A stretch of DNA of 64,000 nucleotides from Rhizobiales bacterium GAS188 (GTDB taxonomy: Bacteria; Pseudomonadota; Alphaproteobacteria; Rhizobiales; Beijerinckiaceae). Of the stretch, positions 1 to 64,000 are shown one piece after another. Location: positions 5,518,001 through 5,582,000 of the forward strand of contig FNSS01000001.1 of the NCBI GenBank assembly GCA_900104855.1, written 5' to 3'. The translations under genes and the position numbers were made by a program. The notes beneath the pieces were generated by a model. The model worked only from the letters and a program-made list of their open reading frames with translations, was not told the DNA's origin and ran no database searches. Every line of letters begins with the position of its first letter. The stretch's first letter is position 1.

Positions 1-59
1 CGACGCGCGCGAAGCCAGGGGCTTTGACCCAAGCTATACGCCTTGGAGAAGGGTGCGGT

Positions 60-1079
60 CTACTCGATCAATTCAGTTGCCCCGGCGACAACTGATGGCG
101 GGAATGTGAGGCCGAGGGCCTTCGCAGCTCTGAGATTAAGCACGAGGTCGAATTTGGTTGGTTGCTGGACGGGCAGATCGGCCGGTCTGGCCCCCTTTAT
201 GATCCTGTCCACGTAGTCCGCCGCAAGGCGGGATTGGTCGTCAAGGCTTGCCCCGAATGACATGAGCGCGCCAGCTTCAGCGTCTTCGCGATAGGGCATG
301 AAGAGGGCGATTCGTTGCCGCTGCGCGAACGCAATGATTTGGGCCCGCCGCGATACAAATAATCCGTCCGGCGCTGAAAAGAGCGCCGTCCTGAATCGGA
401 CATCTTGCGGAACCGCCAACGCTTGATCGAGTTCATCAGGGCTCGCCGCCTCGATCATCTTGAGCTCAAGACCCAAAGTCTTGGCAGCGTTCTGGTAAAT
501 CGTTGTCGCGAAGGGTGATGCTCCAAATTGATTACTTGGATTCCTCAAGACGGACAGACAGCATATTTGCGGCAATACCTCTTTGACCAATTGCAGTCTC
601 TTCGACTCCCAAATTTCGGTGGCGAGGCTGGATCCTGTGACGTTCCCGCCTGGCCGGGCAAAGCTTTGTACGAGACCGCTTGCGACGGGATCGCCGACCG
701 AGAAGATGACGATCGGAATTGAATCGGTTTCCTTCTTGAGAGCCAAGGCTGAGGGAGTGGTGGCGCCAACAAGCACATCCGGCCTGAGGCCCACCAGCTC
801 GGCCGCAAGCTTCGGTAGCGCCTCGGGCCGCCCCTTGGCGGATCGGAACTCGATCCTGAGATTGCGGCCTTCTTCGTAGCCTCGTTCGCGCAACTCCTCG
901 ACGAAGGCGGGAGGAGGCGAAACAAGCTGTGAAACGCCGAGATACCCCACCGAGACAGACTTCACCGGTTGCGCGCTGGCCAGGCTCACCAGAAGAGCGA
1001 CAAGGCCCATCGCGGTCAACAGGCAGATGGCTCCCTGTTTCAATGTGGCTACCGAGATGCCGACGCTTGCGAGCTTCAT
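60..1079 (-). CDS. ABC transporter substrate-binding protein (ABC_sub_bind / TrpX-like)
   Basis: About 339 residues with an N-terminal hydrophobic signal ending near LVSLASAQ, then VGYLGVSQL and the family phrases EGRNLRIEFR, RPDVLVG and IPIVIFSVGDPVASGLV, which mark the ABC_sub_bind (PF04392) group of periplasmic binding proteins. The longest frame opens with TTG at 1091; the ATG at 1079 has GGGAG five bases upstream and is preferred. The ligand cannot be read from sequence, and no permease or ATPase of this system lies downstream within the 59 bases before the window edge. It is either an orphan or the edge of an operon cut by the window. Family call sure, substrate unknown. Confidence 0.85.
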   Translation of the reverse strand: MKLASVGISVATLKQGAICLLTAMGLVALLVSLASAQPVKSVSVGYLGVSQLVSPPPAFVEELRERGYEEGRNLRIEFRSAKGRPEALPKLAAELVGLRPDVLVGATTPSALALKKETDSIPIVIFSVGDPVASGLVQSFARPGGNVTGSSLATEIWESKRLQLVKEVLPQICCLSVLRNPSNQFGASPFATTIYQNAAKTLGLELKMIEAASPDELDQALAVPQDVRFRTALFSAPDGLFVSRRAQIIAFAQRQRIALFMPYREDAEAGALMSFGASLDDQSRLAADYVDRIIKGARPADLPVQQPTKFDLVLNLRAAKALGLTFPPSVVAGATELIE

Positions 1080-1270
1080 GATGGCTCCCAAGTTCGTACG
1101 CTGGATTAGGCCACGAGATCATGACCATTTTCCCCGAGCGAGGCAACCAAGCTCGAAGTTCGCGGGAACGTCCGGTTTCCACCCATGGACTAAACCGCTC
1201 GCGCGGTAAGGTTTCCCCGCCGGGAGCGCGGGCGAGGCTCATTGGATGTCGGCATAACGGGCTCTCCCGT

Positions 1271-1314
1271 CCTGTCTCAAGATCATGGGGTTTTTAAACC
1301 TCGTGTGAGACAGG
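1271..1314. repeat. Inverted repeat ahead of the IS91-associated recombinase
   Basis: CCTGTCTCA (1271-1279) is matched by its exact reverse complement TGAGACAGG (1306-1314). The right arm runs into the AGGAG ribosome-binding site of the recombinase gene starting at 1325, so a folded transcript would hide the site. It could be an element-end structure or a recombinase operator. The exact left end of the element was not resolved. Confidence 0.5.
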
Positions 1315-1324
1315 AGCTATCGCC

Positions 1325-2212
1325 ATGACCGACAAGGCCATCAGCCCATTGCGCCAGCGCATGATCGAAGACATGACGGCTCGTCATTTCGCGGAGAAGG
1401 TCCAGAAGGACTACATCCGTTACGTCAAAAACTTCGCAGCTTTCCTCGGCCGCTCGCCCGATGCCGCCACCAGCGAGGATCTTCGTCTGTTTCAATTGCA
1501 CATGACGAAGACCCATGTGAGCCCGGGGAGCATCAATGCCGCGATCGTCGCGCTCCGGTTCTTTTTCAAGGTGACGCTCGAACGGGACGATCTGGTCCGG
1601 CGTCTGACGTTGGTGCGCGAACCGCGCAGGGCGCCGATCGTGTTGAGCCCCGAGGAAGTGGCGCGACTTCTGGAGGCCGCCCCCGGCGTCAAATACAAGG
1701 CGGCGCTCAGCGTGGCTTATGGGGCCGGTTTGCGCGTGTCCGAGGTCGTCGCGTTGAAGGTGTCCGATATCGACAGCAAGCGCATGACGCTCCGCGTTGA
1801 GCAAGGCAAGGGCGACAAGGATCGCTATGTCATGCTCTCGCCGCAACTGCTTGAGTTACTGCGCGACTGGTGGCATGTGGCGCGCCCACGGGCTTGGCTG
1901 TTCCCTGGGCTCGATCCGGTCAACCCAATGTCCGCCCGGCAGCTCCGTCGCGCCGTTTTCGCTGCGGCGCAGACGGCGGGAATCGCCAAGCGCGTGTCGC
2001 CCCACACGCTGCGGCATAGCTTCGCCACGCATTTGCTCGAACAGAATGTCGATATCAGGGTGATCCAGGTTCTGCTCGGACACGCCAAGCTCGATACGAC
2101 CGCGCTCTATACGCGTGTCGCCGTCAACACGATCCGCGACGTAACGAGCCCCCTGGAGCGGCTCAGCTTGAACTTAGCCAAGAACCCGACCAAGCACGAA
2201 GCGCCCGCATGA
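1325..2212 (+). CDS. Tyrosine recombinase (phage-integrase family) paired with an IS91-type transposase
   Basis: A 295-residue tyrosine recombinase. Residues 10-90 form the SAM-like core-binding domain. The catalytic domain shows GAGLRVSE (first Arg), HTLRHSFATHLL (His-x-x-Arg), the LLGHA box and the nucleophile Tyr in TTALYTRV, so all catalytic positions are present. The ATG is preceded by AGGAG. It lies 12 bases before the IS91-like transposase gene on the same strand, an arrangement known in one branch of IS91-family elements, where the recombinase is thought to be an accessory function. It may help resolve or target rolling-circle transposition; that role is inference. Confidence 0.9.
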   Translation: MTDKAISPLRQRMIEDMTARHFAEKVQKDYIRYVKNFAAFLGRSPDAATSEDLRLFQLHMTKTHVSPGSINAAIVALRFFFKVTLERDDLVRRLTLVREPRRAPIVLSPEEVARLLEAAPGVKYKAALSVAYGAGLRVSEVVALKVSDIDSKRMTLRVEQGKGDKDRYVMLSPQLLELLRDWWHVARPRAWLFPGLDPVNPMSARQLRRAVFAAAQTAGIAKRVSPHTLRHSFATHLLEQNVDIRVIQVLLGHAKLDTTALYTRVAVNTIRDVTSPLERLSLNLAKNPTKHEAPA

Positions 2213-2224
2213 CGCCCGCTTCCC

Positions 2225-3433
2225 GTGCCGCGTCCCGTCCTGGAGGTCGCGGATATCTTCCGCGCCCACGGCCAGGCTTGGCGTGAGGCCAACGCCGGCC
2301 ATGTGAGTCTTGGCCAATTGAAAGTGATGGCGGCGATCGAGAACTGCCGCACGGCGGCGCTCGGCGGTCATGTCGCGCGTTGCGAGGATTGCGCTCACAC
2401 GATCATCGCTTACAACTCGTGTCGTAACCGTCATTGTCCGAAGTGTCAGGGCGCGGCGGCCAGAACGTGGCTCGCCGAGCGCGAAGTCGAACTCTTGCCC
2501 GTTGCCTATTATCACCTCGTGTTCACGCTGCCGGCCGCCGTCGCCGACATCGCCTATCAGAACAAGGCGACGGTCTATGACATTCTGTTCAAGGTGTCGT
2601 CCGAAACGCTGATCACGATCGCGGCCGATCCAAAACACTTGGGCGCGCGCGTCGGCGCCGTATCCGTTCTCCACACCTGGGGATCGGCGCTCACGCATCA
2701 TCCGCACATTCACATGATCGCGCCGGGGGGCGGCCTCTCGCTGGATGGTCTGCGGTGGGTCGCCTGCCGGCCCGGCTTCTTTCTGCCGGTGCGGGTTCTT
2801 TCTCGGCTGTTCCGTCGTCTCTTCCTCGAAAAGCTCATGGCCGCGTTCGACGCCGGCCGCCTGCAGTTTTTTGGCGCCCACGCCGACCTTTCGGCGCGCG
2901 CTGCATTCACGGCCTTTCTGGCGCCGTTGCGCACGGTGGAATGGGTTGTCTACGCCAAGCGACCCTTTGGCGGACCCGAGGCCGTGCTGGCTTATCTCTC
3001 CCGCTACACACATCGCGTCGCCATATCCAACGCCCGGCTGACCGCGCTCCAAGAGGGCGCCGTTGCGTTCAAATGGAAAGACTATCGGATCAAGGGGCGT
3101 GATCGCCACAAGACGATGAGGCTCGCCGTCCCAGAGTTCATCCGCCGCTTTCTCATTCACGTCCTGCCGAGCGGCTTCCACCGCATTCGCCATTGCGGCC
3201 TATTCGCCAGCGGCGTCCGCGCGCACAATATTGCCCTCGCGCGCCGGTTGCTCGCGGTTGCCGCGCAGGCCCGTCAAGACGGCGGCGTCAATGACCCCGG
3301 CGACGCCGATCCGCCCACCCCTTCGCGTCCATGCCCATGCTGCGGTGGCCGCATGATCATCATCGAGACCTTCGAACGCGCAGGCGCTCAGCGCCCCGCT
3401 TCGCACAGCCAGATCAGGATCGACACATCATGA
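2225..3433 (+). CDS. IS91-family (HUH, Y2-type) transposase
   Basis: A 402-residue rolling-circle transposase starting with GTG. The N-terminus carries a zinc-ribbon signature (CEDCAH, then CRNRHCPKCQG). The metal-binding HUH motif is HHPHIHMI, about residue 160. The catalytic tyrosine region is YLSRYTHRVAISN, with Tyr-x3-Tyr spacing typical of IS91 enzymes. A C-terminal CPCCGG may bind metal. Length and motif order fit an intact IS91 transposase, so the element may be active if its ends are complete. It follows the tyrosine recombinase gene directly and is probably co-transcribed with it. Confidence 0.92.
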   Translation: MPRPVLEVADIFRAHGQAWREANAGHVSLGQLKVMAAIENCRTAALGGHVARCEDCAHTIIAYNSCRNRHCPKCQGAAARTWLAEREVELLPVAYYHLVFTLPAAVADIAYQNKATVYDILFKVSSETLITIAADPKHLGARVGAVSVLHTWGSALTHHPHIHMIAPGGGLSLDGLRWVACRPGFFLPVRVLSRLFRRLFLEKLMAAFDAGRLQFFGAHADLSARAAFTAFLAPLRTVEWVVYAKRPFGGPEAVLAYLSRYTHRVAISNARLTALQEGAVAFKWKDYRIKGRDRHKTMRLAVPEFIRRFLIHVLPSGFHRIRHCGLFASGVRAHNIALARRLLAVAAQARQDGGVNDPGDADPPTPSRPCPCCGGRMIIIETFERAGAQRPASHSQIRIDTS

Positions 3434-3862
3434 TCGAGATCGAGTCGCCCGCCGCGTCGCAACGCCGCCCGTTCTCACCGCTGGCCGCTCGCCAGCGTCG
3501 ACGCGCTTTGCTCGATAATGCTCTGCGTTCCCCATCCAAGCGCCCTCGGCGCCCCGAACCTGATCCCTCCAGCGGCAAGAGACGCGCCCTTCGACCCTCC
3601 AATCCGACAAGAGTGCGCTCGATCTTCCTTTCGAGCGCGCGACACCGACAGCCCACGATCCTCAAATCCCCATAGACCGCGCTCGCCACGTCGGCGCTTC
3701 CATCACGCGGTTTCCTCCTTGGGAGGCTTTCAAACGCCGGCCTCAACCGCGCGTGACGCAGCGCCTGTGCCAGAGGCCAGCGTCCGAAACCCTTCACCAA
3801 AGCGGACCAAAGCCAAGGGTACCAAGCGTGGGATTTTATCCACTAGACTGTGGCGTTTGGCT
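3434..3862. other. Non-coding tail of the IS91-like element
   Basis: Roughly 430 bases between the transposase stop and the candidate oriIS. Open frames exist on both strands, but they are Arg/Pro/Ser-rich without recognisable domains or good ribosome-binding sites. Nothing else is supported here. Confidence 0.5.
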
Positions 3863-3886
3863 TTGCGGAACATGTTCACTCCGCAA
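3863..3886. repeat. Hairpin at the candidate IS91 right end
   Basis: TTGCGGA (3863-3869) pairs with TCCGCAA (3880-3886) around a ten-base loop. The self-complementary GAACATGTTC (3868-3877) overlaps it. It could be the oriIS-proximal hairpin of the element, or a terminator for the convergent DUF1801 gene. Confidence 0.4.
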
Positions 3887-3916
3887 TCCTCGCGCCTATT
3901 CGAAGGTCGGTGAGAA

Positions 3917-4357
3917 TCAGCGTGGAGAATCCGTGCCCGCGCGCCTTCTCTTTTCCGCCTTGAGCAGCGCTCTTGCCTCGTTTTCTGATATGCGCGCCTT
4001 GACTATTCTCCTCACGAGCGCCGCGGGGAGAGGCGCATTTGCCGGGAACCGGATTGTCCCTTTCGAAGTATCGTATGCGCTCAGTTCGTCCTTGAACGGG
4101 CTCAAGACCGAACCGCTCATGACGTATAGGGCGCAGTGTTTCGTGGTGGCGCCATAACCCACCAACATTCCAAGATGGCGGAAGGTGGGGAGCTTGTAAT
4201 TGATTGCCTCGGTGGCCCTGGGTGCCGCAGCTCGGATTGTCTTACGCAGGTTTTCGAGCGCGGTTCGGGCCGGTTCCGGTATGCGCGCGAGATAACTGTC
4301 GATGTCCGCCGTGGGAGCGCCGACCCTCTCGACAGCAGGCGAAGTGTCGCGGTTCAT
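3917..4357 (-). CDS. DUF1801 (YdhG/Fra-like) small protein
   Basis: About 146 residues with the DUF1801 pattern: IDSYLARIPEPARTALENLR, AAPRATEAINYKLPTF, a central LVGYGATTKHCALYV strand pair, and the TIRFP segment. The family includes the B. subtilis frataxin-like Fra/YdhG proteins, but most members are unassigned. The longest frame starts at 4420 inside the upstream DUF998 gene; the ATG at 4357 follows GGGGAGCC and is preferred. It is the last gene of the minus-strand operon arsR - SRPBCC - DUF998 - DUF1801 and is convergent with the IS91-like element. Function unknown. Confidence 0.8.
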   Translation of the reverse strand: MNRDTSPAVERVGAPTADIDSYLARIPEPARTALENLRKTIRAAAPRATEAINYKLPTFRHLGMLVGYGATTKHCALYVMSGSVLSPFKDELSAYDTSKGTIRFPANAPLPAALVRRIVKARISENEARALLKAEKRRRAGTDSPR

Positions 4358-4400
4358 GAATTGGCTCCCCGTCGCATCCGGGCTGGTGCTTCCGAGAAAC

Positions 4401-5075
4401 TCATCGGCCGACCCCGCCAATGTTCACACGCCCCGACGTTTGTTCGCGCGTGGACGCGGCCGTTAGCCACGCCACCGGCATGAGCCACGCGCAGTGTGCC
4501 AGGATCATTATTCGGTTGGGCCAGCCGGCCAGCACTTGGGGGCCGGGTTGCCCGCCATTGCGAGGCAGCATGACGGCCAAGGACAGAAGGAAGATCACTA
4601 GACCGAGCAACGGAATGCCGGCGGTCCATGCCAATGTTCGCCAGACTGGCAACCACGCTCCGTTTCGGGAGAGGCTCCAGCTCATAAGCAAAGCAGCAAA
4701 TGGCACGCTGTCGAGCATCGCGCCGACCTCGTGAAGCCCGCTGACCCGACCAGGCGCAAAGATGCCGGCGACGATCATCCCGATGGCACTAAGCACAAGT
4801 AAAGCGAGCCCGAGATAGCCGGCAATCGTCCGTATTTGTGAAACGATCGCGACACAAAGGCTCGCGCAACTGAGTGCGAGGGCGAAGAAGGCCAGCCGCA
4901 TCACCCAGCCATAGTCGCCGATCTCATACTCACTGATGAAACGCCACGAGGGATCGAGGTCGGTCCTCAGGACGTGCAGAGCACCGAGGCAGAGGATGAA
5001 CGCTGCACTTGCCGCAAAGGATAGCAGGGCGGCGTTCCGCGCGAACTTCGAAATAGGCCTGGCTACGCTGCGCAT
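4401..5075 (-). CDS. DUF998 family integral membrane protein
   Basis: 224 residues with about six hydrophobic helices, for example ALLSFAASAAFILCLGALHV, LAFFALALSCASLCVAIVS and LLGLVIFLLSLAVML. It carries the DUF998 features (FISEYEIGDYGWVMRLAFF early, FAPGRVSGLHEVGAMLDSVPFAALLMSWSL in the middle). The ATG is preceded by GAAGGAGG. It lies 10 bases after the SRPBCC gene and 43 bases before the DUF1801 start, so all are likely read from the arsR promoter. Members are inner-membrane proteins of unknown role. Confidence 0.82.
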   Translation of the reverse strand: MRSVARPISKFARNAALLSFAASAAFILCLGALHVLRTDLDPSWRFISEYEIGDYGWVMRLAFFALALSCASLCVAIVSQIRTIAGYLGLALLVLSAIGMIVAGIFAPGRVSGLHEVGAMLDSVPFAALLMSWSLSRNGAWLPVWRTLAWTAGIPLLGLVIFLLSLAVMLPRNGGQPGPQVLAGWPNRIMILAHCAWLMPVAWLTAASTREQTSGRVNIGGVGR

Positions 5076-5085
5076 GTCGCCTCCT

Positions 5086-5565
5086 TCACGCGAGCGTGGT
5101 CAGGAGGTCTTCGAGGCGTTCGAACGACTCGCCGATGCCGGTCTCCATGCCCGACCGCACGTGAGCGTCGCGATCTGCCTCCGATTGATAGACAAGCCGG
5201 CTTTTCAATATCGTCTTGCCGTCATGCTCATCGAACGTCGTGGTCACGAGCATTTCGTGGCCCGGCCCGATGGCTTCGTAATTCTCCGTATAGACGATAC
5301 GATCAGGCGCCGCGATCTCTCGGTATACGCCGGTGAATCCATGGTCGCTACCGTCAGGCGCGCGTAGCACGAAGCGCCAGGTTCCACCAACGCGCAGGTC
5401 GATCTCGCAGGTCGATACTTTGAGTATCCGCAACCCATACCAGCGCCGCACGTATTCCGGCTTCGTCATCGCGTCCCAGACGACGCGGCGTGGCGCGGCG
5501 AACGCGCGCGTGATGACTATCTCGGTTTGAGATTTCAACTCCAACCTCGTCGCGTCCATGATCAT
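5086..5565 (-). CDS. SRPBCC / AHSA1-like protein (ArsR partner)
   Basis: About 159 residues with an AHSA1 (START-like) fold signature: TEIVITRAFAAPRRVVWDAM, the KPEYVRRWYG motif, DLRVGGTWRFVLR, GVYREIAAPDRIVYTE and a C-terminal helix ESFERLEDLLTTLA. The frame opens earlier, but the ATG at 5565 lies two bases after the arsR stop and has AAGGAAAAG upstream. ArsR-AHSA1 pairs are widespread in alphaproteobacteria; the AHSA1 partner probably binds a hydrophobic ligand, but no reaction is established. Confidence 0.87.
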   Translation of the reverse strand: MIMDATRLELKSQTEIVITRAFAAPRRVVWDAMTKPEYVRRWYGLRILKVSTCEIDLRVGGTWRFVLRAPDGSDHGFTGVYREIAAPDRIVYTENYEAIGPGHEMLVTTTFDEHDGKTILKSRLVYQSEADRDAHVRSGMETGIGESFERLEDLLTTLA

Positions 5566-5567
5566 TT

Positions 5568-5888
5568 CTACTTTTCCTTGTTCAGCATCTCGATCAGCAA
5601 CCCGTCGAGCTGTTCGAACCGTGCACCCCAGATGCCCCGGAACCGCTCGATCCACTCATTGAGTTCGCGCAGCGGGGCGGCGCGCAGACTGTAAATTCGC
5701 AGTTGCGCGTCGGCCCTGACATCGACGAGGCCGGCATCTCTCAACACCCGCAGGTGCTTGGAAACTTGCGGCTGGCCGAGCGGAAGGCGGTTGCAAAGCT
5801 CGCCTACCGTCAGGGGCTTGTTGCCGAGCAATTCTACGATGTGAAATCGGGTGGGCTCTGCGAGCGCCGCGAAGGTCGTGAGCATCAT
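5568..5888 (-). CDS. ArsR/SmtB family transcriptional regulator
   Basis: 106 residues with the winged-helix pattern FAALAEPTRFHIVELL, TVGELCNRLPLGQPQVSKHLRVLRDAGLV (helix-turn-helix at about residues 28-55) and RIYSLRAAPLRELNEWI. The usual metal-binding cysteines of ArsR (CVC) are absent, so it probably does not sense metal. It heads the four-gene operon and likely represses it. Two adjacent ATG codons (5888 and 5885) are possible starts, and no strong ribosome-binding site is visible, so the transcript may be near-leaderless. Confidence 0.88.
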   Translation of the reverse strand: MMLTTFAALAEPTRFHIVELLGNKPLTVGELCNRLPLGQPQVSKHLRVLRDAGLVDVRADAQLRIYSLRAAPLRELNEWIERFRGIWGARFEQLDGLLIEMLNKEK

Positions 5889-5912
5889 TGCTCATGTATA
5901 TCTAACAGGGTA

Positions 5913-5932
5913 TATATCTGTAAAGGGATATA
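5913..5932. promoter_or_regulatory. Candidate ArsR operator
   Basis: Perfect inverted repeat TATATC-N8-GATATA, 25 bases upstream of the arsR start, in an AT-rich patch unlike its surroundings. A second weaker copy (TATATC...GTATATA) lies at 5897-5915. Position and dyad symmetry suit autorepression by the adjacent ArsR protein. Confidence 0.5.
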
Positions 5933-6189
5933 GGTGGAAAATCTCTAGCTTTCGAGAATGCCAGGGAAACAGAGCCGGTTGCGCGATTGGATCACCGATT
6001 GCGGCACCGTGCTCGAGCACCCCTTCGTCCCGACCTGCCGCTCGCAAAGCCAGCGGGTGCAGGGGCGGTCAACGATGGCCGAAGGCCACCGCCGCAGGCG
6101 GCGCGAAGCGTCGTTGATGGCCCCGAGCAACCCTGACCCACTCGCGCAGATCGGGGAGGTACACAATCAACCAAAAATCACAGTTGCTC

Positions 6190-6288
6190 ACCCGAAGCCT
6201 TCGCTTCGCTCAGGCTCCGACCTCTGCCGCAGGGGGTCCCGCAGGGGGAGAGGTGGGCGCTGGCGCTCGTCTCGCGCGCGAGGGAGCC
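6190..6288. repeat. Dispersed GC-rich palindromic repeat (gagaggt type)
   Basis: Contains CTTCGCTTCGCTCAGGCTCCGACCTC-like text followed by AGGGGGAGAGGTGGGCGCTGGCG, a motif pair that recurs at 10587-10846 and 50947-51110. It lies after the LivGF stop codon and fills, with 5940-6190, the 400-base gap to arsR. The rest of that gap has no supported gene. Confidence 0.55.
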
Positions 6289-6294
6289 CCGCCG

Positions 6295-7767
6295 CTACAG
6301 ATATCCGGTGCCGGCCTCGGTCGCGAAGCGGCTCGGATCGCCCTCCCAGACGATGCGGGCATGTTCGAGCACGTAGACGCGGTCGGCATGCGGCAACGCG
6401 AAGGTCACGTTCTGCTCGCCGAGCAGCACGGTGATGGGTGTCGTCTGGCGTAGCTTTTCGAGGGCTTTGGACAATTGCTCCAGGATCACGGGGGCGAGGC
6501 CGAGCGTGGGCTCGTCGAGGATCAGGAGCTCCGGCTTCATCATCAGGGCCCGGGCGATGGTCAGCATCTGCTGCTCGCCGCCGGAGAGCGTGGCCGCGGT
6601 CTGCGCCTGGCGTTGCTCGAGGATCGGGAACAGCTCGAACAGCCAGGCCATCCGCTCCTCGCTCTCGGCCTGCGTCACATGCTGGCCGCCGAGATCGAGA
6701 TTCTCGCGCACCGTCATGTCCCCGAACAATTCCCGGGTTTCGGGGCATTGCACGATGCCGCCGCGCGCGATGGCGGCGGGCGTCAGGCCGCGCTGCACCT
6801 TACCTTCACGCCTGATCTCGCCCGCATAGGGCAGCATGCCGGAGATGGCGTTGAACAAGGTCGTTTTGCCGGCGCCGTTCAGGCCGACGACCGACACGAA
6901 TTCCCCATGATGCACATGGATCGACACCTCTTCCAGCGCCTGAGCTTTGCCGTAGAAGACGTTGAGATCCTTCACTTCGAGGAAGGGGGTGGCATCGCCG
7001 AAGGAGGATTCCGGGCGCGCCGCCGCCTCGATGCTGCCGCCGAGATAGACGCGACGCACCGTCTCGTCGCGCATGACTTCATCGGCCGTGCCTTCGGCGA
7101 TGCGCTCGCCGACATACATGGCGAAGACGCGGTCGACGAGGGCCGCGACGCTCTTCACATTGTGGTCGACGAGGAGCACGGCGCGCCCATCATCGCGCAA
7201 CTCGGTGATCAGCTGGGCGAAGGCGGCGGTCTCCTTGGAGGTGAGGCCGGCGAAGGGCTCGTCGACCAGCACCACCTGCGGGTCGCGGGCGATCGCCTTG
7301 GCGATCTCCATCTTGCGCAGATCCGCGAAGGGCAGGGTGGAGGGCCGCCGCTCGAGCACATGGCCGAGGCCGACCCGTTCGGCGATGGCCCTGGCGCGGG
7401 CCTCGATCTCGGGGTCGGGGAAGAGCCGCATGAGCTTGTCGGGCAGGAGCGCCAAGGTGATGTTCTCGAGCACCGTCTGCCGATGCAGCGGCCGTGAATG
7501 CTGGAACACCATGCCGGCGCCGAGGCGCGCGATCCGGTGCGAGGGCCAGCCGGCCACCTCGACGCCCTTGATCCGCACCGAGCCGGCATCGGGCCGCTCG
7601 ATGCCCATGATCAGCTTCATCACGGTCGATTTGCCCGAGCCGTTCGGGCCGATCAGCCCGAGGATCTCTCCGCTCATGACTTTGAAGCCGACATCCTTGA
7701 CGGCGACGAGGCCGCCGAAGCGCTTGGTCAGGCCCTTGACCTCGAGATGCGTGCTGCCTTCGGTCAT
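6295..7767 (-). CDS. Fused branched-chain-type ABC ATPase, LivG-LivF in one polypeptide
   Basis: 490 residues with two complete ABC ATPase domains and no stop between them. Domain 1 (about 8-250) is LivG-like: Walker A GPNGSGKST, short signature LPFADLRKMEIAKAI, Walker B VVLVDEPFAGL, and the LivG C-terminal VRRVYLGG. Domain 2 (about 262-490) is LivF-like: Walker A GLNGAGKTT, signature LSGGEQQMLTIARAL, Walker B LLILDEPTLGL. These are normally two genes. The ATG at 7767 overlaps the livM stop by four bases. The domain-1 signature is degenerate, as in many LivG proteins. It would energise the LivH-LivM channel. The fusion is direct from sequence; a sequencing indel is possible but would have to preserve both reading frames. 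Confidence 0.9.
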   Translation of the reverse strand: MTEGSTHLEVKGLTKRFGGLVAVKDVGFKVMSGEILGLIGPNGSGKSTVMKLIMGIERPDAGSVRIKGVEVAGWPSHRIARLGAGMVFQHSRPLHRQTVLENITLALLPDKLMRLFPDPEIEARARAIAERVGLGHVLERRPSTLPFADLRKMEIAKAIARDPQVVLVDEPFAGLTSKETAAFAQLITELRDDGRAVLLVDHNVKSVAALVDRVFAMYVGERIAEGTADEVMRDETVRRVYLGGSIEAAARPESSFGDATPFLEVKDLNVFYGKAQALEEVSIHVHHGEFVSVVGLNGAGKTTLFNAISGMLPYAGEIRREGKVQRGLTPAAIARGGIVQCPETRELFGDMTVRENLDLGGQHVTQAESEERMAWLFELFPILEQRQAQTAATLSGGEQQMLTIARALMMKPELLILDEPTLGLAPVILEQLSKALEKLRQTTPITVLLGEQNVTFALPHADRVYVLEHARIVWEGDPSRFATEAGTGYL

Positions 7768-8711
7768 GCGGCCTCCTGGGTGCGCGTCAGCATGCCGAGG
7801 AAGCCGCTCGGGAACAGGAGGACCACGACCAGCGCCATCGCCGAGACGATGAAGGTGGAGAGATCGCCGAGCGGGCGCAGAGCCTCGTTGGCGGCGATCA
7901 GGAACACTGCACCCAGCACCGCGCCGAGGATGGTGCGCCGCCCGCCGAGCACGGCGCCGATGATCACCTGAACGCCGATCGTCACATCGACGAAGGTGCC
8001 GACCGAGGCCGCCCCGAGATAGAACACCAGGAGCGCGCCCGCGAGCCCGGAAAAGAAGGCGCTGATGACGAAGGCCGCGAGCTTGTGCTTGACGATGTTG
8101 AAGCCGAGCGCACCGGCTTGCACCGCGTCCTGGCCGCTCGCCTGCAAGATGAGGCCGACGGGCGAGCGCGACAGGCCGTAGAGGATCGCCCCGCTCACCG
8201 TCATGAAGCCGAGCGCGATCCAGTAATTGACCTTGTCGTCGATGGAGATCACGTCCGGCACGGTGAGCCCGATCTCGCCGCCCGTGAAGCTCGCCGCCAC
8301 CACGATGAAGTTCTGCAGCATCAGCACGGCGACGAGCGTCGTCAGGCCGAAATACGGGCCCCTGACCCGCAAGGCCGGCAGCGCCAGCACGACGCCGCCG
8401 ATCACGGCGGCCGAGGCGCCCGCCGCGAGGCATATCCAGATCGGCGGCTGGTAGAGGTTGTCGAGGATGCCGGCCGTATAGGCACCGAGCCCGATCAGGA
8501 AGGTCGGGCCGAAATTCACCTCATTGGCGAAGCCGAACAGCAGGTCCCAGGCCATCGAGAAAACGCCGAAATAATAGGCGATCGTCAACAGGCCGAGGAT
8601 GTAGCCCGACACATAGAGCGGCAATGTCGAGGCCAGCGCCACCACGAGGAGGGAGATCCACACGGTGCGCGACGACAGGATGCGCGAGATCAGGAAGGAT
8701 GCTGGCGTCAC
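7764..8711 (-). CDS. livM: Branched-chain-type ABC transporter permease, LivM-like
   Basis: 315 residues, about eight to nine membrane segments, with the LivM hallmarks FGFANEVNFGPTFLIGLGAY, LPALRVRGPYFGLTTLV and a late GGRRTILGAVLGAVFL loop. The GTG start has AAGGAGG upstream. It is coupled to the fused ATPase by a four-base overlap. The partner permease LivH is encoded 2.2 kb upstream on the same strand, beyond an opposite-strand gene, so this part needs its own promoter or readthrough. The substrate could be branched-chain amino acids, amides, urea or aromatic acids. Confidence 0.9.
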   Translation of the reverse strand: MTPASFLISRILSSRTVWISLLVVALASTLPLYVSGYILGLLTIAYYFGVFSMAWDLLFGFANEVNFGPTFLIGLGAYTAGILDNLYQPPIWICLAAGASAAVIGGVVLALPALRVRGPYFGLTTLVAVLMLQNFIVVAASFTGGEIGLTVPDVISIDDKVNYWIALGFMTVSGAILYGLSRSPVGLILQASGQDAVQAGALGFNIVKHKLAAFVISAFFSGLAGALLVFYLGAASVGTFVDVTIGVQVIIGAVLGGRRTILGAVLGAVFLIAANEALRPLGDLSTFIVSAMALVVVLLFPSGFLGMLTRTQEAA

Positions 8712-8845
8712 GTTAGGGAGCCTCCTTGCGCCTTCCGTTCGGCCGGGCCGATCATGCGCGCCTCCCTGTCATGCGTGAAGGCGGCGTCAATTGCCTGTAA
8801 CAGGCGGGAGCTAGGGTCGCGGCGCAAACTCACAGGAGGCTGGCT

Positions 8846-10567
8846 ATGACGGATACCCCCAAGGTCGATTTGAACCGCCGCGACGTGATGAAAGGCGGAG
8901 CTGCGGCGCTCGCGCTCGCCGGCGCGGCCTTGCCGGCGGGCGCCGGTCTCGCGGCCGATGGGCAGACGGTGACGGGCGTGGTGTTCGAGGACCGCTCGCG
9001 CGCCGGGCATCGGCAACAAGGCGATCCGGGCGTCGCGGGCGTGCTGGTATCGAATGGGCGCGAGGTCGCCAAGACCGATGCCGAAGGCCGCTACACGCTG
9101 CCGATCGAGGAGGGGATGACGGTGTTCGTCGTCAAGCCGACCGGCTATTCCGTGCCGCTCGACGCCAACAACCTGCCGCGCTTCTTCTACATCCACCAGC
9201 CCAAGGGAACGCCCGCCGAGCTTAAGCTGCGTTTCCGCGGCATCGACCCGACCGGTCCGTTGCCGGCCTCGGTCGATTTCGCGCTGCGCAAATCCGAGGA
9301 GCCGACGAGCTTCGACGTCATCTTGTTCACCGACACCCAGCCTGAGAGCGACGCCGAGGTCAGCTTCATCCGCGACGACGTCGTCAACGGCCTGATCGGC
9401 ACCAAAGCCGCTTTCGGCCTCACCATGGGCGATGTGATGTTCGACGATCTGTCGCTCTATCACCGCTATAACCGCATCATCGCCCAGATCGGCCTGCCCT
9501 GGTACAGCATCGGCGGCAATCACGACCTGAATTACGAGGCGCCGGACCGCAGCCATTCGCGCGAGACCTTCAGGCGCGTCTTCGGCCCGGCCTATTACGC
9601 TTTCGAATATGGCGGGGCCGTCTTCCTGATGCTCGACAATGTCGATTATCTCGGCACCGATCCGTCGAAGCCGCACGGCGCCGGCAAATATGAAGGCCGG
9701 CTCGACGATCGCCAGCTCGCCTTCATCGCCAATCTCCTCAAGGAGGTCCCGGCCGACAAGCTGGTCGTGGTCGGCATGCATATCCCGCTGCGCACCTATC
9801 TCGACCTGAAGGACCCGTCGGTCTTCACCGTCAATCGCGAGGCGCTGTTCAAGCTCCTGTCGGATCGCCCCAACACGGTGAGCTTCTCGGGCCATACGCA
9901 CACGACCGAGCATCACTATTTCGGCGCAGCCGACGGCTTCACCGGGAAGGAGCCGCATCATCACCACGTCATGACGGCGGTCAGCGGTTCCTGGTGGAGC
10001 GGTCCCTTCGATCACCGCGGCGTCGCGGTCGCCGACAGCCGGGACGGCAGCCCGAACGGCTTCCACATCCTCAGCGTCGCCGGCAATCGCTACACGACGC
10101 GCTTCCAGCCCGCCAATGAACCGAATGCGCGCCAGATGCGCATCGTCCTCGACAGCGAGTTCCATCGCGGCCAGAAGGAAATCTACCGCGATTTCCGCCT
10201 CGGCCAATTGCTCGGCTCGCCGATCGCGCAGGAGAATGTCTATGCGACCGAGGTCGTGGTGAACTTCTTCGATGGCGGGCCGCGCTCCAAGGTCGAATAC
10301 CTGATCGGTGACCGGCCGGCCTTGGCGATGGTGCCGGATGTGCGCCCCGACCCCTTCGTCGAGGAGGTGTTCGCGCGCAACCAGGCGACCAAGAAGCCCT
10401 GGGTCAACGCCGAGCCTTGCTCGCATATCTTCGTGGCGCGGCTGCCCGCCGATCTCGAGCCCGGGACGCATCGCCTCCAGGTGCGCGCCGTCGACGAATA
10501 TGGGCGCGAGCACAACGACAACCTGGTGGTCGAGATCACCGGCGCGGATGGGCGCAGCAGATCCTGA
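8846..10567 (+). CDS. Tat-exported calcineurin-like metallophosphoesterase with flanking beta domains
   Basis: 573 residues. The start has CAGGAGG upstream. Residues 1-37 form a Tat signal (NRRDVMKG, then a long Ala/Leu/Gly stretch). Residues 40-150 resemble the N-terminal Ig-like/CarboxypepD-type domain of MetallophosN proteins. The catalytic core shows FTDTQPE (unusual DxQ for DxH), TMGDVMFDD, SIGGNHDL, VGMHIPL and FSGHTHTTEHHYF, covering the metal-binding Asp, Asn and His positions. A C-terminal MetallophosC-like domain follows from about residue 400. A periplasmic phosphoester or phosphonucleotide is the likely substrate. It sits on the opposite strand inside the liv operon, between livH and livM. 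Confidence 0.87.
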   Translation: MTDTPKVDLNRRDVMKGGAAALALAGAALPAGAGLAADGQTVTGVVFEDRSRAGHRQQGDPGVAGVLVSNGREVAKTDAEGRYTLPIEEGMTVFVVKPTGYSVPLDANNLPRFFYIHQPKGTPAELKLRFRGIDPTGPLPASVDFALRKSEEPTSFDVILFTDTQPESDAEVSFIRDDVVNGLIGTKAAFGLTMGDVMFDDLSLYHRYNRIIAQIGLPWYSIGGNHDLNYEAPDRSHSRETFRRVFGPAYYAFEYGGAVFLMLDNVDYLGTDPSKPHGAGKYEGRLDDRQLAFIANLLKEVPADKLVVVGMHIPLRTYLDLKDPSVFTVNREALFKLLSDRPNTVSFSGHTHTTEHHYFGAADGFTGKEPHHHHVMTAVSGSWWSGPFDHRGVAVADSRDGSPNGFHILSVAGNRYTTRFQPANEPNARQMRIVLDSEFHRGQKEIYRDFRLGQLLGSPIAQENVYATEVVVNFFDGGPRSKVEYLIGDRPALAMVPDVRPDPFVEEVFARNQATKKPWVNAEPCSHIFVARLPADLEPGTHRLQVRAVDEYGREHNDNLVVEITGADGRSRS

Positions 10568-10586
10568 GAGGTTGAGCGCCAACGCC

Positions 10587-10846
10587 CACCTCTCCCCTTG
10601 CGGGAGAGGTCGGCTTCGAATGCGAAGTGATGAGAAGCCGGGTGAGGGGGGCAGGGCCGGCTCTCGCAGGATGCGAACACGTTGGGCCGGAACAGCTGGC
10701 CTGAGCCTGCTTCCGAAGGCATGAGCTGCCCCCCTCACCCGGAGCACTCGCTTCGCTCGCGCTCCGACCTCTCCCACAAGGGGAGAGGTGAAGCGCAAGC
10801 GGAGAGAGGTGGAGCGCAAGCGGAGAGAGGTGAGGCGCAAGCTGGC
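10587..10846. repeat. Large imperfect palindrome with an internal 21-bp triplicate
   Basis: Left arm about 10587-10652 (CACCTCTCCCC ... GCCGGGTGAGGGGGG) and right arm about 10726-10790 (CCCCCCTCACCC ... GGGGAGAGGTG) are reverse complements with interruptions. A 21-bp unit containing AGAGGTG and GCGCAAGC is then repeated three times (10784-10846). It fills the space between the convergent metallophosphoesterase and livH genes and could act as a two-way terminator. The same family occurs at 6190, 18248 and 50947. Confidence 0.75.
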
Positions 10847-10867
10847 GAAACGGCGAAGCATGATCCG

Positions 10868-11743
10868 CTACCGCCGGCCGAGCAGGCCGCGCGGGCGCAC
10901 ATACATGACGAATACCAGGAGCAGCAATGCCGGTATCGTCCGATAGGCGGGTGAGATCAGATAGGCCGTGACGGTCTCGAGATAGCCCACGACATAGGCC
11001 GCGATCAGCGAGCCCGAGACGCTGCCGAGCCCGCCCAGCACCACGATCGAAAAGGCGCTCGCCGTGAGCGGGCCCACGCTATAGGAGGAGACGCCGAGGA
11101 ACATGCCGAGCAGCACTCCGGCGATGCCGACCAGCACGCCGTAGATCGCCCAGACCGCAATGTAGATCCAGGACAATTCGATGCCGAGCAGCGTGACGCC
11201 GCGCGGATTCATCGAGGCGGCGAGCACCGCCTTGCCCGCCCGGGTCCGGTTGACGAGCAGCCAGAGGAGGCCGATCACCAGCCAGCAGATGATTGCGGTG
11301 AAGATCTCGTTTGCGGGCGTGCGCACGCCCGCGATCATCACCACGCCTTCGACGATGGGCAGCACCGTCTTGGCGTTGTTGGTATAGAGATAGGCGATCA
11401 GCTCCTGGATCATGATGCCCCAGAGTAGCGTCGCGGTCAGGATGAAGATCTCTTTTTCCTGCTCGCGGATGCGGCGCGACTGCTGCAGCGGCCGCACGAC
11501 CACGAAATAGGTCAGGAGCGACATTGCGAGGCCGACCAGCACCCCGAAACAGGCTCCGAGATAGTTGCCTAGGCCGAAATCGCTGCTGGCGGCCCAGGCG
11601 GCGACGACCGCCGCGACCATCAAGGCGCCGTGTGACAAGTTCAGAACGCCGGACACCCCGAAGATCAAGGTGAAGCCCGTCGCGCCGAGCGCGTAGAGGG
11701 CGCTGATAGCGAAGCCGTCGATCAGAATTTGCCAAAAGAGCAT
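10868..11743 (-). CDS. livH: Branched-chain-type ABC transporter permease, LivH-like
   Basis: 291 residues with the LivH signatures ALGATGFTLIFGVSGVLNLSHGALM, ASMNPRGVTLLGIELSWIY and AFSIVVLGGLGSVSGSLIAAYVVG. About eight membrane helices are visible. The frame opens with TTG at 11746, but the ATG at 11743 with GGAGCC six bases upstream fits better. It follows the binding-protein gene after a strong hairpin terminator and is separated from livM by the opposite-strand metallophosphoesterase and a repeat. It forms the inner-membrane channel with LivM. Confidence 0.9.
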   Translation of the reverse strand: MLFWQILIDGFAISALYALGATGFTLIFGVSGVLNLSHGALMVAAVVAAWAASSDFGLGNYLGACFGVLVGLAMSLLTYFVVVRPLQQSRRIREQEKEIFILTATLLWGIMIQELIAYLYTNNAKTVLPIVEGVVMIAGVRTPANEIFTAIICWLVIGLLWLLVNRTRAGKAVLAASMNPRGVTLLGIELSWIYIAVWAIYGVLVGIAGVLLGMFLGVSSYSVGPLTASAFSIVVLGGLGSVSGSLIAAYVVGYLETVTAYLISPAYRTIPALLLLVFVMYVRPRGLLGRR

Positions 11744-11852
11744 CAATCAGGCTCCGGCTGCCGCCTGCGTTCGCGTTGCAACAGGCAAGAGTGCAGCAAC
11801 AAAGAGCGCGGCGACAAAGAGTGCAACGGATAAATTGGCGACGGACAAGAGA

Positions 11853-11882
11853 AAGGCCTCCGAGCTGGTGTTCGGAGGCCTT
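11853..11882 (-). terminator. Hairpin between the binding-protein gene and livH
   Basis: AAGGCCTCCGA pairs perfectly with TCGGAGGCCTT (11-bp stem, 8-base loop) starting 13 bases after the binding-protein stop on the minus strand, followed by TTTCTCTTG. Partial termination here would make the periplasmic protein more abundant than the membrane parts, as is common for binding-protein transporters. Confidence 0.75.
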
Positions 11883-11895
11883 CTTGTCCCATCGG

Positions 11896-13158
11896 TCAGT
11901 TCGTCTTGATGAAAGCCGGGAACCGCAATTTTCCGTTTGCGACTTCGCTCGGCCACAGATTGACCTGCTTGCCGTCCTGCCATTGCAGCATCAGGCCGGT
12001 GATCGTGCCCTCGCCGACCTTGAGGGCATGCGGGAACGGGGTGTCCTTGCCGAGGAACTGGATGCGGCCGATGGTGCCGACCCAATCGGTCTTCTCGAGC
12101 GCCTCGACGAGCTTGTCCGGATCGGTCGAGCCGGCCCGGTGGATGGCGTCGGCGATGTAATAGACCTCGTCATAGGCGGTGTAGCCGCAATAGGACGGGA
12201 AATTGCCGAAGCGCTTCTGGAAGGCGGTGACGAAAGGCAAGGTCTTCGGCGTCACCGCGACATCGGGGCCGGAGACGGCATTGTACAACACGCCTTCCGT
12301 CGCACCATTGGTGTCCTTCCAGAAGGTCGAGTTCGTCGCTTGCGAGGAGACGCCGAGCATCGGGATCGGCACCTGCTGGCTCTTCCATTGCACGGTCGGC
12401 TGGGTCCCGACATGCGAAATGCCGGTGATCATCACGTCGGGCTTCAGCCCCTCGATCCTGTTGAAGATCGGGGTGAAATCCGTGGTGTCGGGCGAGACGC
12501 GGATATGATCGAGCACTTTGAGCCCGATCTGCGGCAGGCATTTTTCGTAGCTCACATCGAGCGGCGTGGTCCAGGCCGCGTCCTCGCTCATGATCACGGC
12601 CGTCTTCATCTTCAGGTCCTTGACCAGAAGGTCCTTCGCAGCATCGCATACGGATTGGGCGATGCTGGTCGAGGTCAGATAGCCGTGGAAAGTGTATTTG
12701 TTGTGCTCGTAATCCTTGGCGATGTTCTGGGTGATGACGTCGGAGGCAGCGCCGGGTGTGACCATCACGGTCTTCAGGCGTCCCGCCCAAGGCTCGAGAG
12801 CCAGCACGACCTCGCTGGTATAGCTCGCGATCACCGCGTTCACATGGTCCTCGTTCACGAGGCGCTGGAAGGCCCGCACCGATTCGGCCGAGGAGGAATG
12901 ATTGTCGTAGGAGACGATCTCGATCTTGCGCCCATCGATGCCGCCGGCCGCATTGATCTCGTCGGCCGCGAGCTGGGCGCCCATCGGGATCGAGGAGCCG
13001 GCGACCGCCTGGGCCTCGGCGATGACGCCGATGCGGATCGGATCCTTGCTCTGCGCCTGCGCGGCCGAGCCCAACCCCAACGCCAGCATGGCAGCGCTCG
13101 CCATGAGCGCGGCCCTCAGGACTGGCGCGCCGACGACGCGCATATCGGATAGCTTCAT
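11896..13158 (-). CDS. ABC transporter substrate-binding protein, LivK / Peripla_BP_6 type
   Basis: About 420 residues. The ATG at 13158 follows GGGAGGAAAAGCG and opens a signal peptide ending near GSAAQAQSKD; the longer frame from 13230 has no good start. The mature part has the type I fold of amino-acid/amide receptors: IRIGVIAEAQAVAGSSIPMGAQLAADEINAAGGIDG, then a Ser-rich ligand loop YDNHSSSAESVRAFQRL, and GYTAYDEVYYIADAIHRAG near the C-terminus. First gene of the operon feeding LivH/LivM/LivGF. The ligand is not readable; urea, amides or aromatic acids are as likely as leucine. Confidence 0.88.
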   Translation of the reverse strand: MKLSDMRVVGAPVLRAALMASAAMLALGLGSAAQAQSKDPIRIGVIAEAQAVAGSSIPMGAQLAADEINAAGGIDGRKIEIVSYDNHSSSAESVRAFQRLVNEDHVNAVIASYTSEVVLALEPWAGRLKTVMVTPGAASDVITQNIAKDYEHNKYTFHGYLTSTSIAQSVCDAAKDLLVKDLKMKTAVIMSEDAAWTTPLDVSYEKCLPQIGLKVLDHIRVSPDTTDFTPIFNRIEGLKPDVMITGISHVGTQPTVQWKSQQVPIPMLGVSSQATNSTFWKDTNGATEGVLYNAVSGPDVAVTPKTLPFVTAFQKRFGNFPSYCGYTAYDEVYYIADAIHRAGSTDPDKLVEALEKTDWVGTIGRIQFLGKDTPFPHALKVGEGTITGLMLQWQDGKQVNLWPSEVANGKLRFPAFIKTN

Positions 13159-13273
13159 CGCTTTTCCTCCCAGAGTTGTTGTTGTCACCGGCAGCGAGGC
13201 CTTATGAGGCGCTTCGCTCCAGGTTCGCATCTCGATGGCCGCGCCCTCCCAATGGCGCGGTCACCGAGCACGC

Positions 13274-13304
13274 CACCAGGGGCCGACATCGTCGACCCCT
13301 GGTG
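13274..13304. repeat. Perfectly spaced hairpin, motif shared with 44812-44838
   Basis: CACCAGGGGCCGAC (13274-13287), loop ATC, GTCGACCCCTGGTG (13291-13304); 13 of 14 positions pair. The single C-A mismatch becomes G-U if the minus strand is transcribed. It lies in the leader of the binding-protein operon, 116 bases before the start codon. A near-identical hairpin with the same mismatch is at 44812-44838. Confidence 0.7.
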
Positions 13305-13346
13305 ATACGGCACTCTTGATACGGCACTACTCTTGATAGGCACTCT
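13303..13346. repeat. Imperfect 13-17 bp tandem repeat
   Basis: Three units beginning TGATA and ending in GGCACTCT (13303-13316, 13317-13333, 13334-13346) in the 365-base gap between the LivK-like and ribokinase genes. Besides this and the hairpin at 13274, nothing else was recognised in that gap. Confidence 0.65.
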
Positions 13347-13523
13347 TGGGCGAGACTGTAATGAGTTCACTTGGGACGGCAAGACGGAATTTCACCTGGA
13401 ATCCTCGTCCTTTGGAATGAGATGGAAGACGGATGACGAAATACACGGCATCTTGATGGGAAGGTGGGCAGGTCCAAGCTGGGCGGCACTTGGCCCCAAT
13501 GCCAACGGAATCTGGAGAGCGCG

Positions 13524-14444
13524 ATGGCGATCATCGTCCTGGGCAGCATCAATACCGACATCACGGCCTATGGCAGGGTGCTGCCACGCGTCGGCGAGAC
13601 GGTGCTCGGCACCAGCTATGAGATGGATCTGGGCGGCAAGGGCGCGAACCAGGCAGCGGCCGCCGCCCGTCTCGGCGCCCATGCGGAGTTCGTCGGGCGG
13701 GTCGGGGTCGATGCCTTCGGCGAGGCCGCCATGGAGCGCCTCGAGGCCTTCGGCGTGTCGACGCGTCACTCGACCCGCGACCCCGCGCAGGGGACCGGAA
13801 TCGCCATCATCAACGTCGATGCCGAGGGCCGCAACGCCATCACGGTCATTTCGGGCGCCAATATGCACATCGACGAGGCGCAATTGCATGGCGCGCTGCC
13901 GGTGCTCGGGAGCGCCAAGGTGCTGATGCTGCAACTCGAGATCCCGCTCGCAACCTGCAAGGCGGCGGCACTGGAGGCACACCGCCTGGGCGTCGCCGTG
14001 GTCTTCGATCCGGCGCCGGCGCCGGCCGAAGGGCTTCCGGCCGATCTCTACGGCCTGATCGACGTGATCACGCCGAACGAGACCGAGGCGGAAGCGCTTC
14101 TCGGCTACCAGCCCGGCACGGTCGAGGAGGCGGCCCGCGCCGCCCATGAGCTCGTCGCCAGGGGGACGCGCGCCGCCGTGGTGACCTTGGGCGCGCGCGG
14201 GGCCTATGTGGTCGGGGAGGGCGCCGAGGGCTTCGTCGCCCCCTTCGCGGTGACGCCGGTGAGCACGGTCGCGGCGGGCGATTGCTTCAATGCCGGACTT
14301 GCGGTGGCGCTCTCCGAAGGCAAGACCCTCATGGAGGCCGCGCGCTTCGCTTCCGCCTGCGGGGCGCTGTGCACGACGAAGGCGGGATCGGCCGCCTCGG
14401 CGCCGACCCGGCAGGAGGTGGAGTTGCTGCTCGCGCGCGGCTAA
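13524..14444 (+). CDS. rbsK: Ribokinase (PfkB family)
   Basis: 306 residues. The ATG at 13524 follows GGAGAGCG; the longer frame from 13464 lacks support. PfkB signatures are clear: GSINTDI at the N-terminus, GGKGANQAAAAARLGA (first PfkB box), VDAFGE, ITPNETEAEALLG, and the catalytic loop TVAAGDCFNAGLA with the base Asp. Ribokinase phosphorylates D-ribose at O5 with ATP in the cytoplasm. No ribose transporter or RbsD is adjacent, though a sugar ABC operon of the ribose/AI-2 type lies at 45-49.7 kb. A related nucleoside or deoxyribose kinase cannot be excluded. Confidence 0.85.
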   Translation: MAIIVLGSINTDITAYGRVLPRVGETVLGTSYEMDLGGKGANQAAAAARLGAHAEFVGRVGVDAFGEAAMERLEAFGVSTRHSTRDPAQGTGIAIINVDAEGRNAITVISGANMHIDEAQLHGALPVLGSAKVLMLQLEIPLATCKAAALEAHRLGVAVVFDPAPAPAEGLPADLYGLIDVITPNETEAEALLGYQPGTVEEAARAAHELVARGTRAAVVTLGARGAYVVGEGAEGFVAPFAVTPVSTVAAGDCFNAGLAVALSEGKTLMEAARFASACGALCTTKAGSAASAPTRQEVELLLARG

Positions 14445-14532
14445 ACAGCTCGCGGCGACGTAGGCTCGGATTGGCACGCACCTGTCTTATGACGGTGGCA
14501 ATGTTGCGGAACCCGGCCGGCAATGTGAGGTC

Positions 14533-15216
14533 GTGACGATGAGAATGCAGGACATAAGACGGATCCTGGCGGCCTGCGGTGCGTTGATCGGCTGGTTCGC
14601 GCTCTCCCTGCAGCTCGGCCTCTTGATCCGCGTCATGACGGAGCGCGGCCTCACGATCGCCGATGCCCTCATCGTCTATTTCGGCTTCTTCACCGTCCTG
14701 ACCAATATCCTGGTCGCGCTCGTCTTGAGCGCCACGGTGGTACGCCCGCTTGGGCCCGGCCTGCTGACGCAGCCCCGCTTGCAATCGGCGGTCGCCGTCT
14801 ACATCGCCATGACCGGACTGATCTATTCGCTGCTGCTGCGCCGGGTCCTCGCGCCGCAAAGCCCGCAATTCCTGGTCGAGACCCTGTTGCACGACGTGAT
14901 ACCGCCGCTCTACCTTCTCTTTTGGGCGGTCTTCGTGCCGAAAGGCATGTTGCGGTGGGGCGATGCCTTCAAATGGCTCGTCTATCCGGCCGGCTATTTC
15001 ATCTACATCCTGGCCCGCGGGGCGCTGATCGGCCGCTATCCTTATCCGTTCCTCGATGCCCATGCGCTCGGCGCGGCGCGCCTTGCCGGCAATGCAGCCC
15101 TGCTGCTCGCGGCCTTCCTGGCGGCCGGCCTGATCTGCGTCGCCATCGACCGGGCGCTCTCGCGGCTCAGCGTGTCTGCGTCTGCTTCGCCCGCGCGACG
15201 ATCTGCGTCGGGTTGA
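14533..15216 (+). CDS. Pr6Pr-like integral membrane protein
   Basis: About 227 residues with six to seven hydrophobic helices, including the family's FGFFTVLTNILVALVLSATV and LLHDVIPPLYLLFWAVFVPKG and the YPYPFLD segment. This matches the Pr6Pr (FAR-17a/AIG1-like) membrane protein group of unknown function. The frame opens with GTG at 14533; ATG codons at 14539 and 14545 are equally possible and no start is well supported by a ribosome-binding site. Its 3' end overlaps the convergent ABC permease gene by 50 bases. Confidence 0.75.
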   Translation: MTMRMQDIRRILAACGALIGWFALSLQLGLLIRVMTERGLTIADALIVYFGFFTVLTNILVALVLSATVVRPLGPGLLTQPRLQSAVAVYIAMTGLIYSLLLRRVLAPQSPQFLVETLLHDVIPPLYLLFWAVFVPKGMLRWGDAFKWLVYPAGYFIYILARGALIGRYPYPFLDAHALGAARLAGNAALLLAAFLAAGLICVAIDRALSRLSVSASASPARRSASG

Positions 15217-16012
15217 CGAAGCGCAGCGCGATCAGGAGCCAGATCAGGGTCGTCGCCATGTAGATCACCGCCATGGCGTCGATCGACTGCACGGCGCGGA
15301 CGCCTGCTGCGAACACCGCATAATAGAGCGCGACGACGAGCGTCTGGCTGGTCGGGCCGGAGGTGAGGAAGGTCAGCTCGAACATGCCGATGGTGCGCAC
15401 CAGCACGAGGAGCAGCGCCGCCAGCACGCCGGGCATCAGGATCGGCAGGAGGATGTGGATGAAGAGCCGGAAGGTGCCGGCCCCGAAGACGCGTGCCGCC
15501 GCCTCGATGCGCGGGTCGATCTGCTCGATGAAGGGGATCATCACCAGGATCACGAAAGGCACGGTCGGCACGAGATTGGCGAGGATGACGCCCGCCATCG
15601 TGCCGCCGAGCCCCGTCTTGTAGAGCACGGTCGCCATCGGGATGCCATAGGTGATGGGCGGCACCAGGAGCGGCAGCAGGAAGAGCAGCATCACCAGCTT
15701 CTTGCCAGGGAAGTCGCGCCGCGCCATCGCATAGGCCGCCGGCACACCGAGGAGGCCGGAGAGTGCCACCACGGCGAACACCACCTCGAAGGTGACGACC
15801 AGCACATCGTCGAGCTGGAATTCGGCCCAGGCCGAGAAATACCAGCGCGTGGTGAACCCTGCCGGGAACCAGGTGCCGAGCCAGCGCGACGCGAAGGAGG
15901 AGGTGATCACCGTCGCGATCAGCGCGAACAGGTTGACGATGAAGAAGATGACCAGCACCCAAAGCGCGGCCGCCCAGAGCTTCTCGGTGAGGGAGCGGTT
16001 CATCGCACTCAC
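15167..16012 (-). CDS. ABC permease, PotC-like
   Basis: 281 residues, six membrane helices and the inner-membrane permease loop EAARVFGAGTFRLFIHILLPILMPG (EAA motif). Similar to PotC/iron/2-aminoethylphosphonate-type permeases. A GTG at 16012 overlaps the stop of the previous permease by four bases; an ATG nine bases in is an alternative. Third gene of an ATPase-permease-permease operon. The gene ends inside the convergent Pr6Pr-like gene. Confidence 0.88.
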   Translation of the reverse strand: MSAMNRSLTEKLWAAALWVLVIFFIVNLFALIATVITSSFASRWLGTWFPAGFTTRWYFSAWAEFQLDDVLVVTFEVVFAVVALSGLLGVPAAYAMARRDFPGKKLVMLLFLLPLLVPPITYGIPMATVLYKTGLGGTMAGVILANLVPTVPFVILVMIPFIEQIDPRIEAAARVFGAGTFRLFIHILLPILMPGVLAALLLVLVRTIGMFELTFLTSGPTSQTLVVALYYAVFAAGVRAVQSIDAMAVIYMATTLIWLLIALRFVNPTQIVARAKQTQTR

Positions 16013-16923
16013 CCCTTCCCGGTCGCGACGGGCCCGCGATAGACGAGCGAGCGGCCGGCGAAGACGAGCAGCACCACGACGAGCTGGGTCGCGGCCATCA
16101 CCATGGCGATCGCCGAGGCCATCGAATAATCATAATCCTCGAAGGCCGATTGATAGGCAGCGATCGAGATCACCCGCGTCGCCGCCGCGGGCTCGCCCAC
16201 CAGCACGGCCGAGGGGAACACCGAATAGGCCTGCACGAAGGAGAGGCAGAAGGTGATGGCGAGGCCTGGCAGCAGCAGCGGCCAGAAGATGTGGCGGAAG
16301 CGCGAAGCGGCCTTGGCGCCGAGCGTGGCGGCCGCCTGCTCGAGCGACGGGTCGATGCCGGTGATGTAGGACAGCATCAGCAGGAAGGTGAAGGGGAAGC
16401 CCGTGATCACCAAGGAGATCACCACGCCCCAGTAATTATGCACGAGCCGCACCGGCTGCGAGATCAGGCCGATGGTCAAGAGCGCGCGGTTGAACCAGCC
16501 TTGCGGGCCGAAATAGAACAGCATGCCTTCGGCGACCAGCACCGTGCCGAGCGTGATCGGCAGGACGAGGATCGTGGTCAAGAGGCGCTGGCGGCGCATG
16601 AGCCGCACCCGGAAGGCGATCGGGATGGCGAGTGCGAGGTTGAGGAGGGTCACCGGCAGCGCGATCTTCATCGTCGTGCCGATGGTGTTCGAGAAATAGG
16701 GGTCCGAGAAGAAGCGCTGGTAATTGGCGAGGGCGTCGCCGACCTTCGGCTCGAAGGACAGGACGAGGCCGTAGAGGAAGGGGTAGACGAACAGCGCCAC
16801 CAGGAACAGCGCCGCCGGCAGCACCAGCAAGGTGACGCCGTCGAGGCCGGCAGCCGCGAGCCGCAAGCGCAGCGGCGGCGATGCCGGCTCGACCGGCCGG
16901 TCCGGGGAGGCGATCGCGGTCAC
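16009..16923 (-). CDS. ABC permease, PotB-like
   Basis: 304 residues with six helices and the EAA loop EQAAATLGAKAASRFRHIFWPLLLPG. The start is GTG at 16923, overlapping the ATPase stop by four bases. Homologous in layout to PotB/FbpB-type subunits for polyamines, iron or phosphonates. A long soluble N-terminus precedes helix 1 (LLVLPAALFLVALFVYPFLYGLVLSF). Partner of the permease at 15167-16012. Confidence 0.88.
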   Translation of the reverse strand: MTAIASPDRPVEPASPPLRLRLAAAGLDGVTLLVLPAALFLVALFVYPFLYGLVLSFEPKVGDALANYQRFFSDPYFSNTIGTTMKIALPVTLLNLALAIPIAFRVRLMRRQRLLTTILVLPITLGTVLVAEGMLFYFGPQGWFNRALLTIGLISQPVRLVHNYWGVVISLVITGFPFTFLLMLSYITGIDPSLEQAAATLGAKAASRFRHIFWPLLLPGLAITFCLSFVQAYSVFPSAVLVGEPAAATRVISIAAYQSAFEDYDYSMASAIAMVMAATQLVVVLLVFAGRSLVYRGPVATGKG

Positions 16924-18038
16924 TTCGCCTCCGGCGGGAAGATCAGCACCTGGTCCTTGTCGGCCGTGAGCTGGACCGGGGAGCCGACCGCGAGCGGGGC
17001 GGTCGAGGCGAAATGCAGCTCGGCGCCCGCCGGGGTGCGCGCCACGCCGTGGAATTCCCGGCCGCGATATTCGATGGCCTCGACGGTCGCCGCAATGCCG
17101 CTGCGCCCGGCCGCGGCCGGGACGAGGTCGTCGGGCCGGACGGCGACGACGGCCGTGTCGCCCTTCAGCTCGCCGCGCGGTATGCCTTCGAGAGTGCCGC
17201 CGCCGATATCGACCTGCGCGAGGCCCCCGGCATTGCCGATGAGCCTGCCGCTGATCCGGTTACGGTAGCCCATGAAGTCCGCCACATCGAGATGGGCGGG
17301 CGTCGCATAAAGCTCGGCCGGAGTTCCGACCTGGCGGATGACACCGTCGCGAAGCACCACGATGCGGTCGGCGAGCGACAGCGCTTCCTCCTGGTCATGC
17401 GTCACATAGATGGTGGTCGAGCCGAGCTGGCCATGGATCCGCCTGATCTCCTGGCGCATCTCGAGGCGCAGCTTGGCGTCGAGATTCGACAAGGGCTCGT
17501 CCATCAGCACCAGCGGCGGCTCGATGACGATGGCACGCGCGATGGCGACACGCTGCTGCTGGCCGCCCGATAATTGCCCCGGCAGCTTATGGCCGTGCTC
17601 GGTGAGATGCACGAGGCGCAGCGCCTCCTCGACCCGCCGCTCTAGCTCGGCGGAGGGGACGCTGCGCATCTTGAGGCCGAAGCCGACATTCTTGCGCACC
17701 GTCATATGCGGGAACAGCGCGTAGTTCTGGAACACCATGCCGAAGCCGCGATCCTCGGTGCGCAAGGTGTCGATGCGCTTGTCGTCGAGCCGGATGCTGC
17801 CGCCGGTCACCGGCAACAGGCCGGCGATGCAGTTGAGCGCGGTCGATTTGCCGCAGCCCGAAGGTCCGAGCAGCGCCACGAACTGGCCGCGGCGGATCGT
17901 CAGGGTCAGGTCGCGCAGCGCGTTCACCACGCCAAAATCGCGGCGCACGCCTTCGAGGCGCAGCTCCTTGAACGCCTGTGCGTGGAGGGCTTGGGCGCGG
18001 CCCGCCTGCGGCGTCGCGGCGCTCACTGCGAGGTTCAT
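16920..18038 (-). CDS. ABC ATPase, PotA/FbpC-like with TOBE domain
   Basis: 372 residues. Walker A GPSGCGKST, Q-loop VFQNYALFPHMTV, signature LSGGQQQRVAIARAI, Walker B LVLMDEPLSNLDA and H-loop YVTHDQEEA are intact. From about residue 240 a TOBE-like regulatory domain (AVRPDDLVP) follows. It drives the two downstream permeases. The operon has no substrate-binding protein gene, so either one is encoded elsewhere or was lost. The ATG is preceded by GGGAGG at a slightly long distance. Confidence 0.9.
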   Translation of the reverse strand: MNLAVSAATPQAGRAQALHAQAFKELRLEGVRRDFGVVNALRDLTLTIRRGQFVALLGPSGCGKSTALNCIAGLLPVTGGSIRLDDKRIDTLRTEDRGFGMVFQNYALFPHMTVRKNVGFGLKMRSVPSAELERRVEEALRLVHLTEHGHKLPGQLSGGQQQRVAIARAIVIEPPLVLMDEPLSNLDAKLRLEMRQEIRRIHGQLGSTTIYVTHDQEEALSLADRIVVLRDGVIRQVGTPAELYATPAHLDVADFMGYRNRISGRLIGNAGGLAQVDIGGGTLEGIPRGELKGDTAVVAVRPDDLVPAAAGRSGIAATVEAIEYRGREFHGVARTPAGAELHFASTAPLAVGSPVQLTADKDQVLIFPPEAK

Positions 18039-18247
18039 GCGCGGGCATCCTCCCTTTCGACGACATTCTTCCGCCTTGCGGCCGGATCATTGCGGGACAT
18101 GCCAGTTCGGCCGAAGCGCTATGAGCTTCGGTCCAACAGGCTGCCGCGGATCATGCCGCGCGCGATGGCGGCCGTCCAGCTTGCTGTGCCATACTACCAT
18201 TTAACAGACAAGGGGCGGTCCGGGGGGGATCACCATTCGTGCGCGTC

Positions 18248-18386
18248 CCTTCTCCCGCGGAAGGGCGGGAGAAGGTGCCCGAACGTAGTGAGGGCGGATG
18301 AGGGGCGCCGGTGAAGCGCTCGACCGTCCCTCACCCGGCTCGACTGCGTCTCGCCACCCTCTCCCGCCTCAAGTGGCGGGAGAGGG
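18248..18386. repeat. Two GC-rich hairpins of the dispersed repeat family
   Basis: CCTTCTCCCGC/GGCGGGAGAAGG (18248-18275) and CCCTCTCCCGCC/GGCGGGAGAGGG (18357-18386), separated by a GGATGAGGGGCG...CCCTCACCCGG pair. They fill the 357-base gap between the tartrate dehydrogenase stop and the ABC ATPase start; no gene is seen in it. Confidence 0.7.
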
Positions 18387-18395
18387 CAACGCTCC

Positions 18396-19472
18396 CTACA
18401 GATTATCGCCCCTCAGTGCCGCGATCACGGCGTCGGTCACCTGGCGCGTCGTCGCCTTGCCGCCGAGATCGGGCGTGTGCAGCGCGCTGTCCGCGGTCAC
18501 GCGCTCGATGGCGCGCATCAGCCGGGCGGCGGCGCGCCCTTCGCCCAGATGATCGAGCATCATGACGCCGCTCCAGAAGGTGCCGATCGGGTTGGCGATC
18601 CCTTTGCCGACGATGTCGAAGGCCGAGCCGTGGATCGGCTCGAACATCGAGGGCAAGCGCCGCTCCGGATTGAGGTTCGCGGTCGGCGCGATGCCGAGCG
18701 AGCCGGCGAGCGCCGCTGCGAGATCGGAGAGGATATCGGCATGCAGGTTGGTGGCGACGATGGTGTCCAGCGTCGCCGGCTTCAGCGTCATGCGCATGGT
18801 CATGGCGTCGACCAGCATCTTGTCGCACGTGACGTCGGGGAACTCCCTTGCCACCTCGGCGGCGATCTCGTCCCAGAGCACCATGCCGTGGCGCTGGGCG
18901 TTCGACTTGGTCACCACGGTGAGGAGCTTGCGCGGCCGCGACCTTGCGAGCGCGAAGGCGAAGCGCATGATGCGCGTCACGCCGGCGCGGGTGAAGATCG
19001 CAACCTCGGTCGCGACCTCCTCAGGCAGGCCGCGATGCGAGCGCCCGCCCTGGCCGGCATATTCGCCTTCGGAATTCTCGCGCACGATCACCCAATCGAG
19101 CTCCTTAGCGGTGACGTCGCGCAGTGGCGAGGTGATGCCGGGCAGGATGCGGGTCGGCCGCACATTGGCGTATTGGTCGAGGCCCTGGCAGATGGCGAGG
19201 CGCAGGCCCCAAAGCGTGACATGATCGGGCATGTCGGGGGCGCCGACGGCGCCGAAATAGATGGCATCGAAGCCGCGCAGCCTCTCGACGCCATCGGGCG
19301 GCATCATCACGCCATTATGTTTGTGATAATCGGAGCCCCAGTCGAATTCCGTGACCTCGAAGCCGAAGCCGCCATCGCGCTCGGCGCAGACGCGCAGGGT
19401 TTCGAGCCCCGCGGTGATGACCTCCGGCCCGATGCCGTCGCCTCCGATGGCGGCGATGCGATAGCTCTTCAT
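18396..19472 (-). CDS. Tartrate / D-malate dehydrogenase family (beta-decarboxylating)
   Basis: 358 residues of the isocitrate/isopropylmalate dehydrogenase superfamily: GGDGIGPEVI at the N-terminus, RPTRILPGI, VIVRENSEGEYAG, KSNAQRHGM, DAMTMRMTLKP, NLHADILSDLAAALAG and FEPIHGSAFDIVGKGIANPIG. ENSEGEY rather than the isopropylmalate TGGIYFG favours TtuC/DmlA-type enzymes, which oxidise tartrate or D-malate with NAD+ and Mn2+. It may be co-transcribed with the downstream ABC operon (357-base gap with hairpins), suggesting dicarboxylate use. Divergent from pobA. Confidence 0.88.
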   Translation of the reverse strand: MKSYRIAAIGGDGIGPEVITAGLETLRVCAERDGGFGFEVTEFDWGSDYHKHNGVMMPPDGVERLRGFDAIYFGAVGAPDMPDHVTLWGLRLAICQGLDQYANVRPTRILPGITSPLRDVTAKELDWVIVRENSEGEYAGQGGRSHRGLPEEVATEVAIFTRAGVTRIMRFAFALARSRPRKLLTVVTKSNAQRHGMVLWDEIAAEVAREFPDVTCDKMLVDAMTMRMTLKPATLDTIVATNLHADILSDLAAALAGSLGIAPTANLNPERRLPSMFEPIHGSAFDIVGKGIANPIGTFWSGVMMLDHLGEGRAAARLMRAIERVTADSALHTPDLGGKATTRQVTDAVIAALRGDNL

Positions 19473-19505
19473 AGGGTGTCCTTTCGGCGCGTCGTCCTTG
19501 ATATC

Positions 19506-19552
19506 GCATCATTCACTTTGCGAAAAACGGAAGCCATTCTTCGGAATGATGC
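19506..19552. promoter_or_regulatory. Dyad in the tartrate dehydrogenase / pobA divergent promoter region
   Basis: GCATCATTC (19506-19514) has an exact inverted copy GAATGATGC (19544-19552), and the right half forms a small CATTC-TTCG-GAATG hairpin by itself. Placed between divergent genes, it is a candidate operator for a regulator not encoded in the window. Confidence 0.45.
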
Positions 19553-19715
19553 TTGGCGCCTTGACGCATCCTCGCCGGCCTTCCTACCATCGTCATGCCC
19601 GCAGCGCGCAAGGCCCGACGATTCCTTAAGGGGGGCGGCCGCGCCCGCCACCGGACGGGAGCGACCTGCCCGAGCAGGTCCGCCCGGGCCGGTGAGAGGC
19701 GAGGAGGAGGACGGA

Positions 19716-20900
19716 ATGCGCGAGCGCACCCAGGTCGGCATCGTCGGGGCGGGGCCGGCCGGGCTGCTATTGTCGCATCTCCTGCATCTCCAAGGCATCC
19801 ACTCGATCATCGTCGAGGATCGAAGCCGCGCCTATGTCGAGCACCGGGTGCGCGCCGGCGTCCTCGAGCAGGGTTCGGTCGACACGCTGCGCGAGGCCGG
19901 GCTCGACGCCAGGCTCAAGCGCGAGGGCCTGGTGCATGAGGGCATCCAGATCCAGATCGGCGAGGAGCGCCACCGCCTCGATCTCAAGGAATTGAGTGGC
20001 GGCAAGGTGATCACGGTCTACGGCCAGCAGGAAGTGGTGAAGGACCTGATCGCGCAACGCCTCGCCGATGGCGGGGAGATCCGCTTCGAGGCCGGGAAGG
20101 CGGCGATCCACGACTTCGGCGGCGAGAAGCCGCGCATCACCTACATCCAGGGCGGCGTCGAGCAGGAGATCGCCTGCGACTTCATCGCCGGCTGCGACGG
20201 CTTCCACGGCATCTGCCGCCCCTCCATTCCCGAAGGCGCCATCACGATGTTCGATCGCGTCTACCCCTTCGCCTGGCTCGGCATCCTGGCGAAGGCCGCG
20301 CCTGCCTCCGAGGAGGTGATCTACGTCAATCATCCGCGCGGCTTTGCGCTGTCGAGCATGCGCTCGCAGGAGGTGGCGCGGCTCTATCTGCAATGCAAGC
20401 CCGACGAGAACCTCGCCGAATGGCCAGATCATCGCATCTGGGAAGAGCTGCATGCGCGGCTGCGCTCGCGCGGCGGCGACACGGTGCATGAGGGCCAGGT
20501 GCTCGAGCGCGGCATCACCGGCATGAGGAGCTTCGTCGCCGAGCCGATGCGCCATGGCAGGCTGTTCCTCGCGGGCGACGCCGCCCATATCGTGCCGCCG
20601 ACCGGCGCCAAGGGCATGAACCTCGCAGTCGCCGATGTGCGGGTGCTGTCCCGGGCGCTCGGCGCCTTCTATCGCGACAACCGCTCAGATCTTCTCGACG
20701 GCTATTCGGCGACCTGCCTCGCCCGCGTCTGGCGGGCCGAGCATTTCTCCTGGTTCATGACCTCGATGCTGCACAACTTCCCGAACGAGGACGATTTCGG
20801 CCGGCGGCTGCAGCGCTCGCAGCTCGATTATGTGGTGAGCTCCAAGGCCGCGGGACGAAGCCTCGCCGAGAACTATGTCGGCCTGCCCTTCGCGAGTTGA
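19716..20900 (+). CDS. pobA: 4-hydroxybenzoate 3-monooxygenase
   Basis: 394 residues, the exact length of classical PobA. FAD-binding GAGPAGLLLSHLL at the N-terminus, RVRAGVLEQGSVD, the NAD(P)H/FAD motif CDGFHGICR, LIF-type active-site region VIYVNHPRGFALSSMRS, and the second FAD motif GRLFLAGDAAHIVPPTGAKGMN followed by AENYVGLPF. The tyrosines in IYVNHP and ENYVGLP correspond to Tyr201 and Tyr385 of the Pseudomonas enzyme. It hydroxylates 4-hydroxybenzoate to protocatechuate using NADPH. The ATG follows GAGGAGGAC; the longer upstream frame is a shadow of the opposite gene. No pca genes are nearby. Confidence 0.96.
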   Translation: MRERTQVGIVGAGPAGLLLSHLLHLQGIHSIIVEDRSRAYVEHRVRAGVLEQGSVDTLREAGLDARLKREGLVHEGIQIQIGEERHRLDLKELSGGKVITVYGQQEVVKDLIAQRLADGGEIRFEAGKAAIHDFGGEKPRITYIQGGVEQEIACDFIAGCDGFHGICRPSIPEGAITMFDRVYPFAWLGILAKAAPASEEVIYVNHPRGFALSSMRSQEVARLYLQCKPDENLAEWPDHRIWEELHARLRSRGGDTVHEGQVLERGITGMRSFVAEPMRHGRLFLAGDAAHIVPPTGAKGMNLAVADVRVLSRALGAFYRDNRSDLLDGYSATCLARVWRAEHFSWFMTSMLHNFPNEDDFGRRLQRSQLDYVVSSKAAGRSLAENYVGLPFAS

Positions 20901-20942
20901 CGGGCCAGCGCCCGCTTATTCCGGAGGCAGGCGAGGAGCGGG

Positions 20943-21155
20943 TCATTGCTTGTCTGGGTCAAGTTCTGGATGTTCTCTTATAATCGGCATCTGAATCTTT
21001 GTAACTATTGTTCCCATGATTTCGCCAGCAGCGAACAGAAAGAGCCTTTGCTCACCTCTATTCTCGATCTTTCGTAACAACGAATCCAACTGATTGAACT
21101 CCTGAGATAGCCTGTGTGTTGTCTCCAAAATCAATGAAGCAAGTTCCTTCCGCAT
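20943..21155 (-). CDS. Small hypothetical protein, third gene of the low-GC cassette
   Basis: 70 residues, mostly helical (LILETTHRLSQEFNQLDSLLRKIENRG), then a hydrophobic patch LFLFAAGEIMGTIVTKIQMPI and an acidic tail. GGGAGC seven bases before the ATG overlaps the end of the preceding gene, three bases away, so translation is coupled. No family recognised. Lower GC than the neighbours on both sides. The 40 bases from here to the pobA stop hold nothing. Confidence 0.65.
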   Translation of the reverse strand: MRKELASLILETTHRLSQEFNQLDSLLRKIENRGEQRLFLFAAGEIMGTIVTKIQMPIIREHPELDPDKQ

Positions 21156-21158
21156 TGA

Positions 21159-21770
21159 TTAGCTCCCATGCCTAGAAATCGAGACAGCCGTGAGATTCCA
21201 TACATTCGCGAACGCGTCGACGAATTCTGCCATGCCAATCATGGCCGCCTCGCAATGACGATGCCGAGGCTCGCCGCCAGTCATCCGCCAGGGAAGTTCC
21301 ATGTTCAAAGAGGAACCGAACTCAAGGGTTACCAAAGCCGAGATGACCTTTCCGAATTCCGGGATCGTCACGCGAAACAGAAGATGCGGCTGTGCCCATA
21401 GACCACCCTCGAGACAGGTCGCTTGCCCATAAACGACTTTCGCGTCGGGCCCGAGCTCGCCGAGAACGGCACTGTCGCAGGCACTGACGGTCTGCGCGTA
21501 AGCGGTGTCGTACTCAGCATCCGGAAATCCGCCGAAAACGAACATCGCCATCGAAGACAAGACGGTTTCGAACCGTCCACCGACGAATTCATGCAATGTC
21601 GTCAAGACTTGGCCAAGGTGGTGTTGAGCTTCCTCGGCCGTATCATCTCGAGGCAGCGCATTTGGGGATGTCGCGGGGGTTGCGGAGAACCTCGCAATCA
21701 CGATGTCGAGCGCGCCGCAAGTTGTCTTGAGCGCCCACATACCTTTATACACTGCGAGGCCAATTATCAC
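21159..21770 (-). CDS. Hypothetical protein, second gene of the low-GC cassette
   Basis: About 203 residues from a GTG that overlaps the preceding gene by 26 bases; an ATG at 21740 is an alternative (193 residues). No signal peptide or clear membrane helix. Mixed alpha/beta with a conserved-looking core VLSSMAMFVFGGFPD, PDAKVVYGQATCLEGGLWAQPHLLFRV and FGKVISALVTLEFGSSLNMELPWRM. The repeated 'PHLLFRVTIPEFG' type strands suggest a compact sensor-like fold, but that is a guess. No known domain recognised. Confidence 0.65.
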   Translation of the reverse strand: MIIGLAVYKGMWALKTTCGALDIVIARFSATPATSPNALPRDDTAEEAQHHLGQVLTTLHEFVGGRFETVLSSMAMFVFGGFPDAEYDTAYAQTVSACDSAVLGELGPDAKVVYGQATCLEGGLWAQPHLLFRVTIPEFGKVISALVTLEFGSSLNMELPWRMTGGEPRHRHCEAAMIGMAEFVDAFANVWNLTAVSISRHGS

Positions 21771-22242
21771 CGCGGAATACCTGGTTTAGCCCTGAGACAC
21801 ATGAGTCGCAAATGAACACTCCGGGCCCCCCGGCGAGGCGGATTTCGGGCTCGCGCCGACAACAGAAGGAGCATTCACGCTCGACTCGAGCGGCCGAAGC
21901 TGTTGTTCGTGGCGAGTCTCCGCTAATTTGATCCCACGCCATCTGAACCCATGATTTCGCAAGGTCTTCAAGAGTCTTGTCCTTAATCTCCTTGGCGACT
22001 CTGATAGCGAGGAGCCCGACCGACATGGCCGCGTCGAATTTCTCGGCCATCAGCAATTGCGAATGTAGTGCCGCGAACGGCCCATAGAGCGGAGGATGGT
22101 TAAACGACGACACTGTGGTCTCCACATGTTTTGCCGCAAGCTTCCTGGGAGTGGCCTCCTTCGGGAACATCAATGCGGCCATCCGACGATACGCTGCCTC
22201 CCGACGTTTGTCCCACAAGGCTTGGTCCCGACCGGGAAGCAA
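21745..22242 (-). CDS. Hypothetical protein with ClpX-type C4 zinc finger, first gene of the low-GC cassette
   Basis: 165 residues. Helical N-terminal part (AYRRMAALMFPKEATPRKLAAKHVETTVSSF, then AALHSQLLMAEKFDAAMSVGLLAIRVAKEI) and a C-terminal zinc finger CSFCCRREPEIRLAGGPG with FICDSCV, matching the N-terminal C4 domain that ClpX uses for adaptor binding, here without any AAA+ domain. The frame opens with a TTG at 22242; the first internal ATG lies about 20 codons in. It overlaps the next gene by 26 bases and is divergent from the DUF3237 gene. Confidence 0.68.
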   Translation of the reverse strand: MLPGRDQALWDKRREAAYRRMAALMFPKEATPRKLAAKHVETTVSSFNHPPLYGPFAALHSQLLMAEKFDAAMSVGLLAIRVAKEIKDKTLEDLAKSWVQMAWDQISGDSPRTTASAARVERECSFCCRREPEIRLAGGPGVFICDSCVSGLNQVFRGDNWPRSV

Positions 22243-22340
22243 AATCTTACTGTCGTGGGCGAATGGCTAAGCCCCCGGGAAATACAACCGACATTTGCGA
22301 TATCGCCCACTTTAGCCAGTCGTAAACTGCGGAGCAGCCC

Positions 22341-22808
22341 ATGACAGACCTTGCGGTTCCTCGGCTCGAGCATGTGGCCGATCTCGAGATCGGCATCGCG
22401 CCAGCGATCGAGATCGGTGAGACGGCCGTCGGCGAGAGGCGCGTCATCCCGATCACCGGCGGCATCGTGAAGGGCCCGCGGCTCAACGGTCGCATCCTGC
22501 CGGCCGGTGCCGATTTCCAGATCATCCGGCCGGACGGCGTCACTGAGCTCGTCGCCCGCTACGTGATCGAGGCCGGTGACGGGGCCCTGATCTATATCGA
22601 GAATAGCGGCATCCGCCACGGGCCGCCGGAGCTGATCGTCAAGCTGCGCCGCGGCGAGGAAGTCGATCCGGGCCTGATCTATTTCCGCACCGCGCCGCGC
22701 TTCGAGACGGCATCGCCGCGCCATCAGTTCCTGATGCGCCACCTCTTCATCGGGGTCGGCGCCCGCTATCCCGATCGCGTCGCGCTCGCAGTGTGGCTGG
22801 TGACCTGA
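22341..22808 (+). CDS. DUF3237 family protein
   Basis: 155 residues with the DUF3237 pattern: [84 protein letters not shown] and the terminal FIGVGAR. A predicted small beta-barrel; family function unknown, often near catabolic genes. The ATG follows CGGAGCAGCCC. Divergent from the zinc-finger gene, 98 bases apart. Confidence 0.87.
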
Positions 22809-22964
22809 GCATGCACGGCTGCCTGGCGCGGCCGGTCTCGTTCATCGCCTGCCATTGCCGGGCGAAGCTCCCCGCCTTATCGTTCCCGTCGCTCGTCGCG
22901 CCGGCCCTTCGCTGCGCGACCTCGACCGCACCACCACCAGAGATCACCAGAAGGATTTCGCGCC

Positions 22965-23171
22965 ATGAAGCTCAGCGCCCGCAATGTGCTCAAAGGAAAA
23001 GTGCTGGAGATCAAGAAGGGCGCCACCACGGCGCATGTGCGGCTCGACGTAGGGGGTATGACCGTCACGGCGTCCATCACCAACGAAGCGGTGGACGAGC
23101 TGAAATTGAGTGTCGGCCAGCAGGCCTATGCGGTCATCAAGGCGTCCGACGTGATGGTCGCGGTGGATTGA
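22965..23171 (+). CDS. Molbindin (single Mop/TOBE domain)
   Basis: 68 residues forming one Mop domain: [65 protein letters not shown]. Such proteins bind molybdate as hexamers in the cytoplasm and are thought to store it for cofactor synthesis, which fits the molybdenum hydroxylase encoded at 55.8 kb. AAGGA precedes the ATG. TrmO follows after five bases. Confidence 0.92.
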
Positions 23172-23176
23172 GCCAG

Positions 23177-23668
23177 ATGGTCCGGCTGAACGAGATCCGC
23201 GCCCACGAGGTCGCTGTCGACGCGCCCGCCGCGACCGATGCCGGCCTGGTGTTCATCGGCCGGATCTATACGCCTTGGACCTCCCGCCTGACCTGCCCGA
23301 GACAGGGCCGGTTGGACGGGCCCGTCTGCCGGATCGAGATCTTCGAGCCCTGGGTCGCGGCGCTCGACGGCATCGCCGCCTATGAGTGCCTCGAAATCCT
23401 GTATTGGCTGCATGAATCGCGGCGCGACCTGGTGCGCCAGAGCCCGGCCGATAACGGTGCGACGCGCGGCACCTTCGCGCTGCGCACTCCGGTCCGGCCC
23501 AACCCGATCGGGACATCGATCGTGGCGTTGGTCGGGGTCGAGGGAGCGGTCCTGTCGGTGCAGGGGCTCGATTGCCTGGACGGCACGCCCCTGATCGATC
23601 TCAAGCCGGACCGGGCGCTGTTCACGCCGATCGCCCCGCCGCAGGCAGGAGATTTTCAAACAAGCTGA
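23177..23668 (+). CDS. trmO: tRNA (adenine(37)-N6)-methyltransferase TrmO/TsaA family
   Basis: 163 residues with the TsaA_N/TrmO beta-barrel signatures [56 protein letters not shown] and [20 protein letters not shown] is the cofactor-binding loop. The enzyme N6-methylates t6A37 in some tRNAs with S-adenosylmethionine. The ATG at 23177 is five bases after the molbindin stop; the longer frame from 22793 covers molbindin and is not real. The coding end runs into a 16-bp tandem repeat that supplies the last residues (GDFQTS). Confidence 0.88.
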
Positions 23669-23714
23669 TTTTCAAACAAGCTGATTATCAAGCAAGCTGA
23701 TTTCCAGACAAGGT
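23651..23714. repeat. 16-bp tandem repeat, four units, spanning the trmO stop
   Basis: GATTTTCAAACAAGCT twice (23651-23666, 23667-23682), then GATTATCAAGCAAGCT and GATTTCCAGACAAGGT. Identity falls from left to right, as expected for stepwise duplication and decay. The first unit encodes the TrmO C-terminus. Confidence 0.9.
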
Positions 23715-23735
23715 GACGCGCTGGGGTCGAACGCC

Positions 23736-24809
23736 ATGGACAAGATACGCCTCACCCATATCGGCCTCGGCCGCTGGGGTTTCGACTGGGCGCGCGACAT
23801 CCTGCCCGGCCATCCCGATGTCGAGGTCGTCGCCTATGTGGATAGCGACGAGGCAGCGCTCGGCCGCGTCCAGGAAGAGCTCGGCGCCTCGCCCGGCATC
23901 TGCTTTGCCGAGACGCGGGCGGCGTTGCGATCCGTAGCATCCGATGGCGTCGTCATCTGCCTTCCCATCGCACTCCACGCACCCGTCGCCCGGGAAGCGC
24001 TGCAGGCCGGGCGCCATGTCGTCGTCGAGAAGCCGTTCACCGCGACGCTGCAAGAGGCGCATGAGCTCGCGGATCTCGCCGAGGCGCGGCGGCGCGTGCT
24101 CATGGTCAGCCAGAATTATCGTTATTTTCCGGCACCGGTGATGGCGGCCGAGTTCGTGCGCCAAGGCCATTTCGGGAAGCTGAGCCAGATCAAGATCGAC
24201 TTTCGCCGCAACGCGCCGGTCGAAGGCCATAATTACTGGGCGCTGCGCAATCCGCTCCTCGTCGACATGGCGGTGCATCATTACGATCTCACCCGGATGA
24301 TCGTCGGCGAGGATCCGGTCGAGCTCTCCTGCCGAAGCTGGAATCCGCCTGGCAGCCCGTTCACGGGCGATCCTTGCGGAGCTATCGTGCTGACCTTTCC
24401 GAACGGCGTCGCGGTCAGCTATCGCGGCAGCTGGCTGGACCAGGGCCCGCAGACCGCCTGGGCCGGCGAATGGCAGATGGATTTCGAGCGGGGCTCGGTG
24501 CTCTGGACCTCGCGTGCGGACCGGCCGAACTCGCTGGCGCGCGAGCGCTTCGCGACCAAGCGGCCGAATGCCGAGACGAAGGTGCAGACATTGCCTCGCA
24601 TGCCGCTGCATGGCCGAAAAGGTGTTCTCGCCGCCTTCGCGACGGTGATACGCACGGGCCGAGAGCCGCCCGACTTCCCGTCCGGCCGCTCGAATATCGC
24701 GACGCTTGCCATCATCGAGGCCGCGCTGAAATCATCCGCCGCCACAGGCGCTTCCCAGTGCCTCGCCGATGTCCTCGCCGCGACTTCGAAAGCGGGTGTC
24801 CGGAGATGA
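23736..24809 (+). CDS. Gfo/Idh/MocA family oxidoreductase
   Basis: 357 residues. N-terminal Rossmann fold with GLGRWGFDWARDIL, acidic YVDSDE after strand 2, VVICLPIALHAPVAREALQAGRHVVVEKPF (the family EKP motif), then NYRYFPAP and the catalytic-domain HHYDLTRMI. Enzymes of this family oxidise or reduce sugars, inositols or related polyols with NAD(P). It overlaps the ThuA-like gene by four bases, a pairing seen in sugar-catabolic loci. Substrate unknown. No strong ribosome-binding site. Confidence 0.88.
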   Translation: MDKIRLTHIGLGRWGFDWARDILPGHPDVEVVAYVDSDEAALGRVQEELGASPGICFAETRAALRSVASDGVVICLPIALHAPVAREALQAGRHVVVEKPFTATLQEAHELADLAEARRRVLMVSQNYRYFPAPVMAAEFVRQGHFGKLSQIKIDFRRNAPVEGHNYWALRNPLLVDMAVHHYDLTRMIVGEDPVELSCRSWNPPGSPFTGDPCGAIVLTFPNGVAVSYRGSWLDQGPQTAWAGEWQMDFERGSVLWTSRADRPNSLARERFATKRPNAETKVQTLPRMPLHGRKGVLAAFATVIRTGREPPDFPSGRSNIATLAIIEAALKSSAATGASQCLADVLAATSKAGVRR

Positions 24810-25540
24810 GCGTCACGCCCCGCATCCGCATCTGGAACGAATATCGACATGAGCGAAAGAACGCCAAGGTCGCGTCCGTCTATCCGCGCGGAATCCATGC
24901 CGCCATTGCCGACGGCCTCGCGGATGACGGTCTCGCGGCGACCGTGTCGACGCTTGACGAGTCCGAGCACGGTCTCGGCGAGGCGCAGCTTGCCGAGACG
25001 GATGTCCTCATCTGGTGGGGCCATATGGCCCATCTGGAAGTCGAGGATCGCGTCGCCGAGCGCGTGGTGCGCCGCGTCCATGCCGGCATGGGCCTGATCG
25101 CGCTTCATTCGGCGCATTATTCCAAGGTCTTCCGCTGGCTGATGGGCTCGCCCTGCACTTTGCGCTGGCGCGACGAGGGCGAGAAGGAACGGCTCTGGGT
25201 CACCGCTCCCGAGCATCCGATCGTGCAGGGTGTCGGCCCCTATATCGAGCTCGCCCAAGAGGAAATGTACGGCGAGCCCTTCGGGATACCGACGCCCGAA
25301 GAGCTGATCTTCATCTCCTGGTTCAAGGGCGGCGAGGTCGTCCGCAGCGGCGCCACATTCCGTCGCGGGCTCGGCCGCATTTTCTATTTCCGTCCCGGGC
25401 ACGAAACCTTCCCGACCTATTTCGATCCGAAGATCCGGCGGGTGATCGCCAATGCATGCCGCTGGGCGGCGCCGAACATCGCGGTCGGCGATCCACCCGG
25501 CAACCAACCGGTGCCGCCGATCGAGCCGATCGACGCCTGA
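24806..25540 (+). CDS. ThuA-like (trehalose-utilisation) domain protein
   Basis: 244 residues. Signatures IWNEYRHERKNAKVASVYPRGIH, ETDVLIWWGHMAHLEVEDRV, MGLIALHSAHYSKVFRWLMG, EHPIVQGV, EEMYGEPFGIP and GRIFYFRPGHETFPTYFDPKIRRVIANACRW place it in the ThuA (glutamine-amidotransferase-like) family. Rhizobial ThuA acts with a Gfo/Idh protein (ThuB) in oxidation of disaccharides, so the coupled pair here may do a similar reaction. ATG overlaps the previous stop (ATGA). Confidence 0.87.
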   Translation: MSVTPRIRIWNEYRHERKNAKVASVYPRGIHAAIADGLADDGLAATVSTLDESEHGLGEAQLAETDVLIWWGHMAHLEVEDRVAERVVRRVHAGMGLIALHSAHYSKVFRWLMGSPCTLRWRDEGEKERLWVTAPEHPIVQGVGPYIELAQEEMYGEPFGIPTPEELIFISWFKGGEVVRSGATFRRGLGRIFYFRPGHETFPTYFDPKIRRVIANACRWAAPNIAVGDPPGNQPVPPIEPIDA

Positions 25541-25729
25541 TCATCCGGAGAGCTGGCATCGGTGTGCCGCGCGGCAATTTGACGAGAGTTCGTCGATGGC
25601 AATTGGAGCGTCGCCGGCCATGTGATGTTTTGGCGAGATCAATGCGACCTTGAGGCTGTTGAGCTTGCCGATTGCGCGATCTTAGATCGCTACCTCGAGC
25701 GAGACCGCGAAGACCTCAGGCAGCTGCCC

Positions 25730-26803
25730 TCAACCGATGACCCGGCGGCCGCCTGCGTGCTCGTCGGCGCGAAAGCCCGGCACCGGGACGGCTGTTTCCC
25801 TCAGCACGAGTGGCGCCTCGATGACATGGGTGGATGACGGCAGGTCCGGATGGGCCTGGCGCCACTCGATGAGGCGGATCGCCTGGTCCGCAGTGACGAT
25901 CGGGTCCTGGCGGAACGTCGTCAGCCGATAGGCACCCCACGACGCCTGCGGAATATCGTCGAAGCCGATGACGGACAGATTCTCGGGCACCGAGAGACGC
26001 CGCTCCCGCCGCGCATGGTCGATGACGCCGAGAGCCATGAGGTCGTTGACGCAGAAGACGGCCTGAGGGGGGCTGGGCCCGTCAAGCAGGGCCTTGGCCG
26101 CCACGACACCGCCTTCGTAGTCGGACCCCTCGCCACGGCCGACGGTGACCGCGAGCCCACAGCGCTGCGCCTCGTCCTGGAAGGCGCGCTCGCGCTCGGT
26201 GAGACTGAGCGTGCCGGCCCATGAGCTGACGAGCCCCAGGCGCGTGAAGCCGCGGCCGTGGAACAGCGCCGCGGCGGTCCGCCCGGCGGCAGCGTTGTCG
26301 GGCATCAGATGATCCGTGTCGGGCTCCGAGCGGCCGAGGACGAGGACGGGCTGGCCGTTGCGCCGGGCAGCCTCGACGAAACTGGACGGGGGCGAACCCG
26401 ACAGCACGATCACCGCTTCGGCCATGTGCCCCATCAGGATCCGCTGCGCCGACGCCCTTTCCTCCATCGTCAGGCCGGTGTTGAGGATGATCGGCACGCT
26501 TCCGCGCCGGATCAGCCTGGCGGTCAGGGCGGCGAGAAGCTGCGCACGGATGCCCTCCTCGGGCTTCGTGACGACGATGCCGACCAGGCGGCTGCGCCGC
26601 GCCAGAAGCCCCCTGGCCAAGTCGTTCACGTGATACCCGAGAGCCTGGGCGGCCTGCATCACCTTATCGCGGGTTTCCGGCGCAATGCTCGCCCCATCCG
26701 TGAAGGCGCGCGATACGGCCGAGCGGGATACGCCGGCGAGCCTGGCCACTTGCGATGCGCTCGCAAAATGCCGCACATGCCTGGAGTGATGGACGTCCGC
26801 CAT
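25730..26803 (-). CDS. LacI family transcriptional repressor
   Basis: 357 residues. Helix-turn-helix ASQVARLAGVSRSAVSRAF with hinge ALGYHVNDLARGLLARRS near residue 60, then a periplasmic-binding-protein-like effector domain (VGIVVTKPEEG, AVFCVNDLMALGVIDHARR, SVIGFDDIPQASWGAYRLTTFRQ). An N-terminal 15-residue extension precedes the HTH. It is divergent from the ABC-GDPD operon, and two TGCACA-type palindromes lie in the shared region, so it very likely controls that operon and itself. Confidence 0.92.
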   Translation of the reverse strand: MADVHHSRHVRHFASASQVARLAGVSRSAVSRAFTDGASIAPETRDKVMQAAQALGYHVNDLARGLLARRSRLVGIVVTKPEEGIRAQLLAALTARLIRRGSVPIILNTGLTMEERASAQRILMGHMAEAVIVLSGSPPSSFVEAARRNGQPVLVLGRSEPDTDHLMPDNAAAGRTAAALFHGRGFTRLGLVSSWAGTLSLTERERAFQDEAQRCGLAVTVGRGEGSDYEGGVVAAKALLDGPSPPQAVFCVNDLMALGVIDHARRERRLSVPENLSVIGFDDIPQASWGAYRLTTFRQDPIVTADQAIRLIEWRQAHPDLPSSTHVIEAPLVLRETAVPVPGFRADEHAGGRRVIG

Positions 26804-26866
26804 GGTCTCTCGTCATCGGAACGTGATGGCCGGTGAGGCAGCAAATCCGGCCAGTCATAAAAGCTT

Positions 26867-26880
26867 TGCACAGCCGTGCA
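26867..26880. promoter_or_regulatory. LacI-type operator 1
   Basis: TGCACAGCCGTGCA, a palindrome with one mismatched central pair, 64 bases upstream of the LacI gene start. Confidence 0.65.
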
Positions 26881-26932
26881 TCAGTAGCAGATGCGTAGCC
26901 TTCCTAACCTGTATCCACAAGGAAAATTTCTA

Positions 26933-26946
26933 TGCACAGCTGTGCA
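26933..26946. promoter_or_regulatory. LacI-type operator 2
   Basis: TGCACAGCTGTGCA, a perfect 14-base palindrome centred 66 bases from operator 1. A possible promoter (TTGCAG at 26953, TACAAA at 26977) follows it towards the ABC operon. Confidence 0.72.
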
Positions 26947-27054
26947 AGCCTATTGCAGTCTCCCGGTCAGTGCGCTTACAAAATAGCGTCCGGACTTCAT
27001 TGGATGTCGCGGCTGAGAACGACAAGACGGCCGTCCGGGTCAGGGAGGATCGGC

Positions 27055-28434
27055 ATGTTTAAAGGCTTCAACGGAGTGCTGCGCCGGCTGGCCGCGGCTG
27101 TCTTCGCTCTCGCCATGGTCAGCGCACCGCCTTTCGCCAAGGATTTCGCTTTCGCCAAGGATTTCGCGATCACCGTGTGGTCCGGCGGGACGAGCGACCC
27201 CGAGCACTACCGCGTCGACAACATCAAGCTTGCGGCCGAGCAATTGCAGCGGGAGGCGCAGGCCGAGGGCAAGGACCTCAAGATCAAGGTCGACTCGCGC
27301 GTCTTCAACGACTGGGACAGCTTCAAGCAGGCCTTCACCCTCGCGGCGCAGTCGAAGACAGGCCCCAACATCGTCGTCACCGGCCATGAGGACATCGCCG
27401 CCTGGTCGCAGGCCGGCTTGCTGCGCCCGGTCGAGGAACTCGTCGATTTCGACTCCTGGCCGCTCAGCGAAATCTTTCCGAACCTGTTGAACTCGGCGAA
27501 GATCAACGGCGTGACCTATGGCCTGCCGCAGGACGCCGAGGCGCGACCCCTATTCGCCTGGATCCCCCACCTGAAGGCGATCGGCTGGAGCGATGCCGAC
27601 ATTGCCTCTCTGCCCGACCGCATCGCCAAGGGGCAGTACACCCTTTACGACATGCTGGCCGACGCCAAGAAGATGCAGGACAAGGGCATCGTCGCGCCGG
27701 GCTACGGCTTCTATCCGCGCAACGTGAACGGTCCGGACTTCTGGCAGTTCTACGTCGCTTTCGGCGGCCAGATGTTCGACCCGAAGAGCGGCAAGCTCGT
27801 CTTCGACCAGGCCGCGATGACGAAGTTCTACAAATTCTTCGCGGACGCTGTGGCGATGGGCGTGACGAAGAAGAACCATATCGGCCTGCCCATCGATCAA
27901 TGGTATGGCGAGGTCGCGAGCGGCAAGGCCGGTTTCTGGCATGGCGGCACCTGGCATTATGCGCGCTATACCGGCAAGGAGGGCCTCAAGGACTTCTTCG
28001 GAACGGTGCAGTTCGGTCTCATCCCGGCCGGGGAGAAGGGGGGCAAAGCGACGACCCTGACGCATCCGCTCGTCTACTTGATCACGAAGCAGGGCAATGA
28101 CGACGACGCCAACATCGCGGCACAACTCGTCACGGTCGCCTCGGAGCCGCGCCTCAACGTCCTGCACGCGGTGGCCTCCGCGCATCTCGCGATTTCGAAG
28201 GAGGAGACGCAGATCCCGCTCTACGCCGACAACCGTTGGGCCTTGGAGGCGACGAAGCGGCTCATGCCATCCGCGGTATCGATGCCCAACGACGCCAAGT
28301 TCGGGGCCTATTGGGACATCATGTGGAAAGGACTTCTTGCCGCATGGACGGGCGACAAGTCTCCGGACGTCGCGGCGCATGACGCCGCCACCGAGGCGAA
28401 GAGCCGCCTCGGCGACGCCATCGTGGTCCGCTGA
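27055..28434 (+). CDS. Carbohydrate-type ABC substrate-binding protein (family 1)
   Basis: 459 residues. The ATG at 27055 follows AGGGAGGA. Signal peptide with hydrophobic core AAAVFALAMVSAPPFA, followed by a duplicated FAKDFA hexapeptide from an exact 18-bp duplication (27132-27167). Mature features: ITVWSGG, YGLPQDAEARPLFA, GEVASGKAGFWHGGTWHYAR, as in SBP_bac_1 proteins for sugars and glycerol-3-phosphate-like ligands. First gene of the operon with two permeases, an ATPase and a GDPD enzyme. Confidence 0.9.
   Translation: MFKGFNGVLRRLAAAVFALAMVSAPPFAKDFAFAKDFAITVWSGGTSDPEHYRVDNIKLAAEQLQREAQAEGKDLKIKVDSRVFNDWDSFKQAFTLAAQSKTGPNIVVTGHEDIAAWSQAGLLRPVEELVDFDSWPLSEIFPNLLNSAKINGVTYGLPQDAEARPLFAWIPHLKAIGWSDADIASLPDRIAKGQYTLYDMLADAKKMQDKGIVAPGYGFYPRNVNGPDFWQFYVAFGGQMFDPKSGKLVFDQAAMTKFYKFFADAVAMGVTKKNHIGLPIDQWYGEVASGKAGFWHGGTWHYARYTGKEGLKDFFGTVQFGLIPAGEKGGKATTLTHPLVYLITKQGNDDDANIAAQLVTVASEPRLNVLHAVASAHLAISKEETQIPLYADNRWALEATKRLMPSAVSMPNDAKFGAYWDIMWKGLLAAWTGDKSPDVAAHDAATEAKSRLGDAIVVR
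27132..27167. repeat. Exact 18-bp tandem duplication in a signal-peptide region
   Basis: TTTCGCCAAGGATTTCGC occurs twice in direct succession, in frame, duplicating six residues at the signal-peptide end. Confidence 0.95.
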
Positions 28435-28572
28435 TCGGCGTCGGTCGGGGCGCCCCCCTTGTCATCGCCGACCGAAGCGCGCGACGCCGGCGCAAGGCAG
28501 CGGAGCCCGGACGCCCGGGACCGCCCGTCGCGTGTCGCCTCTCCCAGCGCTGCGCCGCGCGGCAGGTTCGCC

Positions 28573-29883
28573 ATGTCGACATCCGCGCGGCTCGGCCTCG
28601 TCATGCTGGCGCCCGCGCTTGTCATCGTCGCGCTTCTGTTCCTGGCGCCCGTCATCCTGACCGGTGTGTTCTCGTTCACGACGATGACGACCGGCACCGG
28701 CATCGGCGCCGGCGCCTACCAGATCGACGAGGCCACTGACGGCACATTGCGGTCGCAAGGTGTCCCGGCAGATATTCTCGAACGGCTGGGCGCGGAGCTG
28801 TTCGAGATCGACGACGCGACGCTCGTCGCGGCGCGGCAGGTCGGGGTTTCGGAAGCGCTCGTCTCGGAACTCGCGACGAGCCACCGCGGCGAGAGCTTTC
28901 CGACGCGGCTCGCCTTCGAGCGCTTTCTCAAGTCCCTTTCGGCGCGCCCCGCCACGACCCGTGACCTCAAAGCGGCGGGCGCGCCGTTCCGTCGCTCCAT
29001 CGTCAATACGCGCTATGAGTCGCGTGAGGCCTTCTTGGCCGCCCTGGCGAGCCTCGACCTCAATCTCGATGCGGCAACGACGGCGAAGATCGAAGATGCC
29101 GCCTATACCGGCTGGCGCTGGACGACCGCGAATTACACCCGCATGCTGGCTTCGGCGGAGTCGTTCTACCGCCTCGTCCGAACGGTGCTCTACGTCGGCG
29201 CCACGATGGCGCTGTTCAACGTCGGCTTCGCGCTGGCGCTTGCCATCACGACCTTCTACTTGCCATCCCGGACAGCGGCGGCGATGCGCGCCCTGTGGCT
29301 CCTGCCGCGTATCCTGCCGCCGGTGCTTTACGTTCTCCTGTGGAAATGGCTCGCCTGGGACAACGGCTTCATCAGCACCGTCCTTGCGCCCTTCGGCGTG
29401 CCGTCGCGCAACTGGCTGCTCGACAACAGCGTCAATGCCTGGGTCTTCGTGGTCCTGATCAACGGCTTCGTCGGCGCATCGATGGGCATGATCATCTTCT
29501 CGAGCGCCATCCGGGCGATCCCCGAGACGCTGTTCTACGCCAGCGCCACGGACGGCGCCTCGACCCTTCAGCAGGTCCGCCACGTCATCTTGCCGCAGCT
29601 GAGATGGCCGATCCTGTTCGTCACCTGCTACCAGACGCTCTCACTGCTGGCTTCATTCGAATATATCCTGCTCTCGACGAACGGACAGCCCGGCACGACG
29701 ACAGAGGTCTGGGCGCTCGCCGCCTATCACACGGCGCTCAGCAATTACACCGGCAACCTGGAATACGGGCTGGGGGCGGCGCTCGCCATCGTGCTGGTCC
29801 TGATCGGGATCATCGCTTCGACGGCCTATCTCCGGTTGTTCAACTTCGCCGCCCTCGTGCCGCCGCCGCGGATCGAGCAGTGA
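28573..29883 (+). CDS. Carbohydrate-type ABC permease 1, with ~150-residue extracytoplasmic insert
   Basis: 436 residues from the ATG at 28573 (GGCAGG upstream); a TTG at 28459 would add 38 non-hydrophobic residues. Helix 1 is at residues 7-30 (GLVMLAPALVIVALLFLAPVIL). Residues about 40-190 are a hydrophilic, helical insert (for example IDDATLVAARQVGVSEALVSELA), then five more helices with the EAA-like loop FYASATDGASTLQQVRHVILPQL. Position after helix 1 puts the insert outside the cytoplasm. MalF has a periplasmic P2 domain, but between other helices. The insert may contact the binding protein. Confidence 0.88.
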   Translation: MSTSARLGLVMLAPALVIVALLFLAPVILTGVFSFTTMTTGTGIGAGAYQIDEATDGTLRSQGVPADILERLGAELFEIDDATLVAARQVGVSEALVSELATSHRGESFPTRLAFERFLKSLSARPATTRDLKAAGAPFRRSIVNTRYESREAFLAALASLDLNLDAATTAKIEDAAYTGWRWTTANYTRMLASAESFYRLVRTVLYVGATMALFNVGFALALAITTFYLPSRTAAAMRALWLLPRILPPVLYVLLWKWLAWDNGFISTVLAPFGVPSRNWLLDNSVNAWVFVVLINGFVGASMGMIIFSSAIRAIPETLFYASATDGASTLQQVRHVILPQLRWPILFVTCYQTLSLLASFEYILLSTNGQPGTTTEVWALAAYHTALSNYTGNLEYGLGAALAIVLVLIGIIASTAYLRLFNFAALVPPPRIEQ

Positions 29884-29890
29884 GGCGCTG

Positions 29891-30715
29891 ATGGAATCGA
29901 AGCCGCGCACCGTCGTCGTCGCCGTATTGCTCGGCCTCACCTCGCTTCCGCTGGTCGTGATGCTGATCTCGCTCCTCCTGGACACCTTCACGACGACGCA
30001 ACCCGGCTCGCTCGTGCCGAACAGCTTCACGCTCGAACACTGGCGGTTCCTCTGGTCGATCCTGCCCGGCCGGCCGAGCATCTGGATCGCCTTGCTCAAT
30101 ACCATCGTGTTCGCCGGCTGCTCCACCCTCCTGCTGCTCGCGGTGTCCTCGACGGCGGGCTACGCGCTCGCCCGGCTGAACGTGCCCTTCCGCAAGTTCT
30201 TCCTCGCGGGCGTGCTGGTCATGCACGCATTCCCCACCGTCACGCTGATCATCGCGATCTTCCTGATCCTGCAGGTGGTCGGGCTCTACAACCATATCGG
30301 CGGTGTGATCCTGGCGAAGACCGCGCTCGATCTGCCGCTCGGCATCTGGATCATGAAGGGCTTCTACGACACGGTCCCCTGGGAGATCGAGATGGCCGGG
30401 GTCCAGGACGGCGCCAGCCGTTTCACCGTGTGGCGCAAGCTCGTGCTGCCTCAGATCAAGCCGGGGCTGATGGCGTTGGGCATCTTCTCGGTGATTTCCG
30501 GCTGGAGCGAATACATCCTCCCGCAAGTGCTGGCGCCACGTAACGACGTGCAGGTGTTGTCGGTTTATCTCGCCGCGCTCGTCAACGACGATACGCATTT
30601 CGACTTTCACCTGTTCAAGGCCGTCGGTCTTTTCTATGCACTTCCAGTTTTTCTTATCTATCTGTTCTTCCAAGACAAGCTCATGACCATCTATGGCGGA
30701 GGCACGAAGGGCTGA
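29891..30715 (+). CDS. Carbohydrate-type ABC permease 2 (MalG/UgpE type)
   Basis: 274 residues, six helices, with EAA loop EMAGVQDGASRFTVWRKLVLPQIKPG. Lies seven bases after permease 1 and its stop overlaps the ATPase start by one base. Partner of the unusual permease 1. The C-terminus LMTIYGGGTKG is typical of MalG-like subunits. Confidence 0.9.
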   Translation: MESKPRTVVVAVLLGLTSLPLVVMLISLLLDTFTTTQPGSLVPNSFTLEHWRFLWSILPGRPSIWIALLNTIVFAGCSTLLLLAVSSTAGYALARLNVPFRKFFLAGVLVMHAFPTVTLIIAIFLILQVVGLYNHIGGVILAKTALDLPLGIWIMKGFYDTVPWEIEMAGVQDGASRFTVWRKLVLPQIKPGLMALGIFSVISGWSEYILPQVLAPRNDVQVLSVYLAALVNDDTHFDFHLFKAVGLFYALPVFLIYLFFQDKLMTIYGGGTKG

Positions 30716-31773
30716 TGAGCATCACGCTCGAGCATTTCACCAAGCGTTTCGGCGCATTCGTCGCGGTCCCCGACATGAGCCTCGCCGTCGAGGAGGGCGA
30801 GATGCTGGCCCTTCTCGGCCCGTCGGGCTGCGGCAAGACGACGACGCTGTTTGCCATCTCCGGCATCCTCAAGGTGGATGGTGGGCGCATCCGGATCGGT
30901 GAGCGAGACGTGACGGACCTGCCGGCCCAAAAGCGCAATGTCGGCGTCGTCTTCCAATCCTATGCGCTGTATCCGCATATGACGGCGAACGAGAACATCG
31001 CGTTTCCGCTGAAGCTGCGCGGCTTGGACAAAGCCTCGATCGATAAGTCGGTCCGAGACCTCGCCCGGCTTCTGGAAATCGAAACGCTGCTCGACCGGCG
31101 CCCCGCCCACATGTCCGGCGGCCAACAGCAGCGTGTCGCGCTGGCCCGGGCTCTGGTCCGCCGTCCCGACGTGCTCCTGCTCGACGAGCCGCTCGCCAAT
31201 CTCGACGCGCGGCTACGCCTCGACATGCGCAGCGAGATTCGCCGTATCCAGCGCGAGACGCGCACGACCGCCATCCTCGTCACCCACGACCAGGTCGAGG
31301 CGATGAGCATGTGCGACCGCATCGCGATCCTGGACAAGGGCGAGGTCGTCCAGGTCGCTTCGCCTTCGCAGATGTATGCGCGGCCGGCGAACCGCTTCGT
31401 CGCAAGCTTCCTCGGCAGCCCGCCCATCGCCTATCTCGACGCCAAAGCCGAGACGGAGGGCATGCGCCTTGCCTGTGTGGATGTGCTCGTGCCGTGGCCG
31501 GCCGGGGTCGGTCAGGTCCAGCCGGGCTCGCCCATTTCGATAGGTGTCCGGCCGGAGGTGTTCGGCCCCGCCGGCCAGGTCCGCTTGCCTGGGCGGATCG
31601 CCGCCGTCGAAAGCCACGGTCGCGAGATGCTCTACGCCGTCGATCTCGCCGACGGCAGCCGCCTGCGCGCCATCGGTTCGGACCTCGGCCAGCTCGACCA
31701 GGGGGAGCCCGTCGAATGGGGCATCGATCCGACCAAGGTCCTCGTGTTCGATCGGGACGGCGTGCGCCTGTGA
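30715..31773 (+). CDS. ABC ATPase, UgpC/MalK type
   Basis: 352 residues. Walker A GPSGCGKTT, Q-loop VFQSYALYPHMTA, signature MSGGQQQRVALARAL, Walker B LLLDEPLANLDA, H-loop VTHDQVEAM and a C-terminal OB/TOBE domain (SIGVRPEVFGPAG). The signature begins MSGG instead of LSGG, a tolerated change. Energises the two permeases; overlaps the GDPD gene by four bases. Confidence 0.92.
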   Translation: MSITLEHFTKRFGAFVAVPDMSLAVEEGEMLALLGPSGCGKTTTLFAISGILKVDGGRIRIGERDVTDLPAQKRNVGVVFQSYALYPHMTANENIAFPLKLRGLDKASIDKSVRDLARLLEIETLLDRRPAHMSGGQQQRVALARALVRRPDVLLLDEPLANLDARLRLDMRSEIRRIQRETRTTAILVTHDQVEAMSMCDRIAILDKGEVVQVASPSQMYARPANRFVASFLGSPPIAYLDAKAETEGMRLACVDVLVPWPAGVGQVQPGSPISIGVRPEVFGPAGQVRLPGRIAAVESHGREMLYAVDLADGSRLRAIGSDLGQLDQGEPVEWGIDPTKVLVFDRDGVRL

Positions 31774-33329
31774 AGGCTTTGATCGGGGCCTTCATCAGGC
31801 GTTACGGTTGGCCGGCGCATGGAGCGGAGCGACCGCTCTCGATCGGCCATCGCGGTGCCTGCGCCCACGCGCACGAGAACACTCTCGCGTCGTTCCACGT
31901 CGCCGCGCGGCTCGGCGCCGATATGTGGGAGCTCGATGCCAGGCTCTCGCGCGACGGCGCCGTCATCGTTTCGCACGACGAGGTGGTGACCGGCGCGGAT
32001 GGACGCCAAGTCGTCCTCGCCGAACACGATGCCGCAGACATTGCGCGCATTCGATTGAGACGCGGCGGCCATGTGCCGTTGCTTCAGGACGTGATCAATC
32101 TCGCGATCGAGACAAGTTGCGGGCTCTATGTGGAGGTGAAGGAGCGCGCCGCCGCTCCGCCGGCCATGGCGCTTCTTGCGAAGAGCGCCGTTCCCTTCGC
32201 GGCCTTGGGCTCCTTCGACCACGAGACTGTCCGCGCCCTCGTCGCCGCCAGGCCTGCCGAGCCGCGCTTCCCGATCTCTGTGCTCGTGCGCAACGGGGAG
32301 GATCCCTTCGCGGCCGCGGCCGATACCGGTGCCGAGATCATCCATCTGTGCTGGGAGCGGGCGTCGGACGAACCCGACCGCCTGATCACGCCGGACCTTC
32401 TTGCGCGCGCGGCGAGAGAGAATCTCATCGTCGTGATCTGGCACGAAGAGCGGCGCGCGGTCTTGGAGCGGCTGATGGCGATGCCGGTCGCCGGCATCTG
32501 CACTGACAAGCCCGAGATGATGAACCGCTATCGGCCGCACCCCGAATTTCCGATCGACATCGTCTGCCACCGCGGCATGAATGCGGTCGCTCCAGAGAAC
32601 ACGCTGCATGCGGCGCGTCTTTGCTTCGATCAGGGGTTCCAGGTGGTCGAGCTCGATGTGCGGCGCACCGCCGATGGCGCACTTGCCGTCATCCATGATG
32701 CGGTTCTCGACCGCACGACAGACGGATCCGGCCCGGTCGCGGCGAGGACGATGGCGGAACTCGGCCGGCTCTCGGCCGGTGCTTGGTTCGATCCGTTCTT
32801 CGCGGGCGAACGCGTGACGCCGCTCGCCGCTTTCCTCGAAGCGGCCGGCGCCGACGGGCGTCTCTACGTCGAGGTCAAGGATACGGATCCGGCCGCGACG
32901 GTCGCGGAGGTGAAGCGGGCGGGCCTTCTGTCGCGCGTCTTTTTCTGGAGCCCCGATCCATCGAGACTAGCGGAACTGCGGCGTCTCTCCGACGATATGC
33001 AGATCATGGTCGAACGCGAAAGCTTCTCCAGCGTTCATGAGGCCATCCAAATTTTGCGACCAACGATTGTCCAGTTCGAGGCTGAGATGAGCGTTCCCAG
33101 CGAGATCGAAGCCTGTCGACGGGCCGGTGTCGCCCCGATGGTCAAGTATTTCGGTTCCGATGAGGGCGTCTTCGAACGCATTATCCGTTTGAAGCCGGCC
33201 CTGATCAACCTGAACCGGCCAGACATGTTCCTTGCCGCATACGCATCCGTCACTAGTGCAGCGAATCCGAAATTCGCATCACATTGGGGCAACGCACGCG
33301 GCGAATTTCGGATTCAAAAGCTGCACTAG
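31770..33329 (+). CDS. Tandem-domain glycerophosphodiester phosphodiesterase, C-terminus rewritten by a MITE
   Basis: 519 residues from the GTG at 31770, overlapping the ATPase stop. Two GDPD domains: domain 1 (about 20-255) with IGHRGACAHAHENTLASF, ELDARLSRDG, SHDEVV and YVEVKE; domain 2 (about 265-490) with CHRGMNAVAPENT, ELDVRRTADG, IHDAVLDRTTDGSG and YVEVKD. Both keep the His, Glu-Asp and metal-binding residues. No signal peptide, so it acts in the cytoplasm on imported substrate. From about residue 495 (TSAANPKFASHWG...) the sequence and stop codon come from a palindromic repeat at 33256-33326; the ancestral end was probably a little different. Confidence 0.88.
   Translation: MKALIGAFIRRYGWPAHGAERPLSIGHRGACAHAHENTLASFHVAARLGADMWELDARLSRDGAVIVSHDEVVTGADGRQVVLAEHDAADIARIRLRRGGHVPLLQDVINLAIETSCGLYVEVKERAAAPPAMALLAKSAVPFAALGSFDHETVRALVAARPAEPRFPISVLVRNGEDPFAAAADTGAEIIHLCWERASDEPDRLITPDLLARAARENLIVVIWHEERRAVLERLMAMPVAGICTDKPEMMNRYRPHPEFPIDIVCHRGMNAVAPENTLHAARLCFDQGFQVVELDVRRTADGALAVIHDAVLDRTTDGSGPVAARTMAELGRLSAGAWFDPFFAGERVTPLAAFLEAAGADGRLYVEVKDTDPAATVAEVKRAGLLSRVFFWSPDPSRLAELRRLSDDMQIMVERESFSSVHEAIQILRPTIVQFEAEMSVPSEIEACRRAGVAPMVKYFGSDEGVFERIIRLKPALINLNRPDMFLAAYASVTSAANPKFASHWGNARGEFRIQKLH
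33256..33326. repeat. MITE-like inverted repeat A, flanked by TA
   Basis: GTGCAGCGAATCCGAAATTC at the left is matched at the right by its reverse complement with four extra bases (AAAA after GGATTC). TA lies directly outside both ends (33254-33255, 33327-33328), within CTAG. 71 bp. Supplies the last codons and the TAG stop of the GDPD gene. Confidence 0.75.
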
Positions 33330-33345
33330 CAAGTTATTGTTTCTA

Positions 33346-33418
33346 GTGTGGTTCTTGAATTTGAAGTTCCTACATCGAGCATGCCATCCATGGGGTAGGA
33401 ACTTCAAATTCACCACAC
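33346..33418. repeat. MITE-like inverted repeat B, flanked by TA
   Basis: Left GTGTGGT-TCTT-GAATTTGAAGTTCC and right GGAACTTCAAATTCACCACAC are complementary apart from the four-base TCTT. TA on both sides (33344-33345, 33419-33420). 73 bp. Related to repeat A through GTGYRGY and GAATYYGAARTTC. Confidence 0.75.
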
Positions 33419-33585
33419 TAGTGGTCAAAGTCTGACGCTTGGTTCCCGTATCGACTGGCTGGAGTCGACGCAAGTCCGCCATAGGTCGGCCTACTAGGCG
33501 ATCCAGGATTCGGACATTTTGCGCCGCGTAGCACCAAGGGAAGTGCGTCCATTTAGGTCGTACAGAGGCTGGAACACCGCACTTA

Positions 33586-34687
33586 CTCACCGGTCGGCAA
33601 TTAAGGCGACAAATGGCTTGTACATTGGCGCATGGTTTGGTATCATGAGCCATGAAGCGAGACGGGCGCAGCTTTGATCACCGAACACTTGAGGCCATAC
33701 GGCTGATGGCGGTGGAGCGGGTGCGGGACGGAGAGCCGGCCTCTTCGGTTATCGCGTCTTACGGTTTCAGTCGCACGACGATCTACAAATGGGTTGCGGC
33801 CGCGGCGACACCGGGGATTGGCCTGAAAGCGCTGCTGTCTCGGCCGGCGAGTGGGCGGCCGCGCACTTTGTCCCCTCATCAGGAGCGGCAGGTTTATCGC
33901 TGGATCAATGGCCGCGACCCTCGCCAGTATGGACTGGATTTCGGCCTGTGGACGCGGTCGATAGTGGCCAGCCTGATCGAGCGCAAGTTTGACATTCGCC
34001 TTGGTGTGACCGCCGTGGGCGAATTGCTCGCCAAACTCGGGTTGACACCGCAAAAGCCGTTGCAGCGCGCCTACCAGCGCGATCCGGAAGCCATCGAGAG
34101 ATGGCAGCGCGAAACCTTTCCCGCCATTGCGCGGCAGGCGAAAGCGTCAGGGGGCGAGATCTATTTCTGGGATGAGTCCGGGTTTCGTGCGGACACTGTG
34201 CACGGCAAGACTTGGGGTGTGAAAGGGCAAACACCTGTTGTCGAGCGCCCCGGTCAACGGCAATCGATCAGTGCGGCATCGGCCGTGAATTCGAAAGGCG
34301 CTTTCTGGTATTGCACTTATCAAGGCGGCCTCAACGCGGAGCTGTTTGTTGATCTGCTGCGGCGAATGATGCGGCACCGCACGAAGCCGGTGCATCTGGT
34401 GGTAGACGGCCTCCCGGCGCACAAGACGACGCTGGCAAAAGCCTATGTTGCGTCGACCAATGGGCTGCTGACGCTACACTTCCTTCCCGGTTATGCGCCC
34501 GAGTTGAACCCTGATGAACTTGTCTGGAGCCATATGAAGCGCACCGGCGTTGCCAGGACACCACTGCGCAAAAGCGAAACACTACGAGGCAAAATCGAAA
34601 CCCAACTTGCAGCACTCAGGACAACGCCCGGGCTCATCCGATCATTCTTCAAGGCCCCAGCTGTCGCCTATATTACCGACTGGTGAG
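33586..34687 (+). mobile_element. IS630-family insertion sequence
   Basis: Ends CTCACCGGTCGGCAAT (33586 on) and the reverse complement CTCACCAGTCGGTAAT (from 34687 back) are imperfect terminal inverted repeats: 22 of the first 26 positions match, and both ends continue to AGGCGACA. TA dinucleotides lie directly outside (33584-33585 and 34688-34689), as expected for IS630/Tc1-mariner insertion. One transposase gene inside; the element looks complete. Confidence 0.85.
33652..34686 (+). CDS. IS630-family transposase
   Basis: 344 residues. Helix-turn-helix RDGEPASSVIASYGFSRTTIYKWV, then a winkled-helix linker (LKALLSRPASGRPRTLS), and a DDE_3 catalytic domain: IYFWDESGFRAD (first Asp), HLVVDGLPAHKT (second Asp) and FLPGYAPELNPDELVWSHMK (final Glu). 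All three acidic residues are present, so the enzyme may be active. ATG after TCATGAGCC; the stop overlaps the right terminal repeat. Confidence 0.93.
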   Translation: MKRDGRSFDHRTLEAIRLMAVERVRDGEPASSVIASYGFSRTTIYKWVAAAATPGIGLKALLSRPASGRPRTLSPHQERQVYRWINGRDPRQYGLDFGLWTRSIVASLIERKFDIRLGVTAVGELLAKLGLTPQKPLQRAYQRDPEAIERWQRETFPAIARQAKASGGEIYFWDESGFRADTVHGKTWGVKGQTPVVERPGQRQSISAASAVNSKGAFWYCTYQGGLNAELFVDLLRRMMRHRTKPVHLVVDGLPAHKTTLAKAYVASTNGLLTLHFLPGYAPELNPDELVWSHMKRTGVARTPLRKSETLRGKIETQLAALRTTPGLIRSFFKAPAVAYITDW

Positions 34688-34691
34688 TAAG

Positions 34692-35038
34692 ACCGGACAT
34701 TCGCCAGGCTGCTTCATCCCGGTCTGACCCGACCCAACGGAGGAAGGGTAACCGCCAGAAGGCAACCCGGACGTTCGTGCATAATCAAGTCTTTCGGAAC
34801 CGCACCGGGTGTTGCATCAGGCTCCCTGAACAGTCCGATAGGCTGCGCGCCCTGGCCAACGCGATTGTTGAGATCTCACCATCGCGGCGATGTCGACGAT
34901 TGCGGATGGGCGCACACGTCCGCGCTAATCCATGGTATGACGCGCAGCCCCCATGGACCCTGAGAGGATCATGATAACTTCGATCCTGTTAGTCATGTCA
35001 TATTTGTCAGGATATATGACGCATGCGGTTTTGAGTGT
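34692..35038. other. Intergenic gap after the IS630 element
   Basis: About 350 bases. A frame at 34777-34974 lacks a ribosome-binding site and domain resemblance. An AT-rich stretch near 34970-35035 (CATGATAACTTCGATCC, then GTCATGTCATATTTGTCAGG) may be a promoter remnant. No supported gene. Confidence 0.4.
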
Positions 35039-35776
35039 TCAGCGCAGATAATCATAGACGACCTTGCCGAGGCCGAGGGTCAAATCGGCGATGATGTGCG
35101 TAGCCGAGATCACCTCGAGCACCGGCAGCTCGGCGACCGGCGCCAAGGCGTGCGCATGAAGATCAAGCGCGCCAGGCCCGATCCAGGCACCTTTGAGCTC
35201 GATGTCCTCGAGACAATACTCGACCAGCTCGCAGATGCGCGCGCTACCATCGACATGGGGGATGATCTTGAGCAGGAAGTTGGGCGTGGCGAGGGAGGTC
35301 AGCACCGCCGTCGGATCAGCGACCTTGTGCTTGTAACCCATGGTGCCGGTTGCAACTCGGACGGGACCATAGTCGAGGGTACCCACCAGGGTGTCGATCT
35401 CGGCGCGAAGCGTGGGCTGCGCGAGCTTCTTCGGAAAGCCCCAGAGCTCGCGCCCGCCGGCGATCGGCGGCTCGTCGTTCAGAAACATGCAGTGGGTGTA
35501 GCCGCCCTTCTTGCCGCGGAAAGACACCGGGATCACCTGGCCGCTTTCGGTGTAATCACCGAACCCCGTCGAGTCCGGCATGCGGATGAATTCGTATTTG
35601 ACGATTGGTTCGTCCACTTGCAGGGGCTCCGGCACGAGCGCGCGCAATTTCTGGCCATCGGTCCGGTAGGCGATGATGAGATATTCGCGCTGGCGAAAGC
35701 GATAAGGCCCGGGCGGATAAGCGGGACTGGTGAGCGGCATGGAGAAGGCGCGCTCGCGCACCTGGGATTCCTTCAT
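35039..35776 (-). CDS. adc: Acetoacetate decarboxylase
   Basis: 245 residues. Motifs [80 protein letters not shown] and [16 protein letters not shown]. The lysine pair in GFPKKLA matches Lys115/116 of the clostridial enzyme, where Lys115 forms the Schiff base. Acetoacetate is converted to acetone and CO2. The ATG at 35776 follows CAAGGAGGCTCTC. Likely co-transcribed with the patatin gene 40 bases upstream; this pair often sits with 3-hydroxybutyrate dehydrogenase, absent here. Confidence 0.93.
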
Positions 35777-35815
35777 GAGAGCCTCCTTGATTGGGTGATA
35801 CACATTCGTCGGCCA

Positions 35816-37012
35816 CTATTCGCGGCCGTGCTCGGCGACATCGAACATGAAGACGCCGTCGAGGCTGCGCGGCCGTTCGAGCACTTGGGGATGCCTCAGC
35901 GTGCGGATAGTGTCGTGATAGCCCGCCCGCCAGTGATCCTCCATGCTTTGGCGCGAAAACTCGTAGTCTTTGGAGTCGCCTTCATACTCCTTCGATCGAT
36001 AAACGAGTTGGATGAGATTCCAGACCTTGGGCTGGGACGCAGGTCGCAAAATCTCGACTTCGGGACTCGCCGCCAATTCCTCCGGCAACTTCTCGATGAG
36101 TTTCGAGAGGGCATTGCGCAGAACCTGTATCTCCCGGAAGCGATCGGATTCGGCGCGGGTCCGGCTTGAATATTGGATTTCTTTCTGCCGCGTCGGTACT
36201 TGCGCCATATTACGCGGCAACTCGCCGACGGACGACCAGAGATCGACCTGAAATGCGAGCGTGTCGCGTTCCGGCTGGTTTTCGACCACCCAGCGCAGCG
36301 GCGTGTTCGAGATCAGGCCGCCGTCCCAGTAGTGCTCGCCGTCGATCTCGATCGCGGGAAATCCGGGCGGCAGCGCACCGCTCGCCATCACATGCTCCGG
36401 GCGGATTCGGTCCGTCGTAGAGTCGAAATAGACGAAGTTGCCGGTGCGCACATTGACGGCACCAACGCTCAAGCGCATGTCATCGCCGTTGATGCGGTCG
36501 AAATCGACGAGCCGCTCCAACGTCGTTCTGAGCGCGCGCGTGTCGTAATAACTCGTGGCCTCGATCGAGCCATGTGGCCATAGCCAAGGGGTCAGCGGGC
36601 GCGGCGCGAAGAAACCTGATGCGCCCAGCGACAAGGCCCGGCCCGCGCTCCACTGGTTGAGCAGGGTGCGCGCGGCGTCGCCCTTGAGCAGCGCCGTGAA
36701 ATCGGTGCCATATCCCAACGGCCCGGGCGAGGTGACGAGTTCCCAGAATTGTCGAAGCTTCTCGACGCGCTGGTCAGGCGGATTGCCGGCAATGATGGCG
36801 GCGTTGATGGCGCCGATTGAAATGCCGGCGGTCCAGTCGGGGTGGAGACCCGCCTCGACAAGGGCTTCATAGACGCCTCCTTGATAGGCGCCGAGCGCGC
36901 CGCCTCCTTGCAGCAAGAGAGCGATACATTCGAAGGGCGGGCGGCTAGCAAGCCGGTGAGATTTGGCCCGAGAACGGCCGTGGGCAATCAAGCTGTTTGT
37001 AGTCCCGTGCAT
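35816..37012 (-). CDS. Patatin-like phospholipase
   Basis: About 398 residues. Oxyanion-hole motif LQGGGALGAYQGGVYEAL, nucleophile GISIGAINAAI (Ser) and catalytic Asp in YWDGGLISNTP form the patatin Ser-Asp dyad. C-terminal extension from about 290 as in the DUF3734-bearing patatins of rhizobia. The ATG at 37012 has GGAGG five bases upstream; the frame opens earlier with GTG. May hydrolyse lipids or act on polyhydroxybutyrate granules, given acetoacetate decarboxylase next door; substrate is inference. Confidence 0.9.
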   Translation of the reverse strand: MHGTTNSLIAHGRSRAKSHRLASRPPFECIALLLQGGGALGAYQGGVYEALVEAGLHPDWTAGISIGAINAAIIAGNPPDQRVEKLRQFWELVTSPGPLGYGTDFTALLKGDAARTLLNQWSAGRALSLGASGFFAPRPLTPWLWPHGSIEATSYYDTRALRTTLERLVDFDRINGDDMRLSVGAVNVRTGNFVYFDSTTDRIRPEHVMASGALPPGFPAIEIDGEHYWDGGLISNTPLRWVVENQPERDTLAFQVDLWSSVGELPRNMAQVPTRQKEIQYSSRTRAESDRFREIQVLRNALSKLIEKLPEELAASPEVEILRPASQPKVWNLIQLVYRSKEYEGDSKDYEFSRQSMEDHWRAGYHDTIRTLRHPQVLERPRSLDGVFMFDVAEHGRE

Positions 37013-37086
37013 CATATCCTCCGTTTCGCGTGGGTCACTCACGCCGGTACATGCAGTACCGGGGTGCAGTCACACAGCCGCCGCAC

Positions 37087-37656
37087 CTAATTGTCGGAGC
37101 ACACCCGAGTGCGCCTATAGGCATGCAGCCGATAACTGTAAGTGTAGGTGTAAGAGCAGCTGCTGGAGCTGGAATTGCTGTAGACGTAGACGCCATAAGG
37201 CGCCCAGTGGCGATATCGCCAGCCATAGCCTGAGCGGCCGTAGCCATAGAGCGCCGTGCGGCTGTAGCCAGCGATCGCGGAACCGCCGTAGAAATTGCTC
37301 CGACCGCCAGGGAAGCCGGAACGACCGCCGAAACGAGAGAGACCAGCGGGGCCACCGTTACCAGGAGGACGAGCGAATCCGGCGCCCATGCGACCAGGAG
37401 GACCGCTGAGGCCAGGGGCACCACCGACCTCGGGCCGACCAGGAAAACCAGCGGCGCTAAGGCCCGGAGGAGCTCCGCCAGGAAAGCCAGGAGCACCACC
37501 GCCGGGGAGAGCGGGAGGAGCACCGCCAGGGAGGCCAGCAGGAGGGCCGGGAGGAGGGCCACCGGGGAATGGCTGGGCGAGCGCGGTTTTTGGTGCGACG
37601 ACTGCAGCGCCGAGCATCGCGCTCGTGGCGAGCGTCAACCGGGTTTTTCGCAACAT
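37087..37656 (-). CDS. Exported Pro/Gly-rich repeat protein
   Basis: 189 residues. Signal peptide (TRLTLATSAMLGAAVVAPKTALAQ), then imperfect PGGxPPG/LPGGAPP-type repeats to about residue 95, a Gly/Arg-rich part (RFGGRSGFPGGRSNFYGG), a Tyr-rich segment (YGYGRSGYGWRYRHWAPYGVYVY) and a Ser/Tyr/Cys end (SSSSSCSYTYTYSY). The ATG has AAGGAG upstream. Probably an extracellular or envelope structural protein. Lies 21 bases downstream of the RND pump gene. No family recognised. Confidence 0.75.
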   Translation of the reverse strand: MLRKTRLTLATSAMLGAAVVAPKTALAQPFPGGPPPGPPAGLPGGAPPALPGGGAPGFPGGAPPGLSAAGFPGRPEVGGAPGLSGPPGRMGAGFARPPGNGGPAGLSRFGGRSGFPGGRSNFYGGSAIAGYSRTALYGYGRSGYGWRYRHWAPYGVYVYSNSSSSSCSYTYTYSYRLHAYRRTRVCSDN

Positions 37657-37677
37657 CGTTTGTCTCCTTACAGTTGC

Positions 37678-40600
37678 TTAGAGTTGTGAAGTTGTTTCCA
37701 GCTGGGGCTGGCGGGCCTTGACGAGGCCGTCCGCAAGGTCCCCGAGGCGGATTGCGGGCTCGAGATTCGTGTTGTGGCCGGCGTCCTGCTCGGGGCGCTG
37801 GATCCGGAACCAGGTCACGTAGAGCGCTGGGAGGAAGACAAGAGTCAGCAGCGTCGCGACTGCCAGGCCCCCCATGATCGCGTAGGCCATCGGACCCCAG
37901 AAGATGGTCGGCGCGATCGGGATCATGCCGAGGATAGCCGCAGAAGCGGTCAGCAGGATCGGACGGAACCGGTGCGTGGTGGCCTCGATGACCGCATCCC
38001 AAGGATGCCGCCCCTGCGCCTTCTCTTTCTCGATCTGGTCGATCAGGATCACCGAATTGCGGGCGATCATGCCGGTGAGGGCGAGCACGCCAAGGATTGC
38101 TACGAAGCCGAGCGGCTTGTCCGAAAGGAGAAGGGCCGCGACGACTCCGATGACACCAAGAGGGGCCACGCTGAGCACCAGGAACAGACGGCTGAAGCCC
38201 TGGAGCTGGATCATCAGCACCGTGAGCATGAGGATGAGCATCAGCGGCAAGACGGCTTCGACCGACGCCTGCGCCTTGTTGCTGTCCTCGACGCTGCCGC
38301 CAACCTCGATACGGTATCCGCTCGGCAGGCTGGCATTCAGCGCCGTCATCTTCGGGGCCAGCGCCTGCACGACCGTGGCAGCCTGGATGCCCGGCGCGAC
38401 ATCGGCCTGCACGTTCACCATAGGCCGGCGGTCGCGACGCCAGACAATCGGGTATTCCTGGCCGTAGTCGACGGAGACGATCTGGGCCAACGGAACGGTC
38501 CGCCCGTTCGGCAGCGGCACCTGAAGCGTCCGGATCGTTGCGAGCGACATGCGCTCGTCGGCGGAGGCCCGGACCAACACATCGACGAGATAGATCCCGC
38601 TCCGCATCTGGGTGGCTGTGATGCCGGACACGACCGTGTTCAGCGACTGGGCCAGATCCTGAGAGCTCAGGCCGAGGAGGCGTGCCTGGTCCTGGTCGAC
38701 CCGGATCCTGACCGTGCGCGCCGGCTGCATCCAATTGTAGTTGACGTTCTGGGCATCGGGGGCGGACTGAATGACCTGAGCGACCTTGAACGCGATCGCT
38801 CGCACCTCATCCGGGTCCTGTCCACTCACCCGGTATTGGAGCGGCCATCCGACGGGCGGGCCGAGCTCGAGCGGATAGACCCGCCCGACGACGCCCGGGA
38901 ACTCGCTCGCCAGCGCCTGCTCCAGCTTCGCCTTCACGCGCTCGCGCTGCTGCAATCCCTTGGTGACGACCACGCCTTGCGCGAAAAAGTCGTTGGGCAG
39001 CTGAACGTTGAGGGGCAGGTAGAACCGGACCGCACCCTCCCCGACGTTGGTGCTCCAGTGATCGACGTCCTCATCGCCCGCCAGCAGCTTGTCGATTCGG
39101 GCCGAGACATCGCGGGTTGCATGGATCGAGGCATTTTCCGGCAGCTGCACATCGACGAGCAGCTCGGGCCGGTCCGAGGACGGGAAGAATTGCTGCGGAA
39201 CGAAGCGCATGCCGTACAGCGCCGCCCCAAACATGCCGAGCGTGACGAGGACCGTGATCCAGCGCGCCCGCATGCCCAGCACCAGGAAGCTGCGGAACGC
39301 GCGCATGATCGGGCCAGGCTCCCCCGAATGCGCCGCCTTGGGTTTCTTGAGGATCCAAACGCCAAGCAAGGGGGCAAAGAGGACCGCGACGACCCAGGAC
39401 GTCAGCAGCGCGATAGTGACGACGGCGAAAATCGAGAAGGTGTATTCTCCCGCGCCGCTATGCGCGAAGCCGATGGGGACGAATCCCGCGACAGTCACCA
39501 GCGTACCGGTGAGCATCGGAAAGGCGGTTGAGGCATAGGCGAAGGTGGCCGCGTGGTCCTTGTCGTCGCCGTGCTCCAGCCGCGTGACCATCGTCTCGAC
39601 CGTGATCATGGCGTCGTCGACCAGCAGGCCGAGTGCGATGATGAGGGCGCCCAGCGAGATCCGCTGAAGGTCGATGCCGGTGAGGCTCATCACAACGAAC
39701 ACCGCCGCAAGGACAAGCGGGATCGAGAGGGCGACCACTGCGCCGGCGCGCAGGCCGAGGCTGACCAGGCTCACCCCAAGAACGATGGCGACGGCTTCCC
39801 ACAAGGCCTCCATGAAGTCGTCCACCGCGTGCTCGACGGTCACGGGTTGATTGGCGACAAGCGTCGACTCGATCCCGACCGGCAGGCTCGCCGTGATATC
39901 CGCCATCGCCTGGGCGACGTTGTGCCCGAGCGCCAGGACGTCGCCGCCCTTGCGCATGGAAATGGCGAGCCCGATGGCCTCTCGTCCGTTGACGCGGAAC
40001 ATCGGCTGCGCCGGGTCGGCAGGGCCGCGCGTGACGCGGGCAATGTCGCCCATGCGGATGATCCGCCCGTTGGCGACGAAGTTGACGGCGAGTATGTCCT
40101 GCTCGGAGCGAAACGCGCCCGAGACACGGACCAGGATCTTCTCATCGCCTGTCTGCACAACGCCGGCGGGGGTGACGGAGTTCTGGGCCTGCAGCGCGTC
40201 AAGCAGCGCCGGGCGCTGGATCCCGAGGCCGGCCAACTGCTCGCTCGAGAACTCCACATAGACGCGCTCGTCCTGGGCCCCGAGAACGTCGATCTTCGAA
40301 ATGTCCGGCAGCTCGAGGAGCTGCTTGCGGACGTCATCGACGTAGTCCCGCAGCTCCCTATGGGTAAATCCGTCCGCGGTGAAGCCGTAGACGATGCCGA
40401 AGGTATCGCCGAACTCGTCGTTGAACCCGGGGCCGACTATTCCTTGCGGGAGCGTGTTGCGGATGTCGCCAATCTTCTTGCGGACCTGATACCAGATGTC
40501 CGCCACCTGAGCCGGCGGCGTCGAATCCTTCAGGTTGACGAAGATCGTGGCCTTGCCCGCGGTCGTGTAGCTCTTCAGATAATCGAGGTTCGGCGTCTCC

Positions 40601-40824
40601 TGGAGCTTGCGCTCGAGGCGGTCGGTGATCTGCTCGAGCGTGTCGCCGACTGTGGCGCCCGGCCATTCGACCTGCACCACCATGGTCTTGACGGTGAAAT
40701 CCGGATCCTCGCTCCGCCCGAGTCGGAAGTAGGACGCGATGCCTGCAACCGCGACGACGAGCATGAAATAGGCCACCATGGAACGGTGACGGATCGCCCA
40801 TTCTGAGAGGTTGAAATGCTTCAT
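37678..40824 (-). CDS. RND efflux transporter permease (AcrB/MexF-like, efflux RND)
   Basis: 1048 residues. N-terminal FNLSEWAIRHRSMVAYFMLVVAVAGIASYFRLGRSEDPDFTVKTM is typical of the alphaproteobacterial RND branch. Twelve helices with two large periplasmic parts. The helix-4 proton-relay region is LGLLVDDAMITVETMV (Asp-Asp), and the second half has ALTGMIARNSVILIDQIE. The ATG overlaps the upstream adaptor stop by four bases. Exports drugs or toxic compounds with the adaptor encoded at 40821-41894 and an outer-membrane channel not seen here. The longer frame to 41937 is a shadow of the adaptor. Confidence 0.93.
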   Translation of the reverse strand: MKHFNLSEWAIRHRSMVAYFMLVVAVAGIASYFRLGRSEDPDFTVKTMVVQVEWPGATVGDTLEQITDRLERKLQETPNLDYLKSYTTAGKATIFVNLKDSTPPAQVADIWYQVRKKIGDIRNTLPQGIVGPGFNDEFGDTFGIVYGFTADGFTHRELRDYVDDVRKQLLELPDISKIDVLGAQDERVYVEFSSEQLAGLGIQRPALLDALQAQNSVTPAGVVQTGDEKILVRVSGAFRSEQDILAVNFVANGRIIRMGDIARVTRGPADPAQPMFRVNGREAIGLAISMRKGGDVLALGHNVAQAMADITASLPVGIESTLVANQPVTVEHAVDDFMEALWEAVAIVLGVSLVSLGLRAGAVVALSIPLVLAAVFVVMSLTGIDLQRISLGALIIALGLLVDDAMITVETMVTRLEHGDDKDHAATFAYASTAFPMLTGTLVTVAGFVPIGFAHSGAGEYTFSIFAVVTIALLTSWVVAVLFAPLLGVWILKKPKAAHSGEPGPIMRAFRSFLVLGMRARWITVLVTLGMFGAALYGMRFVPQQFFPSSDRPELLVDVQLPENASIHATRDVSARIDKLLAGDEDVDHWSTNVGEGAVRFYLPLNVQLPNDFFAQGVVVTKGLQQRERVKAKLEQALASEFPGVVGRVYPLELGPPVGWPLQYRVSGQDPDEVRAIAFKVAQVIQSAPDAQNVNYNWMQPARTVRIRVDQDQARLLGLSSQDLAQSLNTVVSGITATQMRSGIYLVDVLVRASADERMSLATIRTLQVPLPNGRTVPLAQIVSVDYGQEYPIVWRRDRRPMVNVQADVAPGIQAATVVQALAPKMTALNASLPSGYRIEVGGSVEDSNKAQASVEAVLPLMLILMLTVLMIQLQGFSRLFLVLSVAPLGVIGVVAALLLSDKPLGFVAILGVLALTGMIARNSVILIDQIEKEKAQGRHPWDAVIEATTHRFRPILLTASAAILGMIPIAPTIFWGPMAYAIMGGLAVATLLTLVFLPALYVTWFRIQRPEQDAGHNTNLEPAIRLGDLADGLVKARQPQLETTSQL

Positions 40825-41894
40825 GACACGGCTCCCAGGACGCTGACCTTCTGGCCTGGGCGCAGTGTCTGCACCCCGGCGGTGACGACGAGCTCGCCCG
40901 TCTTCAGTCCTTGCGAAATCACGATGGAGGCGGGGTCGTAGCGCAGGACCTCCACGTTGCGCAGGGACACGGTCTGGCTCTGCGGATCGACCACCCAAAT
41001 GGCCGGGCGCCCATCTGCCTCGGTAAGCGCGCTCGCCGGGACCTCCATGCCGGGAGGTGCGGACAGCTTGATGCGGCCGGTGACAGTGGAGCCCAGTCGC
41101 ATGGCTCCCGGCGGGTTGATGATGCCGACCTTGCCCTGGAACGTCCGGGTCGTGGTGTCCGCCTGGGGCGAGACCTCGCGCACGCGGCCGGTAGCCCTCA
41201 CCTGCGGGTCGTTGGTAAGGGCGATCTCGACCAGTGGATCGCGCGGGCCTGTCCGGATGAGCTGCTCCGGCACGTCGAAAACGGCGTCGAGACCGCCTTG
41301 GCGTGCCACCCCCACAATCATCTGCCCGGCACGGACCACCTCGCCTGGTTCGGCGCCCTTCGAGGTAACGACGCCTGGGGCATCGGCGACCAAGGTCGTG
41401 TAGCTCTCCTCGTCCTGCGCGGTGCGCAACCGTGCCTTGTCGTTGTCGACCTGGGCCTCGGCCGTCTTGAGCGCCTGCTGGGCCGTGTCGAATTGCGCCT
41501 GGGACGCCCATCCCTCCTTCACGAGCTGCTGCTTCCGGGAAAAAGTGAGGCGCGCCTCGGCCAGTTGCGCCTCCGCGGCAGCGAGATTGGCTTGCGCCGA
41601 GCGCAGCGCGTTCTGCTCGTTCGGCGGGTCGAGCCGGGCTACGACCTGTCCCGCCTTGACCACATCGCCCACACTGACAGGTCGCTCGATCATGCGTCCG
41701 TCGAGGCGAAAGGCGAGACTGACCTGGTCCTTGGCTCGAACCTGGCCCGTCATGGAAACGGTCTCGCCTTCCGCGGGACGCCCGACGGTGACCGTCCGGA
41801 CGGGCCGGGCTTGCGTAGTCGGGGCTACTGGCTTGTCGCAGCCCGTGAGTGTCGCGGCGATCAGGGCGGCCGCTGCGATCCGAGACTTGAACAT
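40821..41894 (-). CDS. RND efflux periplasmic adaptor (membrane fusion lipoprotein)
   Basis: 357 residues from the ATG at 41894 (GGAAAGG upstream), with lipobox LTGC at residues 16-19, hence an inner-membrane lipoprotein. Adaptor order: beta-strand VRTVTVGRPAEGETVSMTGQV, lipoyl halves, alpha-hairpin NEQNALRSAQANLAAAEAQLAEARLTFSRKQQL, beta-barrel and membrane-proximal domain. Co-translated with the pump. Divergent from the TetR gene, sharing a dyad-rich promoter. Confidence 0.93.
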   Translation of the reverse strand: MFKSRIAAAALIAATLTGCDKPVAPTTQARPVRTVTVGRPAEGETVSMTGQVRAKDQVSLAFRLDGRMIERPVSVGDVVKAGQVVARLDPPNEQNALRSAQANLAAAEAQLAEARLTFSRKQQLVKEGWASQAQFDTAQQALKTAEAQVDNDKARLRTAQDEESYTTLVADAPGVVTSKGAEPGEVVRAGQMIVGVARQGGLDAVFDVPEQLIRTGPRDPLVEIALTNDPQVRATGRVREVSPQADTTTRTFQGKVGIINPPGAMRLGSTVTGRIKLSAPPGMEVPASALTEADGRPAIWVVDPQSQTVSLRNVEVLRYDPASIVISQGLKTGELVVTAGVQTLRPGQKVSVLGAVS

Positions 41895-42013
41895 TGGCGC
41901 TACCTTTCCAAGCGGCTGACGGAGCTTCTGCCTGCAAGAGCGAGCCGGATCGGCATGGCGTTGCCTCTCATGGCCCATGGCCTTGCGTTGCATTACATAG
42001 TGCAGTATATTGA

Positions 42014-42033
42014 ATTGCACCAGATAGTGCAAT
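42014..42033. promoter_or_regulatory. Candidate TetR operator
   Basis: ATTGCAC-N6-GTGCAAT, a perfect dyad that overlaps the TetR gene's ribosome-binding region (GGAG at 42035-42038) and lies between it and the adaptor gene. Further TAGTGCA half-sites lie at 41997-42004. Arrangement fits repression of both genes by the TetR protein. Confidence 0.7.
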
Positions 42034-42045
42034 AGGAGTTTTTGC

Positions 42046-42771
42046 ATGGCAGCTCACAAGGGTTCGAACCAGGCCATCCCGAAGGCCCAACGAGGCGGGT
42101 CGCGGGAGGCGATCGTCGAGGCTGCCCAGCGCCTGTTCCTGGAACGGGGTTTCGGGTCCGTCAGCATGGACGAGTTGGCGGAGGCCGCCGGCGTGGCCAG
42201 GCGGACGCTCTACAACCAGTTCGCAAGCAAGGAGGAGATCTTCCGGGAGATGCTTCTGAGAGTGTCGGGTCAGCTCGAGGACGCGGCCCCGCCCGGTATC
42301 GAAACCCAAGGTGATGTCGAGGACGTGCTACGTTTGATCGCGCGCATCATTCTGGATCTCCACAAGCACCCGGAATATCTCGGGTTCCTCCGCATGGTGG
42401 TGGCCGATTCACGCCAGTTTCCCTGGATCGCCGAGGAGTTCGCCGCCGTGATGGATCCGCAAACCGAGAGGTTTGCGCGCTATCTTGCCCATCTTACCGA
42501 GATGGGCATTCTGGACTGCCGCAATCCATTGCTGGCGGCGCACCAGTTCATGGGGGTCCTCAACGAGTTCTCTCTGTGGCCACTTATGATGGGTCGCAAG
42601 AGCCTAGGCGTCGCGGCCGAGGACGTTGTCGAAGAGACGGTCCGGATGTTCCTGCAGCACTACCGGCGCCCGCATCGAGAGGTGGTGACGACGGTGCAGA
42701 GTGCCTCCGGTGGCTCCTCTCGCCGTTCCGCACGAAGCAAGGCCACCTCAGGCTCGAGGATTACCAGATGA
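42046..42771 (+). CDS. TetR family transcriptional regulator
   Basis: 241 residues. Helix-turn-helix IVEAAQRLFLERGFGSVSMDELAEAAGVARRTLYNQFASKEEIF. The ligand domain includes LHKHPEYLGFLRMVVADSRQFPWIAEEF (TetR_C group seen with RND pumps). Basic Ser/Arg-rich tail (SSRRSARSKATSGSRITR), which is unusual. GGAG seven bases upstream of the ATG. Divergent from and probably represses the RND pair. The stop overlaps the next gene (ATGA). Confidence 0.92.
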   Translation: MAAHKGSNQAIPKAQRGGSREAIVEAAQRLFLERGFGSVSMDELAEAAGVARRTLYNQFASKEEIFREMLLRVSGQLEDAAPPGIETQGDVEDVLRLIARIILDLHKHPEYLGFLRMVVADSRQFPWIAEEFAAVMDPQTERFARYLAHLTEMGILDCRNPLLAAHQFMGVLNEFSLWPLMMGRKSLGVAAEDVVEETVRMFLQHYRRPHREVVTTVQSASGGSSRRSARSKATSGSRITR

Positions 42772-43205
42772 ATCCCGCGATACTTTCGGCCGTCTCGGCT
42801 CTTGCAGGTTCACTGCTTGGCGCGATCGCGGCGATCGCTACGGCGTGGTTGACGCAGTATTATCAGGATCGCACTCAGCGAAGGTCGGAGGATGTTGCGC
42901 GGCGCGAGCGCCTGTTCAGCGAATTCATCAGTTTGGCGTCCAAGCTTTTTGCGGATGCCCTCACTCACAACCTCTCGGACCCTTCGACGTTGGTGCCGCT
43001 CTACGCCGCTAAGGCGCAGATCTACATCTATGCGAGGAAGAAGGACACAATTGGTCACGCAGAGGAGGCCTTGAAGTCCATCGTGGATACCTACTACGAG
43101 CCAAACAAGGACTTCCGCAGCCGCGAATCTATCGAGAGCGTGCCACCCGATTTCTTGCAGGCCTTCACAATAGCCTGCCGGGAAGAGTTGAGGTCGCAAC
43201 GTTGA
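42768..43205 (+). CDS. Small membrane-anchored hypothetical protein
   Basis: 145 residues. One N-terminal helix (LSAVSALAGSLLGAIAAIATAWLTQYY), followed by a charged helix (QRRSEDVARRERLFSEF) and a mostly helical soluble part. Translationally coupled to the TetR gene by ATGA. Similar one-helix proteins are common in bacterial genomes and have no assigned role. Co-expression with the pump regulator is the only functional hint. Confidence 0.72.
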   Translation: MNPAILSAVSALAGSLLGAIAAIATAWLTQYYQDRTQRRSEDVARRERLFSEFISLASKLFADALTHNLSDPSTLVPLYAAKAQIYIYARKKDTIGHAEEALKSIVDTYYEPNKDFRSRESIESVPPDFLQAFTIACREELRSQR

Positions 43206-43587
43206 GGAAGCGCAGTCTGCCCGAGACTTTGTGTATCGGAATCGATGGCTCTTGGGCTGCCCTCACATAACTCAACTTCGCAATCGGCGGATGACCGCGC
43301 GGCGAAGCCGTTCAGTCATCATGCAGGGAGCGCTGCACGGGTCCGCTTAGGACACGCCAAAGCGGCCGTTCCGCTATGCGAGGCGCGATCGACGCCATCA
43401 GGCTGTAGCAAAACTGAGCCTGGCCCCCGGCCTGCGAGCCTATCTTCGGGATTGAGAATTGCGCGACGCTGTCGTGTCGCAATGCGTGTCGCAACTGCGT
43501 TGCGCAAACGATTGGCATAGGCTAGCATCTCGATAATTACAAAAATCGTCCGGCGAATCTTAGCGGGCGGACCATAGGGAGGTCGGG
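43206..43587. other. Intergenic region with probable old operon promoter
   Basis: No supported gene. Near 43490-43520 TTGCGCAAACGATTGGCA carries LacI-type half-sites, consistent with a former regulated promoter for the deleted sugar operon remnant at 43588. Confidence 0.45.
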
Positions 43588-43757
43588 ATGAATCGTCGCA
43601 CGATTATGTCGTTTGCGAGCTTGTTTGCCCTTGCCGCAGTCATTGGCTTTACCGCTGGCGCACAAGCCGAGGACGCGTCCAGCAGATCGTGATCGGCGTG
43701 ATCGTGATTGCGGCTGTCGCATTCGATCGCTTCCTGAGAACCAGAGAGCGTTCATGA
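43588..43757 (+). pseudogene. Remnant of a deleted sugar ABC operon: binding-protein start joined to permease end
   Basis: GGGAGG precedes an ATG at 43588 that opens a signal peptide (MNRRTIMSFASLFALAAVIG, then FTAGAQAEDASS) ending in a stop at 43690-43692. In another frame, 43677-43757 reads VQQIVIGVIVIAAVAF then DRFLRTRERS and a stop, matching the C-terminus of RbsC-like permeases. The pieces abut, so one internal deletion likely removed the rest of the binding protein, the ATPase and most of the permease. The LacI gene follows 19 bases later. Confidence 0.72.
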
Positions 43758-43776
43758 TGGGCGCGCGAGCAACCGC

Positions 43777-44784
43777 ATGGTGACCATCAAGGACGTGGCC
43801 CGCGAGACGGGAGTCTCGGTCACCACTGTCTCGCATGTCGTGAACAAGACGCGATATGTGAAGCCGCAGACGATCGAGCGGGTCAAAGCGATGATCGCCG
43901 AGCTCGGTTATCAGCCGAGCGGCATCGCCCAGGCGTTGAAGGCCAATCGCACCTTCACGCTCGGCATGATCATCACGAATTCGACCAACCCGTTCTTCAC
44001 CGAAGTCATGCGTGGGGTCGAGGCGACCTGCAACGATCAAGGCTACAGCCTGATCCTTTGCCATTCGGGCGATGAGATGCAGAAGCTCGTCGGCTATCTC
44101 AAGACCCTGATGTCGAAGCGCATCGACGGTCTCGTGGTCATGACGACGAATGCCAATCAAGGTTTCTTCAATCGCTTGCATCAGGTGCGGCGCATCCCGG
44201 TCGTGGCCATCGACGCGATGCCGTCGGCGGTGGACTGCGTCGTCAATGACGATTCCGCGCTCGGCGGCAGGATCGCCGGGGACTTCCTGATCGGTCGCGG
44301 CTTTCGGAGGCTCGCCTGCATAGCCGGACCGCCGAACCACCCGCGATCGATCGAGCGTGTCGGCGGCTTCAAGTCGGCCCTTGCCGCTTCCGGTCTCGAT
44401 CCGCATACCCTCGTCACTGTTCCATCGGACCTGACGATAGGCGATGGCTATCGCGCCATGACGCAGTTGCTGCGCGACAGGCGCACATGGCCGGAGGCGA
44501 TCTTCGCCGGCAACGATCTCCTGGCCATGGGTGCGCTCTGCGCCATCCACGAACATGGTCTCTCCGTGCCCGACGACATTTCTGTGATCGGCTATGACGA
44601 CATCGAGCTTGCGAGCTACACCGCGCCTCCCTTGACCACCATTCGCCAGCCGGCCTTCGATATCGGCGCCAAGGCTGTCGACCTCGTCATTCAGTTTCTG
44701 GAGAAAGGGGAGGCGCTGCCGCGTCTGCAGACCTTTCCCCCTATTCTGGTCGAACGGCGGTCCGTCGGCCATGCAAAGGCCTGA
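43777..44784 (+). CDS. LacI family transcriptional regulator (RbsR-like)
   Basis: 335 residues. HTH VTIKDVARETGVSVTTVSHVVNKTRYV at the extreme N-terminus, hinge ELGYQPSGIAQALK, then effector domain LGMIITNSTNPFFTEVMRGVE, FAGNDLLAMGALCAIHEHG and DISVIGYDDIELASYTAPPLTTIRQP. Closest in style to ribose/galactose repressors. Follows the remnant permease and precedes the intact ABC operon; probably regulates the latter now. Confidence 0.92.
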   Translation: MVTIKDVARETGVSVTTVSHVVNKTRYVKPQTIERVKAMIAELGYQPSGIAQALKANRTFTLGMIITNSTNPFFTEVMRGVEATCNDQGYSLILCHSGDEMQKLVGYLKTLMSKRIDGLVVMTTNANQGFFNRLHQVRRIPVVAIDAMPSAVDCVVNDDSALGGRIAGDFLIGRGFRRLACIAGPPNHPRSIERVGGFKSALAASGLDPHTLVTVPSDLTIGDGYRAMTQLLRDRRTWPEAIFAGNDLLAMGALCAIHEHGLSVPDDISVIGYDDIELASYTAPPLTTIRQPAFDIGAKAVDLVIQFLEKGEALPRLQTFPPILVERRSVGHAKA

Positions 44785-44811
44785 ACGAAGGGAGTGATCT
44801 TCGATCCGACA

Positions 44812-44838
44812 CCAAGGGCCGATCGCATCGACCCTTGG
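44812..44838. repeat. Hairpin sharing motif and mismatch with 13274-13304
   Basis: CCAAGGGCCGAT (44812-44823), loop CGC, ATCGACCCTTGG (44827-44838), 11 of 12 paired. The one C-A mismatch is at the same relative place as in the hairpin at 13274. It lies 28 bases after the LacI stop and may terminate it. Confidence 0.7.
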
Positions 44839-44962
44839 CGCTGCGCTCGAAATTCCAGCCGATCTGCCGGCACGAATTCGAGCTGAGAACCAAGGCGGCA
44901 TGGCTCTACGAATGTCTTGCCGTCGGGATGCCAAGGAGGGCAGCTTCGGCTGGCCGATCACT

Positions 44963-44978
44963 AAGTGAACGATCACTT
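44963..44978. promoter_or_regulatory. Candidate operator for the sugar ABC operon
   Basis: AAGTGA-N4-TCACTT dyad 66 bases upstream of the binding-protein start. The LacI regulator encoded just upstream is the natural candidate to bind it. Confidence 0.45.
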
Positions 44979-45012
44979 GCAAGACGACTGCAAGACGACT
45001 TGCAAGATGACC
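44978..45012. repeat. 11-12 bp tandem triplicate
   Basis: TGCAAGACGAC, TGCAAGACGAC and TGCAAGATGAC in succession in the leader of the sugar binding-protein gene, directly after the candidate operator. Confidence 0.85.
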
Positions 45013-45044
45013 TGAAAGACCATTTCAATCTAGGGAGCAGAGAT

Positions 45045-46046
45045 ATGAATAGGCGTGAAGCCCTCAAAATCGGCGGCGTCTCCATGCTGGTGGGAAGCTT
45101 AGGATTCCCGCGGCTTGGGGCGGCTCAAGCTCAGAAGAGCATGGTGACGGTAGTCAAGATCGCCGGCATTCCCTGGTTCAACGCTCTTGAGAAAGGCATC
45201 CAGCGCGGCGCGAAGGAATTCGCGATCAACGCCTCGATGGTCGGGCCTGCCAATGTCGATCCGGCACAGCAGGTGAAGCTGCTCGAAGACCTGATCGCCA
45301 AGAAGGTCGATGTCATCGGCCTCGTGCCGCTCGACGTGAAAGTCTGCGAGCCGGTGCTGAAGCGCGCCCAGGCGGCTGGGATCAAGGTCATCACTCATGA
45401 GGGGCCCGAGCAGGAAGGCCGCGATTGGAACGTCGAATTGATCGATTCGGTCAAATTCGGCGAAATCCAGATGCAGCGCCTTGCCAAGGAACTGGGCGAG
45501 GAGGGCGATTATGTCGCCTATGTCGGCACCCTCACCACGCCATTGCACAACAAATGGTGTGATGCCGCCATCGCCTATCAGAAGGCTCATTACCCGAAGA
45601 TGAAGCTTGCCGCCGACCGCTTCCCCGGCGCCGACGAGATCGACACCTCGCAGAAGACGACGCTCGACGTGATCAAGGCCTATCCGAACCTCAAGGGCAT
45701 CCTCGGCTTTGGCTCCAACGGCCCGATCGGCGCCGGCAATGCCGTGCGCCAGCAGAAACTCGGCAAGAAGATCGCGGTCGTCGGCACGGTGCTGCCGTCC
45801 CAGGCTAAGGGCCTGATCGAAGAGGGCATCATCCGCGAGGGCTTCCTGTGGAATCCAACCGATGCCGGCTATGCGATGGTCTCCGTCGCCAAGCTCGTGC
45901 TTGACGGCAAGGAGATCAAGGACGGGATCGACGTGCCGGGGCTCGGCAAGGCGGCGGTCGACGCCGCAAACAAACAGATCAAGGTCGACAAGATCATGCG
46001 CATCAACAAGGATACCGTCGATGGCCTGATCGCTCAGGGTCTCTGA
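45045..46046 (+). CDS. Sugar / AI-2-type ABC substrate-binding protein (Peripla_BP_4)
   Basis: 333 residues from the ATG at 45045 (GGGAGCAGAG upstream). Signal begins MNRREALKIGGVSMLVGSLGF, a Tat-like RR followed by a hydrophobic stretch. Mature part VTVVKIAGIPWFNALEKGIQRGAKEF, DPAQQVKLLEDLIAKKVDVIGLVPLD, PTDAGYAMVSVAKLVLDGKEI and DVPGLGKAAVD matches LsrB/RhaS-type receptors. The ligand may be a pentose, rhamnose or AI-2. First gene of the operon. Confidence 0.9.
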   Translation: MNRREALKIGGVSMLVGSLGFPRLGAAQAQKSMVTVVKIAGIPWFNALEKGIQRGAKEFAINASMVGPANVDPAQQVKLLEDLIAKKVDVIGLVPLDVKVCEPVLKRAQAAGIKVITHEGPEQEGRDWNVELIDSVKFGEIQMQRLAKELGEEGDYVAYVGTLTTPLHNKWCDAAIAYQKAHYPKMKLAADRFPGADEIDTSQKTTLDVIKAYPNLKGILGFGSNGPIGAGNAVRQQKLGKKIAVVGTVLPSQAKGLIEEGIIREGFLWNPTDAGYAMVSVAKLVLDGKEIKDGIDVPGLGKAAVDAANKQIKVDKIMRINKDTVDGLIAQGL

Positions 46047-46099
46047 GGGGACCTGTCCCGCATGCGATCGGGCCGTGAGGGCCCGGTCGCATGCCCTTG

Positions 46100-46158
46100 G
46101 TGCAGCGAATCCGAAATTCGCATCACTTTGGGGGATAGGAACTTCAAATTCACCACAC
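46100..46158. repeat. MITE-like repeat C, hybrid of types A and B
   Basis: Left end GTGCAGCGAATCCGAAATTC is identical to repeat A; right end GGAACTTCAAATTCACCACAC is identical to repeat B. TA follows at 46159-46160; the left flank is TG. 59 bp, lying between the binding protein and ATPase genes of the sugar operon. Confidence 0.75.
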
Positions 46159-46222
46159 TAGCCGGGCGAGGGCCGCGCGCCGCTGCCCGCGGCCACGCGA
46201 CGAACCAGCTCCTCGGTAAGCG

Positions 46223-47707
46223 ATGCCACCCTTTCTCGAATTGACGGCGATCGGCAAGAGCTTCGGGGGCGTTCGTGCCCTCGAGGATGTCGACCTGACG
46301 CTTGAGCCCGGCGAGGTTCATTGCATCGTCGGCGAGAATGGCTCCGGCAAGTCGACCCTGATCAAGATCATCTCGGGGGTCGTGTCTCCGGAGCCTGGCG
46401 GGCGGATCGTCATCGAAGGCCAGGATTACCCTGCGCTGACGCCCGTGCTCTCGACCTCTTGCGGGGTCCAGGTGATCTATCAGGACCTTTCCTTGTTTCC
46501 GAACCTGACCGTCGCCGAGAACATCGCCGTCTCTCGGCATCTCGGCGCCCTGAAACGGGTCGACTGGAGGAAGATGCGCGAGATCGCCGCCGTCGCGGTC
46601 GCCAAGATCGGCGTCAAGCTCGACCTTGACGCGAAGGTCGAGGATCTCTCCATCGCCAATCGCCAGCTCGTCGCGATCTGCCGGGCGATGGCGGCGGATG
46701 CCAAGCTCATGATCATGGACGAGCCGACGGCCTCGCTCACTCGCCATGAGGTCGACGCGCTTCTCGGCCTCGTCCGCGACCTGAAGAGCCGCGGCGTCTG
46801 CATCGTCTTCGTCAGCCATCGGCTCGACGAGGTGCTCGAAGTCGCCGAACGGGTCACGGTGCTGCGTGACGGGCGCAAGGTCGGCACCTTCGAGGCGAGC
46901 GACATGGACGACAAGAAGCTCGCCCATCTGATGACCGGCAAGGAGTTCGTCTACGAGCCGCCTTGGCTCGACCTCTCTTGCGCCCCGATCGTCTTGTCGG
47001 TCTCCGGGCTGACACGCCTCGGGGACTACCGCGACATTTCCTTCGAGGTCCGTGCCGGCGAGGTCTTGGGCATCACGGGCCTGCTCGGCTCGGGGCGGAC
47101 GGAACTCGCGCTGACCCTGTTCGGCATGAACCCCTCGGATGCGGGCGAGGTCCGGATCGCCGGGCGGCCGGTCGCGCTGACCAGCAACCGGCAGGCGATC
47201 GAAGAAGGCATCGCCTATGTCTCGGAGGATCGGCTGACGCTCGGCCTCGTCCTCGATCAGCCGATCGCGTCGAATCTTCTCCTCACGGTGCTCGACCGGC
47301 TTGTCGGGCGCTTCGGCCTGCTCGACATGGCGAAACGCCGCTCCACGGTCGCCCATTGGATCAAGGAGCTCTCGATCAAGGTCTCCGATCCCGAGAACCC
47401 GGTGAAGACGCTGTCGGGCGGAAATCAGCAGCGCGTCGTGCTGGCGAAATGGATGGCGTTGCAGCCGCGCCTTTTGATCTTGGACAGCCCGACGGTCGGC
47501 GTCGACATCAACGGCAAAGACGGCATCTACGCCGTCATCCGTGGTCTCGCGGAAGCCGGTGTCGCCATCGTCATGATCTCGGACGATATCCCCGAGGTCC
47601 TCTATCACAGCCATCGCGTCCTCATCATGCGCGGCGGCGAGATCACCGGTGAGTTCGACACGAAGCAGAGTTCGGAACAGGAGCTGAGGGCCGTGATCGA
47701 TGCTTGA
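46223..47707 (+). CDS. Sugar ABC ATPase, double domain (RbsA/MglA type)
   Basis: 494 residues, two ATPase halves. Half 1: GENGSGKSTL, signature-like LSIANRQLVAICRAM, LMIMDEPTASLT, VFVSHRLDEV. Half 2 from about residue 255: degenerate Walker A GLLGSGRTEL, signature LSGGNQQRVVLAKW, LLILDSPTVGVD (Ser replaces the catalytic Glu). Asymmetry of this kind is normal in the family. Overlaps the next permease by eight bases. A MITE lies between it and the binding-protein gene. Confidence 0.92.
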   Translation: MPPFLELTAIGKSFGGVRALEDVDLTLEPGEVHCIVGENGSGKSTLIKIISGVVSPEPGGRIVIEGQDYPALTPVLSTSCGVQVIYQDLSLFPNLTVAENIAVSRHLGALKRVDWRKMREIAAVAVAKIGVKLDLDAKVEDLSIANRQLVAICRAMAADAKLMIMDEPTASLTRHEVDALLGLVRDLKSRGVCIVFVSHRLDEVLEVAERVTVLRDGRKVGTFEASDMDDKKLAHLMTGKEFVYEPPWLDLSCAPIVLSVSGLTRLGDYRDISFEVRAGEVLGITGLLGSGRTELALTLFGMNPSDAGEVRIAGRPVALTSNRQAIEEGIAYVSEDRLTLGLVLDQPIASNLLLTVLDRLVGRFGLLDMAKRRSTVAHWIKELSIKVSDPENPVKTLSGGNQQRVVLAKWMALQPRLLILDSPTVGVDINGKDGIYAVIRGLAEAGVAIVMISDDIPEVLYHSHRVLIMRGGEITGEFDTKQSSEQELRAVIDA

Positions 47708-48695
47708 CGTTGTGACAAGGCTCCGCCGGCGAACCGAATTCTGGCTCCTCCTCGTGATCGTCCTCCTCTGCGGGAGCTTGTCGCTCACGACCGATTCCTT
47801 CCTCACCTTGCGCAACCTTTCGGACCTCCTGACCTCGAACGCCTTCACGGGCATTCTCTGCGCCGGGTTGCTCGTCGTCCTGATTTCGGGGGGTATCGAC
47901 ATTTCGTTCACGGCGAGCGCCTCGGTCGCCCAATATGTCGCGCTCAGCATCGCCAACGCCTATGGCGCGAACTGGGTCACGCTGTTCCTGCTCGCCGGGT
48001 CGGTCGGCGCTGCTTGCGGGCTCGCGAACGCGGTGGTGATCCATCGCTTCGGCATCAAGAGCATCATCGTGACGATCGCCACGCTCAATATCTTCTACGG
48101 CCTGCTTATCTTCGTCACCTCGGGCAAATACATCTACAATCTGCCCGACTGGTTCGCGGCCGGCATCAGCTGGTTCGAATTCACCGACAAGGAAGACATC
48201 ACCTATTCGATCAACCTGCAGATCCTCGTCCTGATCGTCTGCTTCCTCTTGACCTTCATCCTGCTCGCCAGGACCAATATCGGGCGCCAGATCTACGCCA
48301 TGGGGGGCAATCCGGATGCCGCCCAGCGTCTCGGCTTCCACATCTTCAGGCTGCATCTCGTGGTCTACGGCTATATGGGCCTGATGGCCGGGATCGCTTC
48401 GCTCGTCCAGGCGCAGCTTGCCCAGTCGGTCGCCCCGACCGTGCTCGTCGGCAAGGAGCTCGACGTGCTTGCCGCCGTGGTCCTCGGCGGGGCGAGCCTC
48501 AACGGCGGAGTGGGCACGGTGTTCGGCACGATCCTCGGCCTCGTCCTGCTGGCGCTGATGCAGAACGGCCTCGTCCTCGTCGGCGTCTCGTCCTATTGGC
48601 TGCAATTCCTCATCGGCATCGTCATTCTGACCGCGGTTTCCTTCACCGCGGTCCAGAGCAGGAGCTCGGCGTCGCAGCGGAGGGCCCCGGCATGA
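47700..48695 (+). CDS. Sugar ABC permease 1 (RbsC type)
   Basis: 331 residues, about ten helices; hallmark GGIDISFTASASVAQYVA, ALARTNIGRQIYAMGGNPDAAQRLGF and LAAVVLGGASLNGGVGTVFGTILG of the BPD_transp_2 family. Overlaps the ATPase gene by eight bases and the second permease by four. With permease 2 it forms a heterodimeric channel, as in LsrCD and rhamnose systems. Confidence 0.92.
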   Translation: MLDVVTRLRRRTEFWLLLVIVLLCGSLSLTTDSFLTLRNLSDLLTSNAFTGILCAGLLVVLISGGIDISFTASASVAQYVALSIANAYGANWVTLFLLAGSVGAACGLANAVVIHRFGIKSIIVTIATLNIFYGLLIFVTSGKYIYNLPDWFAAGISWFEFTDKEDITYSINLQILVLIVCFLLTFILLARTNIGRQIYAMGGNPDAAQRLGFHIFRLHLVVYGYMGLMAGIASLVQAQLAQSVAPTVLVGKELDVLAAVVLGGASLNGGVGTVFGTILGLVLLALMQNGLVLVGVSSYWLQFLIGIVILTAVSFTAVQSRSSASQRRAPA

Positions 48696-49714
48696 AGCAC
48701 ATGGCTTCCTCCGCGGCTCGAGCGCCAGTCGCTTACCTCGCGGACATGGCGCTGCATTCGACGATCGGCGGGCTCACCGTCTTGCTGCTCGCGCTTCTCC
48801 TGCTCTTCACGGCCATGATCGGCGAGCATTTCATCTCGCTATCGACGCTGCAATCCATGGCCTTCCAGTTGCCGGAGCTCGGCATCCTCTCGCTTGCGAT
48901 GATGGTCACCTTGCTCAAGGGCGGCATCAATCTGTCGCTCATCTCGACGGCCAATCTCTGCGCTCTGACCATGGCCTTCGTCATGACCCGGCTGGTGCCG
49001 GGCAGCGATGGTCTGCTCTGGGGCTTCTGGCAGGTCGTCGCGATCGCCGCGGGTCTCGGGGTCGCGGCGCTGATCGGGATCATCAACGGTTATCTGATCG
49101 CCTATCTCGGCGTGTCACCGATCCTGGCGACGCTCGGCACCATGACGATGGTCAAGGGGCTTGCGATCGGGCTTACGCGCGGCAATGTCATTTCCGATTT
49201 TCCCGCGCCGATCGTCTTCATCGGCAATGGCACGCTTTTCGGCATCCCCGTCGCCATGGCGGTCTTCGTCCTGTGCGCCGTCCCCTTCGCCGTCATGCTC
49301 GGCCGCACTCCCATGGGGACGGCGATCTACATGATCGGCTCGAACGAGAAGGCGACGCGATTTTCAGGCATCGACACGAGACGCGTGATGATGCGAGTCT
49401 ATCTCCTGTCGAGCCTGCTTGCCGCCATTGCCGCCGTCGTCATGATGGCGCGCTTCAACTCGGCGAACGCCTCCTATGGCGAAAGCTACCTCCTCGTCAC
49501 GATCCTCGCGGCCGTGCTCGGGGGCGTCAACCCCTATGGCGGCGCCGGCAAGGTCATGGGCCTCGTCTTGTCGCTCGTGATCCTGCAGATGATCTCCTCG
49601 GCCTTCAATCTCTTGGGCCTGAGCCAATTCCTGACCATCGCCATCTGGGGCGTGATCCTGATCCTCGTCAGCGCCGCGGCCATCAGGAGCGCGCGCCTTG
49701 GTCGGCGAAGGTGA
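48692..49714 (+). CDS. Sugar ABC permease 2 (RbsC type)
   Basis: 340 residues from the ATG at 48692 (ATGA overlap). KGGINLSLISTANLCAL, RTPMGTAIYMIGSNEKATRFSGI and LAAVLGGVNPYGGAGKVMGLVLSL are the family boxes, slightly diverged from permease 1. The longer frame from 48014 is a shadow. Ends the sugar operon; the next 150 bases before the TRAP gene hold no gene. Confidence 0.91.
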   Translation: MKHMASSAARAPVAYLADMALHSTIGGLTVLLLALLLLFTAMIGEHFISLSTLQSMAFQLPELGILSLAMMVTLLKGGINLSLISTANLCALTMAFVMTRLVPGSDGLLWGFWQVVAIAAGLGVAALIGIINGYLIAYLGVSPILATLGTMTMVKGLAIGLTRGNVISDFPAPIVFIGNGTLFGIPVAMAVFVLCAVPFAVMLGRTPMGTAIYMIGSNEKATRFSGIDTRRVMMRVYLLSSLLAAIAAVVMMARFNSANASYGESYLLVTILAAVLGGVNPYGGAGKVMGLVLSLVILQMISSAFNLLGLSQFLTIAIWGVILILVSAAAIRSARLGRRR

Positions 49715-49868
49715 ACGCTCCCGCTTGACGCCCCGCCACGGCTGCCGATAGCCTTTCGCAAAGGGTGGGCTCCTCGGAGACCGCGCCGGCGATGCCGGGG
49801 CGCGGTTTCCGACGCGTCTTCATAGAAAGTTGATCGCGCGGCCGCGCGATCCAGGGAGGATGAAGCCG

Positions 49869-50912
49869 ATGAAGACCTTCGCAGTCGCTCTGACGGCCAC
49901 GCTCGCGGCCGCCTCGACCATGGCCCTCTCGCCCGTGCTCGTCTCGCCTGCCTCGGCGCAGGACAAGCCGGTGATGCTCAAGCTCTCCCATTGGGTGCCG
50001 CCCTCGCATCCGCTGCAGAAGGCGATCCAGGATTGGGCCGAGGACCTCAAGAAAGAGAGCGGCGGCTCGATCTCCTTCACGATCTTTCCCTCCGAGCAGC
50101 TCGGCAAGGCCTTCGACCATTACGACATGGCCCGCGACGGCATCGCCGATTTCACCTATGTCAATCCGGGCTATCAGCCGGGCCGCTTCCCGGTCGTCGC
50201 CGCGGGCGAGCTGCCCTTCCTGATCTCCGACGCCCATACCGGCTCGGCCGCGCTCGACGCCTGGTATCGCGCCTATGCGGCCCAGGAGATGAAGGATGTG
50301 CATTACTGCTTCGCCTTCGTCCATGATCCCGGCACGTTGCACGCCAACAAGAAGATCCTGCTGCCCTCCGAGATCAAGGGCATGAAGATCAGGCCGGCCA
50401 ATGCTACGATCGGCGCCTTCGTCGTCTCGCTCGGCGGCACCAATGTCCAGGCCTCGGCGCCAGAATCGCGCGACGCGCTCGAGCGCGGCGTCGCCGACGC
50501 CATCACCTTCCCCTGGGGTTCGGTGGTGCTGTTCGGCATCGACAAGGCGGTCAAATACCATATGGACGTGCCGCTCTATGTGTCGGCCTTCACCTGGGTG
50601 ATGAACAAGAAAGTCTATGACGACATGTCGCCGAACCAGAAGAAAGCGGTCGACGACCATTGCACCACCGAATGGGCGCAGCGCTTCGCCAGCCCCTGGG
50701 CCGATTTCGAGCATGCCGGCCGCGACAAGATCAAGGCGGAGGCGGGCCATGAGGTCTATGCGCTCAATGTCGACCAGCTGACCGCCTGGCGGCAGGCGAC
50801 GGATCCGCTGAAGGCGAAATGGGCCGAGGGCGCTAAGAAGGCCGGCATCGATCCCGACAAGGCCTTCGCCGATCTCAAGGGGATGCTGGATAAATTCAAA
50901 GCGGGCTTCTGA
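49869..50912 (+). CDS. TRAP transporter substrate-binding protein (DctP type)
   Basis: 347 residues. The ATG at 49869 lies nine bases after GGGAGG; an ATG at 49860 abuts it. Signal peptide KTFAVALTATLAAASTMAL to SPASAQD. DctP features: LKLSHWVPPSHPLQKAIQDWAEDLKKESGGSI, FPSEQLGKAFDHYDMARDGIADF, LKGMKIRPANA and the ligand Arg region. Typical ligands are C4-dicarboxylates and aromatic or keto acids. Followed by a large palindrome, then DctQ and DctM genes. Confidence 0.92.
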   Translation: MKTFAVALTATLAAASTMALSPVLVSPASAQDKPVMLKLSHWVPPSHPLQKAIQDWAEDLKKESGGSISFTIFPSEQLGKAFDHYDMARDGIADFTYVNPGYQPGRFPVVAAGELPFLISDAHTGSAALDAWYRAYAAQEMKDVHYCFAFVHDPGTLHANKKILLPSEIKGMKIRPANATIGAFVVSLGGTNVQASAPESRDALERGVADAITFPWGSVVLFGIDKAVKYHMDVPLYVSAFTWVMNKKVYDDMSPNQKKAVDDHCTTEWAQRFASPWADFEHAGRDKIKAEAGHEVYALNVDQLTAWRQATDPLKAKWAEGAKKAGIDPDKAFADLKGMLDKFKAGF

Positions 50913-50946
50913 ATTGGCCGCTAGTCGCAAGCGCCAGCGTGGCTCC

Positions 50947-51110
50947 CTCTCCTCGCCAGTTCGCGGGAACTTCGCGGGGAGAGGGCGGGGGGTGAGGGGC
51001 TGGGTGAATGTGAGCCAGCGCCGATGATACTCACCCAGCCCCTCACCCGCTCCCTCGCTGCGCTCGGGATCGACCTCTCCCCGCAAGGGCGGGGCGAGGT
51101 GGGCGCTGGC
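50947..51110. repeat. Large palindromic repeat between TRAP dctP and dctQ genes
   Basis: Core: GTGAGGGGCTGGGTGA (50992-51007) with its perfect inverted copy (51031-51046). Outer arms CTCTCCTCGCC...GGGGAGAGGGCGGGG and ACCTCTCCCCGCAAGGGCGGGGCGAGGTGGGCGC belong to the dispersed family at 6190, 10587 and 18248. May lower expression of the membrane subunits relative to the binding protein. Confidence 0.8.
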
Positions 51111-51144
51111 GCCCTCTGTCACCGCGATTAGCGATTGGACGAAG

Positions 51145-51696
51145 GTGGTGAGACAAGAGGCCGTTCCCGAAAATGCAGTACCGGCTGCGCCGCGCAGCCC
51201 GATGGACCGCTTCATCGACGCTATCGAGCTCCTCGCCGCGATCTTCGTCGGCCTCGTCGCCGCCGACACTTTCATCTCGGTGATCTTGCGGAAATTCTTC
51301 TCGACCTCGATCCCCGACAGCTATGATTTCGGGCGGATGCTGCTCGGCATCCTGATCTTCTGGGGCATCGCGGCGACGAGCTATCGCGGCACCCATATCA
51401 CGGTCGATCTCGTCTGGGCCTCGGTGTCCCCGAAATATCAGCGTGCTATCGATATCTTCGCGACGCTCGTCCTGCTGTTCGTGGTGACCATGCAGACGAC
51501 CATGCTGTTCGACAAGGTGACGCAGACGCGCATCGACAATGTGCTGACCTATGATCTGCATCTGCCGACCTGGCCGTTCTTCGCCGTCGCCTGGGCGGGC
51601 GACGTCTCGGCAGTGCTCTTGATCGCGGTCCGCACCTGGCGGCTGATCTTCTCGCCCGAGCTCGTCTCGCGCGAATACGTCAAGCCGGTCGAATGA
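51145..51696 (+). CDS. TRAP transporter small permease (DctQ type)
   Basis: 183 residues, four helices: AIELLAAIFVGLVAADTFISVILR, FGRMLLGILIFWGIAATSYRG, IDIFATLVLLFVVTMQTTML and TWPFFAVAWAGDVSAVLLIAVRTW. HITVDL in loop 2 is the DctQ signature. Starts at one of two adjacent GTG codons (51145, 51148) with a weak ribosome-binding site. Its stop overlaps the first unit of a 14-bp tandem repeat leading to the DctM gene. Confidence 0.88.
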   Translation: MVRQEAVPENAVPAAPRSPMDRFIDAIELLAAIFVGLVAADTFISVILRKFFSTSIPDSYDFGRMLLGILIFWGIAATSYRGTHITVDLVWASVSPKYQRAIDIFATLVLLFVVTMQTTMLFDKVTQTRIDNVLTYDLHLPTWPFFAVAWAGDVSAVLLIAVRTWRLIFSPELVSREYVKPVE

Positions 51697-51748
51697 GCAG
51701 GTCTTCATGAGCATATCGTCATGAGCATTCTTGCATGAGCGCCGACGC
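51693..51748. repeat. 14-bp tandem repeat creating successive ATGAGC starts
   Basis: Units at 51693, 51707 and 51721 (ATGAGCAGGTCTTC, ATGAGCATATCGTC, ATGAGCATTCTTGC) precede the real dctM start at 51735 (ATGAGCGCC). Each unit opens with ATGAGC; frames differ because 14 is not a multiple of three. Confidence 0.9.
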
Positions 51749-53033
51749 CGTCGCCGTCACGGGCTTCATCGTGCTGTTCGTGCTGATGCTGCTTCGCGTG
51801 CCGGTCGGCATGGCGATGGGTCTCGTCGGCGTTTCGGGCTTCGGCTACCTGGTCGGGTCGGGGCCGGCCCTGAAGCTGATCGGCCAGACCTCGATGCGCA
51901 CGGTCACCGACTACACTTTCGGCGTCATCCCGATGTTCCTGTTGATGGGCGCCTTCGTCTCGGCCTCGGGCGTCAGCCGGGAGCTGTTCCAGGCGGCCAA
52001 CGCGTTCGTCGGGCACAGGAAGGGCGGGCTCGGGGTCGCGACCATCGCGGCCTGCGCGGGCTTCGCGGCGATCTCGGGCTCCTCGGTCGCGACGGCCGCC
52101 ACCTTCTCGACGGTCGCCTATCCGGAGATGCGCCGTTACGGCTATCCGCAATCCTTCGCGACCGGCGTGATCGCGGCCGGCGGCACGCTCGGCGCCATGC
52201 TGCCGCCCTCGACCGTGCTCGCCGTCTACGGCATCATCACCCAACAGGATATCGGCAAGCTGTTCGTCGCGGGCATCCTGCCGGGGCTGCTCGCCATCTC
52301 CATGCATATGATGACGATCGGCGTGATCGGCGCGGTGCGGCCGGGTTTCCTGCCGGCCGGCCCGAAGAGCGATTGGCCCGAGCGCCTCGCCAGTTTGCGC
52401 GACGTCTGGGCGCCGCTCCTGCTCTTCGCCTTCGTGATCGGCGGGCTTTACGGCGGCGTGTTCACGCCGACCGAGGCCGGCGGCATGGGGGCGGGCGGGG
52501 CCTTCATTATCGGCGTGCTGCGCCGGCGCCTGTCGCGCGCCGATATCCGCGCCTCGCTGCTGCAGGCGACGCGCACCGCAGCTGCCGTGTTCACGGTGCT
52601 GATCGGGGCGCTGCTCTTCGGCTATTTCCTCACCGTGACGCAGGTACCCCAGAAGGTCACCGAGTTCATGACCGGGCTTGGGGTCGGGCCCTACGGGGTG
52701 CTCGCCCTGATCATGCTGATGTATCTCGTGCTCGGCTGCCTGATGGACGCCATGGCGATGATCATCCTCACCGTGCCCATCATCTTCCCGGTCGTCACGG
52801 CGCTCGGCTTCGACCCGATCTGGTTCGGCGTCATCATCGTCATGACGGTCGAGCTCGGCCTCATCCACCCGCCGGTCGGCATGAACGTCTTCGTCATCAA
52901 GAGCGTCATCAAGGACGTGAAGTTCTCGACCATCTTCGCCGGCGTCCTGCCCTTCATCGTCACCGATCTCATCCGCCTCGTGATCCTCATCCTGTTGCCG
53001 ATCATCGCCACCTATCTGCCGAGCCGGATGTAG
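51735..53033 (+). CDS. TRAP transporter large permease (DctM type)
   Basis: 432 residues, about twelve helices. Family boxes RVPVGMAMGLVGVSGFGYL, PMFLLMGAFVSASGVSRELF, CAGFAAISGSSVATAATFSTVAYPEMRRYGY, LPPSTVLAVYGIITQQDIGKLFVAGILPG and VELGLIHPPVGMNVFVIK. Translation starts at the fourth of a series of repeated ATGAGC units. Transports the DctP ligand by Na+ or H+ symport together with DctQ. Confidence 0.93.
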   Translation: MSADAVAVTGFIVLFVLMLLRVPVGMAMGLVGVSGFGYLVGSGPALKLIGQTSMRTVTDYTFGVIPMFLLMGAFVSASGVSRELFQAANAFVGHRKGGLGVATIAACAGFAAISGSSVATAATFSTVAYPEMRRYGYPQSFATGVIAAGGTLGAMLPPSTVLAVYGIITQQDIGKLFVAGILPGLLAISMHMMTIGVIGAVRPGFLPAGPKSDWPERLASLRDVWAPLLLFAFVIGGLYGGVFTPTEAGGMGAGGAFIIGVLRRRLSRADIRASLLQATRTAAAVFTVLIGALLFGYFLTVTQVPQKVTEFMTGLGVGPYGVLALIMLMYLVLGCLMDAMAMIILTVPIIFPVVTALGFDPIWFGVIIVMTVELGLIHPPVGMNVFVIKSVIKDVKFSTIFAGVLPFIVTDLIRLVILILLPIIATYLPSRM

Positions 53034-53036
53034 AGG

Positions 53037-53093
53037 GCGCGTAGCGAATGGCGCGTAGCGAATGGCGAGTAGCGAATGGCGAATAGCGAGTAG
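53037..53093. repeat. 14-bp tandem repeat downstream of the TRAP operon
   Basis: GCGCGTAGCGAATG twice, then GCGAGTAGCGAATG and a partial GCGAATAGCGAGTAG. Complementary CACTCGCTACTCGTTACTCGC text at 53123-53146 allows folding back and codes for the first residues of the MarR protein. Confidence 0.85.
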
Positions 53094-53105
53094 GGCGTAA
53101 ATCAT

Positions 53106-53570
53106 ATGGCACCGACAACCACTCGCCACTCGCTACTCGTTACTCGCGACTTGAGCGCCCCTTATGTGCTCGAGGCCCAGATCGGGCACCTGTTGCGCCG
53201 CGCCCATCAGCGCCATGTGGCGATCTTCCTCGATTCCATGGGCGAGGACGGGCCGACGCCGACCCAGTTCGCCGCGCTGGTGAAGCTCGCAGAGGCGGGC
53301 GAGGTGTCGCAGAACCGCCTCGGCCGCCTCACCGCCATGGATCCAGCCACCATCAAGGGCGTGGTGTCGCGCCTCGCCGAGCGCGGCCTGATCGAGCGAG
53401 CCGCCGATCCGCACGACCAGCGCCGCGTCACCTTGCGCCTGAGCGGGCAGGGGAGCGAGCTGGTGGCCGGCCTTCTCGACAGGGCACGCCAGGCGACAGC
53501 CGCGACGCTCGCGCCGCTTTCGCCTCTCGAGCAGCGACGCCTCGTGGCCCTGCTCGGCAAGATCGCCTGA
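53106..53570 (+). CDS. MarR family transcriptional regulator
   Basis: 154 residues. Winged helix PTPTQFAALVKLAEAGEVSQNRLGRLTAMDPATIKGVVSRLAERGLIERAADPHDQRRVTLRLSGQG (about residues 50-115), flanked by dimerisation helices. The first 15 residues (MAPTTTRHSLLVTRD) are encoded by a low-complexity repeat, so the true start may be a downstream GTG or TTG near 53150-53166. Probably controls the flavoprotein/Mo-hydroxylase cluster that follows, through the dyad at 53696. Confidence 0.88.
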   Translation: MAPTTTRHSLLVTRDLSAPYVLEAQIGHLLRRAHQRHVAIFLDSMGEDGPTPTQFAALVKLAEAGEVSQNRLGRLTAMDPATIKGVVSRLAERGLIERAADPHDQRRVTLRLSGQGSELVAGLLDRARQATAATLAPLSPLEQRRLVALLGKIA

Positions 53571-53695
53571 CCGAGCCGAGCTCCTGCGGTCCGCGTCTCG
53601 GAGACGACAGGCCGTGCTTCCCTCCGGCGCGCACAATGCTTATCTAACCAGATTGGCTTATCCAGCCAGGTTGCAGGCGGTCGAGACATTTGCTA

Positions 53696-54827
<1,132 letters not shown>

Positions 54828-54888
54828 AGCCTGCCGGCAGAGTGATGCCCCCTCGGCCGGACCGCGTGCCGGGATAGAAGAGCAAGCG

Positions 54889-55797
54889 ATGCCGGACTAT
54901 CTGCGCCCTCCCACCTTGCAGGCAGCCCTAGTGGCTCTGGCCCAGGGCGGGCGCGCAGCGAGGCACCATGATGGCCATCCGCTCGTCGTGCTTGCCGGCG
55001 CAACCGACATCTATCCGGCGCGCGCCGCGAAACAGGCCTGGCTCGAGTCCTTTCCGCGCGATTTCCTCGACATCAGCCAGATCCCCGAGCTGAGAGGCAT
55101 AAGCAGCGATGGGCGGGCGACGCTGATCGGGGCCGCGACCAGCTGGACGGAGCTTGTCGAGGCGCCGTTGCCTGCCGCATACGATGCCCTGAAGCAGGCG
55201 GCCCTGCAGATCGGCGGCCGTCAGATCCAGAATCGCGGCACGCTCGGCGGCAATATCGTCAACGCCTCGCCGGCAGCGGATGGCGTGCCGCCGTTGCTGG
55301 CGCTCGACGCGAGAGTCGAGATCGCCTCGGCGCAGGGCCGGCGCAGCGTGCCGCTCGCGACCTTCATCCGCGGCAATCGCAAGACCGAGCTGATGCGAGA
55401 CGAGCTGGTGGTCGCGATCCGCATCCCGGCCCATCGGTCCTCGGCGCGTTCGATCTTCCTCAAGCTCGGCGCCCGCTCGCATCTCGTCATCTCGATCGCC
55501 TGCGTGGCGGTGCTCCTCGACCAGGATGCCGATGGCAGGATCGCCGATATCCGCATCGCGGTCGGCGCCTGCTCGGACAAACCGGCGCGGCTCGCCGCCC
55601 TCGAGGCGGAGCTCAGTGGCGAGATATTGGGGCCGGGCTTGCTCGACCGCGTCACGCCCAAGATCGTGGCGGCGCTGACGCCGATCGACGATATCAGGGC
55701 GAGCGCCGCCTATCGCTATGACGCCGCGCGCATCCTGGTGAGACGGGCGCTGGCGCAACTCGCCGGCACATCCAGCGAAGAGCAGGTCGCGGCATGA
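54889..55797 (+). CDS. Xanthine-dehydrogenase-family FAD subunit (CoxM/NdhF-like)
   Basis: 302 residues. FAD_binding_5 signature VLAGATDIYPARAAK, IGAATSWTELVEAPL, then QIGGRQIQNRGTLGGNIVNASPAADGVPPLLALDA (FAD pyrophosphate loop), and a CO_deh_flav_C domain from about residue 190. It carries electrons from the Mo/Fe-S subunit to the outer acceptor. Overlaps the next gene by four bases. ATG follows GAAGAGCAAGCG. Confidence 0.9.
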   Translation: MPDYLRPPTLQAALVALAQGGRAARHHDGHPLVVLAGATDIYPARAAKQAWLESFPRDFLDISQIPELRGISSDGRATLIGAATSWTELVEAPLPAAYDALKQAALQIGGRQIQNRGTLGGNIVNASPAADGVPPLLALDARVEIASAQGRRSVPLATFIRGNRKTELMRDELVVAIRIPAHRSSARSIFLKLGARSHLVISIACVAVLLDQDADGRIADIRIAVGACSDKPARLAALEAELSGEILGPGLLDRVTPKIVAALTPIDDIRASAAYRYDAARILVRRALAQLAGTSSEEQVAA

Positions 55798-58625
55798 GAG
55801 CCTCGGAATTTCTGGGCGCCGTCACGCTCGCCGTCAACGGCAGGACGGCGGAGATCGCGGCGCGCGCCGATATGCGCCTGTCGCGGCTGCTGCGCGAGGA
55901 GCTCGGCCTGACGGGCACCAAGGTCGGCTGCGATGCCGGGGATTGCGGCGCCTGCACCGTGCTCATCGACGACGAGCAGGCCTGCGCCTGTCTCGTGCCG
56001 GCGGGCCAGCTCGAGGGCAGGCGGGTCACGACCGTCGAAGGGCTCGCCAACGATCCGCTCGGCCGCGCCCTGCAGGACTCCTTCCACTATCACGGGGCGG
56101 CCCAATGCGGCATCTGCACCCCCGGCATGCTGATGGCCTCGCTCGATCTTTTGCGCCGCGAGGAGTTCGTGGACGCGGCTGCCGTCGAGACCGCGCTCGG
56201 CGGCGTGCTGTGCCGCTGCACCGGTTACCTCAAGATCTACGAGGCCGTACTCGATGCGAGGCGTTTCCTCGATATCGAGGAGACCACCGCGGAGGACCAA
56301 GTCGCGGAGACGGAGGATGAGGACGCCCAGGCAGCTGGTGCCGCCGCTGCCGCAGCGGATGATATGGCTGTGGTCGGCAGGCGCCTGGCGCGCCTTGACG
56401 GGCGTCCCAAGCTCGACGGCAGCGAATCCTACGGAGCGGATCTCGCGCCGCCCGAGGCGCTGTGGCTGCGCGCCATCCGCTCGCCGCATGCCCGCGCCCG
56501 CTTCCGCATCGGCGATCTCGGCGCCTTCGTCTCCAATCAGCCGGGCATATTCCGCGTGCTGACCGCGGCGGACGTGCCGGGCGAGAACGGTTTCGGGATC
56601 TTTCCAGATCTCAAGGAGCAGCCCGTCTTCGCTGAAGGCGAGGTGCGTTATCGCGGCGAAGCGGTCGCCGCCGTCATCGGCGAGCGGGCCGGCATCGATG
56701 CCTTCGATATCGGGCGTTTCCCGATCAGCTGGGAGCCGCTCGAGCCGCTCATCGGGCCGGACGCTGCCTTGTCGCCCAATGCGCATGCCTCGCACTCCTT
56801 CCGCCCCGACAATGTGCTGGTGCGCGGCCGGGTCGAGAGGGGCGACGCGCATTCCGTCTTCGCGTCGGCGACCCATCAGGCCGAGGGCCTGTTCGAGACG
56901 GGCTTCGTCGAGCATGCCTATGTCGAACCCGAAGCCGGCTTCGCCCGCCGCGTCGGCGATCGCATCGAAATCTTCGCCTCGACCCAGGCGCCCTATATGG
57001 ATCGCGACGAGGTCGCCCGCGTGCTCGGCATCCAGCCTGGCGATGTGCGCATCATCCCATCGGCCTGCGGCGGCGGCTTCGGCGGCAAGCTCGACGTCTC
57101 GGTGCAGCCGATGCTCGCGGTCGCCGCCTGGCAGATGGGCGTGCCGGTGCGCTGCACCTATACGCGCCCGGAATCGATGGCGGCGACGACCAAGCGCCAC
57201 CCCTCGGTGATCTCGGCGCGGGCCGCCTGCGATGCCGAAGGGCGCATCCTCGCCTATGCGAGCGATGCCGATTTCGACACCGGCGCCTATTCGTCCTGGG
57301 GGCCGACGGTCGCCGGCCGGGTGCCGGTGCACGGGGCCGGGCCCTATCGCGTGCCCAATGTGCTCAACCGCGCCCGCGCCATTTACACCAATGGTCCGGT
57401 CGCCGGCGCCTTCCGCGGTTTCGGGGTGCCGCAAGCGGCGATCGCCCATGAGGCGCTCTATGACGAGCTCGCCGAGAAATGCGGCCTCGACCGCCTGGAA
57501 TTCCGTTTCCGCAACGCGCTGCGCGCCGCCGACGAGACGGCAACCGGCCAGGTGCTGGAGGCGAGCGCAGGCCTCGCCCAATGCCTCGAAGCCCTGCGGC
57601 CGCATTGGGCGAGGCTTCTCGCCGAGGCCAGCGCTGTGAATGCGGCTTCCGGTGCAGTGCGCCGCGGCGTCGGCATCGCCTGCATGTGGTACGGGATCGG
57701 CAATACGGCGCTCTCCAATCCGTCGCGCATGCGCATCGCTCTCAGGCGCGACGGGCGGCTCACCTTCTTCAACGGAGCCGTCGATATCGGTCAGGGCTCG
57801 ACCACGGTGCTGACCCAGATCGCGGCGCAGGCGCTCGGCCTGCCGGTCGAGGCCTTCACGCTGGTCGGCGGCGACACGGATAAGACCTTCGATGCCGGCA
57901 AATCCTCGGCTTCGCGCCAGACTTTCGTGTCCGGCAAGGCGGCCGAGAATGCGGCGCTCGCGCTGCGCGCCGAGATCTTGCGCCACACCAATGCCGGAGA
58001 GGATGCGCGGCTCTCGCTCGAAGGTTCGCGCCTCACCGTCACGGCGTCGGGTGGGGTCACCGCCATCGACCTTGCGGCTTCCCCCGCCGGGAAGGACGGC
58101 ATCGTGTTCGAGGGGATCGGGGATTTCGACCCGCCGACCGAGCCGCTCGACGCCAAAGGCCAGGGCGTGCCTTATGCGACCTACGGCTTTGCCGCCCAGA
58201 TCGCCTCGCTCGACGTCGACATGGCGCTCGGCACCATCCGTCTCGATCGTTTCGTGGCGGCCCATGATGTCGGGCGGGCCGTCAACCCGACCCTGGTCGA
58301 GGGCCAGATCCATGGCGGCATCGCCCAAGGCATCGGCCTTGCGCTGATGGAGGAATATATCCCGGGCCGGACCGAGAACCTGCACGACTATCTGATCCCG
58401 ACCTTCGGCGACGTGCCGCGCATCGATATCGTCCTCGTCGAGGATCACGAGCCTCTCGGCCCCTTCGGCGCCAAGGGGGTGGGCGAGCCGGCGCTGGTGC
58501 CGGCGGCCCCCGCTATTCTCGGCGCCATCCGCCATGCGACCGGAATCACCATCCGCCAGGTGCCGGCCCTGCCGCACCGCATCCGGGCGGCGCTCATGGC
58601 CGCCGGCCTGGCGCAGGAGGCCTGA
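55794..58625 (+). CDS. Fused [2Fe-2S] and molybdopterin subunits of a xanthine-dehydrogenase-family hydroxylase
   Basis: 943 residues. Residues 1-160 hold two [2Fe-2S] clusters: Cys46, 51, 54 with Cys64 or 66 (CDAGDCGAC), and Cys105, 108, 140, 142 (CGIC, CRC). An acidic/Ala-rich linker (about 165-190) leads to the Mo part: GGGFGGKLDVSVQP near 425, GAFRGFGVPQAA near 537 and GVGEPAL near 894 with the catalytic Glu. In xanthine dehydrogenases of bacteria these are usually separate chains; here the Fe-S protein is fused N-terminal to the Mo protein. Likely hydroxylates an N-heterocycle next to the ring nitrogen; nicotinate is suggested by the next gene. Confidence 0.9.
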   Translation: MRASEFLGAVTLAVNGRTAEIAARADMRLSRLLREELGLTGTKVGCDAGDCGACTVLIDDEQACACLVPAGQLEGRRVTTVEGLANDPLGRALQDSFHYHGAAQCGICTPGMLMASLDLLRREEFVDAAAVETALGGVLCRCTGYLKIYEAVLDARRFLDIEETTAEDQVAETEDEDAQAAGAAAAAADDMAVVGRRLARLDGRPKLDGSESYGADLAPPEALWLRAIRSPHARARFRIGDLGAFVSNQPGIFRVLTAADVPGENGFGIFPDLKEQPVFAEGEVRYRGEAVAAVIGERAGIDAFDIGRFPISWEPLEPLIGPDAALSPNAHASHSFRPDNVLVRGRVERGDAHSVFASATHQAEGLFETGFVEHAYVEPEAGFARRVGDRIEIFASTQAPYMDRDEVARVLGIQPGDVRIIPSACGGGFGGKLDVSVQPMLAVAAWQMGVPVRCTYTRPESMAATTKRHPSVISARAACDAEGRILAYASDADFDTGAYSSWGPTVAGRVPVHGAGPYRVPNVLNRARAIYTNGPVAGAFRGFGVPQAAIAHEALYDELAEKCGLDRLEFRFRNALRAADETATGQVLEASAGLAQCLEALRPHWARLLAEASAVNAASGAVRRGVGIACMWYGIGNTALSNPSRMRIALRRDGRLTFFNGAVDIGQGSTTVLTQIAAQALGLPVEAFTLVGGDTDKTFDAGKSSASRQTFVSGKAAENAALALRAEILRHTNAGEDARLSLEGSRLTVTASGGVTAIDLAASPAGKDGIVFEGIGDFDPPTEPLDAKGQGVPYATYGFAAQIASLDVDMALGTIRLDRFVAAHDVGRAVNPTLVEGQIHGGIAQGIGLALMEEYIPGRTENLHDYLIPTFGDVPRIDIVLVEDHEPLGPFGAKGVGEPALVPAAPAILGAIRHATGITIRQVPALPHRIRAALMAAGLAQEA

Positions 58626-58628
58626 TCG

Positions 58629-60113
58629 ATGAGCGCCTCATTGCCTGTGCAGGACCAGACCGAAAAATTCGACCAGACCGAAAAATTCGGCGCCCGCGAG
58701 GAGGGCGATGAGGGCATCGTGCGCTGCCATGCTTGCCCGGTCATCTGCCGCATCAGGCCGGGGAGGGCAGGGGCCTGCTCGCGCTATGCCAATGAGGGCG
58801 GCGCCCTGGTGCGCACCGATCCGATCGTGCTGACCCGCCGGGTCGCGGCCGAAGGCGGCACGGTGCGGCCTTTTCTCGACGCGGCGACCGATTGGGACGG
58901 GGCCTTGCTGCCGCCGGGCGATGCCTTCATCACCGGCATCGGCGCCGGCACCACCTATCCGGATTACAAGCCCGCCCCGTTCATCGTCTCGAGCGAGTAT
59001 GAAGGCGTCGACACCGTCACCGTGGTGACGGAAGGCATATTCAGCTATTGCGGCGTCAAGGCCAAGATCGACACGGATCGCCATCTCGGTCCGGAAGCCG
59101 CTCCAGTGAGGGTGCGCGGCGAGCAGATCGGCCACGTCACCACCGCCGAATACGGCTCGCAGATGCTCTCGCTCGGCGGTGTGCGCCATCTGACCGGTGG
59201 CTCGAAAGCTGAGGGCAACGTCACTTGCGAGGCCCTGTTGCAATTGTGCAATTGCGAGCCCGTCGAAATGACGGTCGATGGCGGGGCGAGCCTCGTGCTG
59301 CAGGCGGGCGCCGCGCCCATCGTCAACGGCGTCGCCGAGCAGCGCATGCGGGTCGGTTGCGGCTCGGCGACGATCGGCATCTTCGCGCGCCAATGGCACG
59401 GGCATGTGGACGAGGTCGTCGTCGTCGACGACCACATCACGGGCATCCTCTCCGAGCATCAGGCCGGCAAGTTCCTCGACATGCGCCCGAGCGGCCTGCG
59501 CCTGCGCGGGCGCAAATCGACGCCGGGACGCATCTTCCAGGTGGCCGAACCCGGCACGGGCTGGGGCGGTACCACGATCACCGATCCGCTGGCGCTGATC
59601 CAGTCGATCGATCCCAAGCTCGCCTGGCCGGGCCTGCGCATCCTGTTCACCTCGACGACGGGGGAGGATGCTCTCTATTGCGTGCTCGACGAGGCGCTGC
59701 GGCCCGTGCCTGCGCCGATGCCGGAAGCCGTCGCCAAGGTCGTCGCCCGCATCGGCGAGAATTGCGAGCCGGCGCTCGCGACCGTGCTGTTCATGGCGGG
59801 AGCGGGCGGCTCGCTGCGCGCCGGCGTGACCGAGAACCCGGTTTTGCTCACGCGCTCGATCCATGATCTCGGCGTGCGCGTCACCATGGGCGGAGCGCCG
59901 ATCTATCTGTGGCCGGGCGGCGGCATCACCGTCATGGTCGATGTGACGCGCCTGCCGCGCAACGCCTTCGGCTCGGTGCCGACGCCGGCCCTCGTGGCCC
60001 CGATCGAATTCACCATGCCGCGTGACGCCTATCAGGCGCTCGGAGGCCATATGGACGAAGTGACCCCGCTCGCAAAAGTGGTCGCGACCGCGAGAACCGG
60101 CAGGGGCGGATAG
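58629..60113 (+). CDS. 6-hydroxynicotinate reductase-like Fe-S protein
   Basis: 494 residues. Residues 33-50 hold C-x2-C-x3-C-x9-C (CHACPVICRIRPGRAGAC), a [4Fe-4S] motif, then FITGIGAGTTYPDYKPAPFIV, VTEGIFSYCGVKAKIDTD and TSGNVTCE-like SKAEGNVTCEALLQLCNC. The overall pattern is that of the enzyme that reduces 6-hydroxynicotinate to 6-oxo-1,4,5,6-tetrahydronicotinate with ferredoxin, known from Eubacterium barkeri. Residues 9-20 come from an exact 18-bp duplication (58653-58688). Three bases after the hydroxylase stop. The assignment is from memory of the family. Confidence 0.72.
   Translation: MSASLPVQDQTEKFDQTEKFGAREEGDEGIVRCHACPVICRIRPGRAGACSRYANEGGALVRTDPIVLTRRVAAEGGTVRPFLDAATDWDGALLPPGDAFITGIGAGTTYPDYKPAPFIVSSEYEGVDTVTVVTEGIFSYCGVKAKIDTDRHLGPEAAPVRVRGEQIGHVTTAEYGSQMLSLGGVRHLTGGSKAEGNVTCEALLQLCNCEPVEMTVDGGASLVLQAGAAPIVNGVAEQRMRVGCGSATIGIFARQWHGHVDEVVVVDDHITGILSEHQAGKFLDMRPSGLRLRGRKSTPGRIFQVAEPGTGWGGTTITDPLALIQSIDPKLAWPGLRILFTSTTGEDALYCVLDEALRPVPAPMPEAVAKVVARIGENCEPALATVLFMAGAGGSLRAGVTENPVLLTRSIHDLGVRVTMGGAPIYLWPGGGITVMVDVTRLPRNAFGSVPTPALVAPIEFTMPRDAYQALGGHMDEVTPLAKVVATARTGRGG
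58653..58688. repeat. Exact 18-bp tandem duplication at a gene start
   Basis: GACCAGACCGAAAAATTC occurs twice in succession, in frame, giving DQTEKF twice near the N-terminus of the Fe-S reductase. Confidence 0.95.
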
Positions 60114-60131
60114 GCGACGCCGGGCCGCGCT

Positions 60132-60380
60132 CTAGGACGCCTTCTTGTGCGCTTCGACATAGGCCCGCAAGACTGCATTCATACGGGTCAGGTGCCCTTT
60201 GCCGTTCGCTTTGAACCAATCAACCACGTCATTGTCGAGGCGCAGATGCACGGAGGTTTTGCCGCGCGGCATGACAACACGAGCCTTCTTCCAGAAGTCC
60301 TCACCCAAATCTTCCGCTTCCGGCGCGTCAAGGTTTGTCTGATCCTCGCCACGCGCTCGCATGGCTTTGATCTCACTCAT
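60132..60380 (-). CDS. brnA: BrnA antitoxin
   Basis: 82 residues from the ATG at 60380 with GAGG six bases upstream; a frame to 60413 is possible. Ends with the BrnA ribbon-helix-helix core KTSVHLRLDNDVVDWFKANGKGHLTRMNAVLRAYVEAHK. RHH antitoxins bind the toxin and their own promoter. Overlaps the brnT end by eight bases, the usual type II order toxin first. Confidence 0.9.
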   Translation of the reverse strand: MSEIKAMRARGEDQTNLDAPEAEDLGEDFWKKARVVMPRGKTSVHLRLDNDVVDWFKANGKGHLTRMNAVLRAYVEAHKKAS

Positions 60381-60663
60381 CGAATACCTCACAATAGTAG
60401 GCTTTCCGCTCATTTTTGCTTACCCTCTGCGCGCTGATGATCCGAATGAGCCACTCGCTCCGCCAAGTGTACACAACTCGATACACTTCAAAATCTACCC
60501 GACCGAGAGCGATAAGCCGTTCCTCTCCATAGTCCTCGCGGTCGTCGATCCTCTCGATAGTCTCGTTGTCGAATATCCCGGCGGCGGTCAGAAACGACAC
60601 TTCATGCTTGATCAGATTGGCAGCCGCCTTGTCCTCATCCCATTCAAATTGAAGCTCGTTCAT
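60373..60663 (-). CDS. brnT: BrnT toxin (RelE-like ribonuclease)
   Basis: About 96 residues from the ATG at 60663. BrnT features: FEWDEDKAAANLIKHEVSFLTAAGIFDN, DREDYGEERLIALGRVDFEVYRVVYTWRSEWLIRIISAQRVSKNERKAYY. BrnT inhibits translation by RNA cleavage and is neutralised by BrnA. The final RISAxRxxxxERxxY motif is intact, so the toxin is likely functional. A GTGTACAC dyad lies 20 bases upstream. Confidence 0.9.
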   Translation of the reverse strand: MNELQFEWDEDKAAANLIKHEVSFLTAAGIFDNETIERIDDREDYGEERLIALGRVDFEVYRVVYTWRSEWLIRIISAQRVSKNERKAYYCEVFDE

Positions 60664-60682
60664 AGCAGTCGACCCCCCAAGC

Positions 60683-60700
60683 GTGTACACATTTATGTAC
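60683..60700. promoter_or_regulatory. Candidate BrnA operator
   Basis: GTGTACAC (60683-60690) and TGTAC (60696-60700) half-sites just upstream of brnT. Ribbon-helix-helix antitoxins commonly bind such paired palindromes to autoregulate. Confidence 0.45.
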
Positions 60701-60880
60701 CAAAATCAACCTGGTCAAGGCGCCCTTGGGTCGACAGTGCGGCGACCGTGACGAGCAAACGGGGGCGGATGTCGGGGCTGCTCAGGACGGCAAATATGTC
60801 GCTCCGCATCTGAAAAGATGTCCGAGACGACGATAGGCCGCCGAAAGCAGGTTTGTCTTCTCGATCGAGCCTGCCATGCC

Positions 60881-60978
60881 GCGCCTTGGGACCGCGGCCG
60901 TCCCGGTCGCCCTTGCGGCGGCAAGGCCGGCCTCGCCGTTCTCGAGAGCGACCGGGACGGTCGCGCTCCCAACGGCGC
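60881..60978. repeat. Long stem-loop beyond the LOG gene stop
   Basis: GCGCCTTGGGACCGCGGCCG plus TCCCGGTCGC (60881-60910) pairs with GCGACCGGGACGGTCGCGCT plus CCCAACGGCGC (60948-60978): about 28 pairs with two mismatches and one bulge. The loop contains CCTTG-CGGCGG-CAAGG. It lies just after the minus-strand LOG stop (60984). No U-run follows, so it may be a repeat rather than a simple terminator. The rest of 60701-60880 holds nothing recognisable. Confidence 0.85.
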
Positions 60979-60983
60979 CACCG

Positions 60984-61586
60984 TCACATCCGTTGGATGC
61001 GCCGCCTTTCGGCCTCTCCATCGGCTTCGATGCGGATCGCTGCCGCGGCGATCATGTCGATCGCATCCTCAATGCGATCGGCGACCAGATACCTGACCTC
61101 GAGGCCGGAGCGCACGAAGCCGGTCTCGCGCATATGGGCGAGGAGCGACAGGAGCGGCTTCCAGAAGCCGTTGATATTGGCGATCAGGATCGGCTTCTCA
61201 TGACGACCGAGCTGGGCCCAGGTCATCTGCTCGACCAGTTCCTCCAAGGTGCCGATGCCGCCCGGCAGGGCGATGAAGGCGTCGGCCTTCTCGAACATCA
61301 ACTGCTTGCGGGTGTGCATGTCCGGCACGACATGCAACTCCTGGGCGTCGGCCAGCATCACCTCCCGCGCCTTGAGGAATTCCGGGATGATGCCGATCAC
61401 ATTGCCGCCGGCATCGAGCACGGAGCGCGCCACCTCTCCCATGAGACCGATGCGTCCCCCGCCATAGACGAGGCGGATGCCGGCCTCGGCCAACATGCGC
61501 CCGAGAATACGCGCGGAGGCGACGAAAACCGGGTCGGATCCCGATCCGGAGCCGCAATAGACACAGATTGAACGAATCGACTGCAT
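60984..61586 (-). CDS. LOG family nucleotide 5'-monophosphate phosphoribohydrolase
   Basis: 200 residues from the ATG at 61586 (the frame extends further without support). Signatures SICVYCGSGSGSDPVF, RLVYGGGRIGLMGEVA, MHTRKQLMFEKADAFIALPGGIGTLEELVEQMTW. GGxGTxxE is the catalytic motif of LOG proteins, which release cytokinin bases from their nucleotides or hydrolyse AMP-like nucleotides. Plant-associated bacteria use them for cytokinin, but many members have housekeeping roles. Confidence 0.9.
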   Translation of the reverse strand: MQSIRSICVYCGSGSGSDPVFVASARILGRMLAEAGIRLVYGGGRIGLMGEVARSVLDAGGNVIGIIPEFLKAREVMLADAQELHVVPDMHTRKQLMFEKADAFIALPGGIGTLEELVEQMTWAQLGRHEKPILIANINGFWKPLLSLLAHMRETGFVRSGLEVRYLVADRIEDAIDMIAAAAIRIEADGEAERRRIQRM

Positions 61587-61745
61587 CCGAAAGACCACAC
61601 ATGAAAGGCCCGGCGCGTCAACGCCCTCTGCCCGGTCGGCAAGCAAATTATGCGCCGGGCGCAGATTGTGCGACAGAGCGTCGGGATACTTATATGTAGG
61701 CGTCCACGGGCCCCAAAGAGGTCCGCAAGCCGTTGAAAGTGAAGA

Positions 61746-63716
61746 ATGTCATCCGTCCCTCGCCTCGGCCCGCAGCCGGCCGCTCCGGGAGCCTCGCCCC
61801 CACAAGACCCGCCGGATGCGGAAGGCGCGCGCAAGCGCGAGACGAGCCTCCTGGTCACCATGCTGCGCCTCTGGCCCTATCTGTGGCCTTATGATCGCTT
61901 CGACCTCAAGCTCCGGGTCGCAGCCTCCTTGGCGCTGACGGTCATCTCCAAGCTCGTCACCATTGCGGTGCCCTTCACTTTCAAATGGACTGCCGACGCG
62001 CTGGCAGGCGCTGCCAAGGGGGTGAGCGTCTCGCATGCCATCCTCGGCATCGCGGTCGCCGGCCCGCTGGCGCTGACTGTCCTTTACGGGTTGGTGCGCA
62101 TTATCATGGTCGTGCTGACCCAGATGCGCGAGGCGCTGTTTGCGCGCGTGGCGCTGCATGCGGTGCGTCGCCTCGCCTGGCGCACCTTCGAGCATATGCA
62201 CCGCCTGTCCTTGCGCTTCCATCTCGAACGCAAGACCGGCGGCCTGACGCGCGTGCTGGAGCGCGGGCGCAACGGCATCGAAGAGCTGTCGCGCCTCACC
62301 ATGATGACGGTCATCCCGACGGTGGTCGAGTTCGCGCTCGTCATCTCGGTGCTCTGGCTGCACTTCGATTGGCGCTACGTCGTGCTCGTCACCGTGATGA
62401 TCGCCGTCTACCTCGCCTATACGGTGATCGCCACCAATTGGCGGATCGGCATCCGCCGCATCATGAACAACTCCGACACCGACGCCACCTCGAAAGCCGT
62501 CGACAGCCTGCTCAATTACGAGACCGTCAAATATTTCGGAGCGGAGGCGCGCGAGGCCGAGCGCTATGACCGCTCGATGGAGCGCTATGAGCGCTCGAGC
62601 ATCAAATCCTACACCTCGCTCGCCGTGCTCAATACCGGCCAGGCGGCGATCTTCACTATCGGCCTGACCATGGCCATGGCGCTCTGTGCCATGGGCGTCA
62701 TCGCCGGCACCGAGACCGTCGGCGATTTCGTGATGGTCAACGCCATGATGGTGCAGCTCTACATCCCGTTGAACTTCATGGGCATGGTCTATCGCGAGAT
62801 CAAACAGGCGACGATCGATATCGAGGAGATGTTCTCGATCATCAGCCGCAATCCCGAGATCGCCGATCCTCCCGGCGCCAAGCCGCTGCAGGTGACGCAG
62901 GGCGCCGTGAGCTTCGAGGATGTGCGCTTCGCCTATGAGGAGAACCGGCCGATCCTGAAGGGCATCAACTTCGAGGTCCCGGCCGGCAAGACGGTCGCCA
63001 TCGTCGGTCCTTCGGGCGCCGGCAAATCCACCATCTCGCGGCTGCTGTTCCGCTTCTACGAGCCGCAGGATGGGTGCATCCGCATCGACGGCCAGGATAT
63101 CGGCAAGGTCACCCAGGATTCCCTGCGGCGGGCGCTCGGCATGGTGCCGCAGGATACGGTGCTGTTCAACGACACGATCGGCTACAATATCCGCTATGGC
63201 CGCTGGGACGCGTCCGAGGCGGAAGTGGAGGAGGCGGCCGACCTTGCCCAGATCGGCCCCTTCATCAAGTCCTTGCCCGAGGGCTATGACACGCCGGTCG
63301 GCGAGCGCGGCCTGAAATTGTCGGGCGGCGAGAAACAGCGCGTGGCCATCGCCCGCACCATCCTCAAGGGGCCGCCGATCCTGGTCCTGGACGAGGCGAC
63401 CTCGGCGCTCGACAGCTTCACCGAGCAGGAGATCCAGGCGGCGCTCGACCGGGTGGCGCAAGGGCGCACCACGATCGTCATCGCGCATCGCCTCTCGACC
63501 GTGGTGAATGCCGACGAGATCATCGTGCTCGAGAAGGGCGTGGTGGCCGAACGCGGCACCCATCTCGAGCTTCTGGCGCGCAACGGTCTCTATGCGGCCT
63601 TGTGGAACCGCCAGCGCGAGGTGGATGCGGCGCTCGAGACGCTCAAGCGCGCCGAAGCCGAGGAGGCACCGAGCCTGCGCCTGTCGCTCGCGACCGAAGC
63701 CCAGGCGGCCGAATGA
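61746..63716 (+). CDS. Atm1-type ABC exporter (fused permease and ATPase)
   Basis: 656 residues. Six-helix membrane domain (about 50-340) with NYETVKYFGAEAREAERYDRS, the Atm1/HMT1-type coupling segment, then ATPase: Walker A GPSGAGKST, QDTVLFNDTIGYNIRYG, signature LSGGEKQRVAIARTI, Walker B ILVLDEATSALD and H-loop IAHRLSTVV. Alphaproteobacterial Atm1 exports glutathione-linked metals or sulfur species. The N-terminus is Pro-rich and cytoplasmic. Overlaps the next gene by four bases. Confidence 0.93.
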   Translation: MSSVPRLGPQPAAPGASPPQDPPDAEGARKRETSLLVTMLRLWPYLWPYDRFDLKLRVAASLALTVISKLVTIAVPFTFKWTADALAGAAKGVSVSHAILGIAVAGPLALTVLYGLVRIIMVVLTQMREALFARVALHAVRRLAWRTFEHMHRLSLRFHLERKTGGLTRVLERGRNGIEELSRLTMMTVIPTVVEFALVISVLWLHFDWRYVVLVTVMIAVYLAYTVIATNWRIGIRRIMNNSDTDATSKAVDSLLNYETVKYFGAEAREAERYDRSMERYERSSIKSYTSLAVLNTGQAAIFTIGLTMAMALCAMGVIAGTETVGDFVMVNAMMVQLYIPLNFMGMVYREIKQATIDIEEMFSIISRNPEIADPPGAKPLQVTQGAVSFEDVRFAYEENRPILKGINFEVPAGKTVAIVGPSGAGKSTISRLLFRFYEPQDGCIRIDGQDIGKVTQDSLRRALGMVPQDTVLFNDTIGYNIRYGRWDASEAEVEEAADLAQIGPFIKSLPEGYDTPVGERGLKLSGGEKQRVAIARTILKGPPILVLDEATSALDSFTEQEIQAALDRVAQGRTTIVIAHRLSTVVNADEIIVLEKGVVAERGTHLELLARNGLYAALWNRQREVDAALETLKRAEAEEAPSLRLSLATEAQAAE

Positions 63717-64000
63717 GCGCTCCTGCGGTGCCGGCCGGCGTGCAAGATCCGGGCGGCACGCCGGGGCTGCCGATTCTGCTCGTGGTCGCTTGCGCGCTCG
63801 TCGACGCCGACGGGCGTGTCCTCATCGCCGAGCGCCCCGCCGGCAAGTCGCTCGCGGGGCTGTGGGAATTTCCCGGCGGCAAGCTGCACCCGGGCGAAGG
63901 CCCGGAGACCTGCCTCATCCGCGAGCTCAAGGAGGAGCTCGGCATCACGGTCGAGATCCACTGTCTTGCCCCGCTCACCTTCGCGAGCCACGCCTATGAG
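63713..64000 (+). CDS. mutT: MutT-type Nudix hydrolase, cut by the window end
   Basis: First 96 codons only. ATG overlaps the exporter stop (ATGA). ILLVVACALVDADGRVLIAERPAGKSLAGLWEFPGG is followed by the Nudix box GGKLHPGEGPETCLIRELKEELGI, with the GX5EX7REUXEEXGU residues present. MutT hydrolyses 8-oxo-dGTP to prevent mutation. The gene continues past the window. Confidence 0.9.
   Translation, partial: MSAPAVPAGVQDPGGTPGLPILLVVACALVDADGRVLIAERPAGKSLAGLWEFPGGKLHPGEGPETCLIRELKEELGITVEIHCLAPLTFASHAYE

Follow-up and report, generated by a model that had tools for sequence, protein, structure and literature searches.

Three open reading frames (ORFs) lie in a row on the minus strand of the window (the whole stretch of 64,000 nucleotides of Rhizobiales bacterium GAS188 that was analysed): ORF 1 (22242-21745), ORF 2 (21770-21159) and ORF 3, also named P3 (21155-20943). 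ORF 1 and ORF 2 overlap by 26 nt; the gap between ORF 2 and ORF 3 is 3 nt. The GC content is 0.53-0.58 over 20750-22250 and 0.64-0.69 in both flanks; that of ORF 3 by itself is 43%. The tight, GC-poor row of three genes including a zinc finger, reported in a preliminary description of this DNA, is therefore real, given the ORF coordinates, the GC dip and the PF06689 match of ORF 1. None of the three proteins matches a PADLOC model at E values up to 1. No integrase or delivery domain was found near the cassette, and no phage gene lies next to it in the window. The cassette flanks are not syntenic in the congeneric genomes that were searched for an empty site. A smaller second GC dip (0.58) is located at 26750-27250 of the window, beside a LacI-type regulator. 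The features of the cassette are as follows.

21745..22242, minus strand: ORF 1, ClpX-finger protein (PF06689 match; kin beside P3 at loci L078 and L120).
21778..21876, minus strand: C4 zinc finger (PF06689) of ORF 1, residues 123-155 (E 5.1e-7).
21159..21770, minus strand: 'ORF 2', 203 aa, probably about 150 residues of other origin plus an out-of-frame tail remnant (no relatives; +1 tail reading).
21172..21321, minus strand: putative twin-CX3C toxin-tail remnant (E 9.7e-6 genome-wide; 31.0 bits).
21163..21167, minus strand: Shine-Dalgarno sequence GGGAG of ORF 3, read from the sequence.
20943..21155, minus strand: ORF 3 (P3), 70 aa, predicted helical hairpin, intact member of an unnamed immunity-type family (relatives, invariant residues, model).

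The Shine-Dalgarno sequence of ORF 3 is good and lies 7 bases 5' of the ATG. The protein has no match in Pfam, NCBIfam or PADLOC and no significant one in PHROGs. Profile and pattern searches found its family at 46 distinct loci besides the window (our own count), in the same bacterial family and order, in further Proteobacteria, and on both plasmids and viral contigs; in phage and plasmid records, only Rhizobium lusitanum, Salmonella and Burkholderia relatives were found. Typical members have 68-75 aa and a C-terminal motif like PIVRQYPELDPD. P63, L65, D66, P67 and D68 are invariant in an alignment of 26 sequences, and all five are present in ORF 3. The sequence argues strongly for membership of ORF 3 in this family. 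The AlphaFold2 model obtained with the same alignment is a helical hairpin (mean pLDDT 95.9), for which Foldseek gave only insignificant helical matches in the PDB (E at least 2.5). The preliminary description held that the second and third genes match no family; this stands for both in the named libraries, but ORF 3 does have a clear, unnamed family.

At 11 P3 loci, an ORF of the same strand ends directly upstream of P3 (7-38 bp where the P3 start was resolved). These ORFs end in a very short tail (about 45-60 aa) with the signature C-x3-C ... R-x-RRC-(I/V/M)-R-(D/E)-C ... G-x-F-x-Y. Twin CX3C motifs are present in all intact tails (11/11). The tail is carried by an RHS-repeat protein (L072), by Rhs-core proteins (L085, L093), by phage portal proteins (L098, L101; PF04860) or by ORFs without a named domain, some of them small (L079, L083, L086, L088, L089, L091). 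At a twelfth locus (L099), it is broken by a stop and a frameshift and P3 is intact. About half of the P3 loci have no recognisable tail. A reciprocal search with the tail, run on 249 genomes of the order, found little because no more than 25 candidates per genome were scored. Taken together, these loci point strongly to a recurring order, tail then P3.

The tail matches no Pfam family. Its only matches among PDB profiles, to a vicilin peptide and to TIM10, are faint and non-significant; both of these are helical proteins with twin CX3C motifs. By analogy, the intact tail may be a helical hairpin pinned by disulfides. In polymorphic toxins, the immunity gene lies directly behind the toxin gene (PMC10539506, PMC5576092). 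The order of tail and P3 has this toxin-immunity geometry, and it is this layout that suggests a toxic tail. Literature searches for a ClpX finger or a CX3C motif in polymorphic toxins found nothing in the papers covered.

Several loci deserve separate mention. On two viral contigs (L098, 3275-4993; L101, 3305-4993), a PF04860 portal protein has the twin-CX3C tail and P3 lies directly behind; these portals are candidate portal-borne polymorphic toxins. In L099 (4602-5210), the portal ends early, the tail is frameshifted and P3 is intact, which would be an independent case of a decaying toxin with retained immunity. L068 (12 kb) is an array of Rhs fragments whose Cys-rich C-termini differ. A small gene stands behind each of them, and among these are a P3 relative and a frameshifted ClpX-finger gene. 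Divergent P3 relatives are found in L101 (5570-6298), L120 (2-751) and L069 (5956-6309). Those of L101 and L120 are each preceded by a divergent twin-CX3C tail, hinting at toxin-immunity subfamilies that co-diverge.

A tail profile built without the window sequence was run over the whole home genome. It gave a single significant match, at 21249-21178 on the minus strand (E 9.7e-6), in a frame that differs from that of ORF 2. Its score is 31.0 bits, versus a best score of 12.1 in 20 shuffled translations of the window. The open frame of the remnant extends from 21321 to 21175 plus TAG, with an upstream stop (TGA) at 21324-21322. The remnant sequence, GGHDWHGRIRRRVRECMESHGCLDF, is followed by TAG and lies 16 bases 5' of the ORF 3 ATG. 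Three of the four twin-CX3C cysteines are lost: the first CX3C is missing, and the first cysteine of the RRC part is replaced by an arginine codon. There is thus a strong case, made from sequence comparison, for a tail remnant at the expected place before ORF 3. The home genome contains no other tail, and its single Rhs core is far from the cassette. ORF 3 is probably an orphan, a status held with moderate confidence. An orphan immunity island would hold two or more immunity genes that lack their toxin; ORF 3 fits this, and ORF 1 is a candidate by association. Behind the sole Rhs core (L105; C1:7343933) lie two small genes of 116 and 143 aa, related to each other, which resemble immunity genes that arose by duplication.

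The frame of ORF 2 is open for 208 codons; its start is uncertain and it has no clear ribosome-binding site. No relatives were found in about 350 genomes (order and relatives), GTDB contigs, viral contigs or plasmids. Assignment to any family was rejected, the sole match being a sub-threshold one to DUF2267; a likeness to class III nucleotide cyclases noticed by eye is not supported by Pfam. AlphaFold of ORF 2 alone gave a pLDDT of 41. ORF 2 is not an intact polymorphic toxin: the tail is out of its frame, one of the four cysteines of the twin CX3C motif is left, and there is no Rhs or portal match. The C-terminus of ORF 2 resembles the shifted (+1) reading of the L098, L088 and L099 tails; the score of this reading is reached by 0/300, 0/300 and 1/300 shuffles, respectively. 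In the shifted frame, the intact L098 tail reads MICLAAYADAFANVAN; the ORF 2 counterpart is MIGMAEFVDAFANVWN. The +1 readings of the remaining tails give no clear signal against ORF 2. Base composition by codon position is coding-like throughout ORF 2. This was tried as proof of the C-terminal frame and is uninformative: it cannot settle the frame, since at most loci the +1 frame has the better score for intact tails, too. Since the remnant is frame-shifted, has lost cysteines and is preceded by the stop at 21324-21322, ORF 2 is most likely, in its 3' part, a wrong-frame read-through of a dead toxin tail. With moderate confidence, it is probably composite and not one gene in one frame; its first ~150 residues may stem from the main part of the former carrier or from an independent gene. 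It would then be an annotation trap: a plausible 203-aa 'unknown gene' with a toxin fossil of broken frame at its end and a living immunity gene next to it.

The start of ORF 1 is ambiguous (TTG at 22242 or ATG at 22182). Residues 123-155 of its 165 aa match PF06689 above the curated cut-off, and the finger also matches the zinc-binding domain of solved ClpX structures. The AAA+ ATPase domain is missing; NCBIfam ClpX models cover the finger alone and score far below their cut-off. The C4 ClpX-type finger without AAA+ part that had been read in the first gene is thus borne out. No convincing relatives of the N-terminal region were found, and a class-wide search with ORF 1 was dominated by ClpX itself. 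The zinc-binding domain of ClpX binds adaptors. The true ClpX of the home genome (9.09 Mb) is encoded at a separate locus (L004).

Related finger proteins are found in phage or Rhs immunity cargo and not by Clp genes at the loci examined. In a gammaproteobacterial MAG (L078), a finger protein comes first, then a tail remnant (17 bits) and then P3, in the order seen in the window. A phage contig with an SU10 capsid gene (L120) was reached via the finger, a route independent of the searches with P3; it holds in succession a weak tail (15 bits), then a P3 relative (48 bits), then a finger protein. In the Rhs array L068, which holds a P3 relative, the frameshifted finger gene lies directly 3' of an Rhs protein; in L092, P3 is followed at a distance of 2.7 kb by a finger protein. 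Stand-alone ClpX-finger proteins thus appear to adjoin the ORF 3 family repeatedly, which is supporting evidence and not proof. The test of conserved gene order set in the preliminary description had a mixed outcome: the exact trio of the window was found nowhere else, but finger proteins and the ORF 3 family recur jointly (L078, L120, L068). Because finger proteins accompany this family at these loci, ORF 1 is probably part of such cargo; the association is a weak indication that its role would be that of another piece of immunity cargo of the same kind. Stand-alone ClpX-finger proteins are hypothetical proteins with no known role, and the association offers a starting point for their study.

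Two further finger genes occur in the home genome. A paralogue (L002, 1288-1656) is also found, close to a pentapeptide-repeat gene, in predicted viral contigs of IMG/VR (L118, L119); because these copies are 99-100% identical, it is probably in a prophage cargo region. Another protein (L003, 1450-2142) has a ClpX-type finger behind a different N-terminal domain, which we take to be of glyoxalase-associated type.

The best explanation, and a likely one, is a polymorphic-toxin module that was acquired horizontally and has since partly decayed, while its immunity gene stayed intact and is now probably an orphan. Horizontal acquisition is suggested by the GC content and the distribution of the family. 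This fits the earlier proposal of a horizontal module, perhaps a defence unit: the GC is foreign and ORF 3 would be an immunity-type gene of a mobile toxin module. ORF 3 would be the immunity gene, which in relatives lies directly 3' of a twin-CX3C toxin-like tail on Rhs or portal proteins. The toxin tail of the window would have decayed to a fossil, out of frame and depleted of cysteines, at the 3' end of 'ORF 2'. The hairpin of ORF 3 might bind and thereby block the hairpin toxin tail that competitors or phages deliver; neutralisation of the tail by ORF 3 is inferred, and the exact mode of binding is graded weak.

It is unlikely that the three ORFs are a functional operon in which ORF 2 is intact, having overprinted the old tail, and ORFs 1-3 form a new immunity or defence unit. 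The 208 open codons, the coding-like composition and the tight gene spacing are what such an operon would have, but ORF 2 is without relatives in all collections searched and without a clear ribosome-binding site, its C-terminus resembles shifted intact tails, and shifted intact tails look coding-like as well. A comparably low probability is given to a structural role, in which the Cys-rich tail is an assembly tail of Rhs and portal proteins, P3 is a chaperone or stabilising partner and the window holds a relic of the pair. Toxicity of the tail is a deduction from layout, its shortness suits this role, and twin-CX3C helical hairpins occur in non-toxic proteins, e.g. TIM10 (the non-significant profile match). 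However, a position behind an Rhs core or at the end of a portal protein, with a small gene directly downstream, is the classic toxin-immunity layout (PMC10539506, PMC5576092), and swapping between unrelated carriers together with decay of the tail while P3 is kept (window, L099) suits toxin-immunity better. The proteolysis-adaptor or stress unit of the preliminary description, with an ORF 1 finger that would dock on adaptors or substrates of ClpX, is less probable than either and found no support. The match of the finger to the ClpX zinc-binding domain (Pfam, solved structures) speaks for it, but ORF 3 belongs to a different and unrelated context, that of toxin tails, the finger proteins related to ORF 1 keep company with phage and Rhs immunity cargo at the loci examined, and nothing ties ORF 2 or ORF 3 to proteolysis.

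The decayed toxin-immunity module, the preferred reading, can be extended, tentatively, beyond the window. The tail and the P3 hairpin could form a toxin-immunity pair, so far undescribed, that passes from one carrier to another (Rhs proteins, phage portal proteins), often with a ClpX-finger protein as second immunity or regulatory factor. The window would then keep the immunity side of the pair after the death of the toxin. Polymorphic toxins as a kind are already known; the tail/P3 pair appears to be without a name in the libraries and papers searched. A sequence signature is now available on both sides of this apparently unnamed pair common to Rhs weapons and phage portals, so toxicity can be tested directly.

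The closest known systems are of four types. ClpX has in its zinc-binding domain (PF06689; PDB 1ovx, 2ds5) the same C4 finger as ORF 1, whereas ORF 1 has no AAA+ part and its N-terminal ~118 residues are unrelated. Rhs toxins: Serratia Rhs1/RhsI1 is an Rhs polymorphic toxin with downstream immunity, and orphan immunity genes are described (PMC10539506). Here too, a small gene follows a variable C-terminal domain and immunity-type genes outlive the toxin; in contrast, the putative tail of the window is a fossil with a broken frame, there is no Rhs core in its neighbourhood, and a named family that matches the tail/P3 pair was not found. In temperate phages, MuF toxins (PMC5576092) likewise have a toxin-like C-terminus on a head-associated protein, then a small gene, whereas in the relatives found here the tail is part of the portal protein itself and the window cassette has no adjacent phage gene. 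Alpha-hairpinins, twin-CX3C plant peptides (PMC11591084), have a CX3C...CX3C spacing like that of intact tails, and the weak profile match of the tail to a vicilin-derived peptide (6o3q; E 0.065) is non-significant; the tail, in contrast, is a C-terminal domain of bacterial or phage proteins, and the likeness may be convergent.
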